Positions 1 through 64,000 of a DNA stretch of 64,000 nucleotides are shown here, piece by piece. The position numbers and the translations under genes were made by a program. Under the pieces are notes generated by a model that saw nothing but the letters and a program-made list of their open reading frames with translations, did not search any database and was not told the origin of the DNA. Location: NCBI RefSeq assembly GCF_001544355.1, contig NZ_BCQI01000014.1:1-64000 (forward strand), given 5' to 3'. This DNA comes from Alicyclobacillus acidiphilus NBRC 100859. GTDB lineage: Bacteria; Bacillota; Bacilli; Alicyclobacillales; Alicyclobacillaceae. Positions within the stretch are counted from its first letter, which is position 1. Every line of letters starts with the position of its first letter.

Positions 1-34
1 GGCCCGAATCAGGCCATTCCGTGGGAAGGAAGGC

Positions 35-115
35 AAATAAGCGGCTGAGGGCTGCCTATTTTGCCTCTTGTCCGGCCATCTCGCCGAAATAAGCGGCTGA
101 GGGCCGCCTATTTCG
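35..115. repeat. Two AATAAGCG hairpins, first repeat copy
   Basis: Hairpin one spans 35-61: GCGGC (41-45) pairs with GCTGC (51-55) over a five-base loop, and outer AAATA pairs with TATTT. Hairpin two spans 85-115 and is stronger: GCGGC (93-97) pairs with GCCGC (103-107), flanked by an eight-base outer arm interrupted by one A/C mismatch. The pair is repeated at about 341-366 and 391-420. Confidence 0.8.
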
Positions 116-230
116 CTCCTTCACCGCCCTCGCCCGCCGTCGCGATCGCGTCATCTCGCGCCACCCCCCTCCTGCCCCCGATCGTGATCGCGCGGATTCC
201 GGCAACGGAGGCGATCGGGGGCGCAGCGAA

Positions 231-303
231 ATAAGCGTCCGCAGGCGGCTTAAGTGTGTCGAATCGTGTGATGGGCGAGGAATAAGCGGTCCAGCGCCGC
301 TTA
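231..303. repeat. Two further AAGCG hairpins
   Basis: TAAGCGG (283-289) and CCGCTTA (297-303) form a perfect seven-pair stem with a seven-base loop. A weaker related hairpin lies at 232-252, where TAAGC pairs with GCTTA. Both open with ATAAGCG like the hairpins of the duplicated unit, so the 1-420 region holds six related inverted repeats. Confidence 0.7.
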
Positions 304-420
304 AATGGCCCGAATCAGGCCATTCTGTGGGGAGGAAGGCGAATAAGCGGCTGAGGGCTGCCTATTTTGCCTCTTGCCCGGCCCTCTCGCCGAAATAAGC
401 GGCTGAGGGCCGCCTATTTC

Positions 421-460
421 GCTCCTTCGCCCTCGCCTTCGCCTTCGCCTTCGCCCTCGC
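421..460. repeat. Hexanucleotide microsatellite (CGCCTT-like)
   Basis: About five to six tandem copies of a six-base unit, CGCCTT with CGCCCT variants, occupy this stretch. The tract is missing from the equivalent place in the first 306-bp copy (about 115-140), so the two copies differ mainly by its expansion. Confidence 0.8.
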
Positions 461-608
461 CCGCCGTCGCGATCGCGCCACATCGCCTTCGCCCTCGCGC
501 CAATCTCCTCACCGCGTCGTCCCCAAACGCCGTCATCCTTAGGGCGGGATTGGGTAGAATGAACAAGGAAGGCGTGGCTGATAAGACGCAAAGATGTACG
601 TATGGAAC

Positions 609-636
609 TTGTGTTTGAAAATCAGCGGTGTATAAT
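609..636 (+). promoter_or_regulatory. Sigma-A promoter of the ctsR operon
   Basis: A perfect TATAAT -10 box lies at 631-636, with a partial -35 box TTGTGT at 609-614 and a 16-base spacer. Transcription would begin near 643, inside the CtsR operator. Confidence 0.7.
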
Positions 637-638
637 AT

Positions 639-677
639 GGTCAAGAAAGGTCAAAGTCAAGAAAAGTGAAAGTCAAA
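639..677 (+). promoter_or_regulatory. CtsR operator, tandem heptamers
   Basis: GGTCAAG (639-645), AAA, GGTCAAA (649-655) matches the CtsR box, two RGTCAAA heptamers three bases apart. It is followed directly by AGTCAAG, AAA, AGTGAAA (655-671) and another AGTCAAA (671-677). Five heptamers therefore overlap the transcription start. Family knowledge says CtsR represses its own operon through this sequence and is released on heat. Confidence 0.85.
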
Positions 678-712
678 AGGGCGGTGCTGCCGAAGGATGG
701 GAGTTACAGCCA

Positions 713-1180
713 ATGGGTAACAACATTTCCGATGTGATCGAACAGTACCTGAAGCGTATTTTGGAAGAGAGCGATCTCGACGTCATCGAAATCCAGCGCA
801 GTGAGCTGGCCGAGTTGTTCCACTGTGTGCCTTCGCAGATTAATTATGTAATCAGTACGAGGTTCACGGTCGATCACGGTTACATCGTCGAGTCTAAGCG
901 CGGTGGCGGTGGCTACATACGGATTCGGCGGTTAAAGCTGGATCGAGAACATGCGCTCTTGGAGTTGCTTCGGACGCTCGGTCCGGAAGTCAGCCAGGCG
1001 TCTGGCGAGGCTTTGATTGGACGCCTGTACAGGGAAAAGTGGGTGACGCGGCGAGAAGCGCTCATGCTGGAAAACATGTTGAGAAGAGAGGTTCTTACGG
1101 TCGACTTGCCGCTTCGGGATCAGTTGCGAGCGCGTCTCTTGTACTCAGCGATTCAAGTCCTTGCGGCTGCAGATCAGTAA
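713..1180 (+). CDS. ctsR: Transcriptional repressor CtsR
   Basis: This 155-residue protein matches the usual CtsR length. CtsR is the dimeric winged-helix repressor of class III heat-shock genes (clp genes). The N-terminal half is the DNA-binding domain, and its glycine-rich wing is visible as RGGGGYIRI at about residues 63-71, the part that senses temperature in Bacillus. The C-terminal helices form the domain that McsB can act on. I chose the ATG at 713, preceded by a GGATGGGAG stretch, because the protein then begins at the conserved start of the family. It is the first gene of ctsR-mcsA-mcsB-clpC and has its own operator immediately upstream, so it is autoregulated. Confidence 0.95.
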   Translation: MGNNISDVIEQYLKRILEESDLDVIEIQRSELAELFHCVPSQINYVISTRFTVDHGYIVESKRGGGGYIRIRRLKLDREHALLELLRTLGPEVSQASGEALIGRLYREKWVTRREALMLENMLRREVLTVDLPLRDQLRARLLYSAIQVLAAADQ

Positions 1181-1203
1181 GCCGGATCCGCGGAGGTGTC
1201 CAC

Positions 1204-1719
1204 ATGCTGTGTGAACGTTGTCATGAACGGCCAGCGACGGTTCACGTAACGAAAATTATCAACGGTGAGAAGACGGGCTATCACCTCTGTGAAGTGTGTG
1301 CCAAGGAGCAGGGCGAAGTGCTCAATCCGTTCGTCGCGGGCAACGCGTTTGATTTCAACAAGCTCCTGAGTGGGTTGTTGAACATGGAGTCGTCACCGGG
1401 ATACGCAACGGTTCAATCCGTGCAGCTCAGATGTCCCTCCTGTGGGATGACATACAACCAATTCACGCAATTGGGCCGCTTTGGTTGCCCGGATTGTTAC
1501 GACAGCTTTTCAAGCCGGTTGGAACCGCTTCTGCGGCGAATCCAAACGGGCACCAGCCACACGGGAAAGGTCCCTGTGAAATCGGGCGCGACCTTGCAGC
1601 AAAAGCGGCGGCTCGAGGCGCTTCGCAGGGAGTTGCAGCAGGCGGTGGCGAATGAGCAGTTTGAACGGGCCGCGGAGCTCCGTGACCAAATCAAATTACT
1701 CGAACAACAAGGAGATTGA
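1204..1719 (+). CDS. mcsA: McsA, zinc-binding activator of McsB
   Basis: A 171-residue protein with four CxxC pairs (C3/C6, C29/C32 and two further pairs around residues 77-95), as expected for the zinc-binding McsA. The C-terminal 40 residues form a UVR motif (LEALRRELQQA followed by RAAELRDQIK), which in Bacillus contacts ClpC and McsB. McsA is the adaptor that activates the arginine kinase McsB. The ATG at 1204 has GGAGGTG eight to ten bases upstream. The gene lies 23 bases after ctsR and 12 bases before mcsB, so the set is one operon. Confidence 0.93.
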   Translation: MLCERCHERPATVHVTKIINGEKTGYHLCEVCAKEQGEVLNPFVAGNAFDFNKLLSGLLNMESSPGYATVQSVQLRCPSCGMTYNQFTQLGRFGCPDCYDSFSSRLEPLLRRIQTGTSHTGKVPVKSGATLQQKRRLEALRRELQQAVANEQFERAAELRDQIKLLEQQGD

Positions 1720-1731
1720 GGAGGGTGCCTC

Positions 1732-2811
1732 ATGTCACTGAGTGATTTCCTTCAACGGGCTATGAGTCGCTGGATGAAGGAAGGCGGCCCGGAGGACGAC
1801 ATCGTCTTGACAAGCCGTGTGCGTGTGGCGAGGAATCTTCAGGGATATCCGTTTCCGGTGCTGCAGACGGACAGCCACGCGCGCGAGGTGATTGAGTCGG
1901 TCGCTCGTGCGGTGGCGTCTCCGAGCATGGCTTCGCTGGGCAAATTCGAACTCGTGCGGTGTCAGGACTTGTCGGCCTTGGATCGACAGGTGTTTGTCGA
2001 AAAACATCTGATCAGTCCCGATCTCGCCCAGCAGGAGAAGCATGGCGCGATGGTGCTTCGCGACGACGAATTGGTGAGTATCATGATCAACGAAGAAGAT
2101 CATCTACGTATCCAATGCATATATCCAGGGCTTCGCTTGGAGGATGCGTGGAAGACGGCGAGCGCGATCGACGATGCTTTGGAATCGCAGTTGACCTATG
2201 CGTATCACGATACCTATGGGTACTTGACGGCGTGTCCGACCAATGTGGGAACGGGGATTCGCGCTTCGGTCATGATGCACTTGCCTGGCCTGGTCTTGTC
2301 GGGCAGCATTAACCGTATGCTAACGGCGGTGTCCCAAGTTGGATTGGCTGTGCGTGGAATGTATGGCGAAGGATCGGAATCGTACGGCAACCTGTTTCAG
2401 GTATCAAACCAAATCACGCTCGGAGAGACTGAGGAAGAGATCACACAAAACCTGCGAAGCGTGGTTTATCAGTTGATCGAGCATGAGCGCAATGCCAGAA
2501 AGGCTTTGCTCGCCAGGAACAGAACGCAACTGGAGGATAGGGTAAGCAGGTCCTTTGGCATTCTCGCATATGCTCGTAGAATCGATACCAAAGAGACGAT
2601 GGAGCGGTTGTCCGATGTGCGGCTCGGTATCGATTTAGGCATTATTCAAGGCGTGTCGGCCGGCATTTTGAAAGAATTGATGGTGACGACGCAGCCAGCG
2701 TTTCTTCAAAAGTATTCGAACCGGGAGCTGTCGGCGTCGGAACGCGATGTTCGACGGGCCGCGTTGATTCGAGAGCGTCTTCGCTTAGATGACATGGAGG
2801 TGCAAGGTTAA
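1732..2811 (+). CDS. mcsB: Protein-arginine kinase McsB
   Basis: The 359-residue product is a phosphagen-kinase-fold enzyme that phosphorylates arginines on proteins, marking them for degradation by ClpCP. The catalytic cysteine lies at residue 168 in the motif [14 protein letters not shown]. The C-terminal RDVRRA motif fits the RDXXRA site that binds phospho-arginine and tunes activity. The ATG at 1732 follows GGAGGGTG closely. Its TAA overlaps the clpC ATG by one base, which implies translational coupling of tagging enzyme and protease chaperone. Confidence 0.95.
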
Positions 2812-5243
2812 TGTACGCACGATTTACGGAAAGAGCGCAGAAAGTTTTGGCTCTGGCTCAGGAAGAAGCGACTCGGCTGAATCATCCGGGCGTTGGTACC
2901 GAACACATCCTCTTGGGGCTGGTTCGGGAGGGTGAAGGAATCGCCGCTCGCGCCTTGCAGATGTTAGGCGTTCAGGCAGACAAGGTGCAACAGGAAGTGG
3001 AGCGCATCATCGGCAAGGGGCAAGGACAAGTCAGTGCGATGACGTACACGCCGCGCGCGAAGAAAGTCATTGAGCTGTCCATTGATGAAGCCCGTAAATT
3101 GAATCATACGTACGTTGGCACCGAACACATTCTGCTGGGGCTGATTCGCGAAGGCGAAGGCGTCGCGGCGCGCGTTCTGGCCAACATGAATGTCAGCCTC
3201 AACAAGGCGAGGCAACAGGTGCTTCAGTTGCTCGGTGGAGACGCCGCGGACTTGGCCAGCGACAAGGACAACGCGGCGGGCACACCGACACTGGATGGCC
3301 TCGCCCGCGACTTGACGCAGATGGCGCGCGACGGCAAGCTCGATCCCGTGATTGGCCGGGCCGGCGAGATCGAGCGTGTGATTCAGGTGTTGTCACGGCG
3401 CACCAAAAACAATCCGGTGCTGATCGGAGAACCGGGTGTCGGTAAAACCGCGATCGCCGAAGGACTCGCCCAGCGCATCATCCTCGGCGACATCCCCGAG
3501 ACCTTGCGCAACAAGCGCGTGATGGTGCTCGATATGGGGACCGTCGTCGCTGGGACGAAATATCGCGGCGAGTTTGAAGATCGGCTGAAGAAGATCATGG
3601 ATGAAATCCGCCAAGCGGGGAATATCATTCTGTTCATCGACGAGTTGCACACCTTGATCGGAGCTGGGGGTGCTGAAGGCGCCATCGACGCGTCCAACAT
3701 CCTCAAGCCAGCGTTGGCCCGCGGCGAGCTGCAGTGCATCGGCGCGACCACGCTCGACGAATACCGCAAGCACATCGAAAAGGATGCCGCTTTGGAGCGG
3801 CGGTTCCAGCCGATCACGGTGGATCAGCCGACGCCGGAAGAGGCGCTCGAAATTTTGCGAGGCCTGCGGGATCGCTATGAAGCCCACCACCGCGTAAAGA
3901 TTACCGATGAAGCGTTGGAAGCGGCGGTGAGAATGTCGGATCGCTACATCTCTGACCGCTTCCTGCCGGATAAGGCTATCGATCTCGTCGACGAAGCAGG
4001 CTCCAGGGTTCGCTTGCGGACGCACACGGCGCCGCCGAACCTGAAGGAACTGGAGCAGAAGCTGGAGAAGGTGCGCAGTGAGAAAGATTCCGCGGTGCAA
4101 AGCCAGGAGTTCGAACAGGCTGCCAATCTCCGGGATCAGGAACAGCGAATCAAGCAAGAGCTCGAAGAACTGAAGGAAAATTGGCAGAAGACGCAGCAAC
4201 ACGACGACGTCCGCGTCACGGTGGACGACATCGCGCACGTTGTCGCAGCTTGGACCGGTATTCCGGTGAAGCAGCTCGCACAGGAAGAGTCCGAACGGCT
4301 CTTGAATATGGAGAAGTTGCTGCATGATCGGGTGATCGGGCAGGACGAAGCGGTCGAAGCCGTATCCCGCGCCATTCGGCGCGCCCGCGCGGGGCTGAAG
4401 GATCCGAAACGGCCGATTGGCTCGTTCATCTTCCTCGGCCCAACCGGCGTTGGCAAGACCGAATTGGCGCGCGCGTTGGCTGAGGCGATTTTCGGTGACG
4501 AAGACGCGATGATCCGAATCGATATGTCCGAATTCATGGAACGCCATTCGACCTCCAGGCTGGTTGGCTCTCCTCCGGGGTACGTAGGGTACGACGAAGG
4601 TGGGCAATTGACGGAAAAAGTTCGCCGCAAGCCATACTCGGTCGTACTGTTGGATGAGGTCGAAAAGGCGCACCCGGAAGTGTTCAACATTCTCTTGCAG
4701 GTGCTCGACGATGGACGGTTGACGGACGGAAAAGGGCGCACAGTCGACTTCCGCAATACGGTCATTATCATGACGTCGAACGTGGGCGCCGAAGAGCTGC
4801 GAAAAGGCGGAAGCGTGGGCTTTAAGCCTGATTCCAGCAGCCGATACAACGATATGAAAGACAAAGTCATGCAGGATCTGAAGAAGACGTTCCGGCCGGA
4901 GTTCATCAACCGGATCGACGAAATCATCGTCTTCCATCCGCTTGACGAAGCGCAGATTGCGCAGATTGTCGAGCTGATGGTGAAGAACCTGCAGCGCCGA
5001 CTGCAGGAGCAGGAGATCCAGTTCACGTTGACGGACGAAGCCAAGGCGTTCCTGGCGAAGGAAGGGTTCGATCCGCAATACGGCGCCCGGCCGCTGCAAC
5101 GCGCGATCGTTCGCCATATCGAAGATCGGTTGTCCGAAGCGTTGCTTGCTGGCGAAATTAAGAAAGGCGACACGGTCGTCCTCGGACTCGATGGGGATCG
5201 CCTCCGCGTCGAAAAAGTCAACGCGCAAACACTTGGCGTATAA
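2811..5243 (+). CDS. clpC: ATP-dependent Clp protease ATPase ClpC
   Basis: This 810-residue AAA+ unfoldase feeds substrates into ClpP. In order it has a duplicated N-terminal Clp repeat (residues 1-145), the first ATPase module with Walker A GEPGVGKT near residue 206, a coiled middle domain with a UVR motif (about 430-455), the second ATPase module with Walker [10 protein letters not shown] near residue 544, and the C-terminal sensor domain. Length and order match ClpC rather than ClpB, which has a longer middle domain. It is the last gene of the CtsR-controlled operon and a strong terminator follows 40 bases downstream. Confidence 0.97.
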
Positions 5244-5282
5244 CGGATACACGCGTGCGCCTTTAGGAGCATGCTGTCAACT

Positions 5283-5328
5283 CGAGATGTCTCCGCCCGG
5301 GGTCCGGGGGAGACATCTCGTTCTGTTT
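5283..5328 (+). terminator. Rho-independent terminator after clpC
   Basis: CGAGATGTCTCC (5283-5294) pairs perfectly with GGAGACATCTCG (5309-5320), and inside the loop CCCGG pairs with CCGGG. TTCTGTTT follows. It separates the CtsR operon from radA. Confidence 0.9.
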
Positions 5329-5360
5329 GCGATTGTGTGTGTGTCGAAGCGCCCTCGTGA

Positions 5361-5388
5361 TAGACGAATCGCTGCATTCTTGTATGAT
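5361..5388 (+). promoter_or_regulatory. Probable promoter of radA-disA
   Basis: TAGACG (5361-5366, four of six -35 matches), a 16-base spacer and TATGAT (5383-5388, five of six) lie between the clpC terminator and the radA ribosome binding site. Confidence 0.5.
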
Positions 5389-5421
5389 GGTAATCAGTGT
5401 GTACGAAGGGCGGAGTGAGAT

Positions 5422-6777
5422 TTGGCAAAGACGAAAACGCAATACGTGTGTCAGGCATGCGGGCACATCGAGGTGAAGTGGATGGGGCGGTGCCCCGGTT
5501 GCGGCGAATGGAACACGCTTGTCGAAGAGGTGTCCACCCCTGTGGATTCCAGGCGGACCGGCCATTCCGGAGTCCGGAGCGAACCGCTGCCGATTCATCA
5601 AATTCCTGCGCAGTCGGAGACGCGGATTCACACCGGGATCGAAGAGTGCGACTACGTGCTGGGCGGCGGTGTGGTGCCTGGATCACTGGTGCTCATCGGC
5701 GGCGATCCCGGCATTGGCAAGTCGACGCTCTTGCTTCAATTGTCCCAGGCCATCGCGTCACAAAACCGGCGTGTCTTGTATATTTCTGGAGAAGAAAGTG
5801 CGAGCCAAATTCGTCTCCGGGCAGAGCGGCTCGGCACGGTGCACAACAACCTGTACGTCATGGCGGAAACGGATCTCGATCTCGCCGTCGAGTCCGCAGC
5901 CTCGGTCGAGCCGGATTTTCTGATCGTCGATTCGATTCAAACGGTCTTTCGGCCGAGTTTGACCTCTGCGCCTGGAAGCGTTGCCCAGGTGAGGGAGTGC
6001 ACCAGTGTTCTGCTGCGGTTTGCGAAGTCGCGAAACATCGCCACATTTATCGTGGGGCACGTGACGAAAGACGGGGCTCTTGCCGGTCCACGCATGTTGG
6101 AGCACATGGTTGACGCAGTATTATACTTCGAAGGCGAAAGACATCATATGTATAGAGTACTGCGCGCGGTGAAGAACCGTTTTGGTTCAACCAACGAATT
6201 GGCCGTGTTCGAAATGGGCGACGAAGGGCTCCGTGAAGTTTCCAATCCATCGCTTTTGTTCCTGTCCGAACGACAGTTGGTCGTACCTGGATCCGCGGTG
6301 GTTGCGGCGATGGAAGGACGGCGGCCTCTGCTGCTTGAAGTCCAGGCGCTCGTCGCGCCTACCAGCTTTGGAACGCCGCGGCGGACGACCACAGGGGCCG
6401 ACTATCAACGGGTCAATATGATTTTGGCCGTGTTGGAGCGAAGACTGGGATTGCAGGTCGGCGCATCCGACGCTTATGTCAACGTCGCCGGAGGCGTGCG
6501 GGTCGATGAGCCGGCGGTCGATCTCGGGATCGCGATGGCACTTGTGTCGAGCCATCGGGATCGCCCGCTGGCACGGGGCGACATGTTCGTTGGTGAAGTT
6601 GGATTAACTGGAGAGGTTCGCGCGGTGACGCGTCTGTCCGAACGGTTGCGGGAGGCGAAGAAGCTGGGATTCGCACGGTGTTTTGTCCCGGCTGCGCAAA
6701 CGGTCGCGGAAACCATCGCCGGATTGGAGGTCGTCTCTGTCCAGTCCGTGCAGGACGCGATACAAAAGGCCTTTTAG
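5422..6777 (+). CDS. radA: DNA repair protein RadA
   Basis: RadA (Sms) is a RecA-like ATPase that promotes branch migration of recombination intermediates. The 451-residue protein shows a four-cysteine zinc finger (C10, C13, C24, C27), Walker A GGDPGIGKST at about residues 93-102, the RadA-specific KNRFG motif near 251, and a Lon-protease-like C-terminal domain that lacks protease function in this family. The start is a TTG at 5422 after GGAG, giving the conserved MAKTKTQYVCQACG opening. disA follows after 13 bases. In Bacillus RadA and DisA interact, so the pairing fits. Confidence 0.95.
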   Translation: MAKTKTQYVCQACGHIEVKWMGRCPGCGEWNTLVEEVSTPVDSRRTGHSGVRSEPLPIHQIPAQSETRIHTGIEECDYVLGGGVVPGSLVLIGGDPGIGKSTLLLQLSQAIASQNRRVLYISGEESASQIRLRAERLGTVHNNLYVMAETDLDLAVESAASVEPDFLIVDSIQTVFRPSLTSAPGSVAQVRECTSVLLRFAKSRNIATFIVGHVTKDGALAGPRMLEHMVDAVLYFEGERHHMYRVLRAVKNRFGSTNELAVFEMGDEGLREVSNPSLLFLSERQLVVPGSAVVAAMEGRRPLLLEVQALVAPTSFGTPRRTTTGADYQRVNMILAVLERRLGLQVGASDAYVNVAGGVRVDEPAVDLGIAMALVSSHRDRPLARGDMFVGEVGLTGEVRAVTRLSERLREAKKLGFARCFVPAAQTVAETIAGLEVVSVQSVQDAIQKAF

Positions 6778-6790
6778 AGGGTGACACGGG

Positions 6791-7870
6791 ATGAGAGAGG
6801 ATTCGCGGCGCGACATCGCGATCAACAAAATTCTGCGAATGGTAGCCCCAGGAACGGTGCTTCGTGAGGGCATAGAAAACATACTGCGGGCCAAGAGCGG
6901 CGGACTGATTGTCATCGGAGCCTCGGAAACGGTGCTGTCCATGATGGACGGCGGCTTCTCGATTCAGTGTGAGTTGACGCCGTCCCACTTGTACGAATTG
7001 GCCAAGATGGACGGCGCCATCATCGTCAGTGAAGACGCGCGGCGCGTACTGTACGCCAATACGAATCTGAATCCGGATCACACCATTCCCACCTCTGAAA
7101 CAGGTACTCGGCATCGGACGGCAGAGCGAGTGGCCCGTCAGAGCGGACATCTGGTGGTTTGCATTTCGCAGCGACGCAATGTCATCACACTCTACCAGGG
7201 TACGTTCAAATACGTACTGCGCGACATTTCGGTCATTTTGACGAAGGCCAACCAAGCGCTTCAAACGTTGGAAAAGTACAAGGTCGTCCTTGAGCAGGAA
7301 CTGACCGACTTAAGCGCTTTGGAATTTGAAGAGGCTGTGACCTTGGACGAAGTGACCACGGTCCTACAACGTTTTGAGACGGTGCTTCGTGTCACGTCGG
7401 AAATTCGGCGGTACATCATCGAGCTAGGCACGGAGGGGCGTCTCGTGAGCATGCAGCTTGACGAATTGGTCAGCAACCTGGACGAACAAGCCTACTTGCT
7501 GGTCAAGGATTTTTTGGCGCCTGAATCTTCGGCTGCCGCGCACCAAATCCTGTCGCAAATTCACGATATGTCATCAGACGAACTGCTCGATGGGCATCTC
7601 GTTGCGCGGGCCTTAGGCTATCGAACGAGTGGAAATCTGTTGGAAGAGGTCGTACCATCAAGAGGATACAGGGTCTTGCACAAGATCAGCCGACTGCCAC
7701 AACCTGTGATCGAGAATCTTGTGGAGCATTTTGGTGTCCTGTCGAAGATCCTGAACGCCAGTGTGCTTGATCTGGACGAAGTCGAGGGCGTTGGCCCGAT
7801 CCGCTCGCAAATGATTCGAACTGGGCTCGATAGAATCCAGGAGCAAGTCCTGATTGAGCGTCAGTTTTAA
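6791..7870 (+). CDS. disA: DNA-integrity scanning diadenylate cyclase DisA
   Basis: DisA makes c-di-AMP from two ATP while sliding on DNA, and stops synthesis at branched structures. The 359-residue protein has the N-terminal cyclase domain with both signature motifs, DGA at residues 74-76 and RHR at 107-109, then a helical spine and a C-terminal helix-hairpin-helix DNA-binding domain (EGVGPIRSQM near the end). Length matches the family. It shares a transcript with radA. A second cyclase, cdaA, lies at 56673, so this genome has at least two c-di-AMP sources. Confidence 0.96.
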   Translation: MREDSRRDIAINKILRMVAPGTVLREGIENILRAKSGGLIVIGASETVLSMMDGGFSIQCELTPSHLYELAKMDGAIIVSEDARRVLYANTNLNPDHTIPTSETGTRHRTAERVARQSGHLVVCISQRRNVITLYQGTFKYVLRDISVILTKANQALQTLEKYKVVLEQELTDLSALEFEEAVTLDEVTTVLQRFETVLRVTSEIRRYIIELGTEGRLVSMQLDELVSNLDEQAYLLVKDFLAPESSAAAHQILSQIHDMSSDELLDGHLVARALGYRTSGNLLEEVVPSRGYRVLHKISRLPQPVIENLVEHFGVLSKILNASVLDLDEVEGVGPIRSQMIRTGLDRIQEQVLIERQF

Positions 7871-7905
7871 ACGTGGTTCCTAATGGTAATGAGGAGGCGG
7901 CATCT

Positions 7906-8640
7906 TTGTTGATACGATCGATCCCGAGCGCGTTGACATTACTGAATCTCGGCCTCGGGTTGATAGCTAGCTTGCTGACTTTGCACGGACGCGTCAGCGA
8001 GGCGGCGTTATTTGTCGTTGTCGGCATGGTCCTGGATGGGTTGGATGGTCGAATCGCTCGACTGCTTCACGCGGAGAGCGAGTTTGGCAAACAGTTGGAT
8101 TCACTCGCGGACATCGTGACATTTGGAGCGGCGCCAGCGCTCATCGTCTATCAAATGGAGCTCAAACAACTCGGCGTCATTGGAGATCTCCTGACTCTAT
8201 GGTTTCCCATGTGCGGCGCCATCCGCCTGGCCAGATTTCACATGCAGACGAAATCGACGCATTTCTTCGTTGGCTTGCCCATTACCGCGGCTGGCGGCGT
8301 ATTGGCGACCTTGACGCTGATGAAGCCCGTGCTTCATCCAGCATCGTTGATTCTCTCGGCAGCCGCATTCGTCCTTTCCATGTTGATGATCAGCCGCGTT
8401 CGTTACCCTAACTTCAAGCGCGTGGCGTTTCCGCGAGCGTTGCTCGTACTTGTTCCTATGTCAATTGGATTGGTATTTGTGTTGATTCACTATGTGTTGA
8501 TTCGGCCCGATTGGTTGATCTTTGGGATCTTGGGTCTTTACGCGTGTTATGGTCTGATTCGATCCATTCGGTATCGAGTGATTAAATTTCGTCGAGGACG
8601 TGCCGTCTCATCTGAGATCTTGCGAAGATCCGAGGACTGA
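7906..8640 (+). CDS. pssA: CDP-diacylglycerol-serine phosphatidyltransferase
   Basis: This is a multi-pass membrane enzyme of the CDP-alcohol phosphatidyltransferase family. The catalytic signature D-G-x2-A-R-x8-G-x3-D-x3-D is complete (LDGLDGRIARLLHAE, then G, D and D). Hydrophobic segments before and after it and the family subtype point to phosphatidylserine synthase, first step to phosphatidylethanolamine. I start it at TTG 7906, six bases after GAGGAGG, giving 244 residues. A GTG at 7873 in frame would add 11 residues but has no binding site and would place GGAGG inside the gene. It sits 35 bases after disA. Substrate is inferred from family. Confidence 0.85.
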   Translation: MLIRSIPSALTLLNLGLGLIASLLTLHGRVSEAALFVVVGMVLDGLDGRIARLLHAESEFGKQLDSLADIVTFGAAPALIVYQMELKQLGVIGDLLTLWFPMCGAIRLARFHMQTKSTHFFVGLPITAAGGVLATLTLMKPVLHPASLILSAAAFVLSMLMISRVRYPNFKRVAFPRALLVLVPMSIGLVFVLIHYVLIRPDWLIFGILGLYACYGLIRSIRYRVIKFRRGRAVSSEILRRSED

Positions 8641-8663
8641 GGCGAGCTGTCTCAGGCTTTTTG
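8637..8663 (+). terminator. Terminator overlapping the pssA stop
   Basis: CTGAGGC (8637-8643) pairs with GTCTCAG (8649-8655) with one G-T pair and a five-base loop, followed by GCTTTTTG. The stem includes the pssA stop codon. Confidence 0.65.
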
Positions 8664-8826
8664 ACGCCTTCCCGAGGGAATGCTACACTGAAGTCATTAC
8701 CCCATTTGAGACTGCCAAACGTGCAAATTTATCCAGGATACCGTTTTTACTCAATTTATCCCAGCTTCGTGTGATTAGAACAGGATCTATCGGGTGCATA
8801 CTATTTGACAGGAGGTGACGCTAGAT

Positions 8827-9921
8827 ATGATGAAAAAAGTTGTCCATCTGTTTTTTACGGTTTTGGGGGTAGTACTGGGGTATCAATTTTGTCCGGACTT
8901 ATTCATACGCGTCTTTCATATGAACAATCAAGATGTTTTGACTTCGAATTGGTTTGGCGCAGCGCTGGGTGGGGCAGTTTTTCTCATAGCGACCATGTCA
9001 GTGGCCGGGTACGTGTCTGCGTTGTTGAGGTGGTTGGAGGAGCGGTTGAAGAGCGCGCCGCTGGCGGATATCCTCGGCGGTACCATCGGCATGGTCATCG
9101 GCCTTGTCGTCGCGTATCTCTTCTCACCAGAGATTCGTTCCATTCCGATTGTCGGCATCGCGGTACAGTTCTTTGTGGCGGTCTTTTTCGCTTATCTCGG
9201 CCTCCGAATCGGATTCACCAAGCGTGAAGATTTGCTCAATTTATTTTCGGGCCGGTTGTCCGCGAAGGAACGGGCGGAAAAAGAGCGCGACAAACGTCCC
9301 GCCATGCGGCCTGGCGAAGCCAAACTACTGGATACTTCCGTCATCATCGACGGCCGCATCGCCGACTTGGTCGAGACGGGTTTTTTGGATGGTACGCTTG
9401 TCATCGCGTCGTTTGTGCTGGAGGAGTTGCAACACATTGCCGACTCGTCCGATGTGCTTAAGCGCAACCGCGGCCGCCGGGGGCTCGATGTGCTGAATCG
9501 CATTCAAAAGGAACTGAAGGCGGTCGTCCAAATTGTCGAGATAGACTTCGACGACATTCAAGAGGTAGACTCGAAGTTGGTTCGTCTGGCGAAGCAGATG
9601 AATGGCAAGGTGATGACCAACGACTTCAACCTGAACAAGGTTTGCGAGTTGCAGGGTGTCCCAGTATTAAATATCAACGATTTGGCGAATGCGCTCAAAC
9701 CGGTTGTTCTCCCCGGTGAGGAACTGCACGTGCAGGTCATCAAGGATGGCAAGGAGTACAATCAGGGTGTCGCGTATTTGGATGACGGTACGATGATCGT
9801 GATCGAGGGCGGCCGCGAATACATCGGCGGACGTCTCATTGTTCAGGTGACGAGTGTGCTCCAAACGTCTGCCGGTCGAATGATTTTTGCGAAGCCGAAG
9901 ATGTTGGAGAAGGCTCTGTAA
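8827..9921 (+). CDS. PIN/TRAM-domain membrane protein (YacL family)
   Basis: This 364-residue protein has four predicted membrane helices in the first 135 residues, then a PIN-domain nuclease fold (LDTSVIIDGRIADL, a conserved EELQ, and VMTNDFNLN with acidic residues of the metal site) and a C-terminal TRAM domain that binds RNA. It corresponds to YacL of Bacillus, conserved beside ispD and of uncertain cellular role. I chose ATG 8827 because AGGAGGTGA ends eight bases before it; an in-frame GTG at 8815 lies inside that binding site. A ribonuclease function is inferred only from the domain. Confidence 0.88.
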   Translation: MMKKVVHLFFTVLGVVLGYQFCPDLFIRVFHMNNQDVLTSNWFGAALGGAVFLIATMSVAGYVSALLRWLEERLKSAPLADILGGTIGMVIGLVVAYLFSPEIRSIPIVGIAVQFFVAVFFAYLGLRIGFTKREDLLNLFSGRLSAKERAEKERDKRPAMRPGEAKLLDTSVIIDGRIADLVETGFLDGTLVIASFVLEELQHIADSSDVLKRNRGRRGLDVLNRIQKELKAVVQIVEIDFDDIQEVDSKLVRLAKQMNGKVMTNDFNLNKVCELQGVPVLNINDLANALKPVVLPGEELHVQVIKDGKEYNQGVAYLDDGTMIVIEGGREYIGGRLIVQVTSVLQTSAGRMIFAKPKMLEKAL

Positions 9922-10004
9922 TCCGGAGTTGCTTGCCGGAGGTCCGCGTGCGTCTGCGAAACCGCGGCTAGCTGAACTATCAACATGCGTCGATAGAAAT
10001 CAAC

Positions 10005-10047
10005 CGAGGAATAGGTCGAGCGAGGCGGACTTATTCCTCGCTTTTGC
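10005..10047 (+). terminator. Hairpin before ispD (terminator or attenuator)
   Basis: CGAGGAATAGGTC (10005-10017) pairs with GACTTATTCCTCG (10028-10040), 12 Watson-Crick pairs plus one G-T. CTTTTGCTT follows. The structure ends about ten bases before the ispD ribosome binding site, so it either ends the upstream transcript or controls readthrough into ispD. Confidence 0.7.
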
Positions 10048-10059
10048 TTGGAGGTCGAC

Positions 10060-10773
10060 ATGGTGCGTTTTGCGATTGTGGTTGCGGCGGGGCAGGGCCG
10101 CCGAATGGGCTTCAAGAAACAATTTCTCAATCTGGCCGGCAAGTCCATGTGGCTTCGTTCCACGGAGGCGATGCTTTGCTCTGGCGTCAGCCACGTGATT
10201 GTCGTCGCATCCGAAGAAGATTGGCCTCGCATGGAGTCGGAGATTTCAACATTGGACAACCCTGCCCGGGTGCGGCTCACACGGGGCGGAGCGACTCGCC
10301 ACGATTCGGTTGTGGCAGGGATGCAGGTGGTTCGCGGGCTGCTGGAGGCGATGGCGCTTCCGCCGAGCGAGGCCTTGGTGGCCGTTCACGACGCGGCGCG
10401 TCCTTTTGTGTCGATCGCAGACGTGGATCAAGTGTTTGAACAGGCGGCGGTACACGGCGGAGCGCTCCTCGGCCGCTATTCCCGAGATACTGTCAAATGG
10501 GTCCAGGATGACCGGGTGGATCGGACGATCCCGCGCGAACGGGTTTTCCTGGCGGAGACCCCGCAAGTCGTGCGCGGCGACTTCATTGAACAAGCGTACT
10601 TTGCGCAAGAGGTCTCGGACTCTCCGACGGACGACAGCGCCATTTTGGAATCGCTGGGCGTAAAAGTGGCTTGCGTTGAGTCGACGGGCTACAATGGGAA
10701 GGTCACGACGCCAAGCGACTTGGACTACGCGCAATGGCTATCCATCAGACTGTGGGGGAACGTCGAAGCATGA
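10060..10773 (+). CDS. ispD: 2-C-methyl-D-erythritol 4-phosphate cytidylyltransferase
   Basis: IspD transfers CMP to methylerythritol phosphate in the MEP pathway of isoprenoid synthesis. The 237-residue protein has the nucleotide-binding start VVAAGQGRRMG with a lysine-bearing loop (GFKKQF), VHDAARPF in the active-site region, and ETPQVVRGD. The ATG at 10060 follows GGAGGT by only four bases; GTG 10063 directly after it is an alternative that would shorten the protein by one residue. Its stop codon overlaps the ispF start (ATGA), so the two consecutive-pathway enzymes are coupled. Confidence 0.95.
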   Translation: MVRFAIVVAAGQGRRMGFKKQFLNLAGKSMWLRSTEAMLCSGVSHVIVVASEEDWPRMESEISTLDNPARVRLTRGGATRHDSVVAGMQVVRGLLEAMALPPSEALVAVHDAARPFVSIADVDQVFEQAAVHGGALLGRYSRDTVKWVQDDRVDRTIPRERVFLAETPQVVRGDFIEQAYFAQEVSDSPTDDSAILESLGVKVACVESTGYNGKVTTPSDLDYAQWLSIRLWGNVEA

Positions 10774-11252
10774 GAATTGGCATTGGTTACGATGTTCATC
10801 AAATCGATGAAAGCCGCCCGCTGGTATTGGGCGGCGTCCAAATAGAGGCTCCCTTCGGACTGCTCGGACATTCGGACGCGGATGTGATCCTTCACGCGGT
10901 CATGGACGCGATGCTTGGCGCACTCGCGTTAGGCGACATCGGTGTACATTTTCCGCCGTCCGATGATCGGTTCAAGGACGCGGACAGTATGAAACTTCTT
11001 GAACACGTGGTTCGACTTGTGGCCCAAGAAGGTTATCAATTGGGCAATCTAGATGTGATGGTGCTTGCGGAAGCGCCCAAATTGCTGCCGCACGTCATGG
11101 CGATGCGGACCAATATCGCTTCGGTGTGTCATGTCGATATTGGACAAGTATCCATCAAAGCGACTACGAACGAGAAACTTGGATTTATTGGCCGCAAAGA
11201 GGGGATCGCCGCACAGGCGGTCGCATTGCTCGTTCAAGCGGATAAGGAATAA
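10770..11252 (+). CDS. ispF: 2-C-methyl-D-erythritol 2,4-cyclodiphosphate synthase
   Basis: IspF cyclises the diphosphocytidyl intermediate of the MEP pathway with release of CMP; it is a trimeric zinc enzyme. The 160 residues include the metal-binding GYDVHQ (D and H), the second histidine in LLGHSDADV, and GDIGVHFPPSD. Length is typical. The ATG at 10770 overlaps the ispD stop by four bases. IspE, which acts between IspD and IspF, is not in this window. Confidence 0.96.
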   Translation: MRIGIGYDVHQIDESRPLVLGGVQIEAPFGLLGHSDADVILHAVMDAMLGALALGDIGVHFPPSDDRFKDADSMKLLEHVVRLVAQEGYQLGNLDVMVLAEAPKLLPHVMAMRTNIASVCHVDIGQVSIKATTNEKLGFIGRKEGIAAQAVALLVQADKE

Positions 11253-11265
11253 GGGAGGCGTCGTT

Positions 11266-12717
11266 GTGTCGGTACGAGTTCGGTTTGCACCTAGTCCGAC
11301 CGGTCATTTACATATTGGAAGCGTTCGAACAGCGCTGTTTAACTATCTTTTCGCGCGCAGGCACGGCGGAACGTACATTCTGCGGTTGGAGGACACGGAC
11401 GTCAACCGTAACGTCGAAGGGGCGGAACTGCAGTTTCTCGACGGATTTCGGTGGCTCGGGATCCTGTGGGATGAGGGCTTGGATGTAGGAGGGCCGCATG
11501 CGCCGTATCGTTGCATGGAGCGTTTGCCACTGTATAAATCGTATACGGAGAGAATGCTGGAATCCGGGCTGGCGTACCCTTGCTTCTGTACGGACGACGA
11601 GCTGGTGGCACAACGGGAACTCGCGGAACAGGAAGGCCGTGTGCCGCGCTACAGCGGAAAGTGTTACAACTTGTCCAAGGAAGAACGCCAGGCCAAGATC
11701 GACGCAGGTATACCGTACAGCATCCGCTTTCATGTGGAGCCGGGCAAGCGCATCGAGATCGAGGACATCATTCGCGGCCAAGTGACGTTTCAGACCGATG
11801 ACATCGGCGATTTCGTAATCGTAAAGTCGAATGGCATTCCAACCTACAACTTTCAGGTAGTCATAGACGACGTGGAGATGGAGATCACCCACGTGATTCG
11901 GGCTGAAGAGCATCTGTCCAATACACCGCGGCAGGTTCTCGTCTATGAAGCGCTCGGCAAGCCGGTGCCGGCGTTTGCGCACTTGCCAATCGTGCTGGAT
12001 GAACATCGGAAGAAGCTCAGCAAGCGCGATCCGAACGTGCTGCCTATCGCCGCGTATGAAAAATTGGGCTATGTCCCTCAGGCCATTATCAACTTCCTCG
12101 CGTTGCTGGGATGGTCTCCGGGCGGCGAAGAGGAACTGTTTTCGATGGAGGAATTGTGCGCCAAGTTCGATCTGGATCGGGTGTCCAAGTCTGGCGCCGT
12201 CTTCGACGTGGAGAAGCTCAACTGGATGGCGAACCAGTACTTTAAGGCTCTGCCGTTGTCAGATGCGGCTCTGATGGTTTCGAAGCAAATGGAACAGGAG
12301 GGCCTCAGGGTACCGCCCGAGGCTCCTGAAGGGTGGCTGGAAAACGTCGTGTCGCTGTTCCAAGATGGTATGACATGCGCGCACGATTTCATCCATCTCG
12401 CGCAAACGTTCTTCCAGACGCATATTGAATGGGAAGAGGAAGCTCGGATATTGCTCAGGGACGAGTCTGCCCGCGCTGTCGTCGAAGCTTACTTGCATAG
12501 GAGCAGGCAAGCCGCGGAGTGGACAGCGGATGCGAGTCGCGCTCGTTTCAAAGAAATCCAGGCGGAACTCGGTGTCAAGGGCAAGCAGTTGTTTATGCCT
12601 GTCCGAGCCGCGGTCACCGGACAGGTTCACGGTCCGGATCTGCAGAAGACCATCTGGCTGCTCGGGCGAGATGTCGTCGTAGAGCGGCTTTCCGACGCAC
12701 TTTCCTCCACGTTGTAA
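11266..12717 (+). CDS. gltX: Glutamyl-tRNA synthetase
   Basis: A class I synthetase of 483 residues. The HIGH-type motif appears as PSPTGHLHIG near the N terminus and the KMSKS-type motif as KKLSKRD near residue 248. A CFC...C cluster at about residues 105-130 resembles the zinc-binding pearl of some GluRS. In Bacilli this enzyme usually charges both tRNA-Glu and tRNA-Gln, with GatCAB correcting the latter; specificity here is inference. GTG 11266 was chosen because AGGGAGG lies seven bases upstream and the protein then opens VRVRFAPSPTG. cysS follows after 32 bases without the cysE gene usually found between them. Confidence 0.95.
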   Translation: MSVRVRFAPSPTGHLHIGSVRTALFNYLFARRHGGTYILRLEDTDVNRNVEGAELQFLDGFRWLGILWDEGLDVGGPHAPYRCMERLPLYKSYTERMLESGLAYPCFCTDDELVAQRELAEQEGRVPRYSGKCYNLSKEERQAKIDAGIPYSIRFHVEPGKRIEIEDIIRGQVTFQTDDIGDFVIVKSNGIPTYNFQVVIDDVEMEITHVIRAEEHLSNTPRQVLVYEALGKPVPAFAHLPIVLDEHRKKLSKRDPNVLPIAAYEKLGYVPQAIINFLALLGWSPGGEEELFSMEELCAKFDLDRVSKSGAVFDVEKLNWMANQYFKALPLSDAALMVSKQMEQEGLRVPPEAPEGWLENVVSLFQDGMTCAHDFIHLAQTFFQTHIEWEEEARILLRDESARAVVEAYLHRSRQAAEWTADASRARFKEIQAELGVKGKQLFMPVRAAVTGQVHGPDLQKTIWLLGRDVVVERLSDALSSTL

Positions 12718-12749
12718 CCGTGCTCGGGCAATAGAAAGGGAGAGTTCAG

Positions 12750-14174
12750 TTGAGTATCGTACTTTACAACAGTATGACAGGTGAAAAAGAACCCTTGCAG
12801 ACGCTCGAGGCGGGAAAGGTCAAATTTTACGCGTGCGGTCCGACCGTTTACCACTATTTCCACCTCGGCAATGCGCGGATGTTTGTCACCTTTGACACGA
12901 TTCGAAGATACCTGCAATACCGTGGGTACGAGGTATTCTTCGTTCAGAATTTTACGGATGTGGACGATCGCATCATCGCGCGCGCCCGCGAGTTGGGCAT
13001 ATCACCGCGCGAACTGGCGAACCAGAACATCAAGGATTACTTCGAGGACGCGGGAAAGCTGTTTATTCTCCCGGCGACAGTTCATCCCCGGGTCACGGAA
13101 TGCATTCCTGAGATCATTCGATTTATACAAGATTTGATTGAACAAGGTCATGCGTACGAGCGCAACGGCAGTGTGTATTTTGACACGTCTTCATACCCTG
13201 CGTACGGAAAGCTGTCGCACCAGTCGCCTGAAGACATGCGCGCCGGTTTCCGAATCGATGTGCAGGACGAGAAAGACGATCCTGCCGATTTTGCGTTGTG
13301 GAAGGCGACGAAACCGGGTGAAGAATTCTGGGAGAGTCCATGGGGCAAGGGACGTCCCGGATGGCATATCGAATGTTCGGTGATGAACCTGCTCTATCTG
13401 GGTGAGCAGATCGATATCCACGCTGGCGGCCGAGATCTGATTTTTCCGCACCACGAAAATGAAATTGCCCAGAGCGAAGCGCATTCTGGCAAGACGTTTG
13501 CGCGCTATTGGCTTCATAATGGGACGCTGAACATCAACGGAGAGAAAATGTCGAAGTCCACTGGCAATTTCATCATGACGCGGGATTTGTTGCAGCGGCG
13601 AGACGCGCGAAGCATCCGCTTCTTCTTGCTCAGTGCGCAGTATCGGCATCCCCTGAACTACACGGAAGAGGCCTTGGCTCAGGCTGAGCAGGGGTTGCAG
13701 CGGATCGACCGGCTGATTTTGAACTTGGATCACAAGATTGCCTCGCTCGAAAGCCGTGTTGATGTCGTTCCGGAGGTTGCGGGTGTGCCGTCGACCGAGG
13801 CTGTTTCCCTGTGCGGCGAGATCCGGCAGTCATTTATTGAAGCGATGGACGACGACTTCAATACGGCTGACGGCATCTCGGCGATATTCGAAGGCGTTCG
13901 CGCCATCAATTCACGACTGGACGATCCGGTGCTGACCATTGCCGACCTGCGGGAGTACCGGCAGGTGATTGTCGAGTTGCTCGGCGTGATCGGCATCCCT
14001 GAAGCGGAGCGGACCGATCTCGAGGCTGAAGTCGCCGCCTTGATTGAGGAACGAAACGCGGCGCGCGCCGCCCGCAACTTCGCCCGAGCGGACGAGATTC
14101 GCGACGCCTTGAAGGAGCGCGGCATTGTGCTGGAAGATACGCCGCAAGGCACACGATGGAGTTTCGAAGCATGA
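12750..14174 (+). CDS. cysS: Cysteinyl-tRNA synthetase
   Basis: A class I synthetase of 474 residues, charging tRNA-Cys. The HIGH-type motif is YHYFHLGNARMF, the KMSKS loop is GEKMSKSTGN, and the zinc ligands include the cysteine in the CGPTVYHY opening and the C/H/E cluster around HIECSVMN and HHENEIAQSE. The C-terminal helical anticodon domain is complete. The start is TTG 12750, seven bases after AAAGGGAGAG. The stop overlaps the mrnC ATG by four bases. Confidence 0.96.
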   Translation: MSIVLYNSMTGEKEPLQTLEAGKVKFYACGPTVYHYFHLGNARMFVTFDTIRRYLQYRGYEVFFVQNFTDVDDRIIARARELGISPRELANQNIKDYFEDAGKLFILPATVHPRVTECIPEIIRFIQDLIEQGHAYERNGSVYFDTSSYPAYGKLSHQSPEDMRAGFRIDVQDEKDDPADFALWKATKPGEEFWESPWGKGRPGWHIECSVMNLLYLGEQIDIHAGGRDLIFPHHENEIAQSEAHSGKTFARYWLHNGTLNINGEKMSKSTGNFIMTRDLLQRRDARSIRFFLLSAQYRHPLNYTEEALAQAEQGLQRIDRLILNLDHKIASLESRVDVVPEVAGVPSTEAVSLCGEIRQSFIEAMDDDFNTADGISAIFEGVRAINSRLDDPVLTIADLREYRQVIVELLGVIGIPEAERTDLEAEVAALIEERNAARAARNFARADEIRDALKERGIVLEDTPQGTRWSFEA

Positions 14175-14566
14175 ATCAGACGTGGCGTGCGAACGAGTTG
14201 TCTCCACTTGGCTTGGCGTTTGTCGGCGACGCGGTGTGGGAAACCTACGCGCGCAACCACTGTCTCAATCTTGGCGTGAGAAAGCCAAATGAGCTTCACA
14301 AGCGGTGTACGCGCTATGTCAGCGCCAAAGCGCAGGCGGACGTACTGGCGCGGCTTCAGGATGTGCTGACCGAGACGGAACTGGACGTCGTTCGGCGGGG
14401 GCGAAACACCAAGTCCGCGCACGTGCGGCGCAATGTCGACGTCATTGTCTACAGGCACAGTACCGGGTTCGAAGCGCTGATTGGCTACCTGCACGGCACA
14501 GGGCAGAACGAGCGGCTCGAGGAAATCGCCAATTTGGCCTTGCGCATCCTGGACGATTCGCAGTAA
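14171..14566 (+). CDS. mrnC: Mini-ribonuclease III
   Basis: MrnC matures 23S rRNA in Bacillus by cutting double-stranded ends. The 131-residue protein consists of the RNase III catalytic domain alone, without the dsRNA-binding domain, which defines the mini-III type. The catalytic motif appears as LAFVGDAVWETYARNH near the N terminus. The ATG at 14171 overlaps the cysS stop (ATGA). The pairing with cysS and with rlmB downstream is the usual Bacilli order. Confidence 0.93.
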   Translation: MNQTWRANELSPLGLAFVGDAVWETYARNHCLNLGVRKPNELHKRCTRYVSAKAQADVLARLQDVLTETELDVVRRGRNTKSAHVRRNVDVIVYRHSTGFEALIGYLHGTGQNERLEEIANLALRILDDSQ

Positions 14567-14619
14567 CGGCTTGGTGGGGGTTCGGATTGAGGGCGATCCA
14601 TCGAGGAAGGAGTGACAGT

Positions 14620-15390
14620 ATGCAACGATCACGCGGAGCGAATCGTTCTCCGAAACTGCAGGAAACAGATTTGCAGGACACGTCTGTTCTGAAAGGCCGA
14701 CACCCTGTTGCAACTGCGCTGACGGAGGGACGCCCAATCAACAAAGTGCTGATTGCGGAAGGGGCCGAATTGCAGCACATTGTCGCGCGCGCCAAGGAGC
14801 GGGGCGTACTCGTTCAATTCGTTCCCAGATCGCGTCTCGACACGATTGCGGGCGATCACCACCAGGGCGTCGTCGCCTACGTCGCACCCTACGCATATGT
14901 CGATCTCGACGACGTGATCGGCCGCGAGACGGGGCATGCTCCGCTGGTCGTCGTCGTCGACGGCGTGACCGATCCGCACAATCTCGGCGCCATCATTCGA
15001 ACGGCGGAAGCTGCAGGCGCCCAGGGGGTCGTGATTGGCAAACACCGGGCCAGTCCGCTCACCGAGATCGTTGCCAAGGCGTCGGCGGGGGCGTTGGAGT
15101 ATTTGCCGGTCGCGCGGGTGTCAAACATCACGCAGGCTCTGGTAACGATGAAGGAGGCGGGGTATTGGGTCGTCGGTACGGATGTCGGCGCGCCGCAGAC
15201 GTTGACGGGTGTCGATTACACAGGACCGACGGTATTGGTGATTGGTTCGGAGGGGCAAGGTGTCCATCGACTCGTCCGCGAGCACTGTGACTTCCTGGTG
15301 TCGATTCCGATCCTCGGCCGTGTCCAGAGTCTTAACGCGTCGGTCGCGGCGGGGGTCATGCTGTATGAAGTCGTCCGCCAAAGAACGTAA
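14620..15390 (+). CDS. rlmB: 23S rRNA 2'-O-methyltransferase RlmB (TrmH family)
   Basis: A SPOUT-superfamily enzyme of 256 residues that methylates the ribose of a guanosine in 23S rRNA. It has the N-terminal substrate-binding domain (VLKGRHPVATAL) and the C-terminal knot with the motifs DGVTDPHNLGAIIRTAEAAG, VLVIGSEGQGVHRLV and IPILGRVQSLNASVA. ATG 14620 follows GAAGGAGTGA. The end overlaps the next gene by 26 bases. The exact target (G2251 in Escherichia coli numbering) is inferred from orthology. Confidence 0.92.
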   Translation: MQRSRGANRSPKLQETDLQDTSVLKGRHPVATALTEGRPINKVLIAEGAELQHIVARAKERGVLVQFVPRSRLDTIAGDHHQGVVAYVAPYAYVDLDDVIGRETGHAPLVVVVDGVTDPHNLGAIIRTAEAAGAQGVVIGKHRASPLTEIVAKASAGALEYLPVARVSNITQALVTMKEAGYWVVGTDVGAPQTLTGVDYTGPTVLVIGSEGQGVHRLVREHCDFLVSIPILGRVQSLNASVAAGVMLYEVVRQRT

Positions 15391-15907
15391 GTGGAAGGGC
15401 CAACGGTGCCTCATTGTCGATGGCTACAACGTGATCGCCAAGAAGGCTGGCGCTCCGTTGTCGAAGATTCCGGACCTCGAAGAGGCGCGGCGCGAACTGG
15501 AAGACGAGCTGGCGGAGTACCGCGCGGTCTACGATGAGCATGTCGTCGTTGTGTACGACGCGCACTTGCGAGAAGGGGTCGGCGTACTCGAAGAGCGATC
15601 CAAAATTCAAATCGTCTTCACGGACTCCGGCGAAACTGCGGATGCCCGGATCGAGCGGTTGGTCTACGACTTGCGGGACAACTTCCGAAACATTACGGTC
15701 GCGACCTCGGACGCGGCGGAACAGCAGGTGTCCTTTGGCGGCGGCGCCTTGCGCATCTCCGCGGCCGAGTTGTTGGTGCGGCTCGGCGCGATGCAGGAAT
15801 ACGTAGCCAGGCAGACCAATCGCCAAAATACGAAATCTCGCAGCACACTGGCGGACAGTCTGAAGGGCGACGTCATAAAGGCCCTCGAGAAGTGGCGCAG
15901 AAATTAG
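15365..15907 (+). CDS. rae1: NYN-domain ribosome-associated endonuclease Rae1
   Basis: The 180-residue protein is a YacP/Rae1 orthologue with a NYN (PIN-like) nuclease fold: LIVDGYNVIAKK at the start, VVVYDAH in the middle and VATSDAAEQQ, which supply the acidic metal ligands. In Bacillus Rae1 cuts mRNA in the ribosomal A site. The start at ATG 15365 lies inside the rlmB end (26-base overlap) with GGGGGT about eight bases upstream; no later in-frame start would leave the domain intact. Confidence 0.88.
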   Translation: MKSSAKERKWKGQRCLIVDGYNVIAKKAGAPLSKIPDLEEARRELEDELAEYRAVYDEHVVVVYDAHLREGVGVLEERSKIQIVFTDSGETADARIERLVYDLRDNFRNITVATSDAAEQQVSFGGGALRISAAELLVRLGAMQEYVARQTNRQNTKSRSTLADSLKGDVIKALEKWRRN

Positions 15908-15927
15908 CTTTTTATGCAAAACTATGA

Positions 15928-15957
15928 TTGATTATAGTAGATTACATAATGTATAAT
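15928..15957 (+). promoter_or_regulatory. Sigma-A promoter of sigH
   Basis: TATAAT at 15952-15957 and TTGATT at 15928-15933 with an 18-base spacer sit in an AT-rich island (15907-15960) between rae1 and sigH. In Bacillus sigH is transcribed by sigma-A and repressed by AbrB at such AT-rich DNA; the latter is inference here. Confidence 0.7.
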
Positions 15958-15989
15958 GGCGACAACCACGAGGCTCGGGGTGATAGAGT

Positions 15990-16646
15990 TTGTCGATACA
16001 GCCGACACAGTTGGACGCCGCAATGACGAGTTATGAAGACCAAGCCGACGAAGAACTGGTGGAAGCCGTTCGCGAAGGTGACACCGATGCGCTCGAGTAC
16101 CTGATTCAGAAGTACCGAAACTTTGTCCGTGCCAAGGCGCGTTCTTACTTTTTGATTGGCGCCGATAGGGAAGACATCGTACAAGAAGGCATGATTGGCC
16201 TCTACAAATCGATCCGGGATTTTCGGGGCGACAAGTTATCCTCTTTCAAGGCGTTTGCCGAACTCTGCATCACGCGTCAAATTATCACCGCTATCAAAAC
16301 TGCCACGAGGCAGAAGCATATCCCGTTAAATTCATATGTGTCCTTGGACAAGCCCATCTATGATGAAGATTCGGATCGAACTTTGCTCGACGTGATCTGC
16401 ACGGTTCGGGCGTCGGATCCTGAAGAACTGGTGATAAATCAGGAAGAGTTTGACGATATTGAAGGTAAGATGTCGGAACTGCTGAGCGATCTCGAGCGAA
16501 AGGTTCTCATGTTGTACCTCGATGGTCGATCGTACCAGGAAATCGCCGTCGACCTGGCGCGGCACGTGAAGTCCATCGATAACGCTTTGCAGCGTGTCAA
16601 ACGCAAATTGGAGAAGTACTTGACGTTCCGGAATGTAATATGCTAA
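15990..16646 (+). CDS. sigH: RNA polymerase sigma factor SigH
   Basis: The 218-residue product equals the length of Bacillus SigH (sigma-30), which drives stationary-phase, competence and early sporulation genes. Region 2 is clear (DALEYLIQKYRNFVRAKA and DREDIVQEGMIGLYKSIRDF), and region 4 ends the protein with a helix-turn-helix (LDGRSYQEIAVDLARHVKSI). The start is TTG 15990, six bases after GGGGTGA; ATG 16023 has no good binding site. A terminator follows within 50 bases. The rae1-sigH-rpmG-secE-nusG order is the classical one. Confidence 0.94.
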   Translation: MSIQPTQLDAAMTSYEDQADEELVEAVREGDTDALEYLIQKYRNFVRAKARSYFLIGADREDIVQEGMIGLYKSIRDFRGDKLSSFKAFAELCITRQIITAIKTATRQKHIPLNSYVSLDKPIYDEDSDRTLLDVICTVRASDPEELVINQEEFDDIEGKMSELLSDLERKVLMLYLDGRSYQEIAVDLARHVKSIDNALQRVKRKLEKYLTFRNVIC

Positions 16647-16666
16647 TGTGATGCAGGTATGTGAGT

Positions 16667-16693
16667 CCCCGGTTTCGGGGGTTCTTCTATTTT
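16667..16693 (+). terminator. Terminator after sigH
   Basis: CCCCG (16667-16671) pairs with CGGGG (16676-16680) around a four-base GTTT loop, followed by GTTCTTCTATTTT. The stem is short but GC-only. Confidence 0.7.
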
Positions 16694-16735
16694 GTGTCGC
16701 TATTTGGTTTGCGGTATGCTGGGGAGGTGCCTAGG

Positions 16736-16885
16736 ATGCGTGAAGTCATTACGCTCGCTTGCACAGATTGCAAGCAACGCAATTACACCAGTATGAAAAA
16801 CAAGAAGAACGACCCTGAGCGGGTTGAACTGAAGAAGTATTGCCCGACGTGCAATTCACACACGACGCACCGTGAGACCCGCTGA
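16736..16885 (+). CDS. rpmG: 50S ribosomal protein L33, zinc type
   Basis: A 49-residue protein with two CxxC pairs (C9/C12 and C36/C39), the zinc-binding form of L33. It sits directly before secE, where many Bacilli carry one of their L33 copies. ATG 16736 has GGGGAGGTG six bases upstream. Retention of the cysteines means that it should depend on zinc; cysteine-free L33 paralogues elsewhere in the genome cannot be excluded. Confidence 0.95.
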
Positions 16886-16917
16886 CGCAACGCGGCAATC
16901 GAAGGAGATATCCGAAA

Positions 16918-17148
16918 ATGGCAGAACCTAACGATTCGTTGGCCAATGTAAAGGAACAAAGTCGTTCCGGATTCGTTGCCTTTTTCGCGGAGTCGTTTCG
17001 CGAAATGCGCCGTGTCAAATGGCCGAAACGCCACGACGTAATCCTGTACACGGGGGCCGCACTCGTGGTTTGTGCCATTCTGGGTGTGATGATTTGGGGA
17101 TTTGACATCGGCGTGGCGAAGGTCTTTTCGCTCGTCGGCGTAGATTAA
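16918..17148 (+). CDS. secE: Preprotein translocase subunit SecE
   Basis: A 76-residue membrane protein with one C-terminal transmembrane helix (ILYTGAALVVCAILGVMIWG) preceded by the amphipathic segment and the conserved RRVKWP signature. SecE clamps SecY in the translocation channel. This is the short, single-helix form typical of Gram-positive bacteria. It lies between rpmG and nusG; its partner secY is at 42770. Confidence 0.95.
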   Translation: MAEPNDSLANVKEQSRSGFVAFFAESFREMRRVKWPKRHDVILYTGAALVVCAILGVMIWGFDIGVAKVFSLVGVD

Positions 17149-17185
17149 GGACGTCTTGGAGGTGTCCGGGCTCAGGCCTAACCTG

Positions 17186-17731
17186 ATGGAAAACCTCGAA
17201 AAAAACTGGTATGTCATCCATACGTACTCGGGTTACGAAAACAAAGTGAAAAGTAACTTGGAGAGTCGTGTTCAGACGATGGGGATGGAAGACCGCATTT
17301 TCACCATCTTGGTTCCGACCGAAGACGAGTTGGAAGTCAAGAATGGCAAGAAGCGGGTCGTCCAGCGCAAGACGTTCCCTGGCTACGTGCTCGTGGAGAT
17401 GGTGATGACTGACGACTCTTGGTATGTTGTGCGCAACACGCCGGGGGTAACAGGCTTCGTTGGATCGACTGGCGCTGGATCGAAGCCGGTGCCGCTCATG
17501 CCACATGAAGTTCAATCCATTCTTCGTACGATGGGTGTCAATGAACCGCGTCAAACGGTTGTGTATGATGTGGGTGAGGTTGTACGCATGGTTGAAGGGC
17601 CGTTTGCGGACATGGTGGGAACTGTGGAAGAGGTTCACCCGGAGCAGCAGAAACTCAAGGTGCTTGTTTCCATGTTTGGCCGCGAAACACCGCTTGAAGT
17701 CGATTACGGTCAAGTGGAACGGCTCTCTTAA
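17186..17731 (+). CDS. nusG: Transcription elongation/termination factor NusG
   Basis: NusG binds the polymerase clamp and couples it to ribosomes or pausing signals. The NGN domain (NWYVIHTYSGYENKVKSNLE, then FPGYVLVEMVM and VRNTPGVTGFVG) is followed by a KOW domain (VVRMVEGPFADMVGTV). The start is uncertain. ATG 17186 gives 181 residues and aligns with the Bacillus protein, but only AGG lies nearby. A good GGAGGTG at 17158-17164 is 21 bases away and overlaps two earlier in-frame starts (TTG 17156, GTG 17162) that would add ten or eight residues. Confidence 0.92.
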   Translation: MENLEKNWYVIHTYSGYENKVKSNLESRVQTMGMEDRIFTILVPTEDELEVKNGKKRVVQRKTFPGYVLVEMVMTDDSWYVVRNTPGVTGFVGSTGAGSKPVPLMPHEVQSILRTMGVNEPRQTVVYDVGEVVRMVEGPFADMVGTVEEVHPEQQKLKVLVSMFGRETPLEVDYGQVERLS

Positions 17732-17841
17732 CGAAGGCAGTGGAGTGACGCGTGTTCGAGGCTCGTCCGAATGCGGCTGGTCTGAACCGTGCGTTCACTT
17801 TCTGTGGCCCGGCAGCAGCTGGGTCGATAGATGAGCAACAA

Positions 17842-17869
17842 GTGGGAGGGCATCGGCCCGAAATACCAC
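17842..17869 (+). promoter_or_regulatory. Candidate L1-binding stem in the rplK leader
   Basis: GTGG (17842-17845) pairs with CCAC (17866-17869) and GGGC (17848-17851) with GCCC (17856-17859), joined by an asymmetric internal loop (GA against GAAATA). Two short helices around an unequal loop resemble the L1 site on 23S rRNA, and L1 represses the rplK-rplA transcript in bacteria. The assignment is by analogy. Confidence 0.45.
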
Positions 17870-17894
17870 ATTCTGAACGAAGGAGGTGGCTGTG

Positions 17895-18323
17895 TTGCCG
17901 AAAAAAGTTATCAAGGTTGTGAAATTGCAAATTCCAGCCGGAAAAGCAACACCTGCGCCGCCGGTAGGTCCAGCGCTTGGTCAAGCGCAAGTTGGTAACA
18001 TCATGGGGTTCTGTAAAGAGTTCAACGCACGTACTGCCGACCAGGTTGGCCTGATTATTCCGGTTGTGCTGTACGTTTACGAAGATCGTTCGTATACGTT
18101 TGACCTCAAGACTCCGCCAGCTGCTGTCCTGCTGAAGAAGGCCGCAGGCATCGAGTCCGGTTCGGCAGAGCCGAATCGCAACAAGGTTGCGACTTTGTCG
18201 CGTGCGAAAGTACGCGAAATCGCGGAACAGAAGATGCCTGATTTGAACGCATCGTCGATTGAATCGGCCATGCGGATGGTGGAAGGCACTGCTCGCAGCA
18301 TGGGCATTACCATCACTGAGTAA
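17895..18323 (+). CDS. rplK: 50S ribosomal protein L11
   Basis: L11 (142 residues) binds the GTPase-associated region of 23S rRNA and the thiopeptide site. The N-terminal domain shows [21 protein letters not shown] and the C-terminal RNA-binding domain [13 protein letters not shown] 17895 was chosen: AGGAGGTG ends seven bases upstream and the protein then opens MPKKVIKVV like its homologues. GTG 17892 just before is possible. One oddity is AQVGNIMG, one residue longer than the usual stretch here. Confidence 0.94.
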
Positions 18324-18381
18324 CTGGTGGGGACGTTCGTGGGAGGTTCTCAAACCGCAGACCACATGGAGGTGAAACGAT

Positions 18382-19083
18382 ATGGCTAAACAGAGCAAGC
18401 GTATAGCAGAGTTGAGCAAGCTGGTTGACCGGGAAAAGCTGTACGACGTCGACGAAGCGTTCAACTTGGTTAAGCAGACCGCGAAGGCGAAGTTCGACGA
18501 AACCGTCGAAGTGGCCGTTCGTTTGGGTGTTGATCCGAAGAAACAAGACCAACAAGTTCGCGGTGCGGTTGTTTTGCCGCACGGAACAGGTAAGACTGCG
18601 CGGGTCCTCGTCTTTGCAAAAGGCGACAAGGCGAAGGAAGCGGCCGATGCCGGAGCGGACTATGTTGGCGAAGAAGATTTGATTCAAAAGGTTTCGCAGG
18701 GCTGGTTCGACTTTGATGTTGTTGTGGCGACTCCGGATATGATGGCTGCTGTCAGTCGTCTCGGACGTATTCTTGGTCCGCGCGGCTTGATGCCAAACCC
18801 GAAGACGGGTACAGTGACATTCGAAATTGCGCGTGCCGTGAACGAAATCAAGGCTGGTAAGATCGAGTACCGCCTCGATAAAGCTGGCATCATTCACTGC
18901 CCGATTGGCAAGGCTTCGTTTGAAGTTGAGCAATTGGCTGGGAACTTCCGCACATTGGTCGACGCGTTGCAGAAAGCAAAGCCGTCCGGTGCGAAGGGCG
19001 TTTACGTGCGTGGCATTACTGTCACCTCGACGATGGGGCCTGGCATTCGAGTCAATCCCCAACGCGTATCGGTCGCTGAATAA
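18382..19083 (+). CDS. rplA: 50S ribosomal protein L1
   Basis: L1 (233 residues) forms the mobile L1 stalk and is the translational repressor of rplK-rplA. The two-domain fold is recognisable from [25 protein letters not shown], and [22 protein letters not shown] 18382 has GGAGGTGAA upstream. It lies 58 bases after rplK, and the L10 leader begins about 20 bases after its stop. Confidence 0.96.
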
Positions 19084-19104
19084 GTTGCCGAAACACAATC
19101 GAAT

Positions 19105-19230
19105 CGCGAACCGTAGACAGCAGGTCTCGGCTTAAGCCGGGTGAAATGTTTGCAGCCTGCCGAGGTGAGCTTTGGAAACCCTGATGGGTAACTGAGCGCC
19201 TCGTCATGTCGAGGCGCTTTTCGTTTTGAA
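19105..19230 (+). ncRNA. L10 leader of rplJ-rplL
   Basis: The conserved elements of the Firmicutes L10 leader are present: CCGTAGACAGCAGG (19111-19124) with the distal CCTGCCGAGGTG (19156-19167), whose GCAGG and CCTGC arms pair, then a terminator-like hairpin GCGCCTCG (19196-19203) pairing with CGAGGCGC (19210-19217) and followed by TTTTCGTTTT. L10, alone or with L7/L12, binds the leader and lowers expression of its own genes. Confidence 0.88.
19196..19227 (+). terminator. Attenuator hairpin in the L10 leader
   Basis: Eight perfect pairs around a six-base loop and a T-rich tail, ending just before the rplJ ribosome binding site. It looks like an intrinsic terminator used as the switch of the leader. 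Confidence 0.8.
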
Positions 19231-19248
19231 TTGAAGGAGGTGGACTGG

Positions 19249-19830
19249 TTGGCAGTTCGCGTTGAGAAAGAGCAATTGGTGAAGAGCATCGCGGAGCGTT
19301 TGGAGCGAAGCAAGAGCGTGGTCTTGGCTGATTATCGCGGTTTGAACGTGGCTGAAGACACCGAGTTGCGCAGTCGCTTGCGTGAGGCTGGCGTCGAGTA
19401 TGCGGTTCTCAAAAATACGATGACCAGTCGTGCGGCGGCACAGGTCAACATGTCTGGCTTGGATGAGTTCTTGTCTGGACCGACGGCTGTGGCTTTCGGC
19501 TATGAGGATGCGGTTGCCGCTGCGAAGGTGCTCCACGATTTTGCGAAAGAGCACAAGGCTTTGGAATTAAAGGGCGGGATCGTGGAAGGTCGTATCGTTT
19601 CCGCTGAAGAATTGGCCGAGATTGCGAAGCTGCCGTCGCGTGAAGGTTTGTTGTCCATGTTGTTGAGCGTATTGCAAGCGCCTATGCGCAATTTCGCATA
19701 CGTGGTTTCGCAAGTGGCTGAACAAAAGGGCGACGGTGCAGCAGCGCCTGCACCAGCGGCGGAAGCAGCTTCCGATGAAGCTGTCTCGCCTGCGGACGCA
19801 GCGCCTGCAGAGGCTCCGGCTGAAGAATAA
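19249..19830 (+). CDS. rplJ: 50S ribosomal protein L10
   Basis: L10 anchors the L7/L12 stalk dimers. The rRNA-binding domain ([21 protein letters not shown]) is normal. The 193-residue protein is about 25 longer than that of Bacillus because of a C-terminal tail rich in Ala, Glu and Pro (residues 168-193) after the helix that binds L7/L12. TTG 19249 was chosen because AAGGAGGTG ends six bases upstream; a TTG at 19231 in frame lies before that site. The L10 leader precedes it. Confidence 0.93.
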
Positions 19831-19884
19831 TCACGAATATTTCTGGGCGGCCGCGGCCCCCAATACCTTGAGGAGGTTATTTCA

Positions 19885-20256
19885 TTGACGACGACTGAAA
19901 TCTTGGAAGCCGTAAAAAATATGACGGTTCTCGAATTGAACGAATTGGTAAAGGCGATTGAAGAAGAGTTTGGTGTAACCGCAGCAGCGCCGGTGGCGTT
20001 CGCGGGTGGAGCGGCAGGTGCTGGCGACGGCGCAGCTGCTGAGCAAACCGAATTTGATGTCATTCTTGCAAACGCTGGTGGTTCGAAGATTGGCGTCATC
20101 AAGGTTGTGCGTGAAATCACGGGTCTTGGCCTGAAGGAAGCGAAGGACTTGGTTGACAACGCTCCGAAGCCAATCAAGGAGAAGGTTGCGAAGGAAGAAG
20201 CGGAGTCCATCAAGGCGAAGCTTGAAGAGGCTGGCGCGTCCGTCGAAATTAAGTAA
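19885..20256 (+). CDS. rplL: 50S ribosomal protein L7/L12
   Basis: A 123-residue stalk protein that recruits translation GTPases. The N-terminal dimerisation helices ([19 protein letters not shown]), an Ala/Gly-rich hinge (about residues 32-52) and the C-terminal factor-binding domain with [20 protein letters not shown] are present. The start is TTG 19885, eight bases after AGGAGG. A terminator follows 16 bases after the stop. Confidence 0.96.
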
Positions 20257-20272
20257 GCGAATCGCTGTTGGA

Positions 20273-20304
20273 GGGTACCCCGTTGTGGGGTGCCCTTCTT
20301 GTTG
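20273..20304 (+). terminator. Terminator after rplL
   Basis: GGGTACCCC (20273-20281) pairs with GGGGTGCCC (20287-20295) with one G-T pair and a five-base loop, followed by TTCTTGTTG. Confidence 0.85.
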
Positions 20305-20334
20305 TCCAGGCCCTTTTGCCGGAGGTGCTCAATC

Positions 20335-20931
20335 GTGACGGAACACTATTACACCAGTCAGCCGTCCGTGACCAGTGACGAACGGGTTATTTCGGTGGCG
20401 GTTCGCGGCGTTGAAACCACGCTCGTTACGGACAGGGGCGTGTTTTCCAAAGGGAGCCTCGACGATGCGACGAGGCGGCTGATTGAACAAGTCGATCTCT
20501 CTCATGGTGAGACTGCCTTGGATCTGGGCACGGGATATGGCGTTGTTGCAGCGGTGCTTGGGCGGGTATTCCCGAACATCGCTTGGACGTTGATCGACAT
20601 CAACGAACGGGCTGTCAGTTTGGCTGTGCGAAATACCGCGTACCTTGGGCCGAGAGTGAAAGCGATGGTCTCGGACGGCGTGCCTACGAGTTTGGACGAC
20701 TCGTTCGATCACGTTCTACTGAATCCACCCATTCGCGCAGGCAAGCAGGTGGTCTATCGCCTATACGACGACGCTTGGCGAGCGCTCAGGCGGCATGGGA
20801 GTCTCTGGGTGGTGCTGCAGAAGAAACACGGAGCGCCCTCGACGGAGGCGCGATTGGCTGAAACGTTTGAGGACGTGCAAACGGTATATAAAAAATCAGG
20901 TTATTTTATCTTTCGTGCAAATAAAGGTTGA
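20335..20931 (+). CDS. Class I methyltransferase, RsmC/YbxB-like
   Basis: A 198-residue SAM-dependent methyltransferase of the small RsmC-like type (Bacillus YbxB). The SAM-binding loop is DLGTGYGVVAA near residue 63 and the catalytic NPPI motif is near 130; NPP[FYI] motifs belong to enzymes that methylate exocyclic amines of bases. A 16S rRNA guanine is the likely target, by family only. GTG 20335 follows GGAGGTGC by six bases. It sits between rplL and rpoB in the usual Bacilli order, behind a terminator. Confidence 0.85.
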   Translation: MTEHYYTSQPSVTSDERVISVAVRGVETTLVTDRGVFSKGSLDDATRRLIEQVDLSHGETALDLGTGYGVVAAVLGRVFPNIAWTLIDINERAVSLAVRNTAYLGPRVKAMVSDGVPTSLDDSFDHVLLNPPIRAGKQVVYRLYDDAWRALRRHGSLWVVLQKKHGAPSTEARLAETFEDVQTVYKKSGYFIFRANKG

Positions 20932-21281
20932 TCTGGCACCGTGCATGTGATAACCTTATTCAATGCATACTACGATGATTGGGTGTTTATCGCCTATTCA
21001 ACGAATAAAAACCAGTGTTTATGGAAATAGGTGAATACTAGCCGATTGTAACATTCTGGGTTAGTTCGTCTGTTTGTGTGAACCGAGAGATTCCGAGGTG
21101 CTGTCTTGCGAAGACGAGAAGGGACCTCTTCGAGCGTCGTTTTCTGCGCCGACTCTGGGGGAACACGTTCTTCATGGGCATCTTGGCCTTCGTTCCAAGT
21201 TGGCTCGCCTCATCTTCATTTCTGACAACAGCCTCAGATTCAATTGCATCGTCCAACAAATCCGCTTGAGGGGTGACGGTT
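20932..21281 (+). other. 350-base untranslated region before rpoB
   Basis: I see no convincing gene. A 63-codon open frame from 21078 has no ribosome binding site and no family resemblance. The first 100 bases are AT-rich and could hold the rpoB promoter, but no pair of boxes stands out. The stretch CGAAGACGAGAAGG (21109-21122) could fold with TCTTCG just downstream. Long leaders before rpoB are common and may carry polymerase-level control. Confidence 0.5.
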
Positions 21282-24200
21282 TTGCAGGGACATATGGTCA
21301 AGTACGGATGGGCAGAGCGTCGCAGCTATTCCCGGATCCGTGAAGTCCTCGATTTACCCAATCTGATTGAAATCCAACAGAAATCGTACGAGTGGTTTTT
21401 GCGTGAAGGCTTGCGCGAGATGTTCGCTGACATTTCGCCGATTCAAGACTTTACGGGAAATCTCGTCCTCGAGTTCATCGACTACAGCCTCGGGGAACCC
21501 AAGTACGATGTCGAAGAGTCGAAAGAGCGTGATGTGACATACGCTGCGCCTCTTCGGGTGAAAGTTCGTCTGTTGAATAAGGAGACAGGCGAGGTCAAGG
21601 AGCAGGAAGTTTTCCTTGGAGACTTTCCGCTCATGACCGACACTGGCACCTTTATCATCAACGGAGCAGAGCGAGTCATCGTCAGTCAGTTGGTCCGTTC
21701 ACCTAGTGTTTATTATAGCAGCAAAATCGACAAGAATGGCAAACGTACGTTCGCTGCGACGGTGATTCCGAATCGCGGGGCGTGGTTGGAGTTTGAAACC
21801 GACGCGAAGGACGTGGTGTACGTCCGGATCGACCGTACGCGCAAGCTTCCGATTACCGTTTTGTTGCGGGCGTTAGGATTGTCGTCCGACGCTGAGATTA
21901 TTCAATTGCTCGGCGAAGACGAATACCTGCAGAATACGCTTGATAAGGACACAACCGATTCGACGGAGCGCGCCTTGGTTGAAATTTATGAACGTCTGCG
22001 TCCGGGTGAACCGCCGACGGTCGAAAATGCTCGCGCTTTGTTGGCGTCGCGTTTCTTTGATCCGAAGCGGTACGATCTCGCGAACGTGGGTCGTTACAAG
22101 ATCAATAAGAAGCTTCATCTGAAAAACCGCCTTCTCAACCTTCGGTTGGCTGAGACGCTCGTCGACGCCGATACGGGCGAGATTGTGGCGGAGGCTGGAA
22201 CGGTCATCGACCGCCGCGTTCTGGATCGGTTGATTCCGCTTCTGAACGGCAACGTAGGTCGCTTCACCGTGCGGGCTACGCGCGACTTGCTTGAGGATGA
22301 AGTGGTGCCGTTGCAAATGGTGAAGGTGTTCAGTCCGTCCGAGGACGGTCGGATCCTCCACATCATCAGCAACGGTGAAATTTCGACCGATGTGAAGTAC
22401 ATTACACCGTCGGACATTCTCGGAGCGGTTTCGTACTTCTTCAACCTCCTGCGTGGCGTGGGCACGACGGACGATATCGATCACTTGGGCAACCGCCGTC
22501 TGCGTTCTGTGGGCGAGCTGCTGCAGAACCAGTTCCGCATTGGGCTTTCTCGCATGGAGCGCGTGGTTCGCGAGCGGATGTCGATTCAGGACGCGAGCGC
22601 CATCACGCCGCAGGCCTTGATCAACATTCGCCCGGTGATTGCGGCTATCAAAGAATTCTTTGGGTCCAGTCAGTTGTCCCAGTTCATGGACCAGACGAAT
22701 CCGCTCGCCGAACTGACACACAAGCGGCGCCTGTCGGCGTTGGGTCCTGGCGGTTTGACGCGTGAACGGGCTGGATTTGAGGTCCGCGACGTGCACTATT
22801 CTCACTACGGGCGCATGTGTCCGATTGAGACGCCGGAAGGTCCGAACATCGGTTTGATCAACTCGCTGTCGACCTATGCGCGGATCAACGAGTATGGCTT
22901 CATCGAGACGCCGTACCGCCGGGTCGATCCGGAGACGGGTGTCGTCACCGACAAGATTGATTATCTGACCGCGGACGAGGAAGAGAATTACGTGATTGCG
23001 CAGGCGAACGAGCCTCTCACCGAAGATGGTCGTCTCGCTTCGGAAGAGATTACAGTTCGTTCCCGGGAAGACGTCATCAAGGTCTCCCGAGATCGGATCG
23101 ACTACATGGACGTTTCGCCGAAGCAGGTTGTATCGGTCGCGACCGCGCTCATTCCGTTCCTGGAGAACGACGATGCCAACCGCGCGTTGATGGGATCGAA
23201 CATGCAGCGGCAAGCGGTTCCGCTGTTGGTCACCGATTCGCCTTACGTGGGCACGGGCATGGAACATCAGGCGGCGAAGGATTCTGGTGTGTGCGTCGTT
23301 TCCCGGCACAACGGTATCGTGGAACGTGTGACGGCCCGGGAAGTTTGGATTCGTCAAGAGGCGGAAGTCGATGGGCAGACCATTCGCGGCGATTTGGCCA
23401 AGTACAAATTGATCAAGTTCGCTCGTTCCAACCAAAACACCTGTGTCAACCAGCGTCCGATTGTTCGTGAAGGCCAGCGGGTGCGCGTCGGCGATATCCT
23501 CGCTGACGGGCCGGCGACGCAGAACGGCGAGCTGGCGTTGGGACGCAATGTGCTGGTCGCGTTCATGACCTGGGAAGGTTACAACTACGAAGACGCCATT
23601 CTCCTGTCGGAGAAGATGGTGAAAGAAGACGTCTATACGTCGATTCATATCGAAGAGTACGAGTTGGAAGCGCGCGACACGAAACTGGGTCCGGAAGAAA
23701 TTACCCGCGATATTCCAAACGTCGGCGAGGATGCGTTGAAGAACCTCGATGAGCGGGGCATCATTCGCATCGGTGCGGAAATTCGCACGGGTGACATCTT
23801 GGTCGGCAAGGTAACGCCGAAGGGCGTAACCGAATTGACCGCTGAAGAGCGGCTGCTCCACGCGATTTTCGGCGAGAAGGCTCGCGAAGTTCGCGACACG
23901 TCACTGAGAGTTCCGCACGGCGGCGCGGGGATCGTCGTCGATGTGAAAGTGTTTATGCGGGAGAATGGCGACGAACTCCCGGCTGGCGTCAACCAATTGG
24001 TGCGTGTGTACATCGCTCAGAAACGAAAGATTTCTGAAGGCGATAAGATGGCTGGACGCCACGGAAACAAGGGTGTCGTGGCGCGGATCCTGCCGGAAGA
24101 AGACATGCCGTTCCTCGAAGACGGAACGCCGGTTGAAATTGTGTTGAATCCACTTGGCGTCCCGTCCCGTATGAACATCGGGCAGGTGCTTGAGACGCAC

Positions 24201-24812
24201 CTTGGCATGGCGGCGAAAGTGCTTGGGCTGAAAATGGCTACGCCGGTCTTCGACGGTGCCCGCTCAGAGGACGTCTTCGAGACGCTCAAAGAAGCGAACC
24301 TGCCGGAAGACGGCAAGCAGATTCTCTTCGATGGACGCAGCGGCGAACCGTTTGAGAACCGCGTGACAGTTGGTTACGTCTACATGCTGAAGCTGCACCA
24401 CTTGGTCGACGACAAGATCCATGCGCGATCCACAGGGCCGTACTCGTTGGTCACGCAGCAACCGCTTGGCGGTAAGGCTCAATTCGGCGGGCAGCGCTTC
24501 GGCGAGATGGAAGTGTGGGCCTTGGAGGCGTACGGTGCCGCTTATACGCTGCAGGAAATTCTCACGGTCAAGTCGGACGACGTCGTTGGACGCGTGAAAA
24601 CCTACGAGGCGATTGTCAAGGGCGAGAATGTGCCGGAACCGGGTGTTCCAGAGTCGTTTAAAGTCCTCATCAAAGAACTTCAGAGTCTCGGCATGGATGT
24701 GAAGATCCTGAGCGGTGACGAGCGCGAGATCGAAATGAAGGAAATCGACGAGGAAGACGACGGATCGGAGAAGCTCAACCTGAACCTCGAGTACAACGAA
24801 GTCGGAGAATAA
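21282..24812 (+). CDS. rpoB: DNA-directed RNA polymerase subunit beta
   Basis: The 1176-residue beta subunit carries the rifampicin pocket ([27 protein letters not shown], shown here in part: [23 protein letters not shown]) with wild-type looking Q, D, H, R and S positions, and the C-terminal [18 protein letters not shown] catalytic segments. The start is taken as TTG 21282, six bases after GAGGGGTGA, which gives the conserved MQGHMVKYG opening; GTG 21273 overlaps the binding site and ATG 21294 is a weaker option. rpoC follows after 39 bases. Confidence 0.96.
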
Positions 24813-24851
24813 CGCCGTCTCATCCCGCGCTACGATTGGAGGGTGCACGAT

Positions 24852-27800
24852 TTGCTAGATGTGAACAACTTTGAGTTCATGAAAATCGGGCTCGCGTCAC
24901 CGGAGAAGATTCGGTCTTGGTCGCACGGTGAGGTCAAGAAGCCCGAGACCATCAACTATCGCACGCTTCGTCCGGAAAAAGAAGGCCTGTTCTGTGAAAA
25001 GATCTTTGGGCCGACGCGAGATTGGGAATGTCACTGCGGGAAGTACAAGCGAATCCGCTACAAAGGTGTCGTGTGTGATCGGTGCGGCGTCGAGGTCACG
25101 CGGGCGAAGGTTCGCCGCGAACGGATGGGGCACATCGAGCTTGCTGCCCCGGTTTCGCACATTTGGTACTTCAAGGGTATCCCGAGCCGCATGGGACTTG
25201 TCCTGGACATGTCGCCGAGGGCGTTGGAGGAAGTCATTTACTTCGCGTCGTACGTCGTGACCGATCCTGGGGATACGCCGCTTGAGAAGAAGCAGCTCCT
25301 TTCGGAGAAGGAGTATCGCTCCTATCGGGAAAAATACGGTTACGCATTCCAGGCGGGCATGGGGGCGGAGGCGATCCGTTCGCTGTTGCAGGAGATCGAT
25401 CTCGATCGCGAGGTCGAAATCCTCCGCGAGGAACTGCGTTCCGCCCAAGGTCAACGCCGTAACCGCGCCATCAAACGGCTGGAAGTCGTCGAGGCGTTCC
25501 GCTTGTCCGGAAATCGTCCGAGTTGGATGATTCTCGAAGCGTTGCCGGTCATTCCGCCGGATCTCCGGCCGATGGTCCAACTCGATGGCGGTCGCTTTGC
25601 GACGTCGGATCTGAACGACCTCTATCGCCGCGTGATCAACCGCAACAACCGCTTGAAGCGGCTCTTGGATCTCGGTGCGCCGGACATCATCGTGCAAAAC
25701 GAGAAGCGGATGCTGCAGGAAGCGGTGGACGCGCTGATCGACAACGGCCGTCGCGGACGCCCTGTCACGGGACCTGGCAATCGTCCGTTGAAGAGCCTGT
25801 CGCACATGCTGAAAGGCAAGCAGGGGCGTTTCCGCCAGAACCTGCTGGGTAAGCGCGTGGACTACTCGGGTCGTTCCGTGATCGTCGTCGGTCCGGAGCT
25901 CCGCATGTACCAATGCGGTCTGCCAAAGGAAATGGCGCTTGAGCTGTTCAAGCCGTTCGTCATGAAGGAACTCGTGGCCCGCGGACTCGCACACAACATC
26001 AAGAGCGCGAAACGCAAGGTGGAACGCGTGTCTGACGAAGTGTGGGATGTTGTCGAGGACGTGATCAAGCAGCACCCGGTCCTCTTGAACCGTGCGCCAA
26101 CATTGCACCGGTTGGGCATTCAGGCGTTTGAGCCGACCCTCGTCGAGGGCCGCGCCATCAAGCTGCACCCGCTGGTCTGTACAGCGTACAACGCCGACTT
26201 TGACGGCGACCAGATGGCCGTTCACGTGCCGCTGTCCGCGGAAGCGCAAGCCGAGGCCCGTTTGCTGATGCTTGCGGCGCACAACATCCTCAATCCGAAG
26301 GATGGCAAGCCTGTCGTCACGCCGACGCAGGACATGGTGCTCGGTCCGTACTACCTGACCATCGAACGGGAAGGCGCGCCTGGTGAAGGCAATGTCTACT
26401 CGTCCATGTCGGAAGTAGAGTATGCGCGACATCAAGGCTTGATTACGCTGCAATCGCGCATTGTCGTTCCGGCGAGCATATTGAACAAGACCAACTTGAC
26501 CGAGCGGCAACAGCGGGCGCTGCTCATCACGACGCCTGGCAAGTTGATCTTCAACAGCATTTTCCCGGAGGATTTCCCGTATCTGCATTCGCCTTCGAAG
26601 TCGAATCTGTTGGAAGGTCCGCCGGATGAGACGTTCATCTTTGAAAAGGGAACGGATCCGAAGGAAGCGATCGCCAAGCGGAAAATACCGAAGGCGGTTA
26701 TCAAAAAGGATCTCGGCAACATCCTTGGTGAATGTTTCCGCCGCTATGGCACGACGATGACCGCGGAGATTCTCGATCGCGTCAAGCGTCTCGGGTTCAA
26801 CTACTCGACGCGCGCGGGTATCACCATCGCAGTGAGCGACATTATCGTTCCTGAAGAAAAGCATCGCGTCGTCGAAGAAGCAGAAGCGAAGGAGCACAAG
26901 CTGCAGCAACAGTACCGTCGCGGTTTGATCACCGAGGAAGAGCAGTACATCACGTTCAGTCAGATCTGGTCCGAAGCGAAGGAAAAGATTTCGACGACGT
27001 TGATGGACAGCATGGATCAGTTCAACCCGATTTACATGATGGCCACGTCGGGAGCTCGAGGCAGCAACTCGCAGATCACTCAGTTGGCTGGTATGCGCGG
27101 TTTGATGGCGAATCCGTCCGGCGAAATCATTCAGTTGGCCATTAAGTCGAACTTCCGTGAAGGCCTGTCCGTGTTGGAGTACTTCATCTCCACGCACGGT
27201 GCGCGGAAGGGCTTGGCCGATACAGCCTTGCGTACGGCGGACTCAGGATACCTGACACGCCGATTGGTCGACGTCGCGCAGGACACGATTGTGCGCGAGT
27301 TTGACTGCGGTACCGACAAGGGCTTGCGCGTCGCCGAAATCCGCGACGGCCGCGAAGTCATCGAGGATCTGAGCGATCGCCTCGAAGGGCGAATCGCCTT
27401 CCAGGATGTGTTCCATCCGGAGACGGGTGAAAAAATCGTCGGCAAGAACGAACTCATCGACGCGGAAGCCGCTGACAAGATCGTGGAAGCCGGCATCAAG
27501 GAAGTCTATATCCGTTCCGTGCTTACATGCCGCACGCGTCATGGCGTCTGCATCCAGTGCTACGGGCGAAACCTCGCGACTGGCAAGATGGTCGAGATCG
27601 GCGAGGCGGTTGGCATCATCGCGGCTCAGTCCATCGGTGAGCCTGGTACGCAGTTGACGATGCGCACCTTCCACACGGGCGGCGTCGCGGGTGACGACAT
27701 CACGCAAGGTCTGCCGCGCGTTCAGGAGCTCTTCGAGGCGCGCAATCCGAAGGGCCAAGCGGTGATTGCCGAATTTGACGGCACCATCACGGATATCCGC

Positions 27801-28502
27801 GAAGGCAAGGATAAGCGCGAGATCGAACTGACTGGCGAGAGCGAGACGAAGACGTATCAGATTCCGTACGGTTCGCGTATCCGTGTCTCCATTGGCCAAG
27901 TGCTGGAAGCTGGCGAAGAGCTCACGGATGGCTCGGTCGATCCGAAGGAAATGCTGCGCGTCAAGGGCCTCCAAGGCGTCCAGAACTACCTCCTGCGGGA
28001 AGTGCAGAGGGTTTACCGACTGCAGGGTGTGGATATCAACGACAAGCACATCGAGGTCATGGTTCGGCAAATGTTGCGCAAAGTTCGGATTCTCGACGCA
28101 GGGGACACCGAATTGCTGCCAGGCACGTATGTCGACCTGTTCGACTACGAAGCGGCCAACAAGGAAGCCTTGCTTTCCGGTAAAGAACCCGCTGTCGCTC
28201 GCCCGGCTCTGCTCGGTATTACGAAAGCGTCGCTCGAAACGGATTCGTTCTTGTCTGCCGCGTCGTTCCAGGAGACGACTCGCGTGCTGACCGAGGCCGC
28301 CATCAAAGGCAAGGTGGATCGACTTCTCGGCTTGAAGGAGAACGTCATCATCGGTAAACTGATTCCGGCGGGGACGGGCATGGCCCGCTACCGTCAGGTG
28401 TCGTTGGCGACTGACGAAAACGCACCAGATGTCGATACAACCGGCGCGGAATCGGCAGAGTCAACCGAGTTCGATCGCGAACCGGTTCAGACCGTCGAAT
28501 AA
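24852..28502 (+). CDS. rpoC: DNA-directed RNA polymerase subunit beta'
   Basis: The 1216-residue beta' subunit has the N-terminal zinc ribbon (C60, C62, C75, C78), the magnesium-binding [12 protein letters not shown] near residue 450, the trigger loop region ([22 protein letters not shown] in part) and the second zinc site. TTG 24852 was chosen since GGAGGGTG ends six bases upstream and the product opens [10 protein letters not shown]; an in-frame GTG at 24843 overlaps that site. There is no obvious terminator behind it, only a hairpin without a T-tract. Confidence 0.96.
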
Positions 28503-28517
28503 AATCTGAGTGAGATT

Positions 28518-28550
28518 TGGGCTGTCAGCATCGATTCGGTTGACAGCCCA
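28518..28550 (+). promoter_or_regulatory. Perfect 10-bp inverted repeat after rpoC
   Basis: TGGGCTGTCA (28518-28527) and TGACAGCCCA (28541-28550) are perfect complements with a 13-base loop. There is no T-run after the stem, so a simple terminator is doubtful. The right arm contains the -35 box of the next promoter, so the element may be a protein-binding site or an RNA processing hairpin. Confidence 0.6.
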
Positions 28551-28569
28551 GAAACCTCGGTGATAGAAT
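28540..28569 (+). promoter_or_regulatory. Strong promoter for the L7Ae-rpsL-rpsG-fusA-tuf operon
   Basis: Perfect TTGACA (28540-28545), an 18-base spacer and TAGAAT (28564-28569) with a TG one base upstream of the -10 (extended -10). Transcription would start near 28576, 27 bases before the ribosome binding site of the L7Ae-like gene. Confidence 0.8.
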
Positions 28570-28618
28570 TCCGTAGTGTGCGTCGGCACGATGTTTTCCA
28601 TCGAGGGAGGATCGTGCG

Positions 28619-28876
28619 GTGTCCATTGACGACATACGCCAAGCGAAAAAGAAGACCATAGGCACGAACCAAACGCTCAAAGTTCTGAAGCAATCCGGTG
28701 AGCGGGTTCTTTGTGTGTACATCGCTCGGGATGCCGAATCACGAGTCACTGACCCTGTTATCCACCTTGCCTCGAGACAAGGTATCGAGATTGAATGGGT
28801 AGACACGATGAAGCAACTTGGGAAGGCTTGTGGCATAGAGGTTGGGGCAGCCACTGCGAGTATTGTGGCGGATTAG
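28619..28876 (+). CDS. L7Ae-family ribosomal protein (YbxF/RplGB type)
   Basis: An 85-residue protein of the L7Ae/L30e/S12e family. These bind kink-turns in RNA. The fold is suggested by the GTNQTLKVLKQ helix and the VYIARDAESRVTDPV strand-turn. The closest Bacillus match by position and size is YbxF (eL8-like), which sits between rpoC and rpsL. GTG 28619 has GAGGGAGG eight bases upstream. It is the first gene after a strong promoter. Its role on the ribosome is not settled. Confidence 0.85.
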   Translation: MSIDDIRQAKKKTIGTNQTLKVLKQSGERVLCVYIARDAESRVTDPVIHLASRQGIEIEWVDTMKQLGKACGIEVGAATASIVAD

Positions 28877-28947
28877 GGCTGTTTCGGTTTGGTGTGGCGT
28901 CTTTGGCTTTTTGTTTGCGAATCGATGAACCACCAGGCTCTGTGGGC

Positions 28948-28976
28948 TTGAAAAAATCAGCATCCGTAAACAAAAT
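28948..28976 (+). promoter_or_regulatory. Possible internal promoter before rpsL
   Basis: TTGAAA (28948-28953, five of six), a 17-base spacer and CAAAAT (28971-28976, four of six). The transcript would start about 20 bases before the rpsL start, close to its GAGGAGGTG, so the spacing is tight. Confidence 0.35.
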
Positions 28977-29003
28977 AGTCACTATTTGAGAGGAGGTGCA
29001 GTC

Positions 29004-29423
29004 ATGCCGACAATTAATCAGCTCGTACGCAAGGGTCGCAAGGAAGTGCTGAAGAAATCGACAGCACCGGCGCTGCAGAAGGGGTACAACAGCCAACAGA
29101 AGGCGTTGACCGACCTGCCGTCGCCGCAAAAACGCGGTGTATGCACTCGTGTGGGGACAATGACCCCGAAAAAGCCGAACTCCGCATTGCGTAAATACGC
29201 TCGTGTGCGTTTGACCAACACCATCGAGGTTACCGCGTACATTCCGGGGATTGGTCACAACCTGCAAGAACACTCCGTCGTATTGGTTCGCGGCGGTCGT
29301 GTAAAGGACTTGCCGGGTGTGCGCTACCACATCGTTCGCGGTGCGTTGGATACAGCGGGCGTCAAGGATCGCATGCAAGGACGTTCGAAGTACGGTGCAA
29401 AACGTCCGAAGGCGAAATCCTAA
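29004..29423 (+). CDS. rpsL: 30S ribosomal protein S12
   Basis: S12 (139 residues) sits at the decoding centre. [11 protein letters not shown] has lysines at positions 56-57, where streptomycin-resistance changes occur in other bacteria; both are wild type. ATG 29004 lies behind AGAGGAGGTG. It opens the str group rpsL-rpsG-fusA-tuf. Confidence 0.97.
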
Positions 29424-29476
29424 TTTGAATCGTTGTCACACCGTGAGTGTGTCGAAAGCAGAAGGGAGGGTGTTCC

Positions 29477-29947
29477 GTGCCACGTAAAGGACCGGTTCCA
29501 AAGCGCGACGTGCTTCCAGATCCGATTTACGGAAACAAACTGGTTACGCGCTTGATCAATAAAGTGATGCTCGACGGTAAGAAAGGTGTTTCGCAACGTA
29601 TTGTCTACGGTGCGTTTGACATCATTCGGGAACGTTCTGGCAAGGACCCGATGGAAGTGTTTGAAACCGCGATGCGCAACATCATGCCGGTGTTGGAAGT
29701 GAAGGCTCGCCGTGTCGGCGGATCGAACTACCAAGTTCCGGTTGAGGTTCGCAATGATCGCCGCGTTACGCTGGGTCTGCGTTGGTTGGTCAACTATGCT
29801 CGCCTTCGCGGTGAAAAAACGATGGAAGAGAAATTGGCCAACGAATTGCTGGATGCGGCAAACAACACCGGCGGCGCAGTTCGCAAACGCGAAGACACGC
29901 ACCGGATGGCTGAAGCCAACAAAGCATTCGCGCACTACCGCTGGTAG
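29477..29947 (+). CDS. rpsG: 30S ribosomal protein S7
   Basis: S7 (156 residues, the Bacillus length) nucleates the 3' domain of 16S rRNA. Typical segments are [18 protein letters not shown] and [18 protein letters not shown] 29477 has GGGAGGG six bases upstream. A GTG at 29447 in the same frame would add ten residues unlike any homologue and was not used. Confidence 0.97.
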
Positions 29948-29979
29948 AATCTACTTCGTGTATGGAAGGGGGCGGCAAA

Positions 29980-32055
29980 ATGGCACGCGAATTTCCGCTC
30001 GCTCAGACGAGAAACATCGGTATCATCGCGCATATCGATGCGGGTAAAACCACGACGACCGAACGCATTCTGTTTTACACCGGCCGTGTTCACAAGATCG
30101 GTGAAGTCCACGACGGCGCAGCCACCATGGACTGGATGGTTCAGGAGCAAGAACGTGGTATCACCATCACGTCTGCAGCGACGACTGCCCAGTGGAAAGG
30201 ACACCGCATCAACATCATCGACACGCCGGGGCACGTCGACTTTACGGTTGAAGTCGAACGTTCGCTTCGCGTACTCGATGGTGCGTGCGCTGTCTTTGAT
30301 GCCAAGGGTGGCGTAGAACCGCAGTCAGAAACGGTGTGGCGGCAAGCCGACAAGTACCATGTACCGCGTATTGCCTATGTCAACAAGATGGACATCATTG
30401 GTGCCGACTTCCTCGGCTGCGTGGAACAAATGAGGGATCGCCTCGGTGCCAAGGCTGTGCCGATCCAGTTGCCGATCGGTGCGGAGGACGACTTCCGCGG
30501 GATCATCGATCTCGTCGAAATGAAGGCAATCATCTATACGGATGACCTTGGCACCCGTTCGGAGGACGCAGAAATTCCTGCAGAGCTGAGGGAACTGGCT
30601 GAGCAGAAGCGCGCCGAGTTGATTGAGGCGGTCGCCGAGATCGACGAAGATTTGATGATGAAGTACCTCGAGGGTGAGGAGTTCACCATTGAGGAAATCA
30701 AAGCGGCGTTGCGCCATGGCACATGTACGGTTCAATTGTTCCCAGTCTTGTGCGGATCGTCGTACCGCAACAAGGGCGTTCAGTTGATGTTGGACGCGGT
30801 TGTGGATTATTTGCCGGCGCCGACCGACGTGCCTGCCATCAAGGGTGTCACGCCGGACGGTCAGGAAATTGAACGACATTCGTCCGACGAAGAACCGTTC
30901 GCGGCGCTTGCGTTCAAGATCATGACGGATCCGTTCGTCGGTAAGCTTGCTTTCTTCCGCGTGTATTCCGGTGTGTTGGAGAGCGGTTCGTACGTTCTCA
31001 ACTCCACCAAAGGAAAGCGCGAGCGCATCGGACGTATTCTCCAGATGCACGCGAATCACCGGGAAGAAATTTCGCAAGTGTACGCGGGTGATATCGCTGC
31101 CGCTGTCGGTCTGAAAGACACGACAACTGGCGATACGCTGTGCGACGACAAAAACGTGGTCCTCCTCGAGTCGATGGAGTTTCCGGAACCGGTTATCTCG
31201 GTTTCGATTGAGCCAAAGACAAAAGCCGACCAGGACAAGATGGGTATCGCCTTGTCGAAGTTGGCCGAAGAGGATCCGACGTTCAAGACGTACACAGACC
31301 CAGAAACTGGCCAGACCATCATTCAGGGTATGGGCGAGTTGCACTTGGAAGTCATTGTCGACCGCATGCAACGCGAATTCAAGGTAGAATGCAACGTGGG
31401 TATGCCTCAGGTTGCTTACCGCGAAACCATCACGAAGCGGGTCGATCAAGAAGGCAAGTTCGTACGTCAGTCTGGCGGACGCGGTCAGTATGGTCACGTC
31501 AAAGTGATCTTCGAACCGTTGGAACGCGGACAAGGTTTTGTGTTCGAGAACAAGATCGTCGGCGGTGTGATTCCGAAGGAATATATCCCTGCTGTCGAAG
31601 AAGGCATTCAGGAAGCGATGCGCAATGGCGTGTTGGCGGGCTATCCGCTCGTGGACGTGAAGGCCAGCCTGTACGACGGTTCGTACCACGATGTCGACTC
31701 GTCGGAAATGGCGTTCAAAATCGCTGGATCGATGGCGCTCAAAGCGGGTGCTGAAAAAGCTGGTCCAGTCTTGCTTGAGCCGGTCATGCGTGTCGAAGTC
31801 ACGGTGCCGGAAGAGTACATGGGAGACATCCTCGGCGATATCAACTCCCGCCGTGGACGTGTCGAAGGTATGGACACGCGTAATAACGCAAGCATCGTGC
31901 GCGGATATGTTCCGCTGTCAGAGATGTTTGGTTATTCTACTTCGCTTCGATCTCGCACCCAGGGCCGCGGGACCTACTCAATGGAACTCGCAGCTTATGA
32001 GGAAGTGCCGAAGAACGTTGCTGAAGGAATCATTAAGAAGAGCAAAGGCGAATAA
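29980..32055 (+). CDS. fusA: Elongation factor G
   Basis: EF-G (691 residues) is the GTPase that drives translocation. The P-loop [15 protein letters not shown] opens the protein, followed by DTPGHVDF (G3) and NKMD (G4), then domains II to V with the C-terminal ribosome-contacting loops. ATG 29980 follows GGGGGCGG by about eight bases. It is 32 bases after rpsG and 13 before tuf. Confidence 0.97.
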
Positions 32056-32068
32056 GGAGTGATTTCTC

Positions 32069-33256
32069 GTGGCAAAGGCAAAATTTGATCGCAGCAAACC
32101 ACACGTGAATATCGGTACCATCGGCCACGTCGACCATGGTAAAACGACATTGACCGCTGCAATTACGACGGTATTGGCTGCAAAGGGCTTCGCTGACGCC
32201 CAAAAGTACGATGATATCGACAAGGCTCCAGAAGAACGTGAACGCGGTATTACCATCAACACGGCACACGTTGAGTATCAGACGGAGAAGCGTCACTATG
32301 CTCACGTTGACTGCCCGGGTCACGCCGACTACGTGAAGAACATGATCACCGGTGCTGCGCAGATGGACGGCGGTATCCTCGTCGTATCCGCTGCAGACGG
32401 CCCGATGCCGCAAACCCGCGAGCACATTCTGTTGTCTCGTCAGGTCGGCGTTCCGTACTTGGTCGTTTTCTTGAACAAGTGCGACATGGTTGACGATGAG
32501 GAACTGTTGGAACTGGTCGAGATGGAAGTTCGCGAACTCCTCAGCGAGTACGACTTCCCTGGCGACGATATCCCGGTTATCCGCGGATCCGCTTTGCGGG
32601 CACTCGAAGGCGATCCGGCGTATGTGGCGAAGATCGAAGAGTTGATGAATGCGATTGACGAATACATCCCGACTCCGGAACGCGATACCACGAAGCCTTT
32701 CTTGATGCCGGTCGAGGACGTGTTCACCATCACTGGTCGTGGTACGGTTGCTACCGGTCGTGTGGAACGCGGAACCTTGAAGGTTGGCGACGAAGTCGAG
32801 ATCGTTGGTCTCCACGAAGAACGCCGCAAGACGGTTGCAACAGGTATCGAGATGTTCCGCAAGCTGCTTGACTCCGCTGAAGCTGGCGACAACATCGGCG
32901 CGTTGCTCCGTGGCGTTGAGCGCAAGGACATCGAGCGCGGCCAAGTTGTGTGCAAACCGGGCAGCATCAACCCGCACACGCAGTTCACCGCTGAGGTGTA
33001 CGTGTTGACGAAGGAAGAAGGCGGCCGTCATACTCCGTTCTTTAACGGTTATCGTCCGCAGTTCTACTTCCGTACCACGGATGTCACGGGTGTAGTTACC
33101 CTTCCGGAAGGTACAGAAATGGTTATGCCTGGCGACAACGTCGCGATGACGGTTGAACTGATCGCGCCAATCGCCGTTGAAGAAGGCACCCGTTTCTCGA
33201 TTCGTGAAGGCGGCCGCACGGTCGGCGCTGGCGTTGTTTCCTCCATCTTGAAGTAA
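32069..33256 (+). CDS. tuf: Elongation factor Tu
   Basis: EF-Tu (395 residues) delivers aminoacyl-tRNA to the ribosome. The P-loop [21 protein letters not shown] (G3) and NKCD (G4) are intact, and the C-terminal barrels contain the kirromycin-contact region. GTG 32069 is behind AAGGAGTGA. A strong terminator follows within 35 bases, so tuf ends the str operon. Only one tuf copy is in the window. Confidence 0.97.
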
Positions 33257-33289
33257 GAGAGAGTGAACAGCGTTTTAATTGAAGATATA

Positions 33290-33319
33290 GGGGGCGACTT
33301 GGTCGCCCCCTTTCGTTTT
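33290..33319 (+). terminator. Terminator after tuf
   Basis: GGGGGCGAC (33290-33298) pairs perfectly with GTCGCCCCC (33302-33310) around a three-base loop, followed by TTTCGTTTT. Confidence 0.93.
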
Positions 33320-33365
33320 AACGGCGGGTCGGAGAAGTTTAAGCGTGATCGGCCAAATCAGGCAC

Positions 33366-33394
33366 TTGCTATCGGGTGGAACGTCTAGTATAAT
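33366..33394 (+). promoter_or_regulatory. Promoter of the S10/spc/alpha superoperon
   Basis: TTGCTA (33366-33371) and a perfect TATAAT (33389-33394) are 17 bases apart. The start near 33401 would give a 120-base untranslated leader before rpsJ. No strong promoter was noticed further down the ribosomal cluster, so this probably drives most of the 15 kb to rplQ. Confidence 0.75.
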
Positions 33395-33523
33395 ATCGAA
33401 CGTTGGTCTCTGACTGCTATGAAGCGGAAGGTTGCCTATGTGTCCATAAAGCCATATGGGATACCGATGGGGGAATTTCCGTGGAGTATGTCCACTCAAT
33501 TGGGCGAAAAGGAGGGAAAACAT

Positions 33524-33832
33524 ATGGCGAAGCAAAAAATTCGAATTCGATTAAAGGCGTATGATCATCAGATTTTGGATCAATCCGCTGAGCGGATTGT
33601 TGATACGGCGAAGCGTTCTGGCGCGAAAGTGGCAGGACCCATCCCGTTGCCGACTGATCGGGAAGTGTACACGATCCTTCGTGCTCCACACAAATACAAG
33701 GATTCTCGTGAGCAATTCGAGATGCGTACGCATAAGCGGTTGATCGATATTCACAATCCAACGCCGCAGACGGTGGATTCTTTGATGCGTCTTGATTTGC
33801 CGTCGGGTGTCGACATTGAGATTAAGCTGTAA
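33524..33832 (+). CDS. rpsJ: 30S ribosomal protein S10
   Basis: S10 (102 residues) is also the NusE antitermination factor. [22 protein letters not shown] and [26 protein letters not shown] mark the family. ATG 33524 has AAAAGGAGGG eight bases upstream. The same frame is open back to an ATG at 33419, but that start has no ribosome binding site, so the extension is leader, not protein. Confidence 0.97.
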
Positions 33833-33891
33833 AGAATGAATACGGTACACCAGGTGCCGTTGTGTTGAATGCGTTCGAGGAGGTGCACATC

Positions 33892-34521
33892 TTGAAGGGG
33901 ATTCTAGGTCGCAAACTGGGTATGACCCAGGTCTTTACCGAAGACGGCGTAGTTGTGCCGGTTACGGTAATCGAAGCTGGTCCGTGCGTTGTTCTTCAGA
34001 AGCGGGAACAAGCTGTGGATGGCTATGAAGCGATTCAAGTTGGTTTTGCGGATCAGAAGCCGAACCGCGCGACCAAGGCGGAAGTTGGCCATGCGCAGAA
34101 AGCTGGCACGGCGCCGAAGCGGTTTGTTCGTGAATTCCGCGGTGTCAACCTTGCTGAGTACGAGGTTGGCCAACAACTGAAAGCTGATGTGTTTTCGGTT
34201 GGTGAAGTCGTTGACGTGATTGGTGTTTCCAAAGGTAAGGGTTACGCTGGTCCGATTAAACGCCACAATCAACATCGCGGGCCGATGGGCCACGGCTCGA
34301 AGTACCACCGCGGCGTGGGTTCGTTGGGATCAATCGCCGCGAACCGCACATTCAAGGGCCAAACGATGGCGGGCCGCATGGGTGGCGAACGGGTAACCGT
34401 GCAAAACCTTGAGGTTGTTCGTGTGGATGTCGAAAAGAACATCCTTTTGATCAAAGGATCCGTTCCTGGGCCGAAGAACTCGTATGTCACAGTTCGTTCT
34501 GCCGTGAAGGTTCACCAATAA
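33892..34521 (+). CDS. rplC: 50S ribosomal protein L3
   Basis: L3 (209 residues) reaches into the peptidyl transferase centre. [16 protein letters not shown] opens the protein and the internal loop contains [18 protein letters not shown] and [15 protein letters not shown] 33892, six bases after GAGGAGGTG, gives the conserved MKGILG start. It is the second gene of the S10 group. Confidence 0.96.
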
Positions 34522-34548
34522 CAGGTCGTATCGAAAGGAGGCAGACGT

Positions 34549-35169
34549 ATGCCGACGGTAGCAGTCTATAACACAGCGGGCGAGCAGGTCTCTGAACTGC
34601 AATTGAACGACAAAGTTTTCGGAGCTGCAATTCGTCCTGATTTGATGCATCAAGTTGTCTTGCAGTACTTGGCGAATCGACGCGCTGGTACGCACAAGGT
34701 CAAGAATCGGTCGGAAGTTGCTGGTGGCGGGCGTAAACCATGGCGTCAGAAGGGTACGGGCCGTGCACGTCAGGGCAGCACGCGTTCGCCGCAGTGGAAA
34801 GGCGGCGGTGTGGTCTTTGGTCCGACGCCGCGTTCACACGCGATCTCTGTGCCGAAGAAGGTTCGTCGACTGGCGCTCTACAGCGCTTTGTCGTCCAAGG
34901 TCGCAGAAGGCAAGCTGCTTGTGCTTGACCAGTTGGAAATCCCTGCGCCGAAGACGAAGGAAATGGCTTCCGTGTTGAAGACGTTGAATTTGTCCAAAGC
35001 ATTGATTGTGGACAGTGAGAAGAAACAGCCTGTGTATTTGTCTGCTCGCAATATTGAGGGTGTCAAGTACATGGAAGCGAACGGCATCAATGTGTACGAA
35101 TTGCTTCGGCACGACCATCTCGTTCTTACGAAGGATGCAGTGGCGAAGGTAGAGGAGGTGTTCGCCTGA
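34549..35169 (+). CDS. rplD: 50S ribosomal protein L4
   Basis: L4 (206 residues) lines the exit tunnel with its extended loop, where [19 protein letters not shown] is seen (about residues 61-79), the region changed in macrolide-resistant strains and wild type here. ATG 34549 follows AAAGGAGGC. Its stop overlaps the rplW start by one base. Confidence 0.97.
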
Positions 35170-35456
35170 TGGATCCGCGGGACCTCATTAAGCGCCCTAT
35201 CATCACTGAACGTTCCAGTGAATTGATGGAAGAGAACAAGTACGTCTTCGAAGTGGATCGCCGCGCGAATAAAGTTGAGATTCGCAAGGCGATTGAGAAG
35301 CTGTTTGACGTGAAGGTCGAGCAGGTCAATACGCTGAACCAAACCGGCAAGCTGAAGCGCGTGGGCAAGCACGTTGGCCGTACACAGGATCGCAAGAAGG
35401 CGATTGTGAAGCTTGCAGCCGATTCGAACCCAATCAACTTCTTCGGGGAAGCGTGA
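35169..35456 (+). CDS. rplW: 50S ribosomal protein L23
   Basis: L23 (95 residues) forms the docking site at the tunnel exit for trigger factor and SRP. RDLIKRPIITERSSELM and KLFDVKVEQVNTLN are typical. The ATG at 35169 overlaps the rplD stop, with GGAGGTG (within the end of rplD) as binding site. Confidence 0.96.
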   Translation: MDPRDLIKRPIITERSSELMEENKYVFEVDRRANKVEIRKAIEKLFDVKVEQVNTLNQTGKLKRVGKHVGRTQDRKKAIVKLAADSNPINFFGEA

Positions 35457-35497
35457 TTGTTCCGAGTTCATGAAATTTGACAAAGGAGGTCGTCAGA

Positions 35498-36328
35498 GTG
35501 GCGATTAAAAAATATCGTCCTACTTCTCCTGGACGCCGTTTCATGTCTGTGTCGGCGTTCGATGAGATTACGACGGACACCCCTGAGAAGTCGCTGTTGG
35601 CGCCGTTGAAAAACCGCGCTGGCCGCAACCATCAGGGTAAAATTACTGTGCGCCATCAGGGCGGCGGTCACAAGCGCCGTTATCGCCTGATTGATTTCAA
35701 GCGCGACAAGGATGGAGTGCCGGCTAAGGTCGCGACCATCGAGTATGATCCGAACCGCTCCGCGCGTATTGCGCTGTTGCACTATTTGGATGGGGAAAAG
35801 CGTTACATCATTGCGCCGCATGGACTGAAGGTCGGCGATGTGATTCACAATGGCGTTGGATCGGATATTCGTGTCGGTAATGCGATGCCGCTGTCCGCGA
35901 TTCCTGTTGGTACTGTGATTCACAACATCGAACTGAAGCCTGGCAAGGGCGGACAGCTCGCTCGAGCGGCTGGCGCGTCTGCGCAGCTGATGGCGAAGGA
36001 AGGCGACTACGCGCAGGTTCGTCTGGCATCGGGCGAAGTTCGTCGCGTTCGCGTGGAATGCCGTGCTACGGTTGGTCAAGTTGGCAATCTCGATCACGAG
36101 AACATCAACATTGGCAAGGCTGGTCGCAGCCGTTGGTTGAACAGGCGTCCGACCGTTCGTGGTTCTGTTATGAACCCGGTGGATCACCCGCATGGTGGTG
36201 GTGAAGGCCGCGCTCCGATTGGCCGCAAATCGCCGATGTCCCCGTGGGGCAAACCGACGCTTGGCAAGAAGACTCGGAAGAAGAATCACCGTACGGACAA
36301 GTACATCGTGCGCCGCCGCACCAAGTAA
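35498..36328 (+). CDS. rplB: 50S ribosomal protein L2
   Basis: L2 (276 residues) is needed for subunit joining and peptidyl transfer. The C-terminal loop [19 protein letters not shown] contains the conserved histidine of the active-site region. GTG 35498 lies seven bases after AAAGGAGGT; an earlier TTG at 35477 in frame precedes that site and is not used. It opens [14 protein letters not shown] as in homologues. Confidence 0.97.
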
Positions 36329-36378
36329 TTGGCTTATCCGTCGTATCATGCTAGCTGTGTGAAGGGAGGAACACGACG

Positions 36379-36660
36379 TTGGGTCGTTCACTCAAGAAGG
36401 GGCCGTTCTGCGACGATCACCTCATGAAGAAGGTCGAGCAACAGAATGCGAACGGCGAAAAGAAAGTCATTAAGACTTGGTCTCGCCGCTCCACGATCTT
36501 CCCGCAATTTATTGGTCACACCTTTGCCGTTCACGACGGCCGGAAGCACGTTCCTGTGTACGTGACCGAGGACATGGTCGGACACAAACTGGGCGAATTC
36601 GTCCCCACGAGAACCTTTAAGGGACACGCAGGCGACGAAAAATCATCGAGATCGCGGTAA
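36379..36660 (+). CDS. rpsS: 30S ribosomal protein S19
   Basis: S19 (93 residues) contacts S13 in the head of the 30S subunit. [16 protein letters not shown] and [18 protein letters not shown] are family signatures. The start is TTG 36379, nine bases after GGGAGGA. Confidence 0.97.
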
Positions 36661-36726
36661 CAGATTTGATGTGTGACGTCGGCCGGATGATGAGGGCCGC
36701 GTCCGCATGTTGAGGGAGGTTAGAGC

Positions 36727-37068
36727 ATGGAGTCCACGCAAACGCGTGCTGTAGCGAAGTATATTCGCATAGCACCTCGGAAAATGCGCCTGGTTGTCGA
36801 TTTGATTCGTGGCAAGAGCGTAGAAGAGGCGTTGGCGATCCTGAAGTTCACCCCGCGTGCTGGGTCGCCTGTCGTCGAAAAAGTGCTGAAATCGGCTGTG
36901 GCGAATGCCGAAAACAATCACAATATGGACGTTGATCGCCTGTTTGTGAAGGAAATCTATGTGGATGAAGGTCCGACGCTGAAGCGGTTCCACCCGCGCG
37001 CGCAAGGTCGTGCGTTCAGCATCTTCAAACGTACCAGCCACGTGACCGTCGTCGTCGCGGAAAAGTAA
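36727..37068 (+). CDS. rplV: 50S ribosomal protein L22
   Basis: L22 (113 residues) has a long beta-hairpin reaching the exit tunnel; the hairpin ([15 protein letters not shown]) is of normal length, so no macrolide-resistance deletion is seen. ATG 36727 follows GGGAGG. rpsC begins 16 bases later. Confidence 0.97.
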
Positions 37069-37084
37069 AGGAGGGATTTGCTGC

Positions 37085-37768
37085 ATGGGTCAAAAGGTTA
37101 ACCCAGTTGGTCTTCGAATCGGGATCATCCGCGATTGGGAGGCGAAGTGGTTTGCGAACAAGAAGGACTATCAGGACCTGCTCCACGAGGACCTGAAAAT
37201 TCGCAACTACGTTTCTCGTCGCTTGAAGGACGCAGGGCTTGCATCGATCGATATTGAACGGGCGGCAAACCGAATCAACGTCACCGTCCATACCGCAAAG
37301 CCGGGTATGGTGATTGGCAAGGGTGGATCGGAAGTCGACGCGTTGAGAAACAACTTGAATGCTTTGACCGGGAAACGCGTTCACATCTCCATTTCCGAGA
37401 TTAAGACGCCGGACTTGTCGGCGAAGTTGGTTGCGGAGAGTATCGCGCAGCAACTCGAGCGCCGTGTCTCCTTCCGGAGAGCGATGAAGCAGGCCATTCA
37501 ACGTTCGATGCGCAGTGGCGCGAAGGGCGTTCGCGTGCAAGTGTCAGGCCGTCTCGGCGGCGCTGAAATCGCGCGTACCGAGGGCTATTCGGAAGGCACC
37601 GTGCCATTGCACACGCTCCGCGCAGACATTGACTACGCCTTGGCGGAAGCGCACACCACCTACGGACGGATCGGTGTGAAGGTTTGGATTTATCGTGGAG
37701 AGGTGCTGCCACAGCGGAATCGTCCCTCTGCTGAAGCGGCTCAAGAAGCTGTCGAAGGAGGTCAGTAA
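37085..37768 (+). CDS. rpsC: 30S ribosomal protein S3
   Basis: S3 (227 residues) has a KH RNA-binding domain with the [12 protein letters not shown] loop (about residues 73-84) and forms part of the mRNA entry channel. [14 protein letters not shown] is the usual start. ATG 37085 follows AAGGAGGG. The C-terminal tail is slightly longer than in Bacillus and rich in Glu, Ala and Gln. Confidence 0.97.
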
Positions 37769-37771
37769 GCC

Positions 37772-38209
37772 ATGTTGATGCCGAAACGGGTTAAGCATAG
37801 AAAAGAGTTTCGCGGCCGTATGAAGGGTCATTCCAAAGGCGGCAACGAGGTGACGTTCGGCCAGTACGGTCTCGTCGCGCTCGAACCGGCATGGATCACC
37901 AACAGGCAAATCGAAGCTGCCCGTATTGCGATGACGCGTTATATGCGTCGTGGCGGTAAGGTTTGGATCAAGATCTTCCCGAGCAAGCCGGTCACGCAAA
38001 AACCGGCGGAAACACGCATGGGTAGTGGTAAAGGTTCACCGGAGAAGTGGGTTGCTGTCGTGAAACCGGGACGCGTGATGTTCGAGATCGCTGGCGTCAG
38101 CGAAGAAATTGCGCGCGAAGCGATGCGTCTCGCAGCGATGAAGCTTCCCATCAAATCGAAGTTCGTGATTCGCGAAGAAGTGGGTGGTGACGCAAATGAA
38201 GGCAACTGA
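37772..38209 (+). CDS. rplP: 50S ribosomal protein L16
   Basis: L16 (145 residues) helps position A-site t[38 protein letters not shown] and the arginine likely to be hydroxylated or unmodified in this family are recognisable. ATG 37772 begins four bases after the rpsC stop behind GAAGGAGG. Its last 14 bases overlap rpmC. Confidence 0.96.
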
Positions 38210-38393
38210 GTTGCGCGGGCTGAGCAGTGAAGAGCTCGAAACCCGCATTGAAGGGTTGAAGGATGAGTTGTTCAACCTCCGCTTCCAACTCGCGACGGGT
38301 CAATTGGAAAATCCAATGCGCATTCGCCAGGTCCGCAAGGACATTGCACGTGCCAAGACGATTTTGCGTCAGCGGGAGCTAGGCATTAGCTAA
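38196..38393 (+). CDS. rpmC: 50S ribosomal protein L29
   Basis: L29 (65 residues) is a two-helix protein at the tunnel exit. [15 protein letters not shown] and [16 protein letters not shown] are characteristic. ATG 38196 lies inside the rplP end, with GTGGTGA as a weak binding site, which suggests coupled translation. A GTG at 38184 in frame is less likely because homologues start at MKA. Confidence 0.96.
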
Positions 38394-38412
38394 TTTGGAG
38401 GGAGGTAACTGA

Positions 38413-38673
38413 ATGGAGCGCAATGAACGCAAAGAGCGGATTGGCAAGGTAGTTAGCGACAAGATGGATAAAACGATCGTGGTCGCTGTCGAAGAGAATA
38501 TCAAGCATCCTCTGTATGCGAAAACTGTCCGTCGGACGAAGAAGTTCAAGGCTCACGACGAGGCGAACGAGGCGAAGATCGGCGATACCGTTCGCATCAT
38601 GGAGACTCGTCCGCTCAGCAAGGATAAGCGGTGGCGTTTGGTCGAGATCGTGGAAAAGGCGATTATTATCTAA
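38413..38673 (+). CDS. rpsQ: 30S ribosomal protein S17
   Basis: S17 (86 residues) is an OB-fold protein binding the 5' domain of 16S r[22 protein letters not shown]-type residues appear ([18 protein letters not shown]) and [21 protein letters not shown] ends the protein. ATG 38413 follows GGAGGGAGGTAA. Confidence 0.97.
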
Positions 38674-38701
38674 GTTGCGCTAAGAGGAAGGAGGAATCGA
38701 C

Positions 38702-39070
38702 GTGATTCAGCCACAAACACGATTGACGGTTGCGGACAACTCTGGTGCGAAGGAAATCATGTGTTTCCGAGTTCTTGGTGGATCCAACCGCAAGACTGCG
38801 AATATCGGCGATATCATTATCGCGTCTGTTAAAAGTGCAACACCCGGGGGCGTTGTCAAGAAGGGCGACGTCGTAAAGGCGGTTGTCGTTCGAAGCAAGC
38901 GCGGATTTCGTCGCAATGACGGGTCGCATATTCGGTTTGACGAAAATGCGGCGGTCATCATCCGCGAAGACAAGAGCCCGCGTGGAACGCGTATCTTTGG
39001 ACCTGTCGCTCGCGAATTGCGCGAACGCGACTTTATGAAAATCATTTCCTTGGCACCAGAGGTGCTCTGA
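38702..39070 (+). CDS. rplN: 50S ribosomal protein L14
   Basis: L14 (122 residues, exact family length) lies at the subunit interface. [18 protein letters not shown] and [15 protein letters not shown] are signatures. The start is GTG 38702 after AGGAAGGAGG. Confidence 0.97.
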
Positions 39071-39103
39071 GGTTGACGATCGTTTCAAGCGGGAGGTGTC
39101 AAT

Positions 39104-39424
39104 GTGAGCAAGATTCGTGTGAAAACCGGCGATAACGTCGTTGTCATCGCAGGCAAAGACAAGTCGAAGAAGGGGCGCATTTTGAAAGTGCTGCCGAGCG
39201 AGGGCCGCGTGGTGGTGGAGGGTGTCAACATCGTGAAGCGCCACTCCAAGCCAAGCATGGCGCATCCTGATGGCGGTATCATCGAGAAGGAAGCTCCGAT
39301 TCACATTTCGAACGTCGCGATCGCGGACCCGAAAACAGGGGAACCGACGCGCATCGGATACAAGTTTACCGAAGACGGGAAGAAAGTACGTTACTCGAAA
39401 AAGTCTGGCGAAGTATTGGACTGA
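39104..39424 (+). CDS. rplX: 50S ribosomal protein L24
   Basis: L24 (106 residues) is a KOW-domain assembly initiator of the 50S subunit: [20 protein letters not shown] is the KOW motif. GTG 39104 follows GGGAGGTG. An ATG two bases earlier reads straight into a stop codon (ATGTGA), so GTG is the true start. Confidence 0.96.
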
Positions 39425-39452
39425 AGTAGCCAGGTGAAAGGAGGTCGTTGGT

Positions 39453-39992
39453 GTGACTCGTTTGGAAGAAATGTACCGTTCACAAGTGGTACCGGCGCTC
39501 ATGAAGGAGTTTAACTACACGAACGCGATGCAAGCTCCCCGCGTGGAGAAGGTCGTGATCAACATGGGATTGGGCGAAGCTACGCAGAATTCCAAGGTCA
39601 TCGATTCCGCGGTGGAGGACTTGGTTGCGATTGCTGGTCAAAAGCCTGTGGTTACGCGCGCAAAGAAGTCGATTGCAGGCTTCCGCCTCCGTCAGGGGAT
39701 GCCTATCGGCGTCAAGGTGACACTTCGCGGTGAGCGGATGTACCACTTTCTCGATAAGCTGATGAACGTCGCTTTGCCGCGCGTCCGCGACTTTCGCGGT
39801 GTTTCGCCGAAGGCGTTCGACGGCCGCGGCAACTATACGCTGGGTCTTCGGGAACAATTGATCTTCCCGGAAATCGAGTACGACAAGATCGACAAGGTTC
39901 GGGGCATGGAAGTCGTCGTCGTGACGACGGCCAAAACGGACGAAGAGGCGCGCGCCCTGCTCACCGAACTCGGCATGCCTTTCCGCAAGTAA
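39453..39992 (+). CDS. rplE: 50S ribosomal protein L5
   Basis: L5 (179 residues) binds 5S r[36 protein letters not shown] and [15 protein letters not shown] are present. GTG 39453 follows AAAGGAGG. rpsZ begins 27 bases later. Confidence 0.97.
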
Positions 39993-40019
39993 TCAGTCTT
40001 TGACGAGGAGGTCGAGATC

Positions 40020-40205
40020 GTGGCCAAAAAATCGATGATCATTAAGGCACAACGGAAACCGAAGTTCAGCACGCGCGCATATACGCGGTGCCGTGTCTGC
40101 GGACGTCCGCATTCGGTTTTGCGGAAGTTCGGCATCTGTCGTATCTGCTTCCGTGAGTTGGCATACAAGGGGCAACTGCCCGGTATTAAGAAGGCTAGTT
40201 GGTAA
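40020..40205 (+). CDS. rpsZ: 30S ribosomal protein S14, zinc type
   Basis: A 61-residue S14 of the zinc-binding form with cysteines at 24, 27, 40 and 43 (CRVCG and CRICF). This short form is the normal one in Gram-positive spc operons. GTG 40020 follows GAGGAGG. Confidence 0.97.
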
Positions 40206-40232
40206 TCCGCAGGTGGAAGGAGGTTTGCACAA

Positions 40233-40631
40233 ATGATTACATCCGATCCGATTTCGGATATGTTGACCCGTATTCGTAACGCGAACCAGGTTCGTCACGA
40301 AAAGGTGGAAATTCCGGCATCCAACATCAAGCGTTCGATCGCCGAAATTTTGAAGAACGAAGGCTACGTTCGCGATGCAGAATTCGTGCAGGATGGGCCG
40401 CAGGGCATCATTCGCCTGTTCTTGAAGTACGGCAAAGGACAAGAGCGCGTGATCACCGGTCTGAAGCGCATCAGCAAGCCTGGTCTGCGCGTGTATGTAA
40501 GCCATGAGAATATTCCGCGCGTGCTCGGCGGTCTCGGCGTTGCCATCATCTCGACGTCGAAGGGCGTCATGACGGATCGAGAAGCTCGCCAACAAGGTAT
40601 CGGCGGCGAAGTACTTTGCTACATTTGGTAA
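40233..40631 (+). CDS. rpsH: 30S ribosomal protein S8
   Basis: S8 (132 residues, standard) is a primary 16S binder and, in Escherichia coli, the repressor of its operon. [10 protein letters not shown] and the C-terminal [11 protein letters not shown] are signatures. ATG 40233 follows GGAAGGAGG. Confidence 0.97.
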
Positions 40632-40657
40632 TTTTGATTTGATTGGAGGTGTAACGT

Positions 40658-41197
40658 ATGTCACGTACTGGACGTAAACCGATTCCTGTGCCCAGTGGTG
40701 TGGAAGTCAATTTGACGGGGAATCACCTTCTCGTAAAGGGACCCAAGGGACAATTGGAGCGCCAACTCCATCCGGATATGAAGCTTGTCATCAACGATGG
40801 CGTGATACTCGTGGAGCGGCCATCGGACGAGAAGAAGCATAAGGCCTTGCACGGTACGACTCGCAGCGTCGTTGCGAACATGGTCGAAGGCGTCACGAAC
40901 GGCTTTACCAAGAGTCTCGATCTCGTCGGCGTCGGTTACCGCGCCAACAAGGCTGGTAACAAGGTCACGCTGTCACTCGGTTTTTCGCACCCGGTAGAAT
41001 TGCCGGAAGTGGCCGGCATCGAAGTCGAAGTCCCGGCGCAAACGAAGTTGGTTGTTCGCGGTATCGACAAGGAACTCGTCGGTTCGTACGCAGCGAAAGT
41101 GCGCGAACTGCGTCCGCCCGAACCGTATAAAGGCAAGGGTATTCGCTACGAGGGCGAAAATGTCCGTCGGAAAGTCGGTAAGACTGGTAAGAAATAA
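40658..41197 (+). CDS. rplF: 50S ribosomal protein L6
   Basis: L6 (179 residues) contacts the sarcin-ricin loop region. [21 protein letters not shown] near the start and the C-terminal [16 protein letters not shown] are signatures. ATG 40658 follows GGAGGTG. Confidence 0.97.
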
Positions 41198-41217
41198 GAT
41201 TAGAGGAGTGAGTGCGG

Positions 41218-41577
41218 TTGATCACGAAAGTGAATCGCAACGAAGCGCGTAAACGTCGGCATGTGCGTGTTCGCGCACGCGTATCCGGCACGTCTGAGCG
41301 CCCGCGCTTGAATGTGTTTCGTTCCAACAAGCACATCTACGCCCAATTGATCGATGACGCTTCCGGCCGGACATTGGCGAGCGCATCGACGAAGGAACCT
41401 GGGTACGAGGGCAATGGCGGCAATGTCGAGGCGGCAAAGAAGATCGGCGCTTTGATTGCAGAGCGCGCGATTCAAAAGGGATACAAGTCGGTCGTGTTCG
41501 ATCGCGGCGGCTACCTGTACCATGGACGCATTCAGGCTTTGGCGGATGCGGCCCGTGAAGCGGGACTCGAATTCTAA
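41218..41577 (+). CDS. rplR: 50S ribosomal protein L18
   Basis: L18 (119 residues) binds 5S rRNA with L5. [20 protein letters not shown] and [20 protein letters not shown] are family signatures. TTG 41218 after GAGGAGTGA gives the conserved [15 protein letters not shown] start; a GTG at 41212 overlaps the binding region. Confidence 0.95.
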
Positions 41578-41598
41578 TTCAGAGAGGAAGGTGTTCAC

Positions 41599-42096
41599 GT
41601 GCGCATTGATCCGAATCAACTGGAACTGACAGAACGTGTCGTCCATGTCAATCGCGTGGCGAAGGTCGTCAAGGGTGGACGTCGTTTCTCCTTCTCCGCG
41701 CTGGTCGTCGTAGGTGACCAGAACGGTCACGTCGGCGCTGGTCTTGGCAAAGCGCAGGAAGTGCCTGACGCGATCCGCAAGGCGATTGACGACGCAAAGA
41801 AGAACCTGATTCACGTACCGATGAAGAAGACGACGATTCCGCACGAAACATTGGGTCATTTCGGCGCAGGCCGCGTGCTGATCAAGCCGGCTCCGCAAGG
41901 TAGCGGCGTCATCGCCGGCGGTCCGGCGCGCGCGGTTCTCGAATTGGCTGGTATCAAGGATATCGTTACAAAATCTCTGGGATCGACGAACCCCATCAAT
42001 ATGGTTCACGCGACGCTGGATGCGTTAAAGCAGTTGAAGCGCGCCGATGAGGTCGCACGCCTTCGTGGGAAGTCCGTCGAAGAGATTCTCGGTTAA
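41599..42096 (+). CDS. rpsE: 30S ribosomal protein S5
   Basis: S5 (165 residues) affects decoding accuracy. The double-stranded-RNA-like N-terminal domain ([19 protein letters not shown]) and C-terminal domain ([19 protein letters not shown]) are intact. GTG 41599 follows GAGGAAGGTG. rpmD starts 13 bases after the stop. Confidence 0.97.
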
Positions 42097-42109
42097 GGAG
42101 GCGTTCAAC

Positions 42110-42298
42110 TTGGCGAAAAAGCTTGCAATTACGTTGACAAAGAGTCCAGTTGGCCGCCCTGAGAATCAACGCAAGACGGCGGTCGCGCTCGGTTTGAGAA
42201 AGGTGCGTCAGACCGTGGTGTGCGATGACACTCCAGTCATTCGCGGTATGGTCAACCGGATCAGTCATTTGGTCGAAGTCGTCGAACAAGAAGCGTAA
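42110..42298 (+). CDS. rpmD: 50S ribosomal protein L30
   Basis: L30 (62 residues) is a small bacterial L30. [20 protein letters not shown] and [11 protein letters not shown] are typical. TTG 42110 follows AAGGAGG with eight bases between. It lies in the standard position between rpsE and rplO. Confidence 0.96.
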
Positions 42299-42324
42299 TC
42301 GAATTCGAAGGAGGTGTCTCACGA

Positions 42325-42768
42325 ATGCAACTGCACGAACTGAAAGCTCAGGAAGGTGCCCGTCGCGCGAAGAAGCGTGTCGGCCGCGGAACGAGTTCTG
42401 GTCATGGTAAGACCTCGACTCGTGGACACAAGGGGCAGTGGGCTCGTTCAGGCGGCGGTGTCCGCATTGGTTTTGAAGGCGGCCAGACTCCGTTGTTCCG
42501 TCGTTTTCCGAAGCGCGGCTTTAACAATGCCCGTTTCGCGAAGGAGTATGCGACGGTCAACGTGGAGTCCTTGAACGTCTTCGAAGCAGGCTCGGTCGTG
42601 ACGCCTGATGTTCTGCTGGAACGCCGTATCATCCGCGAACCGCTGGATGGAATCAAGGTTCTTGGCAGTGGTGAACTGCAGGTCAAGCTTACGGTTCACG
42701 CACACGCGTTCTCCGCGTCGGCGAAAGAGAAGATCGAGGCCGCAGGCGGAACCGTTGAGGTGATTTAA
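42325..42768 (+). CDS. rplO: 50S ribosomal protein L15
   Basis: L15 (147 residues) is a late assembly protein with the Gly/Arg-rich N-terminal extension ([19 protein letters not shown]). ATG 42325 follows AAGGAGGTG. Only one base separates its stop from the secY start, implying coupled translation. Confidence 0.97.
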
Positions 42769-42769
42769 C

Positions 42770-44059
42770 GTGCTGCAGACCATTGCGAATCTGTGGCGAC
42801 TGAAACACCTTCGCAATCGGATACTGTTCACACTCATGGTGCTTGCCGTGTATCGGATTGGGACGTACATTCCGGTGCCCGGCATGAACGTGAGTGCGTT
42901 GAACTCTGGATCGAGTAACAATGCTCTGTTCAGTCTGCTCAACATGTTTTCCGGCGGCGCCTTTTACCGGTTCTCCATCTTCGCGATGAGCGTGACGCCA
43001 TACATCACGGCGTCCATCATTGTCCAACTGCTTCAGTCGGGCGTGGTTGCGCGATTTGAAGAATGGCAAAAGGAAGGCGAGTCAGGTCGTCAAAGATTGA
43101 CTCAAGTTACCCGTTATTTAACAGTTGGACTCGGATGCCTGCAGGCGATGGGTTTTACGTACATGTTTGTCAAATCCGGCGATTTGTTGCCAGGCGCGAC
43201 AAACTTTTGGTCGTACGTCGTGATTGTTGTGACGTTGACGGCTGGTGACACGCTGTTGATGTGGTTTGGCGAGATGATAACGGAAAAAGGCGTAGGCAAC
43301 GGCATTTCACTGCTCATCTTCGTGGGTATCTTGTCCCGGTTTTCCACGCTGGGTCAACAGGTCGCCACGAGTTGGTTTGTTGGACAATCCGGCCACTTGA
43401 TGATCGCAATCCTGAAGACACTGCTGTTGATCGCAGGGATCATCGTGATTTTTGGGCTGATTGTCTTCATCCAACAAGCTGAGCGGAAGATTCCGATCCA
43501 GTATGCCAAGCGCGTCGTTGGGCGGACGGTCTACAGCGGGCAACAGTCCTATATTCCCATTAAGGTCATCGCGGCTGGTGTGATTCCGGTCATTTTCGCG
43601 GTGTCGCTCCTAATCCTCCCGTACACCATCGCGTCGTACTTTCAGTCACACGGGTGGGCCGCCTTTATTCTGCGGTACTTGAGTCCGCAGACTGGCTGGT
43701 ATATGGGATTGGAAGTCTTGCTGATCATCGCATTTTCGTTCTTCTATACGCACGTTCAGATCAATCCTCAGCAGTTGGCTGAGCAATTGCAGAAGCACGC
43801 TGGGTTTATTCCAGGCGTCCGTCCTGGTGCGGATACGGAACTGTACATCATCAAGGTAATCAACCGGATCACGGTGTTTGGCTCCGTATTTCTGGGCGTG
43901 ATTTCGATTCTTCCGTTTCTTTTGCTTGGAGCAATCAACCTGACTGACTACAATATTCAGGGAACCTCTCTGATTATCTTGGTCGGCGTCGCGTTGCAAA
44001 CCATGCAGCAAATGGAAGGTCAACTCCTCCAACGGCAGTACCGGGGGTTCATCCGTTGA
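42770..44059 (+). CDS. secY: Preprotein translocase subunit SecY
   Basis: SecY (429 residues) is the ten-helix channel of the Sec system. Helix 1 (LFTLMVLAVYRIGTYIPVPG), the plug region, the cytosolic loop QAERKIPIQYAKRVVG and the late loop GFIPGVRPG with the conserved arginine are visible. GTG 42770 begins just after the rplO stop, using the GAGGTGA at the rplO end. Confidence 0.97.
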   Translation: MLQTIANLWRLKHLRNRILFTLMVLAVYRIGTYIPVPGMNVSALNSGSSNNALFSLLNMFSGGAFYRFSIFAMSVTPYITASIIVQLLQSGVVARFEEWQKEGESGRQRLTQVTRYLTVGLGCLQAMGFTYMFVKSGDLLPGATNFWSYVVIVVTLTAGDTLLMWFGEMITEKGVGNGISLLIFVGILSRFSTLGQQVATSWFVGQSGHLMIAILKTLLLIAGIIVIFGLIVFIQQAERKIPIQYAKRVVGRTVYSGQQSYIPIKVIAAGVIPVIFAVSLLILPYTIASYFQSHGWAAFILRYLSPQTGWYMGLEVLLIIAFSFFYTHVQINPQQLAEQLQKHAGFIPGVRPGADTELYIIKVINRITVFGSVFLGVISILPFLLLGAINLTDYNIQGTSLIILVGVALQTMQQMEGQLLQRQYRGFIR

Positions 44060-44123
44060 GTGCTTTTGCAAACCGTTTACACGCTTGCTCGTTGGTGCAT
44101 CATTCGCGAATACCGAGGGGGAT

Positions 44124-44780
44124 ATGTCAGTGCAGGTAATACTAGTTGGGCTTCCGGGAGCTGGTAAAGGCACACAAGCGGAACGTATCAAAACAGAATT
44201 CGGAATTCCTCATATTTCGACTGGTGATATGTTTCGAAGCGCTGTGGCGTCTGGGAGTGAACTTGGTCGCCAACTGAAAGCCTTTTTGGATTCGGGACGT
44301 TTGGTACCGGACGAGACGACGATTGCAGTCGTGCGCGAGCGTTTGCAACAGGATGATGCAAAGGACGGATTTCTTCTCGATGGTTTCCCCCGTACGCTGG
44401 AACAGGCCCATGCGCTGGATTCGATGCTGTCCGAACTAGACCGGCCACTGGACGTGGTTCTGTACATCCATGTCGATCCAAGCGTGTTGTTGGCACGTTT
44501 GACCGGCCGCCGCATATGCAAATCCTGTGGCGCGACGTATCATACGGTCTTCCAACCGCCGAAGGTGGAGGGCGTATGTGACATCGATGGCGGCGAACTT
44601 TACCAACGAGCCGACGATACGCCGGAAGCGGTCTCGACTCGTCTGGAACAGTTCAAGCAGACAGCGCCGCTGATTGATTATTACGAACAACGCGGCGTAT
44701 TGCGTCGAATTGACGGAGAGCAGTCTATCGATCAGGTGCACAGAGACGTTCTGTCGGCGCTCGCGCCGTTTGCGAGGTGA
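44124..44780 (+). CDS. adk: Adenylate kinase
   Basis: Adk (218 residues) interconverts ATP, AMP and ADP. The P-loop is GLPGAGKGTQ; the lid domain has the zinc-type cluster C-x2-C...C-x2-D (CKSCG, then VCDID), as in other thermostable Gram-positive enzymes. ATG 44124 after GAGGGGGAT is used; GTG 44130 (two codons on) is an alternative that starts MQVILVGLPG. The usual next gene, map, is absent and a KOW gene follows directly. Confidence 0.96.
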   Translation: MSVQVILVGLPGAGKGTQAERIKTEFGIPHISTGDMFRSAVASGSELGRQLKAFLDSGRLVPDETTIAVVRERLQQDDAKDGFLLDGFPRTLEQAHALDSMLSELDRPLDVVLYIHVDPSVLLARLTGRRICKSCGATYHTVFQPPKVEGVCDIDGGELYQRADDTPEAVSTRLEQFKQTAPLIDYYEQRGVLRRIDGEQSIDQVHRDVLSALAPFAR

Positions 44781-44791
44781 CCGTTTTCAGG

Positions 44792-45112
44792 ATGGCGGTA
44801 CATCGCGAATTGCCACCGCTCGGCTGCCTAGTTGAAGTCATGCAGGGGCGCGATGCTGGCCTGATCGCTGTTGTCGTTGGGCAGGTCGAGGGAAAGTATC
44901 TGCTGATTGCCGACGGGAGTGTCCGGCGTTCTGATAAGCCAAAGAAGAAGAACGTCGCGCATGTACGCAAGCTGTCCTATGTGGCAACGGACATCGCGGA
45001 ACGGCTTCAGAGTGACGGGCATGTCACGAACGCCCAGTTGCGGTACGCGGTACGGACATTCCTCGAAGGACGTTTAGCAGCAGCGCACGATAGCCAACAA
45101 GGAGGAGCGTAA
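44792..45112 (+). CDS. KOW-domain RNA-binding protein
   Basis: A 106-residue protein with an N-terminal KOW-type segment ([20 protein letters not shown]) and basic middle ([18 protein letters not shown]). It corresponds to the small L14e-like protein that stands just before infA in many Bacilli, with unknown function, probably ribosome- or RNA-associated. I start it at ATG 44792, 11 bases after GAGGTGA; GTG 44777 in frame overlaps the adk end. Its stop is one base before infA. Confidence 0.8.
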
Positions 45113-45113
45113 T

Positions 45114-45332
45114 ATGGCGAAAGACGATGTCATCGAAGTTGAAGGCAAAGTCATAGAACCATTGCCAAATGCAATGTTTCGTGTCGAATTGGAGAATGGC
45201 CACAAGGTGCTGGCTCACGTGTCCGGAAAGATCCGGATGCACTACATCAAAATTTTGCCAGGGGACCGCGTGACGGTCGAACTTTCACCGTACGACCTGA
45301 CACGTGGTAGGATTACGTATCGTTACAAGTAA
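45114..45332 (+). CDS. infA: Translation initiation factor IF-1
   Basis: IF-1 (72 residues) is an OB-fold factor that occupies the A site during initiation. [20 protein letters not shown] and the end RITYRYK are signatures. ATG 45114 follows AAGGAGGAG. Confidence 0.97.
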
Positions 45333-45392
45333 TCCTAGACTGGCATTCGACGCCGAGATGCGGTATGATACCGCAAGTGAGGAGGGTTCTAG

Positions 45393-45506
45393 ATGAAAGT
45401 ACGGCCTTCTGTCAAGCCCATGTGCGAGAAATGCAAAATCATTCGTCGTAAGGGCACTGTGATGGTCATTTGTGAAAACCCGAAACACAAACAACGCCAG
45501 GGTTAA
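45393..45506 (+). CDS. rpmJ: 50S ribosomal protein L36, zinc type
   Basis: A 37-residue protein beginning [19 protein letters not shown], with zinc ligands C11, C14, C27 and H32, the standard zinc form. ATG 45393 lies nine bases after GAGGAGGG. It sits 60 bases after infA. A 247-base gap follows before rpsM, longer than elsewhere in the cluster. Confidence 0.97.
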
Positions 45507-45597
45507 TCGTGGTGTTCCAGTCGATACGTCGACAGATTGGAGTCAAACATGTGTCGTCCACGAGGGCAGCGCGGCTGAATCCATGGCACGTGTCCAG

Positions 45598-45617
45598 AAG
45601 GAGCCAATCGGTTCCTT
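45598..45617 (+). promoter_or_regulatory. Hairpin in the rpmJ-rpsM gap
   Basis: AAGGAGCC pairs with GGTTCCTT (seven standard pairs and one G-T) around an AATC loop, without a T-tract. It lies in the middle of a 247-base untranslated gap. It could be a protein-binding or processing site; no family was recognised. Confidence 0.45.
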
Positions 45618-45753
45618 CCGTTGATTGTGTCACGGACCTGTCATCGTGTTTCCATAGACAACTATGCACTACAGCTTCCCAAGCTGAGCAGCGGACTTGA
45701 TCCGGACTGCACAGCCGCTTTGCAACGTATTTACTTGGAGGTGGAACATTCGC

Positions 45754-46122
45754 ATGGCTCGTATCGCTGGTGTCGATTTGCCGCGTGATAAGCGTGTGGA
45801 AGTCGGCTTGACGTATATCTTTGGGATTGGGCGCACGACGTCCAACAAAATTCTCGCAGCGACAGGCATCGATCCAAATCGTCGGGTGAGTGAGTTGACC
45901 GAAGACGAAGTGATTCGCCTTCGTGACGAGATCGACCGCACGACGAAGGTGGAAGGTGACCTCCGCCGAGAAATCGCGCTAAATATCAAGCGTCTGACGG
46001 AAATCGGCTGTTATCGAGGAGTACGTCATCGTCGCGGTTTGCCCGTTCGCGGACAACGCACGAAGACCAACGCTCGCACACGTAAAGGTCCTCGTCGGAC
46101 CGTTGCAGGTAAGAAGAAGTAA
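45754..46122 (+). CDS. rpsM: 30S ribosomal protein S13
   Basis: S13 (122 residues) forms inter-subunit bridges in the 30S head. [30 protein letters not shown] and [19 protein letters not shown] are signatures. ATG 45754 has GGAGGTGG about ten bases upstream. Confidence 0.97.
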
Positions 46123-46141
46123 ATCTCGGGAGGTGTAACAC

Positions 46142-46555
46142 TTGGCAAAAGTCAAGCAACGTCGTGGGACGGCTGCTGCAGCGCGTCCGCGTCGTCGTGA
46201 TCGAAAGAATGTTGAGTCGGGTGTGGCTCACATCCGTTCTACGTTTAACAACACGATTGTAAGCATCACGGATCCAACCGGTGCAGTGATTTCCTGGTCG
46301 TCCGCAGGTAACGTCGGCTTTAAGGGATCCCGAAAGAGCACGCCGTATGCTGCGCAAATGGCTGCTGAGACAGCTGCGCGTACGGCTATGGAACATGGTA
46401 TGAAGCAGGTTGAGGTAACGGTCAAAGGGCCTGGTGCCGGCCGCGAAGCTGCGATTCGGGCTCTGCAGGCTGCTGGCCTGGAAGTTGCGGGAATTCGCGA
46501 CGTGACGCCGATTCCGCACAACGGGTGCCGCCCTCCGAAGCGTCGTCGTGTCTAA
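46142..46555 (+). CDS. rpsK: 30S ribosomal protein S11
   Basis: S11 (137 residues, slightly longer than usual at the N terminus) lies on the 30S platform. [18 protein letters not shown] and the C-terminal [18 protein letters not shown] are signatures. The start is TTG 46142 after GGGAGGTG. Confidence 0.97.
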
Positions 46556-46635
46556 CGAGGATCGGTTAAGGTGCGCAGGATCGGATCAATTTATGCAACA
46601 CGGGTATACAAGAAATTGGAGGTGTCAATGCTAGA

Positions 46636-47262
46636 ATGGCAAGATATACAGGGCCAGTGTGCCGACTGTGCCGTCGCGAAGGTATCAAATTGTACCTGAA
46701 GGGCGACCGCTGCTTCAGTGACAAGTGTGCCATCGACAAACGGCCATATGCACCTGGACAACATGGACAAGGTCGCAAACGCAACTCCGAATATGGCAAC
46801 CAGCTTCGCGAGAAGCAAAAGGCTCGCCGGTATTATGGAGTATTGGAAAGTCAGTTTGAACGCTATTACGAAGAAGCAGCTCGCCGTCGCGGTGTCACGG
46901 GCGAAACGTTGCTGTCCATTCTGGAAAGCCGCTTGGACAACATCGCGTATCGGTTGGGCTTCGCCGCTTCTCGTGCGGAAGCTCGCCAATTGGTTCGTCA
47001 TGGTCACGTGGAAGTCAACGGCCGCCGCGTAGATATCCCATCGTTCCTCGTGCGCGAGGGTGATGTGATTGCGATTCGTGAGAAGAGTCGCGAGATCGGC
47101 CGCATCAAAGAGTTGGCTGAAGTGATTACCAATCGGACCATTCCTGCTTGGTTGGAGTTAGACGCCGAGAAGTTGAGTGGCAAGGTCCTGCGCAAGCCGG
47201 AGCGTGAAGAGATCGACACGCCTGTGGCTGAGCAGATGATCATCGAACACTACTCGCGGTAA
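46636..47262 (+). CDS. rpsD: 30S ribosomal protein S4, zinc-finger type
   Basis: S4 (208 residues) nucleates the 5' domain. The N terminus contains four cysteines (C9, C12, C26, C31), the zinc-binding form seen in thermophilic Gram-positives. An S4 RNA-binding domain ([21 protein letters not shown]) follows. ATG 46636 is 11 bases after GGAGGTG; an ATG at 46628 is out of frame. In Bacillus subtilis rpsD lies elsewhere, but here it is in the alpha operon. Confidence 0.96.
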
Positions 47263-47338
47263 TCCGGTAGCGTAAGCTGGCGGGTCTGTACGGGCCAGTC
47301 CGGGCGTCGACAAGTACCACTTCCAAGGAGGATTAGGA

Positions 47339-48277
47339 ATGATTGAAATAGAGAAGCCGCGCATTGAGATTGTGGAGCAGTCCCAGGATTACGGGAAGTT
47401 CGTTTGCGAACCCTTGGAGCGCGGATATGGCACGACGTTCGGAAATTCTCTGCGCAGAATCCTGCTCTCCTCCATTCCGGGAGCAGCGGTTCGCTCGGTG
47501 AAGATTGAGGGCGTTTTGCATGAATTTGCGACAATTCCAGGGGTTGTGGAAGACGTCACAGAAGTGATTCTCAATCTCAAACGGCTCTCGCTTAAAATTC
47601 ATTCCGACGAAGAGAAGATCCTGATTATCGACGCGGATCGCCCTGGAGCCATTACAGCCGCAGATATACGAGCCGATTCGGATGTGGACATCATGAATCC
47701 GGATTTGCACATCGCAACGTTGACAGAAGGTGCGCACGTCTACATGGAATTGCGCGCTGGTCAAGGACGCGGGTATGTGCCAGCCCATCGGAACAAGCCG
47801 GAAGAACAGGAAATCGGATTAATTCCAATCGACTCGCTGTACTCGCCGATCTCCCGTGTGAATTTCTCCGTCGAGAATACACGCGTAGGTCAGGTCACCG
47901 ACTACGACAAGCTGACGCTTGAAGTATGGACGGACGGCAGCGTTGCTCCAGATGAAGCTGTTAGCGTTGGTGCAAAAATCCTGACGGATCACTTGATGCT
48001 TTTTGTCGGATTGACAGATCGCGGAAAAGATACCGACATGATGGTCGAAAAAGAGAGCACGCAAAACGATCGGATCATGGATATGCCCATCGAAGAGTTG
48101 GATCTTTCTGTGCGCTCCTATAACTGCTTGAAACGGGCCGGCATCAATACCGTTGCGGAACTGTGCTCGAAGTCGGAAGAAGAAATGATGAAGGTCCGCA
48201 ACCTTGGTCGGAAGTCTCTCGAAGAGGTTGTCGAGAAGCTCGAAGGCCTTGGTCTCGGACTTCGTGAAGAGGACTGA
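47339..48277 (+). CDS. rpoA: DNA-directed RNA polymerase subunit alpha
   Basis: The alpha subunit (312 residues) initiates polymerase assembly. The N-terminal domain has [20 protein letters not shown]; the C-terminal DNA-binding domain has [16 protein letters not shown] and [16 protein letters not shown] 47339 follows AAGGAGGAT. Part of the rpsM-rpsK-rpsD-rpoA-rplQ group. Confidence 0.97.
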
Positions 48278-48349
48278 CGTCAGTCCCGGACAGCACGGCG
48301 GTGGCCGGTGCTGTCGCATCTCAATCGTTTCCAGAGGGAGGGATACCCA

Positions 48350-48709
48350 GTGGCATATCGTAAGCTGAATCGGACGTCTTCGAACCGGAAGGCGTTGTTT
48401 CGGAGTCTCGTAACGGATCTCGTGCTGTACGAGCGGATTCAGACGACGGAAGCGAAGGCGAAAGAACTTCGCTCCATCGCGGAGAAGATGATTACGCTGG
48501 CGAAGCGTGGAGATTTGCACGCGCGCCGTCTGGTGGCTCAATACGTGCGTCGCGAAGAATTGGAAGGCAGCGAGCACGATGCAATCCAGAAGCTCTTCAG
48601 CGACATCGCGCCGCGTTATCAAGAGCGCAATGGCGGTTATACGCGTATCGTGAAGATTGGACCTCGTCGTGGCGACGCGGCCCCGATGGTTCTCATCGAG
48701 CTCGTATAA
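48350..48709 (+). CDS. rplQ: 50S ribosomal protein L17
   Basis: L17 (119 residues) sits near the tunnel exit. [20 protein letters not shown] is the family start, and [21 protein letters not shown] the usual end region. GTG 48350 follows GAGGGAGGG. Its TAA overlaps the truA ATG by one base; no transporter genes lie between. Confidence 0.96.
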
Positions 48710-49515
48710 TGGAACGTGTAACACAGGAAAGCCGTGGCAGCCGAATTCGCCTCGTCGTCGCATACGACGGAGCCGGTTTCCACGGCTTTGCCCGTCAACG
48801 AGACTTGCGAACCGTCCAAGGCGTTTTAGAAGGCACCTTGTCGACCATGTTGGCGACGTCGATAGAGGTGCACGGTTCCGGTCGTACAGACAAGGGTGTT
48901 CATGCCAGGGCCCAGGTGGTCCACTTCGATCAACCCTATGGCCCGCCGCCGGAAAAACTGGTCCACGTACTGAACCGCCGCCTTCCAGACGACATCATTC
49001 CCATTCGCGCCGACGCGGTCGACCTTGGATTCCACGCCAGGTTTTCGGTTGTTCGGAAGACGTATCGATACGCGTTGTACCGCGGTCGCATACGAGACCT
49101 GTTCCACCGGCCCTTTTCATGGCATGTCCCAACTCCTCTCGATCTCGACGCGATGCGGCGCGGCGCGGCGCATTTGGTGGGGACGCACGACTTCACGTCG
49201 TTCTGCAGCGGACAAGCGCCGCAAGAAGACAAGGTGCGTACGCTGTACCGCGTCGAGATCGTGGAAGCGGAACGTATGGTCTACGTGTACGTCGAGGGAA
49301 ATGGCTTTCTGCAATACATGGTTCGGATACTTGTGGGAACACTGGTGGAGATTGGTCTTGGGCGACGTGCCCCGGATGACATTCGGGAGATTCTGCTCGC
49401 GAAAGACCGCGCCCGCGCCGGCAGTACAGCGCCACCGCAAGGATTGTGTTTGTGGAATGTGGAGTATCCAACAGTGTACGGTGGAAAAGTACTTGATCCT
49501 GAGTGGCATTTGTAA
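48709..49515 (+). CDS. truA: tRNA pseudouridine(38-40) synthase TruA
   Basis: TruA (268 residues) isomerises uridines 38-40 in the anticodon arm. The catalytic aspartate is D61 in GRTDKGVHA. The N-terminal LVVAYDGAGFHGFARQ and C-terminal FLQYMVRILVGTLVEIG segments are typical. The ATG at 48709 overlaps the rplQ stop by one base. In Bacillus two ECF ATPase genes and ecfT stand between rplQ and truA; here they are absent. Confidence 0.95.
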   Translation: MERVTQESRGSRIRLVVAYDGAGFHGFARQRDLRTVQGVLEGTLSTMLATSIEVHGSGRTDKGVHARAQVVHFDQPYGPPPEKLVHVLNRRLPDDIIPIRADAVDLGFHARFSVVRKTYRYALYRGRIRDLFHRPFSWHVPTPLDLDAMRRGAAHLVGTHDFTSFCSGQAPQEDKVRTLYRVEIVEAERMVYVYVEGNGFLQYMVRILVGTLVEIGLGRRAPDDIREILLAKDRARAGSTAPPQGLCLWNVEYPTVYGGKVLDPEWHL

Positions 49516-49532
49516 TAAACTTATGCAGGTAT

Positions 49533-49573
49533 ATTTGACCCGCTGAAACCCCCCGTTACCCAGTCGGTCAAAT
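49533..49573 (+). ncRNA. Candidate L13 leader of rplM-rpsI
   Basis: ATTTGACC (49533-49540) pairs perfectly with GGTCAAAT (49566-49573), with a small internal loop and an inner CTG/CAG stem capped by an AAACCCCCCGTTACC loop. Position and form fit the autoregulatory L13 leader known from Firmicutes. Confidence 0.6.
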
Positions 49574-49596
49574 TGAGATTCGGAGGGAATCTGAAC

Positions 49597-50040
49597 ATGC
49601 GTACGACGTATATGGCGAAGCCCGGCAGCGTTGAGCGCAAGTGGTATGTCATCGATGCTACAGACTGGCGTGTAGGTCGATTGGCTACGCACATCGCTTC
49701 CATTCTGCGCGGCAAACATAAACCGGAATTTACACCGCATATCGATACAGGCGATTTTGTCGTCGTTATCAACGCGGACAAGGTTCAATTTACAGGAAAG
49801 AAGCTCCAGGACAAGAAGTACTATCGTCACTCCGGGTATCCTGGCGGACTCAAGGAGACGACGGCGCAAGAGATGTTGAACAAGCATCCGGAGCGTGTTC
49901 TGTACTACGCGGTCCGCGGCATGTTGCCACACAACACGCTTGGGCGTGCTCAATTGAAGAAGTTGAAAGTGTATGCGGGTCCGGAACATCCGCATGAAGC
50001 ACAACAACCGACACCGCTCGTACCGGGTACGAAGGAATAA
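49597..50040 (+). CDS. rplM: 50S ribosomal protein L13
   Basis: L13 (147 residues) is an early 50S assembly protein. [32 protein letters not shown] and [12 protein letters not shown] are signatures. ATG 49597 follows GGAGGGAA. rpsI follows after 14 bases, the usual pair. A leader structure lies upstream. Confidence 0.97.
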
Positions 50041-50054
50041 GGAGGGACAGGAAC

Positions 50055-50447
50055 TTGGCACGTTTACAGTATATGGCGACTGGACGGCGCAAAACCTCTG
50101 TCGCTCGCGTTCGTTTGCTGCCGGGTGACGGCAATATCGTTGTGAACAAGCGCGCGATGGACGATTACTTTGGGTTGGAGACTTTGAAGCTTATCGTCAA
50201 GCAACCACTGTTGCTGACGGAGACGCTCAGCCAATATGACGTGTACGCGAATGTCTATGGCGGCGGTATCTCTGGTCAAGCCGGGGCGATTCGCCACGGT
50301 ATCGCTCGGGCGTTGTTGAAGGTGGATCCAGAGCTTCGCGCACCTTTGAAGCGTGCTGGTTTGCTCACTCGTGACGCTCGTATGAAGGAACGTAAGAAGT
50401 ACGGTCTGAAGGCCGCTCGTCGCGCTCCTCAGTTTTCGAAGCGTTAA
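50055..50447 (+). CDS. rpsI: 30S ribosomal protein S9
   Basis: S9 (130 residues) has a basic tail reaching the P-site tRNA; it ends [12 protein letters not shown] as expected. [19 protein letters not shown] opens the domain. The start is TTG 50055 after AAGGAGGGA. A strong terminator follows. Confidence 0.97.
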
Positions 50448-50463
50448 TTGTATCGTTTTCTCG

Positions 50464-50507
50464 GGCTGGTACTGCACGGCAATGTCGTGCGGTACCAGCC
50501 TTTTTTC
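50464..50507 (+). terminator. Terminator after rpsI
   Basis: GGCTGGTAC (50464-50472) pairs with GTACCAGCC (50492-50500) and GCACG with CGTGC inside, 14 standard pairs and one T-G pair with a seven-base loop, then TTTTTT. This is the strongest terminator in the window. Confidence 0.95.
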
Positions 50508-50600
50508 GTTTCGTGCCGTGTCAAGCCTCATTGTTTTCCCTATTCCTGTGCAAACTGAACGAGAGCTTTTCCATGCTGTTGCAGGATAGGAGTGAACGAT

Positions 50601-51446
50601 ATGAAGCTTAAGCGAGACAAACACTTCCCCGTCATCATAGCCGCATTCGCCCTCATGGCGTCAGCCTCTGCGTTGAGCCCGTTCATTCATGCGCATGCAG
50701 GAGCATGGTTGCAGGCGGAATCGCATAGCGTCAAAGAGGAGACAAAACCCACTGGTATAGCGGGTAAGACCATCGTGATCGACCCTGGACACGGAGGAAG
50801 CGACTCGGGCGCTCGAGGCGTGAACGGACTGCAGGAGAAAGAGATTACACTCGCGGTGTCGCGCCGACTCACGGCTTATTTGCAGCAAGCTGGCGCGCAT
50901 GTCGTGATGACGAGAACGTCGGATGTCGATCTCGCCACAGATGAGGATCGAACCCGTCGCCGTCGGCATATAGGTGATCTGCAAGGACGTCTCCAGGTTG
51001 TGCGAAAGCAACATGTGGACGCATTTGTTTCGATTCACTGCAATGCGGCTCCGTCGCCGAACTGGCACGGCGCGCAAGTCCTGTACTTCCGAAACAATGT
51101 CGAGGGCAAGACACTCGCGACCATTCTACAAGAGACGTACGGACGCGAACTGCTGACAACCAATCGGGCCATTCAGTCCAACCGGACGCTGTATTTGCTG
51201 AAGCGGATCGAAGGGCCGACTGTGCTTGCCGAAATCGGATTTATCACCAACCCGACGGAAGCAGCCGCGATGCGAACACCCGCTTATCAAGAACGGATCG
51301 CGTTCGCGACCTACCAAGCCCTGGTTCGATATTTCAGCGATCCGTCTGTTCTGCAAGCCAACCAGATGGGCAATGAAAGCGACACGGAACAGGATAGGTC
51401 AGGGCAGGATGAGGCCAACGATGCTGACGTCTCCGACGAAACGTAG
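50601..51446 (+). CDS. cwlD: N-acetylmuramoyl-L-alanine amidase CwlD
   Basis: CwlD (281 residues) removes side peptides during spore-cortex formation so that muramic lactam can be made. After an N-terminal signal or anchor segment (VIIAAFALMASASALSPFIH) comes an Amidase_3 domain with zinc ligands in IVIDPGHGGSDSGARG, the glutamate in QEKEITLAVS, VSIHCNAAP and the catalytic glutamate in VLAEIGFITNPTEA. ATG 50601 has GGAGTGA five to six bases upstream. The C-terminal tail (about 30 residues) is acidic. CwlD works with GerD region proteins; the neighbours gerD and pdaB agree with sporulation. Confidence 0.92.
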   Translation: MKLKRDKHFPVIIAAFALMASASALSPFIHAHAGAWLQAESHSVKEETKPTGIAGKTIVIDPGHGGSDSGARGVNGLQEKEITLAVSRRLTAYLQQAGAHVVMTRTSDVDLATDEDRTRRRRHIGDLQGRLQVVRKQHVDAFVSIHCNAAPSPNWHGAQVLYFRNNVEGKTLATILQETYGRELLTTNRAIQSNRTLYLLKRIEGPTVLAEIGFITNPTEAAAMRTPAYQERIAFATYQALVRYFSDPSVLQANQMGNESDTEQDRSGQDEANDADVSDET

Positions 51447-51470
51447 TCCATTACGAGGAGTTGGGCATTC

Positions 51471-51956
51471 ATGCGAGCGATGAGGCGCGACGGGAGACTT
51501 CCCATCCTAGGACCGCTAGGTCTGGCTGTACTGTTGATCGCAGCGACGAGCTTCAGCGTCAATCTCTTCGCTTCGGAGTCGAAAAGTCAAGCATCGACCA
51601 GTGAGCGGCAGGTTCATTCCACCAACGAGCCGCGGCTGTCCATGTCCACTGCGCCGTTTCAGTGGAATGACCGCCCTGTTTTTCAAGTGAAGAACGACTC
51701 CACGCAGACGCTCTCGCACGTCTTCATCCAAAGCTGGAACAACGACATCCTGCCCGTGCTGGCCGTCGGCAGTCAGTTCCCGCACCCTCTCCCTGCGGAC
51801 GGCGATCCCAATCCGCCTTACACCCTGCAGCCAGGAGCCTCCATCTGGTTCGTCGGTGAGCCGAATTCGGACACCGAGTATGTCGTCAATTGGCTTGGCG
51901 CGAACGATCGCGGCGAGTATGAAGTGCTTCGGGCCAATTTGGATTCGTCCGAGTGA
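51471..51956 (+). CDS. Hypothetical membrane-anchored protein
   Basis: I do not recognise this 161-residue protein. An N-terminal hydrophobic segment (ILGPLGLAVLLIAATSFSVN, residues 12-31) looks like a signal or anchor; the rest is outside and rich in W, N and P, with WNDRPVFQVKNDSTQTLS and QPGASIWFVGEPNSDTEYVV suggesting a beta-sandwich. ATG 51471 has GAGGAG ten bases upstream. It sits 24 bases after cwlD and before the mrp-like gene, so it may be part of the same transcript and expressed with spore genes. Codon use resembles the neighbours. Confidence 0.7.
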   Translation: MRAMRRDGRLPILGPLGLAVLLIAATSFSVNLFASESKSQASTSERQVHSTNEPRLSMSTAPFQWNDRPVFQVKNDSTQTLSHVFIQSWNNDILPVLAVGSQFPHPLPADGDPNPPYTLQPGASIWFVGEPNSDTEYVVNWLGANDRGEYEVLRANLDSSE

Positions 51957-52013
51957 TGTTGTACACTTTCGCTAGGAAGTGTCTCGTCACTTCGGATAGG
52001 AGGACAAGGTGCC

Positions 52014-53111
52014 GTGGTTACAAAGGAACAAGTGATTGAAGCATTGCGGGATGTACACGATCCCGAAGTCCATAGAAGCATCGTCGAGTTGGACATGGTG
52101 AAGTCCGTCGAGATCGAAGGAACACATGTGACGGTCGAGGTGTTGTTGACCATTCGAGGCTGTCCGCTCAGCAACGTGATCGAGAAGGAAGTAAACGACC
52201 GCCTGAGCAAGCTGGCGGGTGTGGACGAGGTCACGGTGAAGATTGGCCACATGAGCGACGAAGAGCGGGCGGCGTTCGCGGCAAAGGTCCGCGGCGGTTC
52301 GGCTGCAGGCGCCAATCCGCAGCAAGCGCAGCTTCCGCCGCTCTTGCAGGAAGGCGGTCCGAGGCATTTTCTCGCCGTGGCGTCCGGCAAAGGCGGTGTG
52401 GGGAAGTCCACCGTGACGGCCAACCTGGCGGTGGCGCTCGCGCGCCAGGGCGTTCGCGTGGCCTTGATCGACGCGGACATCTACGGATTCAGCATTCCAG
52501 CCATCTTTGGCGTTCAGGAGCGCAAGCCGACGATGATCGACGAACTGATCATCCCTGTCGAAGCGAACGGCGTCAAACTGATCTCGATGCAGTTCTTCGT
52601 CCCGAAGGATACACCGGTTGTTTGGCGTGGCCCGATGTTGGGAAAGATGCTCCGAAACTTTTTTGCGCAGGTCGTTTGGGGAGACGTCGACGTGGTGCTG
52701 TTGGACTTGCCGCCAGGAACCGGCGACATGGCGCTCGATATTCACACACTTCTGCCAAACAGCAAGCAGCTGATTGTGACGACGCCGCAGAGCGCCGCGT
52801 CGGAAGTGGCCGTGCGCGCAGGCCTGATGGGTGTTCGGACCAATCACGAGGTGATTGGCGTCGTGGAGAATATGGCCTACTATCAGTGCGAAGCTTGCGG
52901 GGAGCCAGCCTATATCTTCGGACGGGGCGGCGGAGAGCGCGTGGCCAAGCAGTTGAACACCGATCTCTTGGCGGAAATCCCTATCGCCAACCTGAGTGAG
53001 CAAACCAGCGGCGTATTTGACGCCAACAGCATTCAGGGAGTCCAGTTTGACAAATTGGCAATCCGCGTACGCGAATCGCTCGGACTGACGTCACAGGAAC
53101 TGCGCGCATAG
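52014..53111 (+). CDS. Mrp/NBP35-family iron-sulfur carrier ATPase (SalA/ApbC-like)
   Basis: A 365-residue protein with an N-terminal MIP18/DUF59 domain (HDPEVHRSIVELDMV, RGCPLSNVI) and a P-loop ATPase with the deviant Walker A SGKGGVGKST at about residue 125. A CxxC pair (C292, C295) is the iron-sulfur site of the family. Bacillus SalA, in the same place next to gerD, has been described as a transcription regulator, while Mrp proteins carry clusters; both roles are possible. GTG 52014 follows AGGAGG by ten bases. Confidence 0.88.
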   Translation: MVTKEQVIEALRDVHDPEVHRSIVELDMVKSVEIEGTHVTVEVLLTIRGCPLSNVIEKEVNDRLSKLAGVDEVTVKIGHMSDEERAAFAAKVRGGSAAGANPQQAQLPPLLQEGGPRHFLAVASGKGGVGKSTVTANLAVALARQGVRVALIDADIYGFSIPAIFGVQERKPTMIDELIIPVEANGVKLISMQFFVPKDTPVVWRGPMLGKMLRNFFAQVVWGDVDVVLLDLPPGTGDMALDIHTLLPNSKQLIVTTPQSAASEVAVRAGLMGVRTNHEVIGVVENMAYYQCEACGEPAYIFGRGGGERVAKQLNTDLLAEIPIANLSEQTSGVFDANSIQGVQFDKLAIRVRESLGLTSQELRA

Positions 53112-53140
53112 TGTCGGTCGGGGAGCAAATAGACGGGTAT

Positions 53141-53194
53141 GCCCGGCAAAAGCAAATGGGCCGATTCATGCGATCACGCACGATTCGGCCCATT
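53141..53194 (-). terminator. Terminator between mrp and gerD (minus strand)
   Basis: AATGGGCCGA (53155-53164) pairs perfectly with TCGGCCCATT (53185-53194), and an inner TGCG/CGCA stem extends it. On the minus strand TTTGCTTTTGCC follows, so it can end gerD transcription; on the plus strand there is no T-tract but it may still block readthrough. Confidence 0.75.
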
Positions 53195-53199
53195 CTGCA

Positions 53200-53874
53200 T
53201 CAACTGGATCCTCCGCTGCCTCCTCCTTCTCCTCCAGAACCGCCTGATCCTCCGGAACTATTCTGACTTCCGCCACTGCTCTCGCCTCCGGATGCTTGGC
53301 CAGCTTCCATGGCCTTCTTGATTGCCTGTTGAAGTGTCTCTTGGAATTGGACCTGATACGTCGGCGACTGCATGGTTTGCAAAATCAGCTTTTGCAGATC
53401 GGATCGGAACTGCGGACCCTGCATCATGGTTTGCAAATTCTTGGTGAACTCGTCCGATTTCAAAAGAACGAGCATATCCTGTTGAAAACTCGGTTCTTTC
53501 ATCAGTTCCTGGACAGTCGTTTTCAATTCGGGCTGCGCAGCCTTGGCGAGGGCAGCAGCAAAGGTCGGGTCTTTAGCCGCCTCAGCGAGAAATTGTTGAT
53601 TCTTCGGCGACTCGATAAACTGGGTCATCGCCTTCTGAATATCGGTCGGCGACGCCAGCAACTGGTTTTTGAATTCAGGATTTTTCATCGTCTCCAAGAG
53701 TGCTTCTTGGCCTTCCTTAGAATTCAAAATATCGACGACCATTTGCTTTGTTTGGCCGTATCCACCTCCGGTGCTGCTGCCACTGACGTCAGCGCCTGCG
53801 TCCGACATTCCGCAGCCGACAACGAACAGCGTACTCAATCCAATGGTGAGCAATCCAGCAGTCTTACGGTTCAT
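53200..53874 (-). CDS. gerD: Spore germination lipoprotein GerD
   Basis: GerD (224 residues) clusters germinant receptors in the inner spore membrane. The signal peptide ends in the lipobox LFVVGC with lipidated C21. The core is helical and repeats the pattern x-NPEFKNQLL, DPTFAAALA, EPSFQQDML, GPQFRSDLQ, as in other GerD proteins. A Gly/Ser-rich tail of about 28 residues (to the end) is longer than in Bacillus and compositionally biased. The minus-strand ATG at 53874 has GGAGGGG five bases upstream. It is convergent with mrp and lies 160 bases after pdaB on its strand. Confidence 0.88.
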   Translation of the reverse strand: MNRKTAGLLTIGLSTLFVVGCGMSDAGADVSGSSTGGGYGQTKQMVVDILNSKEGQEALLETMKNPEFKNQLLASPTDIQKAMTQFIESPKNQQFLAEAAKDPTFAAALAKAAQPELKTTVQELMKEPSFQQDMLVLLKSDEFTKNLQTMMQGPQFRSDLQKLILQTMQSPTYQVQFQETLQQAIKKAMEAGQASGGESSGGSQNSSGGSGGSGGEGGGSGGSS

Positions 53875-54033
53875 GACAGCCCCTCCATGGTGTTCTCAAC
53901 TCTTGTGTCTCAGTATGTGACTGCAGGCAGCGGACTATCCGAGCGGCTCCGCCGTCCCTCTACTCCGCGTCCTTGCACCGCGCTGGACCGCATTCGCACA
54001 CCGAGACCCGCGACAAGAAGCTTTCGGAACGTG

Positions 54034-54768
54034 TTACTGAACCGAGGAGGACACGTTCGTGCCGGATATCAACTCAGATACGGTGACAAATTGATATCCC
54101 TGTTGCCGCAACTGCGAAATGATCTGAGGCAAGGCCTGCACGATCTGCTTTGACGAGTCGCTGGCGTGCATGAGGATGATATCTCCCGGCACGACGCGCT
54201 TGGTGACACGGTTTACAATGTTCTGTACGCCAGGGTTCTTCCAGTCGAGCGAATCGGTGTTCCACTGAATGACCTTGTATCCCATGTCGTTCAAGCAAGC
54301 GATCACGCGCGGATTGAAGTCCCCATTTGGCGTCCGAATCAGCTTCGGATGGACTCCTGTGACCTGTGCGATGGACTGATCCGCAATTTGCACCTGTTGG
54401 CGTATCCAACTGTTTGGGTAATTGGAGAAATCTTTGTGTAAATTGCCGTGGCTGCCAATTTCATAGCCCATCGCCTTGATCCGCTTGGCAATTTCGGGAT
54501 GGTGCAGCGTCCAAGGGCCGCTCAGAAAAAACGTAGCCTTCTTGACGTTTTGTTCTTTCAACACGTCGAGCACAGGCTCAGGCACTTTATTGCCCCACGA
54601 GATATCGAAGGTCAGCGCAACCACCTTCTTGTCCGTCTCGACTTTATAGATGGCTTTGGGCGCATCGGACTTCGCCGACGCGGTTGCGGGGTGCGCTATG
54701 GACAGTCCAGTCAGCAACAAGGCCGCTGCTGCCAGTTGCGTCCAACGTCGAATCGCTTTCCAAGTCAT
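54034..54768 (-). CDS. pdaB: Sporulation polysaccharide deacetylase PdaB
   Basis: A 244-residue secreted NodB-type deacetylase needed for late-stage spore stability in Bacillus. After a signal peptide (LAAAALLLTGLSIAHPATASA), the motifs are TFDISWGNK (motif 1, the PdaB form lacking the usual second Asp), EIGSHGNLH (motif 2 with both metal histidines), RTPNGDFN, and ILMHASD. The start at 54768 is chosen because AAGGAGGT lies eight bases upstream; the ATG at 54774 would leave only two bases. The polarity is opposite to cwlD and to the next gene. Confidence 0.88.
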   Translation of the reverse strand: MTWKAIRRWTQLAAAALLLTGLSIAHPATASAKSDAPKAIYKVETDKKVVALTFDISWGNKVPEPVLDVLKEQNVKKATFFLSGPWTLHHPEIAKRIKAMGYEIGSHGNLHKDFSNYPNSWIRQQVQIADQSIAQVTGVHPKLIRTPNGDFNPRVIACLNDMGYKVIQWNTDSLDWKNPGVQNIVNRVTKRVVPGDIILMHASDSSKQIVQALPQIISQLRQQGYQFVTVSELISGTNVSSSVQ

Positions 54769-54932
54769 GAACATAGACCTCCTTTTTTCATACGGAAGTC
54801 TTTGCTTGCGAACTGCTTGCTATGCAATTTCACATTGCGTTTTGCAGAAAATGGGAGATGGTTTGTTTTGATCCGAACTCGCGATAGCGTAAGCTAAGCG
54901 TAGACCGGAGAGCATGGAATGGAGGAATGGCC

Positions 54933-55832
54933 ATGAAAGACCTGCGGATTATTGGCGTCCCATCCGATTTGGGGCAGGGTCGTCGAGGCGTTGATATGGG
55001 ACCGAGCGCCATTCGTTATGCAAACCTGAGCAGCAAGCTGGAGTCGCTTGGCTATCGAGTGCAAGACTTGGGCAACATCAACGTTCCGACCCCGGAGATG
55101 CACGACGGCGAAGTGAATCATGGGCTGCGGTATCTTCGGGAGGTCGCTCAACTGTCGCAGACATTGGCCGACATGGTGAAGAACGTGATCGAAGAGGGGC
55201 ATTTACCCATCGTCCTTGGCGGTGATCACTCCGTAGCCATCGGCAGTCTGGCTGGACTTTCACAAACGAACCCGAACTACGGTGTCATCTGGTTCGACGC
55301 CCATGGTGACATGAATACCCCTGAAACCACGCCCACAGGCAACATCCACGGGATGCCGCTCGCGGTCAGCCTCGGCTACGGGCATCCTGATCTGACAAGC
55401 ATCGGCGGTTTCATTGGCAAGGTGAAGCCGCAAAATGTGGTTCTTGTCTGCATTCGCTCCATCGATCGCGAGGAAGCCGAGCTGATCCGCAAGACTGGCG
55501 TCAAGTGTTTCACAATGGCCGAGATCGATATGCGTGGGATGGCAACGGTAATGTCGGAAGCCATCGAGATCGCGGCGGCGGGTACGGACGGGATTCACCT
55601 GAGCCTGGATTTGGACGCGCTCGATCCGATGTTTGCACCAGGCGTCGGCACGCCTGTGAACGGCGGCGTGACGTACCGCGAAGGGCATCTGGCGATGGAA
55701 CTGCTCGCGAACTCCGGCAAACTGCAGTCCGTCGATGTCGTCGAAGTGAACCCGATTCTCGACAAGCAGAATCAGACAGCCAGGATGGCTGTGGAACTGC
55801 TTGAATCCCTGTTCGGAAAAACCGTTATTTAG
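54933..55832 (+). CDS. rocF: Arginase
   Basis: Arginase (299 residues) hydrolyses arginine to ornithine and urea with two manganese ions. The metal motifs GGDHS (96-100), DAHGDMN and DLDALDP are complete, and [13 protein letters not shown] plus the C-terminal VEVNP segment mark arginase rather than agmatinase or formiminoglutamase. ATG 54933 follows GGAGGA by six bases; ATG 54927 is directly at the site. Its role may be arginine catabolism; no roc permease genes are in view. It precedes an SGNH hydrolase. Confidence 0.93.
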
Positions 55833-55852
55833 GCAGTCACTGTGACCACTTG

Positions 55853-55896
55853 CCCTCTCAGCCCATAGCTTAAAAAAGCACCGACGGCTGGGAGGG
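55853..55896 (+). promoter_or_regulatory. Hairpin that covers the SGNH gene's binding site
   Basis: CCCTCTCAGCC (55853-55863) pairs with GGCTGGGAGGG (55886-55896), ten standard pairs plus one T-G. The right arm contains the GGGAGGG that serves as ribosome binding site for the gene at 55903, so in this fold initiation would be blocked. The loop has a small GCTT/AAGC stem. It could also act as a weak terminator after arginase, but no T-tract follows. Confidence 0.6.
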
Positions 55897-55902
55897 CTCA
55901 CG

Positions 55903-56589
55903 ATGTTAATGCTCGCGTTAGGCGACTCCATTACATATGGATACGGCGCCACGAGTCCAGAGAGGAGTTTCGTGAAATTGCTGCAAAAGCAGCTTGCGAA
56001 GCATGGACGAACCACATTGCACCTGCAAGCGAAGCCAGGCTGGACTTCCAAGCAACTGAATAAGTCTTTGAACGATCTGCCGCAATGCATTTTTGACGAA
56101 TCGGAAATCGTCACACTGATGATTGGCGGCAACGATTTGCTTCACGCTGCGACCACTTTGCTCATGGGGCGAGCGGACAAGATTGCGCAGGTGTGCGACA
56201 AATCGAGGAGCGAGATCGAAGCGATTGTGGAGCGGACGAAGAGGCCGTACAACACGTTTGCCATCGCCACGCTCTACAACCCATTTCCCAACTTCAAGTT
56301 GGCGGAACGAATTATTTCGCAATACAACGACATGATCCGCAGCGTCGCCGCGCGCCACGGCTTGGTGCTGGTCGAGGGCCCCAAGTTGTTCCGCGGCAAG
56401 GAACCGACGTATGTTGAACACTATCGCAACGGCGTTTTTCGGGACGTCAGGCTGGTACGCAATCCCATCCATCCTACGGATGAAGGCCATTTGGCTCTCT
56501 ATCAGGGTTTTTATCGGGCCATCAACCGGGCGCGGGCGCGCGCCAAAGCAAATAAGCGCAGAAGCGGCCGCCAAAGCTGGCAAGCGTAG
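55903..56589 (+). CDS. SGNH/GDSL-family hydrolase
   Basis: A 228-residue esterase-like enzyme with the four SGNH blocks: GDSIT (Ser 9), a Gly in block II, GGND and the C-terminal HPTDEGH with the catalytic Asp and His. The first residues are the catalytic block, so the enzyme has no signal peptide and should be cytosolic. The C-terminal 20 residues are very basic. Substrate unknown; acyl or acetyl esters are usual. ATG 55903 lies seven bases after GGGAGGG, which sits in a hairpin. Not part of the standard cdaA group. Confidence 0.82.
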   Translation: MLMLALGDSITYGYGATSPERSFVKLLQKQLAKHGRTTLHLQAKPGWTSKQLNKSLNDLPQCIFDESEIVTLMIGGNDLLHAATTLLMGRADKIAQVCDKSRSEIEAIVERTKRPYNTFAIATLYNPFPNFKLAERIISQYNDMIRSVAARHGLVLVEGPKLFRGKEPTYVEHYRNGVFRDVRLVRNPIHPTDEGHLALYQGFYRAINRARARAKANKRRSGRQSWQA

Positions 56590-56672
56590 AGAAACTGGAA
56601 TCTGCACTTGACTCGTATTGCCATGTACGAAACAATTAGAATGATAATCCCCAGTCGTTGGGTGGATGGCTT

Positions 56673-57494
56673 ATGGACGCTTGGCTCGCGGTAATCCGAA
56701 GTTTCGGCTTTAAAGACGTGATCGATATTATCTTTGTGGCGTTTATGCTGTACTACCTTCTGCTGTTGATTCGCGGCACGAGGGCGGTTCAGCTTCTTCA
56801 GGGCGTCATGATTGTGATTGTGGTCATTCTGATCAGCGGGCTATTGAATCTGTCCGCGTCCAATTGGCTTTTGGGAAAGATCGTTGAAATCGGCTTCTTT
56901 GCCATTCCTGTCGTATTTCAACCGGAATTGCGCCGCGCGTTGTCGCAAATGGGGCGCGGCGGATTGTTGACAGTGAACTTGTTGCAGCAGGGCGGCGAAG
57001 AAATGGTGCACTCCGTCAATGAGATCGTCAAGGCGACTCAGGTCTTGGCGAAAACGAAGACGGGGGCGCTCATTGTCGTCGAGCGCAAGACGGGCCTTAA
57101 TGAATATATCGAAACCGGGACGTCGCTGGAGGCGAGAGTCAGTTCGGAGCTCTTTGTGAATTTGTTCATTCCGAATACCCCGCTTCACGATGGCGCGGTG
57201 ATCGTTCGGTCCACACAAATCGCTGCCGCCGGGTGTTTCTTGCCCCTTACCGAAAATCGCAGTCTGGACAAGCAGTTGGGGACTCGGCATCGGGCGGCTC
57301 TGGGCATTTCTGAACAATCCGACGGCGTCGCTGTCGTCGTGTCGGAGGAAACTGGCCGCGTATCTGTCGCGGTCGACGGGGTCCTCCACCGGAATCTCGA
57401 TGAGAACGCCTTGAAAAATTTACTGACAACCCTGATTGTTCCGCAACGCACGAACGGATTCCCGTTCTGGAGCAGAAAGGCTGAATCGCGATGA
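56673..57494 (+). CDS. cdaA: Membrane diadenylate cyclase CdaA
   Basis: CdaA (273 residues, the Bacillus length) makes c-di-AMP at the membrane. Three hydrophobic helices (residues 1-80) precede the cyclase domain with DGA (173-175) and RHR (205-207). ATG 56673 lies seven bases after GGTGG; an in-frame TTG at 56658 precedes that site. Its stop overlaps the ybbR ATG (ATGA). In Bacilli CdaA activity is modulated by YbbR (CdaR) and GlmM, both encoded next to it here. Confidence 0.95.
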   Translation: MDAWLAVIRSFGFKDVIDIIFVAFMLYYLLLLIRGTRAVQLLQGVMIVIVVILISGLLNLSASNWLLGKIVEIGFFAIPVVFQPELRRALSQMGRGGLLTVNLLQQGGEEMVHSVNEIVKATQVLAKTKTGALIVVERKTGLNEYIETGTSLEARVSSELFVNLFIPNTPLHDGAVIVRSTQIAAAGCFLPLTENRSLDKQLGTRHRAALGISEQSDGVAVVVSEETGRVSVAVDGVLHRNLDENALKNLLTTLIVPQRTNGFPFWSRKAESR

Positions 57495-58702
57495 TGGAGC
57501 GGTTTCTCCGAAATAACAACGCACTTCGGATTCTCGCGCTGGTGTTGGCTTGTATTCTGTGGCTGGCGGTTCACGCGCCTCAGAATGGCGGAGCTTCAAA
57601 CACCGCGGGGGTCACGCAGACGTATCCCTTGCCGGTCCACGTTGAACTGGGACCGGGGATGGTGATGACTTCACCGCAGCCGACCGCGACGGTCAAAGTC
57701 ACGACGAGCTTGCTGCATGTGGCGTCACTCCCGGCGGATATGTTGCACGCCGAACTGATTGCCAACGCGCAAGGACTCAAGTCCGGCACGCAAACCATCA
57801 ATATCGCCGCCGTCCACATGCCGGACAACGTGAAGAGCTACTCCATCGATCCGCCGACGGTCACCATCGAGATCGAGAAAAAAGTGACCGTGGAACGGCC
57901 AGTTGACATGCAGATACAAGGGAATCCCCAGAGTGGCTATTCGCTCGGCGATTTCCAGCCAGGCACCCAATCGGTCAACGTCAGTGGAGCGAAATCTGAA
58001 GTCAAGTCGGTGGCGCGGGTCGTGGGCACGGTGGACATCAGCGGATTGAGCGAAACGACCACGAAGATCATTCCGCTCGAGGCGGTCGACAGCAAGGGCG
58101 ACGTGGTCAACAATGTCACGGTCGACCCGGCCAGTCTATCCGTCACGGTACCGATTGTCGCTTCGACCCAGCAAGTCGCGCTGGTTCCTGAACTCACCGG
58201 TACGCCTGCGCCAGGCTACGCCGTGTCCGGGATCAAACTGGGGACCACACAGGTTGCCGAAGTCGGGCTGATGCAGAAGGACTTGCCGAAGTCGGGATTG
58301 TCGGTGCCGATTGACGTGACCAACATGTCGCATACCACCAGTTTGACTGTGCAGGTGCCTTTGCTGCAGGGCATGACGAGTGTGACGCCGGATTCCATCA
58401 ATGTGGTTGTTGAGATTCAGCCGTCGGCCACGATCACGCTGAAACAAGTGCCGGTGTCTGTTCAAAACGAATCGGGACCCGTCCATGTGCAGCTGAAAGG
58501 TACGCCGAAAGTCAATATTACACTCAGCGGTCCGCAAAGCGCGATTCAGGCCATCGGGAAGGACCCAAGCCAGGTTCAGGCGTATGTCGATGCGTCGAAA
58601 GTCAACCAGGGGGACGCAGCCGCGAATATTACCGTGCATTTGCCGGATTTCGTGAGCGTCGTCAACGTGTCCCAACGGACGGTGCCAGTTACCGTGCAAT
58701 GA
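57491..58702 (+). CDS. cdaR: YbbR-domain protein, CdaA regulator CdaR
   Basis: A 403-residue protein with an N-terminal membrane anchor (ALRILALVLACILWLAVHA) and about four extracellular YbbR repeats, visible from recurring YPLPVHVEL, VTIEIEKKVTVERPVDM, LSVTVPIVA and VPVTVQ-type strands. It binds and tunes CdaA. The ATG at 57491 overlaps the cdaA stop; a second ATG follows immediately at 57494. A 12-base tandem repeat begins just after its stop codon. Confidence 0.92.
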   Translation: MMERFLRNNNALRILALVLACILWLAVHAPQNGGASNTAGVTQTYPLPVHVELGPGMVMTSPQPTATVKVTTSLLHVASLPADMLHAELIANAQGLKSGTQTINIAAVHMPDNVKSYSIDPPTVTIEIEKKVTVERPVDMQIQGNPQSGYSLGDFQPGTQSVNVSGAKSEVKSVARVVGTVDISGLSETTTKIIPLEAVDSKGDVVNNVTVDPASLSVTVPIVASTQQVALVPELTGTPAPGYAVSGIKLGTTQVAEVGLMQKDLPKSGLSVPIDVTNMSHTTSLTVQVPLLQGMTSVTPDSINVVVEIQPSATITLKQVPVSVQNESGPVHVQLKGTPKVNITLSGPQSAIQAIGKDPSQVQAYVDASKVNQGDAAANITVHLPDFVSVVNVSQRTVPVTVQ

Positions 58703-58746
58703 CGGTCTGACAAAAGGTCTGCCAAATGGTTCGCCAAAAGGTTCGG
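58702..58746. repeat. 12-base tandem repeat after ybbR
   Basis: AAAAGGTCTGCC (58712-58723), AAATGGTTCGCC (58724-58735) and AAAAGGTTCGG (58736-58746) are three adjacent diverged copies, with a fourth partial one (ACGGTCTGAC) overlapping the ybbR stop. It fills the start of the 130-base gap before glmM. Confidence 0.7.
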
Positions 58747-58832
58747 AAAATATAGGTTGGACGTTCGAGCTTCTTTCCACAACGCACTTTCTATGGCAAA
58801 ATAAGCAGGTCATTAGAGAGGAGCGTTGGCTT

Positions 58833-60173
58833 TTGGGACGTTTGTTTGGAACTGATGGTGTTCGTGGTGTAGCCAATCGCGATTTGACTCCAGAAATGGC
58901 GTTTCGTTTGGGGCGGGTCGGAGCGTACGTACTGACGAATCGGACGCCTGGGGCACGGATTGCAGTAGGGAAAGATACTCGGATTTCGGGCGATATGCTC
59001 GAAATGGCACTCATCAGCGGCATTCTGTCGATGGGTGTGGACGCACTTCGCCTTGGCGTCATCAGTACACCGGGCGTGGCTTACCTGACGAAACAATTGG
59101 GCGCGGACGCGGGCGTCATGATTTCCGCCTCGCACAACCCCGTTGAAGATAACGGCATCAAGTTTTTCGGCGGCGATGGCTTTAAGCTGTTGGACGGCAT
59201 CGAAGACCGGATCGAGCAAATTTTGAGGGAAGACGACAGCAAATTGCCGAGGCCGACGGGGCCGCACATTGGACGTGTGTACGACGAGCCGGCGCAAGAG
59301 GCGTATATTCGCTTCCTGCTGAGCACAGTCGACGTGCGTTTCGACGGATTGCGCATCGTGCTGGACTGCGCAAACGGTGCGGCGTCGGCTATCGCGCCGG
59401 AAGTGTTCCGGCAGCTCGGCGCAGACGTCACAGTGATTCACGCGAATCCGGACGGTGTGAATATCAACGTCGGATGCGGATCCACCAACCCGCACATCGT
59501 CCAACGCGCAGTGTTGGCGAATGGCGCTGATTTCGGGCTGTCTTTCGATGGCGACGCGGATCGGCTGATTGCCGTGGATTCGACAGGCGAGATCGTCGAC
59601 GGCGACTTCATCATGGCGATTTGCGCGAAGGCGATGAAAAAGGCTGGCCGGTTGAAAGACGATAAACTCGTTGCGACCGTCATGAGCAATCTCGGGTTCG
59701 TCAAGGCGATGGAAGAGAACGGCATCCAGGTGGTTCGCACGGCCGTGGGAGATCGCTATGTGATGGAACGCATGCGCGAAGACGACGCGGTGCTCGGCGG
59801 AGAGCAGAGCGGCCACATTATCTTCCTCAACCACACGACCACGGGAGACGGCATTTTAACGGCGATTCAACTGGTCCAGGTCATCGTGCAAGAGGGCAAA
59901 CCTTTGTCCGAATTGCGGAAGGTGATGACGCGTTACCCGCAGTTCTTGGAGAACGTGCGCGTGACCGACAAGCACGCGTGGCGGGACAATGCCGCCATCC
60001 AAGCCGCGCTTGCGGCAGCTGAGGAACGGTTGGGCGACACTGGCCGCGTGCTGGTGCGCGAATCGGGTACGGAGCAGTTGATTCGAGTGATGGCTGAAGG
60101 TCCGGATGAGAAACTGCTGCGCCAGTTGATTGGTGACATTGTTCGGGTTGTCGAGGCGGAACTCGGGGTCTAG
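58833..60173 (+). CDS. glmM: Phosphoglucosamine mutase
   Basis: GlmM (446 residues) converts glucosamine-6-phosphate to the 1-phosphate. The phosphoserine is S100 in MISASHNPVEDNG, and the metal loop is DGDADR (239-244). LVRESGTEQLIRVMAEG near the end binds the substrate phosphate. The start is TTG 58833, ten bases after GAGGAG. In Bacilli GlmM also inhibits CdaA. Grouped cdaA-ybbR-glmM-glmS is conserved. Confidence 0.96.
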   Translation: MGRLFGTDGVRGVANRDLTPEMAFRLGRVGAYVLTNRTPGARIAVGKDTRISGDMLEMALISGILSMGVDALRLGVISTPGVAYLTKQLGADAGVMISASHNPVEDNGIKFFGGDGFKLLDGIEDRIEQILREDDSKLPRPTGPHIGRVYDEPAQEAYIRFLLSTVDVRFDGLRIVLDCANGAASAIAPEVFRQLGADVTVIHANPDGVNINVGCGSTNPHIVQRAVLANGADFGLSFDGDADRLIAVDSTGEIVDGDFIMAICAKAMKKAGRLKDDKLVATVMSNLGFVKAMEENGIQVVRTAVGDRYVMERMREDDAVLGGEQSGHIIFLNHTTTGDGILTAIQLVQVIVQEGKPLSELRKVMTRYPQFLENVRVTDKHAWRDNAAIQAALAAAEERLGDTGRVLVRESGTEQLIRVMAEGPDEKLLRQLIGDIVRVVEAELGV

Positions 60174-60257
60174 GCCTGCCTGACGTACGCTTCATGTTCG
60201 CCTGCCGCGCGCCGAGTATCTTTCGTGACAACTGGCGCCTATACATCGTGATAGGAG

Positions 60258-60290
60258 AGTCGGCCAATGGATTTGGGCCGACTTCTCACC
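60258..60290 (+). terminator. Hairpin after glmM, weak terminator
   Basis: AGTCGGCC (60258-60265) pairs perfectly with GGCCGACT (60276-60283); only TCTC follows, so efficiency is uncertain. Confidence 0.5.
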
Positions 60291-60388
60291 GCTTGAAGGG
60301 AGGGATGCGGGGCGAGAGTAGCAATATCGCCCAAAACGAGTAGAATGTCGCAAGGCCGGTGAATATGACACACCCGGCTCGCGAAGAA

Positions 60389-60557
60389 GCGCCTGGACTG
60401 TGCAGCCGTTGGCCCTTGCTGGTCAAAGTACAGCGGCTCCACAGTTGACGCGGAGGAGGTTGGCGAACCATTCGGCGGGTGCCTCCCGGTGTTTTCCGAT
60501 CACACCGCAAGCGAAACCTGAAAGCCACCGGGCGACTGGTGTGACAAGGGTGAGCGG
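60389..60557 (+). ncRNA. glmS ribozyme-riboswitch
   Basis: This untranslated region of glmS carries the hallmarks of the self-cleaving ribozyme that is activated by glucosamine-6-phosphate. The cleavage site would be between A60388 and G60389 in AAGCGCCTGGACTG. ACTGTG and AGCCG (60397-60408) pair with CGGCT and CACAGT (60434-60445) to form the P2-type stem. The core GTTGACG (60444-60450), GGCGGGTGCCTCCCGG (60474-60489) and the later CACACC/GGTGTG stem follow in the usual order. Cleavage exposes the mRNA to RNase J and lowers GlmS when amino sugar is plentiful. The 3' limit is approximate. Confidence 0.88.
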
Positions 60558-60582
60558 ATCGGCAAGGAGGAAACGTATATCC

Positions 60583-62412
60583 ATGTGTGGCATTGTCGGT
60601 TACATTGGCCCGAGGAATGTGAAAGACGTCGTTGTTGGTGGACTCGCGAAGTTGGAGTATCGCGGGTACGATTCATCCGGAATCGCGGCGATTGATGACG
60701 GACGCATCGAGTTGGCCAAATCGGTCGGACGCCTGTCCAATCTCGAAGCGAGGTTGGAAGAGCATCCGATTGGCGGCCACGTGGCCATTGGACACACGCG
60801 TTGGGCGACACACGGCAAACCATCGGACGAGAACGCGCATCCGCATCAGGACTGCAGCGGTCGTTTTGCGCTGGTGCACAACGGGATCGTCGAAAATTAT
60901 CTCAGTCTGCGAGAAGAGTTGATAGCGTCCGGACACGAGTTTCGATCCGAGACGGATACAGAAGTGGTTGTCCACTTGATTGAAGAACTGTACAACGGGG
61001 ATCTGTTTCAGACGATGATTGCGGTCGGCAAACGTATTCGCGGCGCTTATGCGCTTGTCGTGATCTCGAAAGATCATCCGGATCAAATCGTCGCGGTTCG
61101 CAAGGCCAGTCCGATGATCATCGGCTTGGGCGACGGCGAAAACTTCGTTGCCTCGGACATCCCAGCAGTGCTGCAGTACACGCGCGACATTTACGTCATG
61201 GAGGACGGCGAGATGGCGGTCCTCACGCGCGATTCGGTCGAGTGCTTCACCTTGGATGGCGAACCGGTGGCCAAAGAGGTCTATAAGGTCACGTGGGACG
61301 CTGTCAGCGCAGAGCGCGGGGGGTATCCCCACTTCATGCTCAAGGAAATTCACGAACAGCCGAAGGCGATTCGTGACACCTTGCGCGGTCGAGTGAATCC
61401 CGATCTCGGCTCGGTCACGCTCGACGAACTTGGCATCGACGCCGAGACCGTGAAGGCCATGGATCGAATCCACATCGTCGCGTGTGGCACGTCTTGGCAC
61501 GCTGGCCTGGTGGGGAAGGTCGCGATCGAACAATTGGCCCGAATTCCGGTCAACGTCGAGATTGCCTCGGAATACCGATATTCCAACCCGATCGCGACGC
61601 CGAACACGCTGGTCATCGCCATCACCCAATCCGGCGAGACGGCCGATACGCTTGCAGCGATGCGCGAGATGAAGGCACGCGGTCTGCGCGTCCTGGCCAT
61701 CACGAACGTCGTCGGTAGTTCGGCGGCGCGCGAGGCCGACAACGTGATCGTCACATGGGCCGGCCCGGAAATCGCGGTCGCGTCCACGAAGGCGTACACG
61801 ACGCAGCTCGCGGCACTGTACCTGCTTGCGGTTCACTTTGCGCAGGTTCGTGGTGAAATCGGCGAGCAGGCGGCCCACGACATGATCAACGCGCTCGACA
61901 ATCTCCCGCAGGTCGCCGAGGCAGTGCTCGACACGGCGCCGCAGATTCACGCGTTCGCGCAAAAGTACGCGGAGTCGAAGGATACCTTCTTCATCGGCCG
62001 CGGGATCGACTATGCAGTCTCGCTCGAAGGCGCGTTGAAATTGAAGGAGATCTCGTACATCCACGCCGAGGCGTACGCGGCGGGCGAACTGAAGCATGGT
62101 ACGCTGGCGCTCATCACGGAGGGGGTTCCCGTCGTCGCGATCGCGATGCAGCCAGACCTTTACGAGAAGACCGTGAGCAACATCGTCGAGGTAAAGGCGC
62201 GCGGCGCGTTTGTGCTGGGACTGACATGGGTCGGCAACGAAGACCTCGCGAAGACGGTGGATGAGGTCATCTATCTGCCGAAGACGCACCCGACGCTCGC
62301 GCCGTTGGCGGCCGTGATACCCTTGCAACTGCTGGCGTATTACGCGGCCGTCGCGCGCGGCAACGACGTCGACAAGCCGCGCAATCTGGCGAAGAGCGTG
62401 ACCGTGGAGTAA
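60583..62412 (+). CDS. glmS: Glutamine-fructose-6-phosphate aminotransferase
   Basis: GlmS (609 residues) makes glucosamine-6-phosphate, the first step to UDP-GlcNAc. The N-terminal glutaminase uses Cys2 (MCGIVGYIG) with GHTRWATHG; two SIS domains form the isomerase, with HIVACGTSWHA and AITQSGETADT, and the C-terminal YAAVARGNDVDKPRNLAKSVTVE is complete. ATG 60583 follows AAGGAGG. The frame stays open upstream to 60400, through the ribozyme, but that region is not coding. No firm terminator was seen after the stop. Confidence 0.97.
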   Translation: MCGIVGYIGPRNVKDVVVGGLAKLEYRGYDSSGIAAIDDGRIELAKSVGRLSNLEARLEEHPIGGHVAIGHTRWATHGKPSDENAHPHQDCSGRFALVHNGIVENYLSLREELIASGHEFRSETDTEVVVHLIEELYNGDLFQTMIAVGKRIRGAYALVVISKDHPDQIVAVRKASPMIIGLGDGENFVASDIPAVLQYTRDIYVMEDGEMAVLTRDSVECFTLDGEPVAKEVYKVTWDAVSAERGGYPHFMLKEIHEQPKAIRDTLRGRVNPDLGSVTLDELGIDAETVKAMDRIHIVACGTSWHAGLVGKVAIEQLARIPVNVEIASEYRYSNPIATPNTLVIAITQSGETADTLAAMREMKARGLRVLAITNVVGSSAAREADNVIVTWAGPEIAVASTKAYTTQLAALYLLAVHFAQVRGEIGEQAAHDMINALDNLPQVAEAVLDTAPQIHAFAQKYAESKDTFFIGRGIDYAVSLEGALKLKEISYIHAEAYAAGELKHGTLALITEGVPVVAIAMQPDLYEKTVSNIVEVKARGAFVLGLTWVGNEDLAKTVDEVIYLPKTHPTLAPLAAVIPLQLLAYYAAVARGNDVDKPRNLAKSVTVE

Positions 62413-62438
62413 GCTGGGGACTTTGCGCGGGTGAATTT

Positions 62439-63260
62439 GTGTTCGCAAAATCAAGTTCTTCCCCGCGCAAAATAAGTTCTTCCCTTAGTAAAATAAGTTG
62501 TTCCGTACAGCACGGGTGAATTCGGGTCAAAAGCCTGGATTCGCCCGTTCTTTTTGTGGAGCGGGAGCGATAAGCGGGGGAAACTCAGAGCAAAATTTTG
62601 AAGGAGACCAGACGCGAAAAAGCCCGATATATCAAGGATTCCAAGACCATGCCCGATCAAAAACGCGAAAAAATACACGACAAAATCTGTACTCCCTGCG
62701 CCCTCAAGCCCTTCACTTCGCCCTCGCGCCAGCGAACAACTTCATTTTACGCAGAATCGATGAATCTGGAAAAATCACGGAGAAAAACGGGTGAGGAAAG
62801 GCGTGATCCAGGGAAGGATCGAATTTGACGGCAGATATTGGGAGAGAGCAGTGTGTTCGCAAAATCAAGTTCTTCCGCCGCAAAATAAGTTGTACTCTGA
62901 GTAAAATAAGTTGTTCCCTACAGCACGGGTGAATTCGGGTCAAAAGCCTGGATTCGCCCTTTCTTTTTGTGGAGCGGGAGCGATAAGCGGGGGAAACTCA
63001 GAGCAAAATTTTGAAGGAGACCAGACGCGAAAAAGCCCGATATATCAAGGATTCCTCGACCATTCCCGATCAAAAATGCGAAAAAATACACGACCAAATC
63101 TGTACTCCCTGCGCCCTCAAGCCCTTCTTTTCACCCTCGCGCCAGCGAACAACTTCATTTTACGCAGAATCGATGAATCTGGAAAAATTACGGAGAAAAA
63201 CGAGTGGTAAGAGGCGTGATCCAGCGTAGAAATTCATTTGACGGCAGATATTGGGTTAGC
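62439..63260. repeat. 413-base tandem direct duplication, gene-free
   Basis: Two adjacent copies start at about 62439 and 62852, with the same order of motifs throughout (TGTTCGCAAAATCAAGTTC, a CACGGGTGAATTCGGGTC segment at 62511 and 62924, ACAACTTCATTTTACGC, ATTTGACGGCAGATATTGGG). Overall identity is high, with scattered substitutions and short indels. A degenerate third remnant (GGGAAGGATTTGATTTGACGG) lies near 63328-63350. No plausible gene covers the block on either strand. It is not recognised as a known mobile element, and no terminal inverted repeats or transposase were seen. Confidence 0.88.
62445..62510. repeat. Triple 21-22-base repeat at the head of each 413-base copy
   Basis: GCAAAATCAAGTTCTTCC, GCAAAATAAGTTCTTCCC and GTAAAATAAGTTGTTCC follow one another about 22 bases apart at 62445-62505, and again at about 62859-62918 in the second copy. 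They resemble iterons by size and number, but are AT-rich and lack an associated replication gene. Confidence 0.7.
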
Positions 63261-63639
63261 GTGAGAAAAAGTCGAGAAAAGCCAGGCGTGGCAAGGGATT
63301 TGGAGTGGTTGAGGCGGGAGTGAGTCAGGGAAGGATTTGATTTGACGGTTACATAGTAGGGACGCAGAATTTTGATTCGAAAAGTCATGGGTTGGATTCG
63401 AAGTGGGGGTAGGGAGAAAGCAGGGTACAGCGCGGCATATAGCCTACTTCCACGGGGACATGTGAGACGGTCATGGCTGGGGTTGTACGGAAGGAACGAT
63501 CAGCACCGCCGTTGTGTCGAGCAGTATGAAAGTCTTCTCTGACATTCGACATCATTGCCATTGTGATCGGATCACTTGTGGCTACACTGGAGAACGGTGC
63601 ATCGTTGGCTATAAGCATGTAATCGGCAATTGAGGCAGA
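63261..63639. other. Gene-free stretch before the final gene
   Basis: Nothing reliable is coded here. A minus-strand frame of 77 codons (63385-63618) has no binding site or recognisable motif. The only repeat feature is the decayed third remnant of the 413-base unit. Composition shifts here to more AT-rich than the ribosomal cluster. Confidence 0.5.
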
Positions 63640-64000
63640 TGTGCGATTACTGCTTGACCACTATCTATAAAGCGTTGTGTGCAGGATTCGACAATGTTAA
63701 CAAAGAAATTAAAGACCTGATTGTGACGGCTACGGAGGTTGAATATTTCCCCTGTTCATTAACGAGATGGTGGGATACACCTCCTACCTTAGAGCGGTTG
63801 GTCAGCATTGCGGATTTTGTGAGGTGTGAGAACGTGGAAGACAGCGACCGTCAGTCACTTCAACAACAGGTGACTTCTCTTAGAGCGCAAGGAAAATACA
63901 AAGAGACCATCGAGGCTTGCTTCGATCTCTTGAAACGCGGAGAGGAGAAAAACGATTATAAATCCGTCCTGATTGCATACTTGAACAGCGCGGCATCTTA
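63640..64000 (+). CDS. Unknown protein, 3' part beyond window
   Basis: From ATG 63640 a frame of 120 codons stays open to the window end. The visible protein starts MCDYCLTTIYKALCAG, with a CxxC near the N terminus, and continues with predicted helices; residues from about 80 (QQQVTSLRAQGKYKETIEACFDL in part, then LIAYLNSAAS) have the rhythm of a TPR-like helical repeat (A/Y/K pattern AQGKYKETIEACF). GAGG four bases before the ATG is a close, weak binding site; TTG 63631 is an alternative. Lower GC than its neighbours and location after repeats suggest an accessory gene. Function unknown. Confidence 0.6.

Follow-up and report, generated by a model that had tools for sequence, protein, structure and literature searches.

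The tandem repeat beside glmS in an Alicyclobacillus genome is probably the terminus of a Tn7-like island inserted as a natural cointegrate

The tandem repeat that directly follows glmS in an Alicyclobacillus genome is probably the glmS-proximal terminus of a Tn7-like island, which would have formed as a natural cointegrate by way of a TnsA protein unable to cut. As far as the anatomy of the genomes tells, islands of this kind probably spread by being copied into place and not by cut-and-paste transposition. The stretch of DNA analysed here, which we call the window, comprises 64,000 nucleotides (contig C14:1-64000) of a 3.86-Mb Alicyclobacillus draft genome.

An earlier note on the window described a gene-free 413-base unit, duplicated head to tail and bearing a triple subrepeat at the head of each copy. 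Both repeats are confirmed. Positions 62438-63255 form a head-to-tail repeat of 413/414 bp (period 413, 93% matches) with 95% identity across 300 bp, far above chance, and each copy is headed by three direct repeats of about 21 bp, at 62444, 62467 and 62488 in copy 1 and at 62858, 62880 and 62901 in copy 2. The tandem repeat is real, yet it is not gene-free filler, and 413 bp is the spacing from head to head, not the length of the element. An alignment of 18 units defined the full unit, hereafter U, as about 502 bp, running from TGTGTTCG at its start to ...GATTTGACGGTTACA at its end. Copy 2 (62852-63353) has the full 502 bp, while copy 1, opening at 62438 with TGTGTTCGCAAAATCAAGTTCTTCC, is an older U that was shortened when copy 2 inserted into it, with AGCAG at the joint. 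The first base of copy 1 lies 25 bp past the glmS stop at 62412, that is, at attTn7, and in several relatives the distance from glmS to the element is likewise fixed at about 25 bp, with the right end toward glmS. The border that had been proposed here, where the conserved block ends with glmS and accessory DNA starts at the unit, is thereby upheld, and so is the suggested integration hot spot, which proves to be a mobile element end at attTn7; the reading as a decayed gene array is wrong. Reading frames of 98/99 aa in both copies were rejected as coding, for indels among relatives break them, and a non-coding RNA in the unit was also rejected, as Rfam gave no match there and only the glmS ribozyme upstream.

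The architecture of U is that of transposon ends (Table 1). When copy 2 was scanned with a matrix made from the right-end sites, direct TnsB-type sites were found at unit positions 7, 29 and 50, with a pitch of 21 bp, and inverted ones at 295, 374 and 478; the scores of the latter were reached by none of 1000 Markov resamples of the U tail. The members of repeat family D3 (63317-63348, 63213-63244 and 62800-62831) are inverted left-end TnsB-type sites, so that the supposed decayed third copy near 63340 is instead the outermost such site in the left end of copy 2. Terminal inverted repeats had also been thought absent, but TGT...ACA tips and inverted TnsB sites are present. These predicted sites of about 20 bp form arrays that abut at the right end and are spaced at the left, and the plan of Tn7 is the same, with abutting right-end and spaced left-end TnsB sites (PMC11406308). 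Copy 2 of U is a complete miniature transposon with a Tn7-type right end and left end.

Table 1. Coordinates and strands of the features of the window around the glmS-proximal terminus
Feature	Position	Strand	Remarks
glmS ribozyme	60377-60565		upstream of glmS; Rfam
glmS	60583..62412	+	Pfam SIS + GATase; Tn7 attachment site at its 3' end
attTn7 spacer, glmS stop to element	62413..62437	+	GAATT, its last 5 bp, borders on the element
U copy 1, right end of the older element	62438..62851	+	interrupted near unit position 409 (AGCAG); lacks last ~95 bp
Three abutting direct TnsB-type sites, right-end type, copy 1	62444-62462, 62467-62484, 62488-62505	+	
Intrinsic terminator hairpin, copy 1	62512..62548	+	16-bp stem, T run; z -4.25
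Inverted (left-end) TnsB-type site, copy 1	62733..62751	-	
Inverted (left-end) TnsB-type site, copy 1	62812..62830	-	
U copy 2, complete 502-bp mini-transposon	62852..63353	+	TGTGTTCG...TTACA; right end + terminator + left end
Three abutting direct TnsB-type sites, copy 2	62858..62918	+	matrix scan
Intrinsic terminator hairpin, copy 2	62927..62959	+	z -4.29
Inverted TnsB-type site 1, left end of copy 2	63146..63164	-	matrix scan
Inverted TnsB-type site 2, left end of copy 2	63225..63243	-	matrix scan
Inverted TnsB-type site 3, left-end tip of copy 2	63329..63347	-	matrix scan
Backbone segment x, conserved after the glmS-side unit in relatives	63354..63600	+	begins TAGTA
Cargo start, TPR-GGDEF protein	63630..64000, on to C14:65276	+	homologues by units in relatives

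U further contains a hairpin with 14-16 pairs and T residues behind it (z about -4.3), the pairing of which is kept through sequence changes in relatives. We considered whether it is the core site of a tyrosine recombinase and rejected this, because a terminator accounts better for its G-U pairs, its compensatory changes and the run of T. Where the site is empty, in the relative G008, glmS has a terminator about equally strong, which starts about 11 bp after the stop and covers the insertion point, so U plausibly provides a replacement terminator. A conserved gene downstream of glmS, tried as a marker of the empty site, was abandoned because no such gene is conserved throughout the genus. Unrelated Tn7-like right ends at glmS also have a hairpin and T run just inside their TnsB-like sites (G003 C1:395140-395240, G005 C1:490090-490200, G007 C1:351280-351440); terminators are suggested to be a general feature of ends inserted at attTn7. 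At the left edge of the window there are, in addition, short tandem repeats with units of 52 bp, 12 bp and 16 bp (342-498 and 640-676).

The head-to-tail position of the window copies could also come from a plain local tandem duplication of neutral DNA by glmS in one strain. This reading has next to no probability, given that the unit occurs in 23 of 41 Alicyclobacillaceae genomes, that copy 2 shares 92% identity with copy 1 but 98% with a copy on contig C77 of the same genome, and that TnsB sites and 5-bp duplications are present. In the window's own genome the unit lies at two other places, on contigs C77 and C112, and within the genus it is found in 10 of 15 genomes. Across the family the number of matches per genome is low (1-7). 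The lineage-specific dispersed element that had been offered as one interpretation is borne out by the family-wide occurrence, and a unit confined to this locus and strain is excluded.

In relatives the unit has two settings, one on the glmS side, followed by the conserved segment x, and one on the far side, where ...CTGTTCTA precedes it and unrelated DNA, frequently an interrupted gene, comes after it. The TPR-GGDEF gene after segment x has homologues beside units in G003, G011 and G019 (69-87% identity). Every complete element examined holds 40-86 kb of cargo and tnsABCD between two direct copies of U. Eight complete elements were compared: those of G003, G006 and G032, whose islands measure 65, 86 and 73 kb, and those of Clostridium bovifaecis, Metabacillus bambusae, G291, G186 and G099, which share the layout with an unrelated unit sequence. 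Within an element the units are identical, but for one base in one of the elements, whereas between elements they differ by 8-20%. The four unit copies of G003 are all 100% identical, the end units of G006 show 100% identity with one indel, and both copies of G032 give identical alignments to the query; 100% identity was likewise found between the end units of Clostridium bovifaecis (501 bp), Metabacillus bambusae (464 bp) and the complete Bacilli G291 (499 bp), G186 (608 bp) and G099 (463 bp). The only genes common to all eight elements are tnsABCD, and a replicating plasmid backbone was rejected, since no replication gene is common to them.

The target duplications tell what moves. A perfect 5-bp duplication encloses the whole element in five of the eight cases (G003 CCAAG, G032 GCTAG, Metabacillus GTACA, G291 GGATG, G099 TGTGT), and none was found around the whole element at G006, Clostridium and G186. 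The island of G003 splits another unit at CCAAG. In G007 a solo U interrupts a gene between flanks that form a CCGAC duplication, and deleting this U together with one CCGAC restores a frame of 242 codons. Because duplications surround both unit pairs and a solo unit, we conclude that U can move and that an island enters whole, in a single event. For the window's island, the far end of which is unassembled, the expected duplication is not common to C77 and C112, the candidate distal ends. The solo U of G007, with a target duplication of its own in a genome without a close TnsB, would also fit a non-autonomous Tn7-like MITE that moves in trans, so that the bracketed islands came about by chance MITE insertions on either side of cargo. 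That is very improbable: the U pair of each complete element is in the same orientation and mutually identical, the inner flanks are conserved (left CTA, right TAG), copy number per genome is low and, what strongly disfavours it, the duplication encloses the pair and not each U. Across distant elements the inner flank on the left ends with CTA in 6/8 and that on the right begins with TAG in 7/8. The DNA just inside the units is a conserved inverted repeat, for instance CCTGTTCTA and TAGTACAGG (L007 12646-12669; window 63354-63363), and the unit sequences themselves cannot be aligned.

Elements of this kind were often seen to have inserted into the end unit of a predecessor of their own type (G003, G004 C24, G027 C32, G036, and the window at 62852). 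Tn7 shows target immunity, and insertion into like end units seems to go against it. As for cargo, an apparent BREX gene set, identified by eye on the size and sequence of its proteins, is carried by four islands of different genera (G003, G099, G186 and Metabacillus). On contig C112 (L008, 2709-4793) a CBASS-like pair, namely a DncV-like nucleotidyltransferase with AGS_C and a SAVED protein, adjoins a distal unit, the tail of which abuts a TetR gene apparently cut at its 5' end.

The transposition genes lie outside the window, on another contig of the same genome, and the statement of the earlier note that there is no transposase is wrong in this respect. Contig C77 carries tnsA, tnsB, tnsC and tnsD 4.4 kb upstream of its copy of the unit. 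Pfam recognises TnsA_N/C, Mu-transpos_C, TniB/AAA, TnsD and TniQ on this contig, and the TnsA and TnsB proteins match those of Tn7 with E values of 1.7e-41 (1F1Z) and 6e-108 (7PIK), respectively. At least two more tns sets are found in this genome, G000 (C90 3917-6096 and C42 22366-24210); in one of them tnsB is split across two frames (78% identity), and the other is of a distant type (39%).

The active site of Tn7 TnsA consists of E63, D114 and K132. Among Alicyclobacillaceae elements of this Tns type, T takes the place of D114, and in the other U-bracketed elements residue 114 (Tn7 numbering) is T, S or N; E63 is retained in the window's species and is Q in some relatives. The tnsA reading frame is intact in all eight elements, and judging from these residues the TnsA of U-bracketed elements would be inactive as a nuclease. 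Layout and residue go together. Counting complete cases only, identical bracketing repeats occur in 8/8 Asp114-less elements versus 0/6 elements with Asp114, and none of the eight complete Asp114-less elements has the plan of one right end and one left end without long terminal direct repeats, as each bears U at either terminus. The D114 relatives G228, G094, G191, G223, G195 and G289 have no long direct repeats of identical sequence around tns, nor were such repeats seen in Lysinibacillus, Cytobacillus, Mesobacillus and Thalassotalea (D114), where the ends are partly covered. In G061, 193 bp of repeat at a contig edge are consistent with the bracketed layout; G229 and Aneurinibacillus are drafts and stand outside the count. 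In the tree the loss of Asp114 has one origin (single clade, support 100/99), so that the agreement of residue and layout amounts to a single evolutionary coincidence.

Cut-and-paste movement of a composite transposon was weighed against this. Here the outermost right and left ends would be used, and RecA gene conversion would keep the U pair identical. Duplications of 5 bp around whole islands are expected from cut-and-paste as well, recombination can keep long direct repeats uniform in bacteria, and the intact tnsA frames in 8/8 elements agree with it. However, the TnsA of every U-bracketed element lacks Asp114, the layout goes with the Asp114-less clade, and TnsA active-site mutants are reported to abolish cut-and-paste (PMC8188705, PMC8649781). 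We regard this alternative as unlikely, because it needs a TnsA activity against which these sequences argue.

The reading as natural cointegrates draws on the known behaviour of TnsA active-site mutants, which give cointegrates. With TnsA D90A of the V. cholerae CAST, more than 95% of the products were cointegrates, in which the donor backbone is flanked by duplicated mini-transposons (PMC8188705), and by analogy the island layout is exactly that of this product. In the part of Benler et al. consulted (PMC8649781), replicative transposition is inferred for tnsA-less Tn7-like branches and point mutations of tnsA are said to leave it intact; the U-bracketed layout is not described there. The simplest course of events for natural cointegrates would be as follows. 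An older U would have stood at attTn7, and a second element, led by its own U, would have inserted into it. Recombination between two U copies, by RecA or by the XerC/D-like recombinase beside tnsA in Alicyclobacillaceae elements, could free a circle with one U, containing the cargo and tnsABCD. TnsB, TnsC and TnsD would insert the circle at glmS, to which TnsD would target it, or elsewhere; with a TnsA that cannot cut the second strand, TnsB would join U to the target replicatively, and the circle would enter as a cointegrate in the order target-U-cargo-U-target. A fresh insertion would thus be bracketed by a new pair of identical U and flanked by a 5-bp duplication, a solo U would be the scar once the circle is released, and the terminator of U would stand in for the glmS terminator parted from its gene by the insertion.

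The XerC/D-like recombinase lies upstream of tnsA in those Alicyclobacillaceae elements in which that region is assembled (loci L007 on C77, 90-980; L054, 2-355; L062, 1-504). It is about 76% identical even where TnsA/TnsB are just 39% identical, so it appears to be kept or swapped independently of tns. None was found in Metabacillus or Aneurinibacillus, and Clostridium has one that is distant and unlinked to tns. A tyrosine recombinase was rejected as the general cause of the layout, as the layout occurs in its absence in Clostridium and Metabacillus, and it cannot be the general resolvase because it is absent outside Alicyclobacillaceae. Among open-access papers, we found nothing on Tn7-like elements with a tyrosine recombinase in Alicyclobacillus.

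Several known systems share part of this anatomy. Like Tn7, the islands have a glmS-proximal right end with abutting TnsB sites, spaced left-end sites, TGT...ACA tips, a 5-bp duplication, TnsA/B/C/D homologues and insertion 25 bp past glmS; unlike Tn7, each island terminus is a full right plus left end in a direct repeat of about 500 bp, the tns genes lie outside the mini-transposon and TnsA is without Asp114. The V. cholerae CAST TnsA D90A and ShCAST (PMC8188705) have a predicted product identical to the islands, with the backbone between two direct mini-transposons; those systems are engineered or tnsA-less and were seen with plasmid donors, whereas here a natural clade keeps the TnsA frame with the residue lost and the bracketed form is found in genomes. 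The replicative Tn7-like branches without tnsA but with a tyrosine or serine resolvase (clades 2 and 3 of Benler et al. 2021, PMC8649781; Tn5053) are comparable in the replicative route, which would also apply to the islands, and in Alicyclobacillaceae elements a tyrosine recombinase lies next to tnsA. The islands differ from those branches in that tnsA is present and degenerate at its active site, the transposition genes lie outside the replicated unit, the stable form after insertion seems to be the cointegrate, and the recombinase is absent from relatives of the same layout. Identical long direct terminal repeats and a solo-repeat scar with target duplication recall LTR elements and IS composite transposons, but the islands involve no reverse transcription, and their repeat is a Tn7-type RE-LE pair without its own transposase.

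Loss of cutting by TnsA has previously been studied as a laboratory mutation or as absence of the gene; the islands belong to a natural clade with a lost active site and genomes that carry the predicted cointegrate product. We lean towards the view that a Bacillota clade of Tn7-like elements abandoned cut-and-paste and that its members persist as stable unresolved cointegrates, in which a gene-free mini-transposon of about 500 bp transposes, the island including the transposase genes is the donor backbone dragged in, and exit takes place by recombination between the identical ends. If this is true, the islands resemble integrative elements that enter by means of a transposase and leave by recombination. 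It would explain how islands of 40-86 kb, with defence and other cargo, enter at glmS. Programs that search for ends may misplace the borders of such islands, for which TnsA residue 114 is a simple marker, and these TnsABCD sets may insert whole circles.
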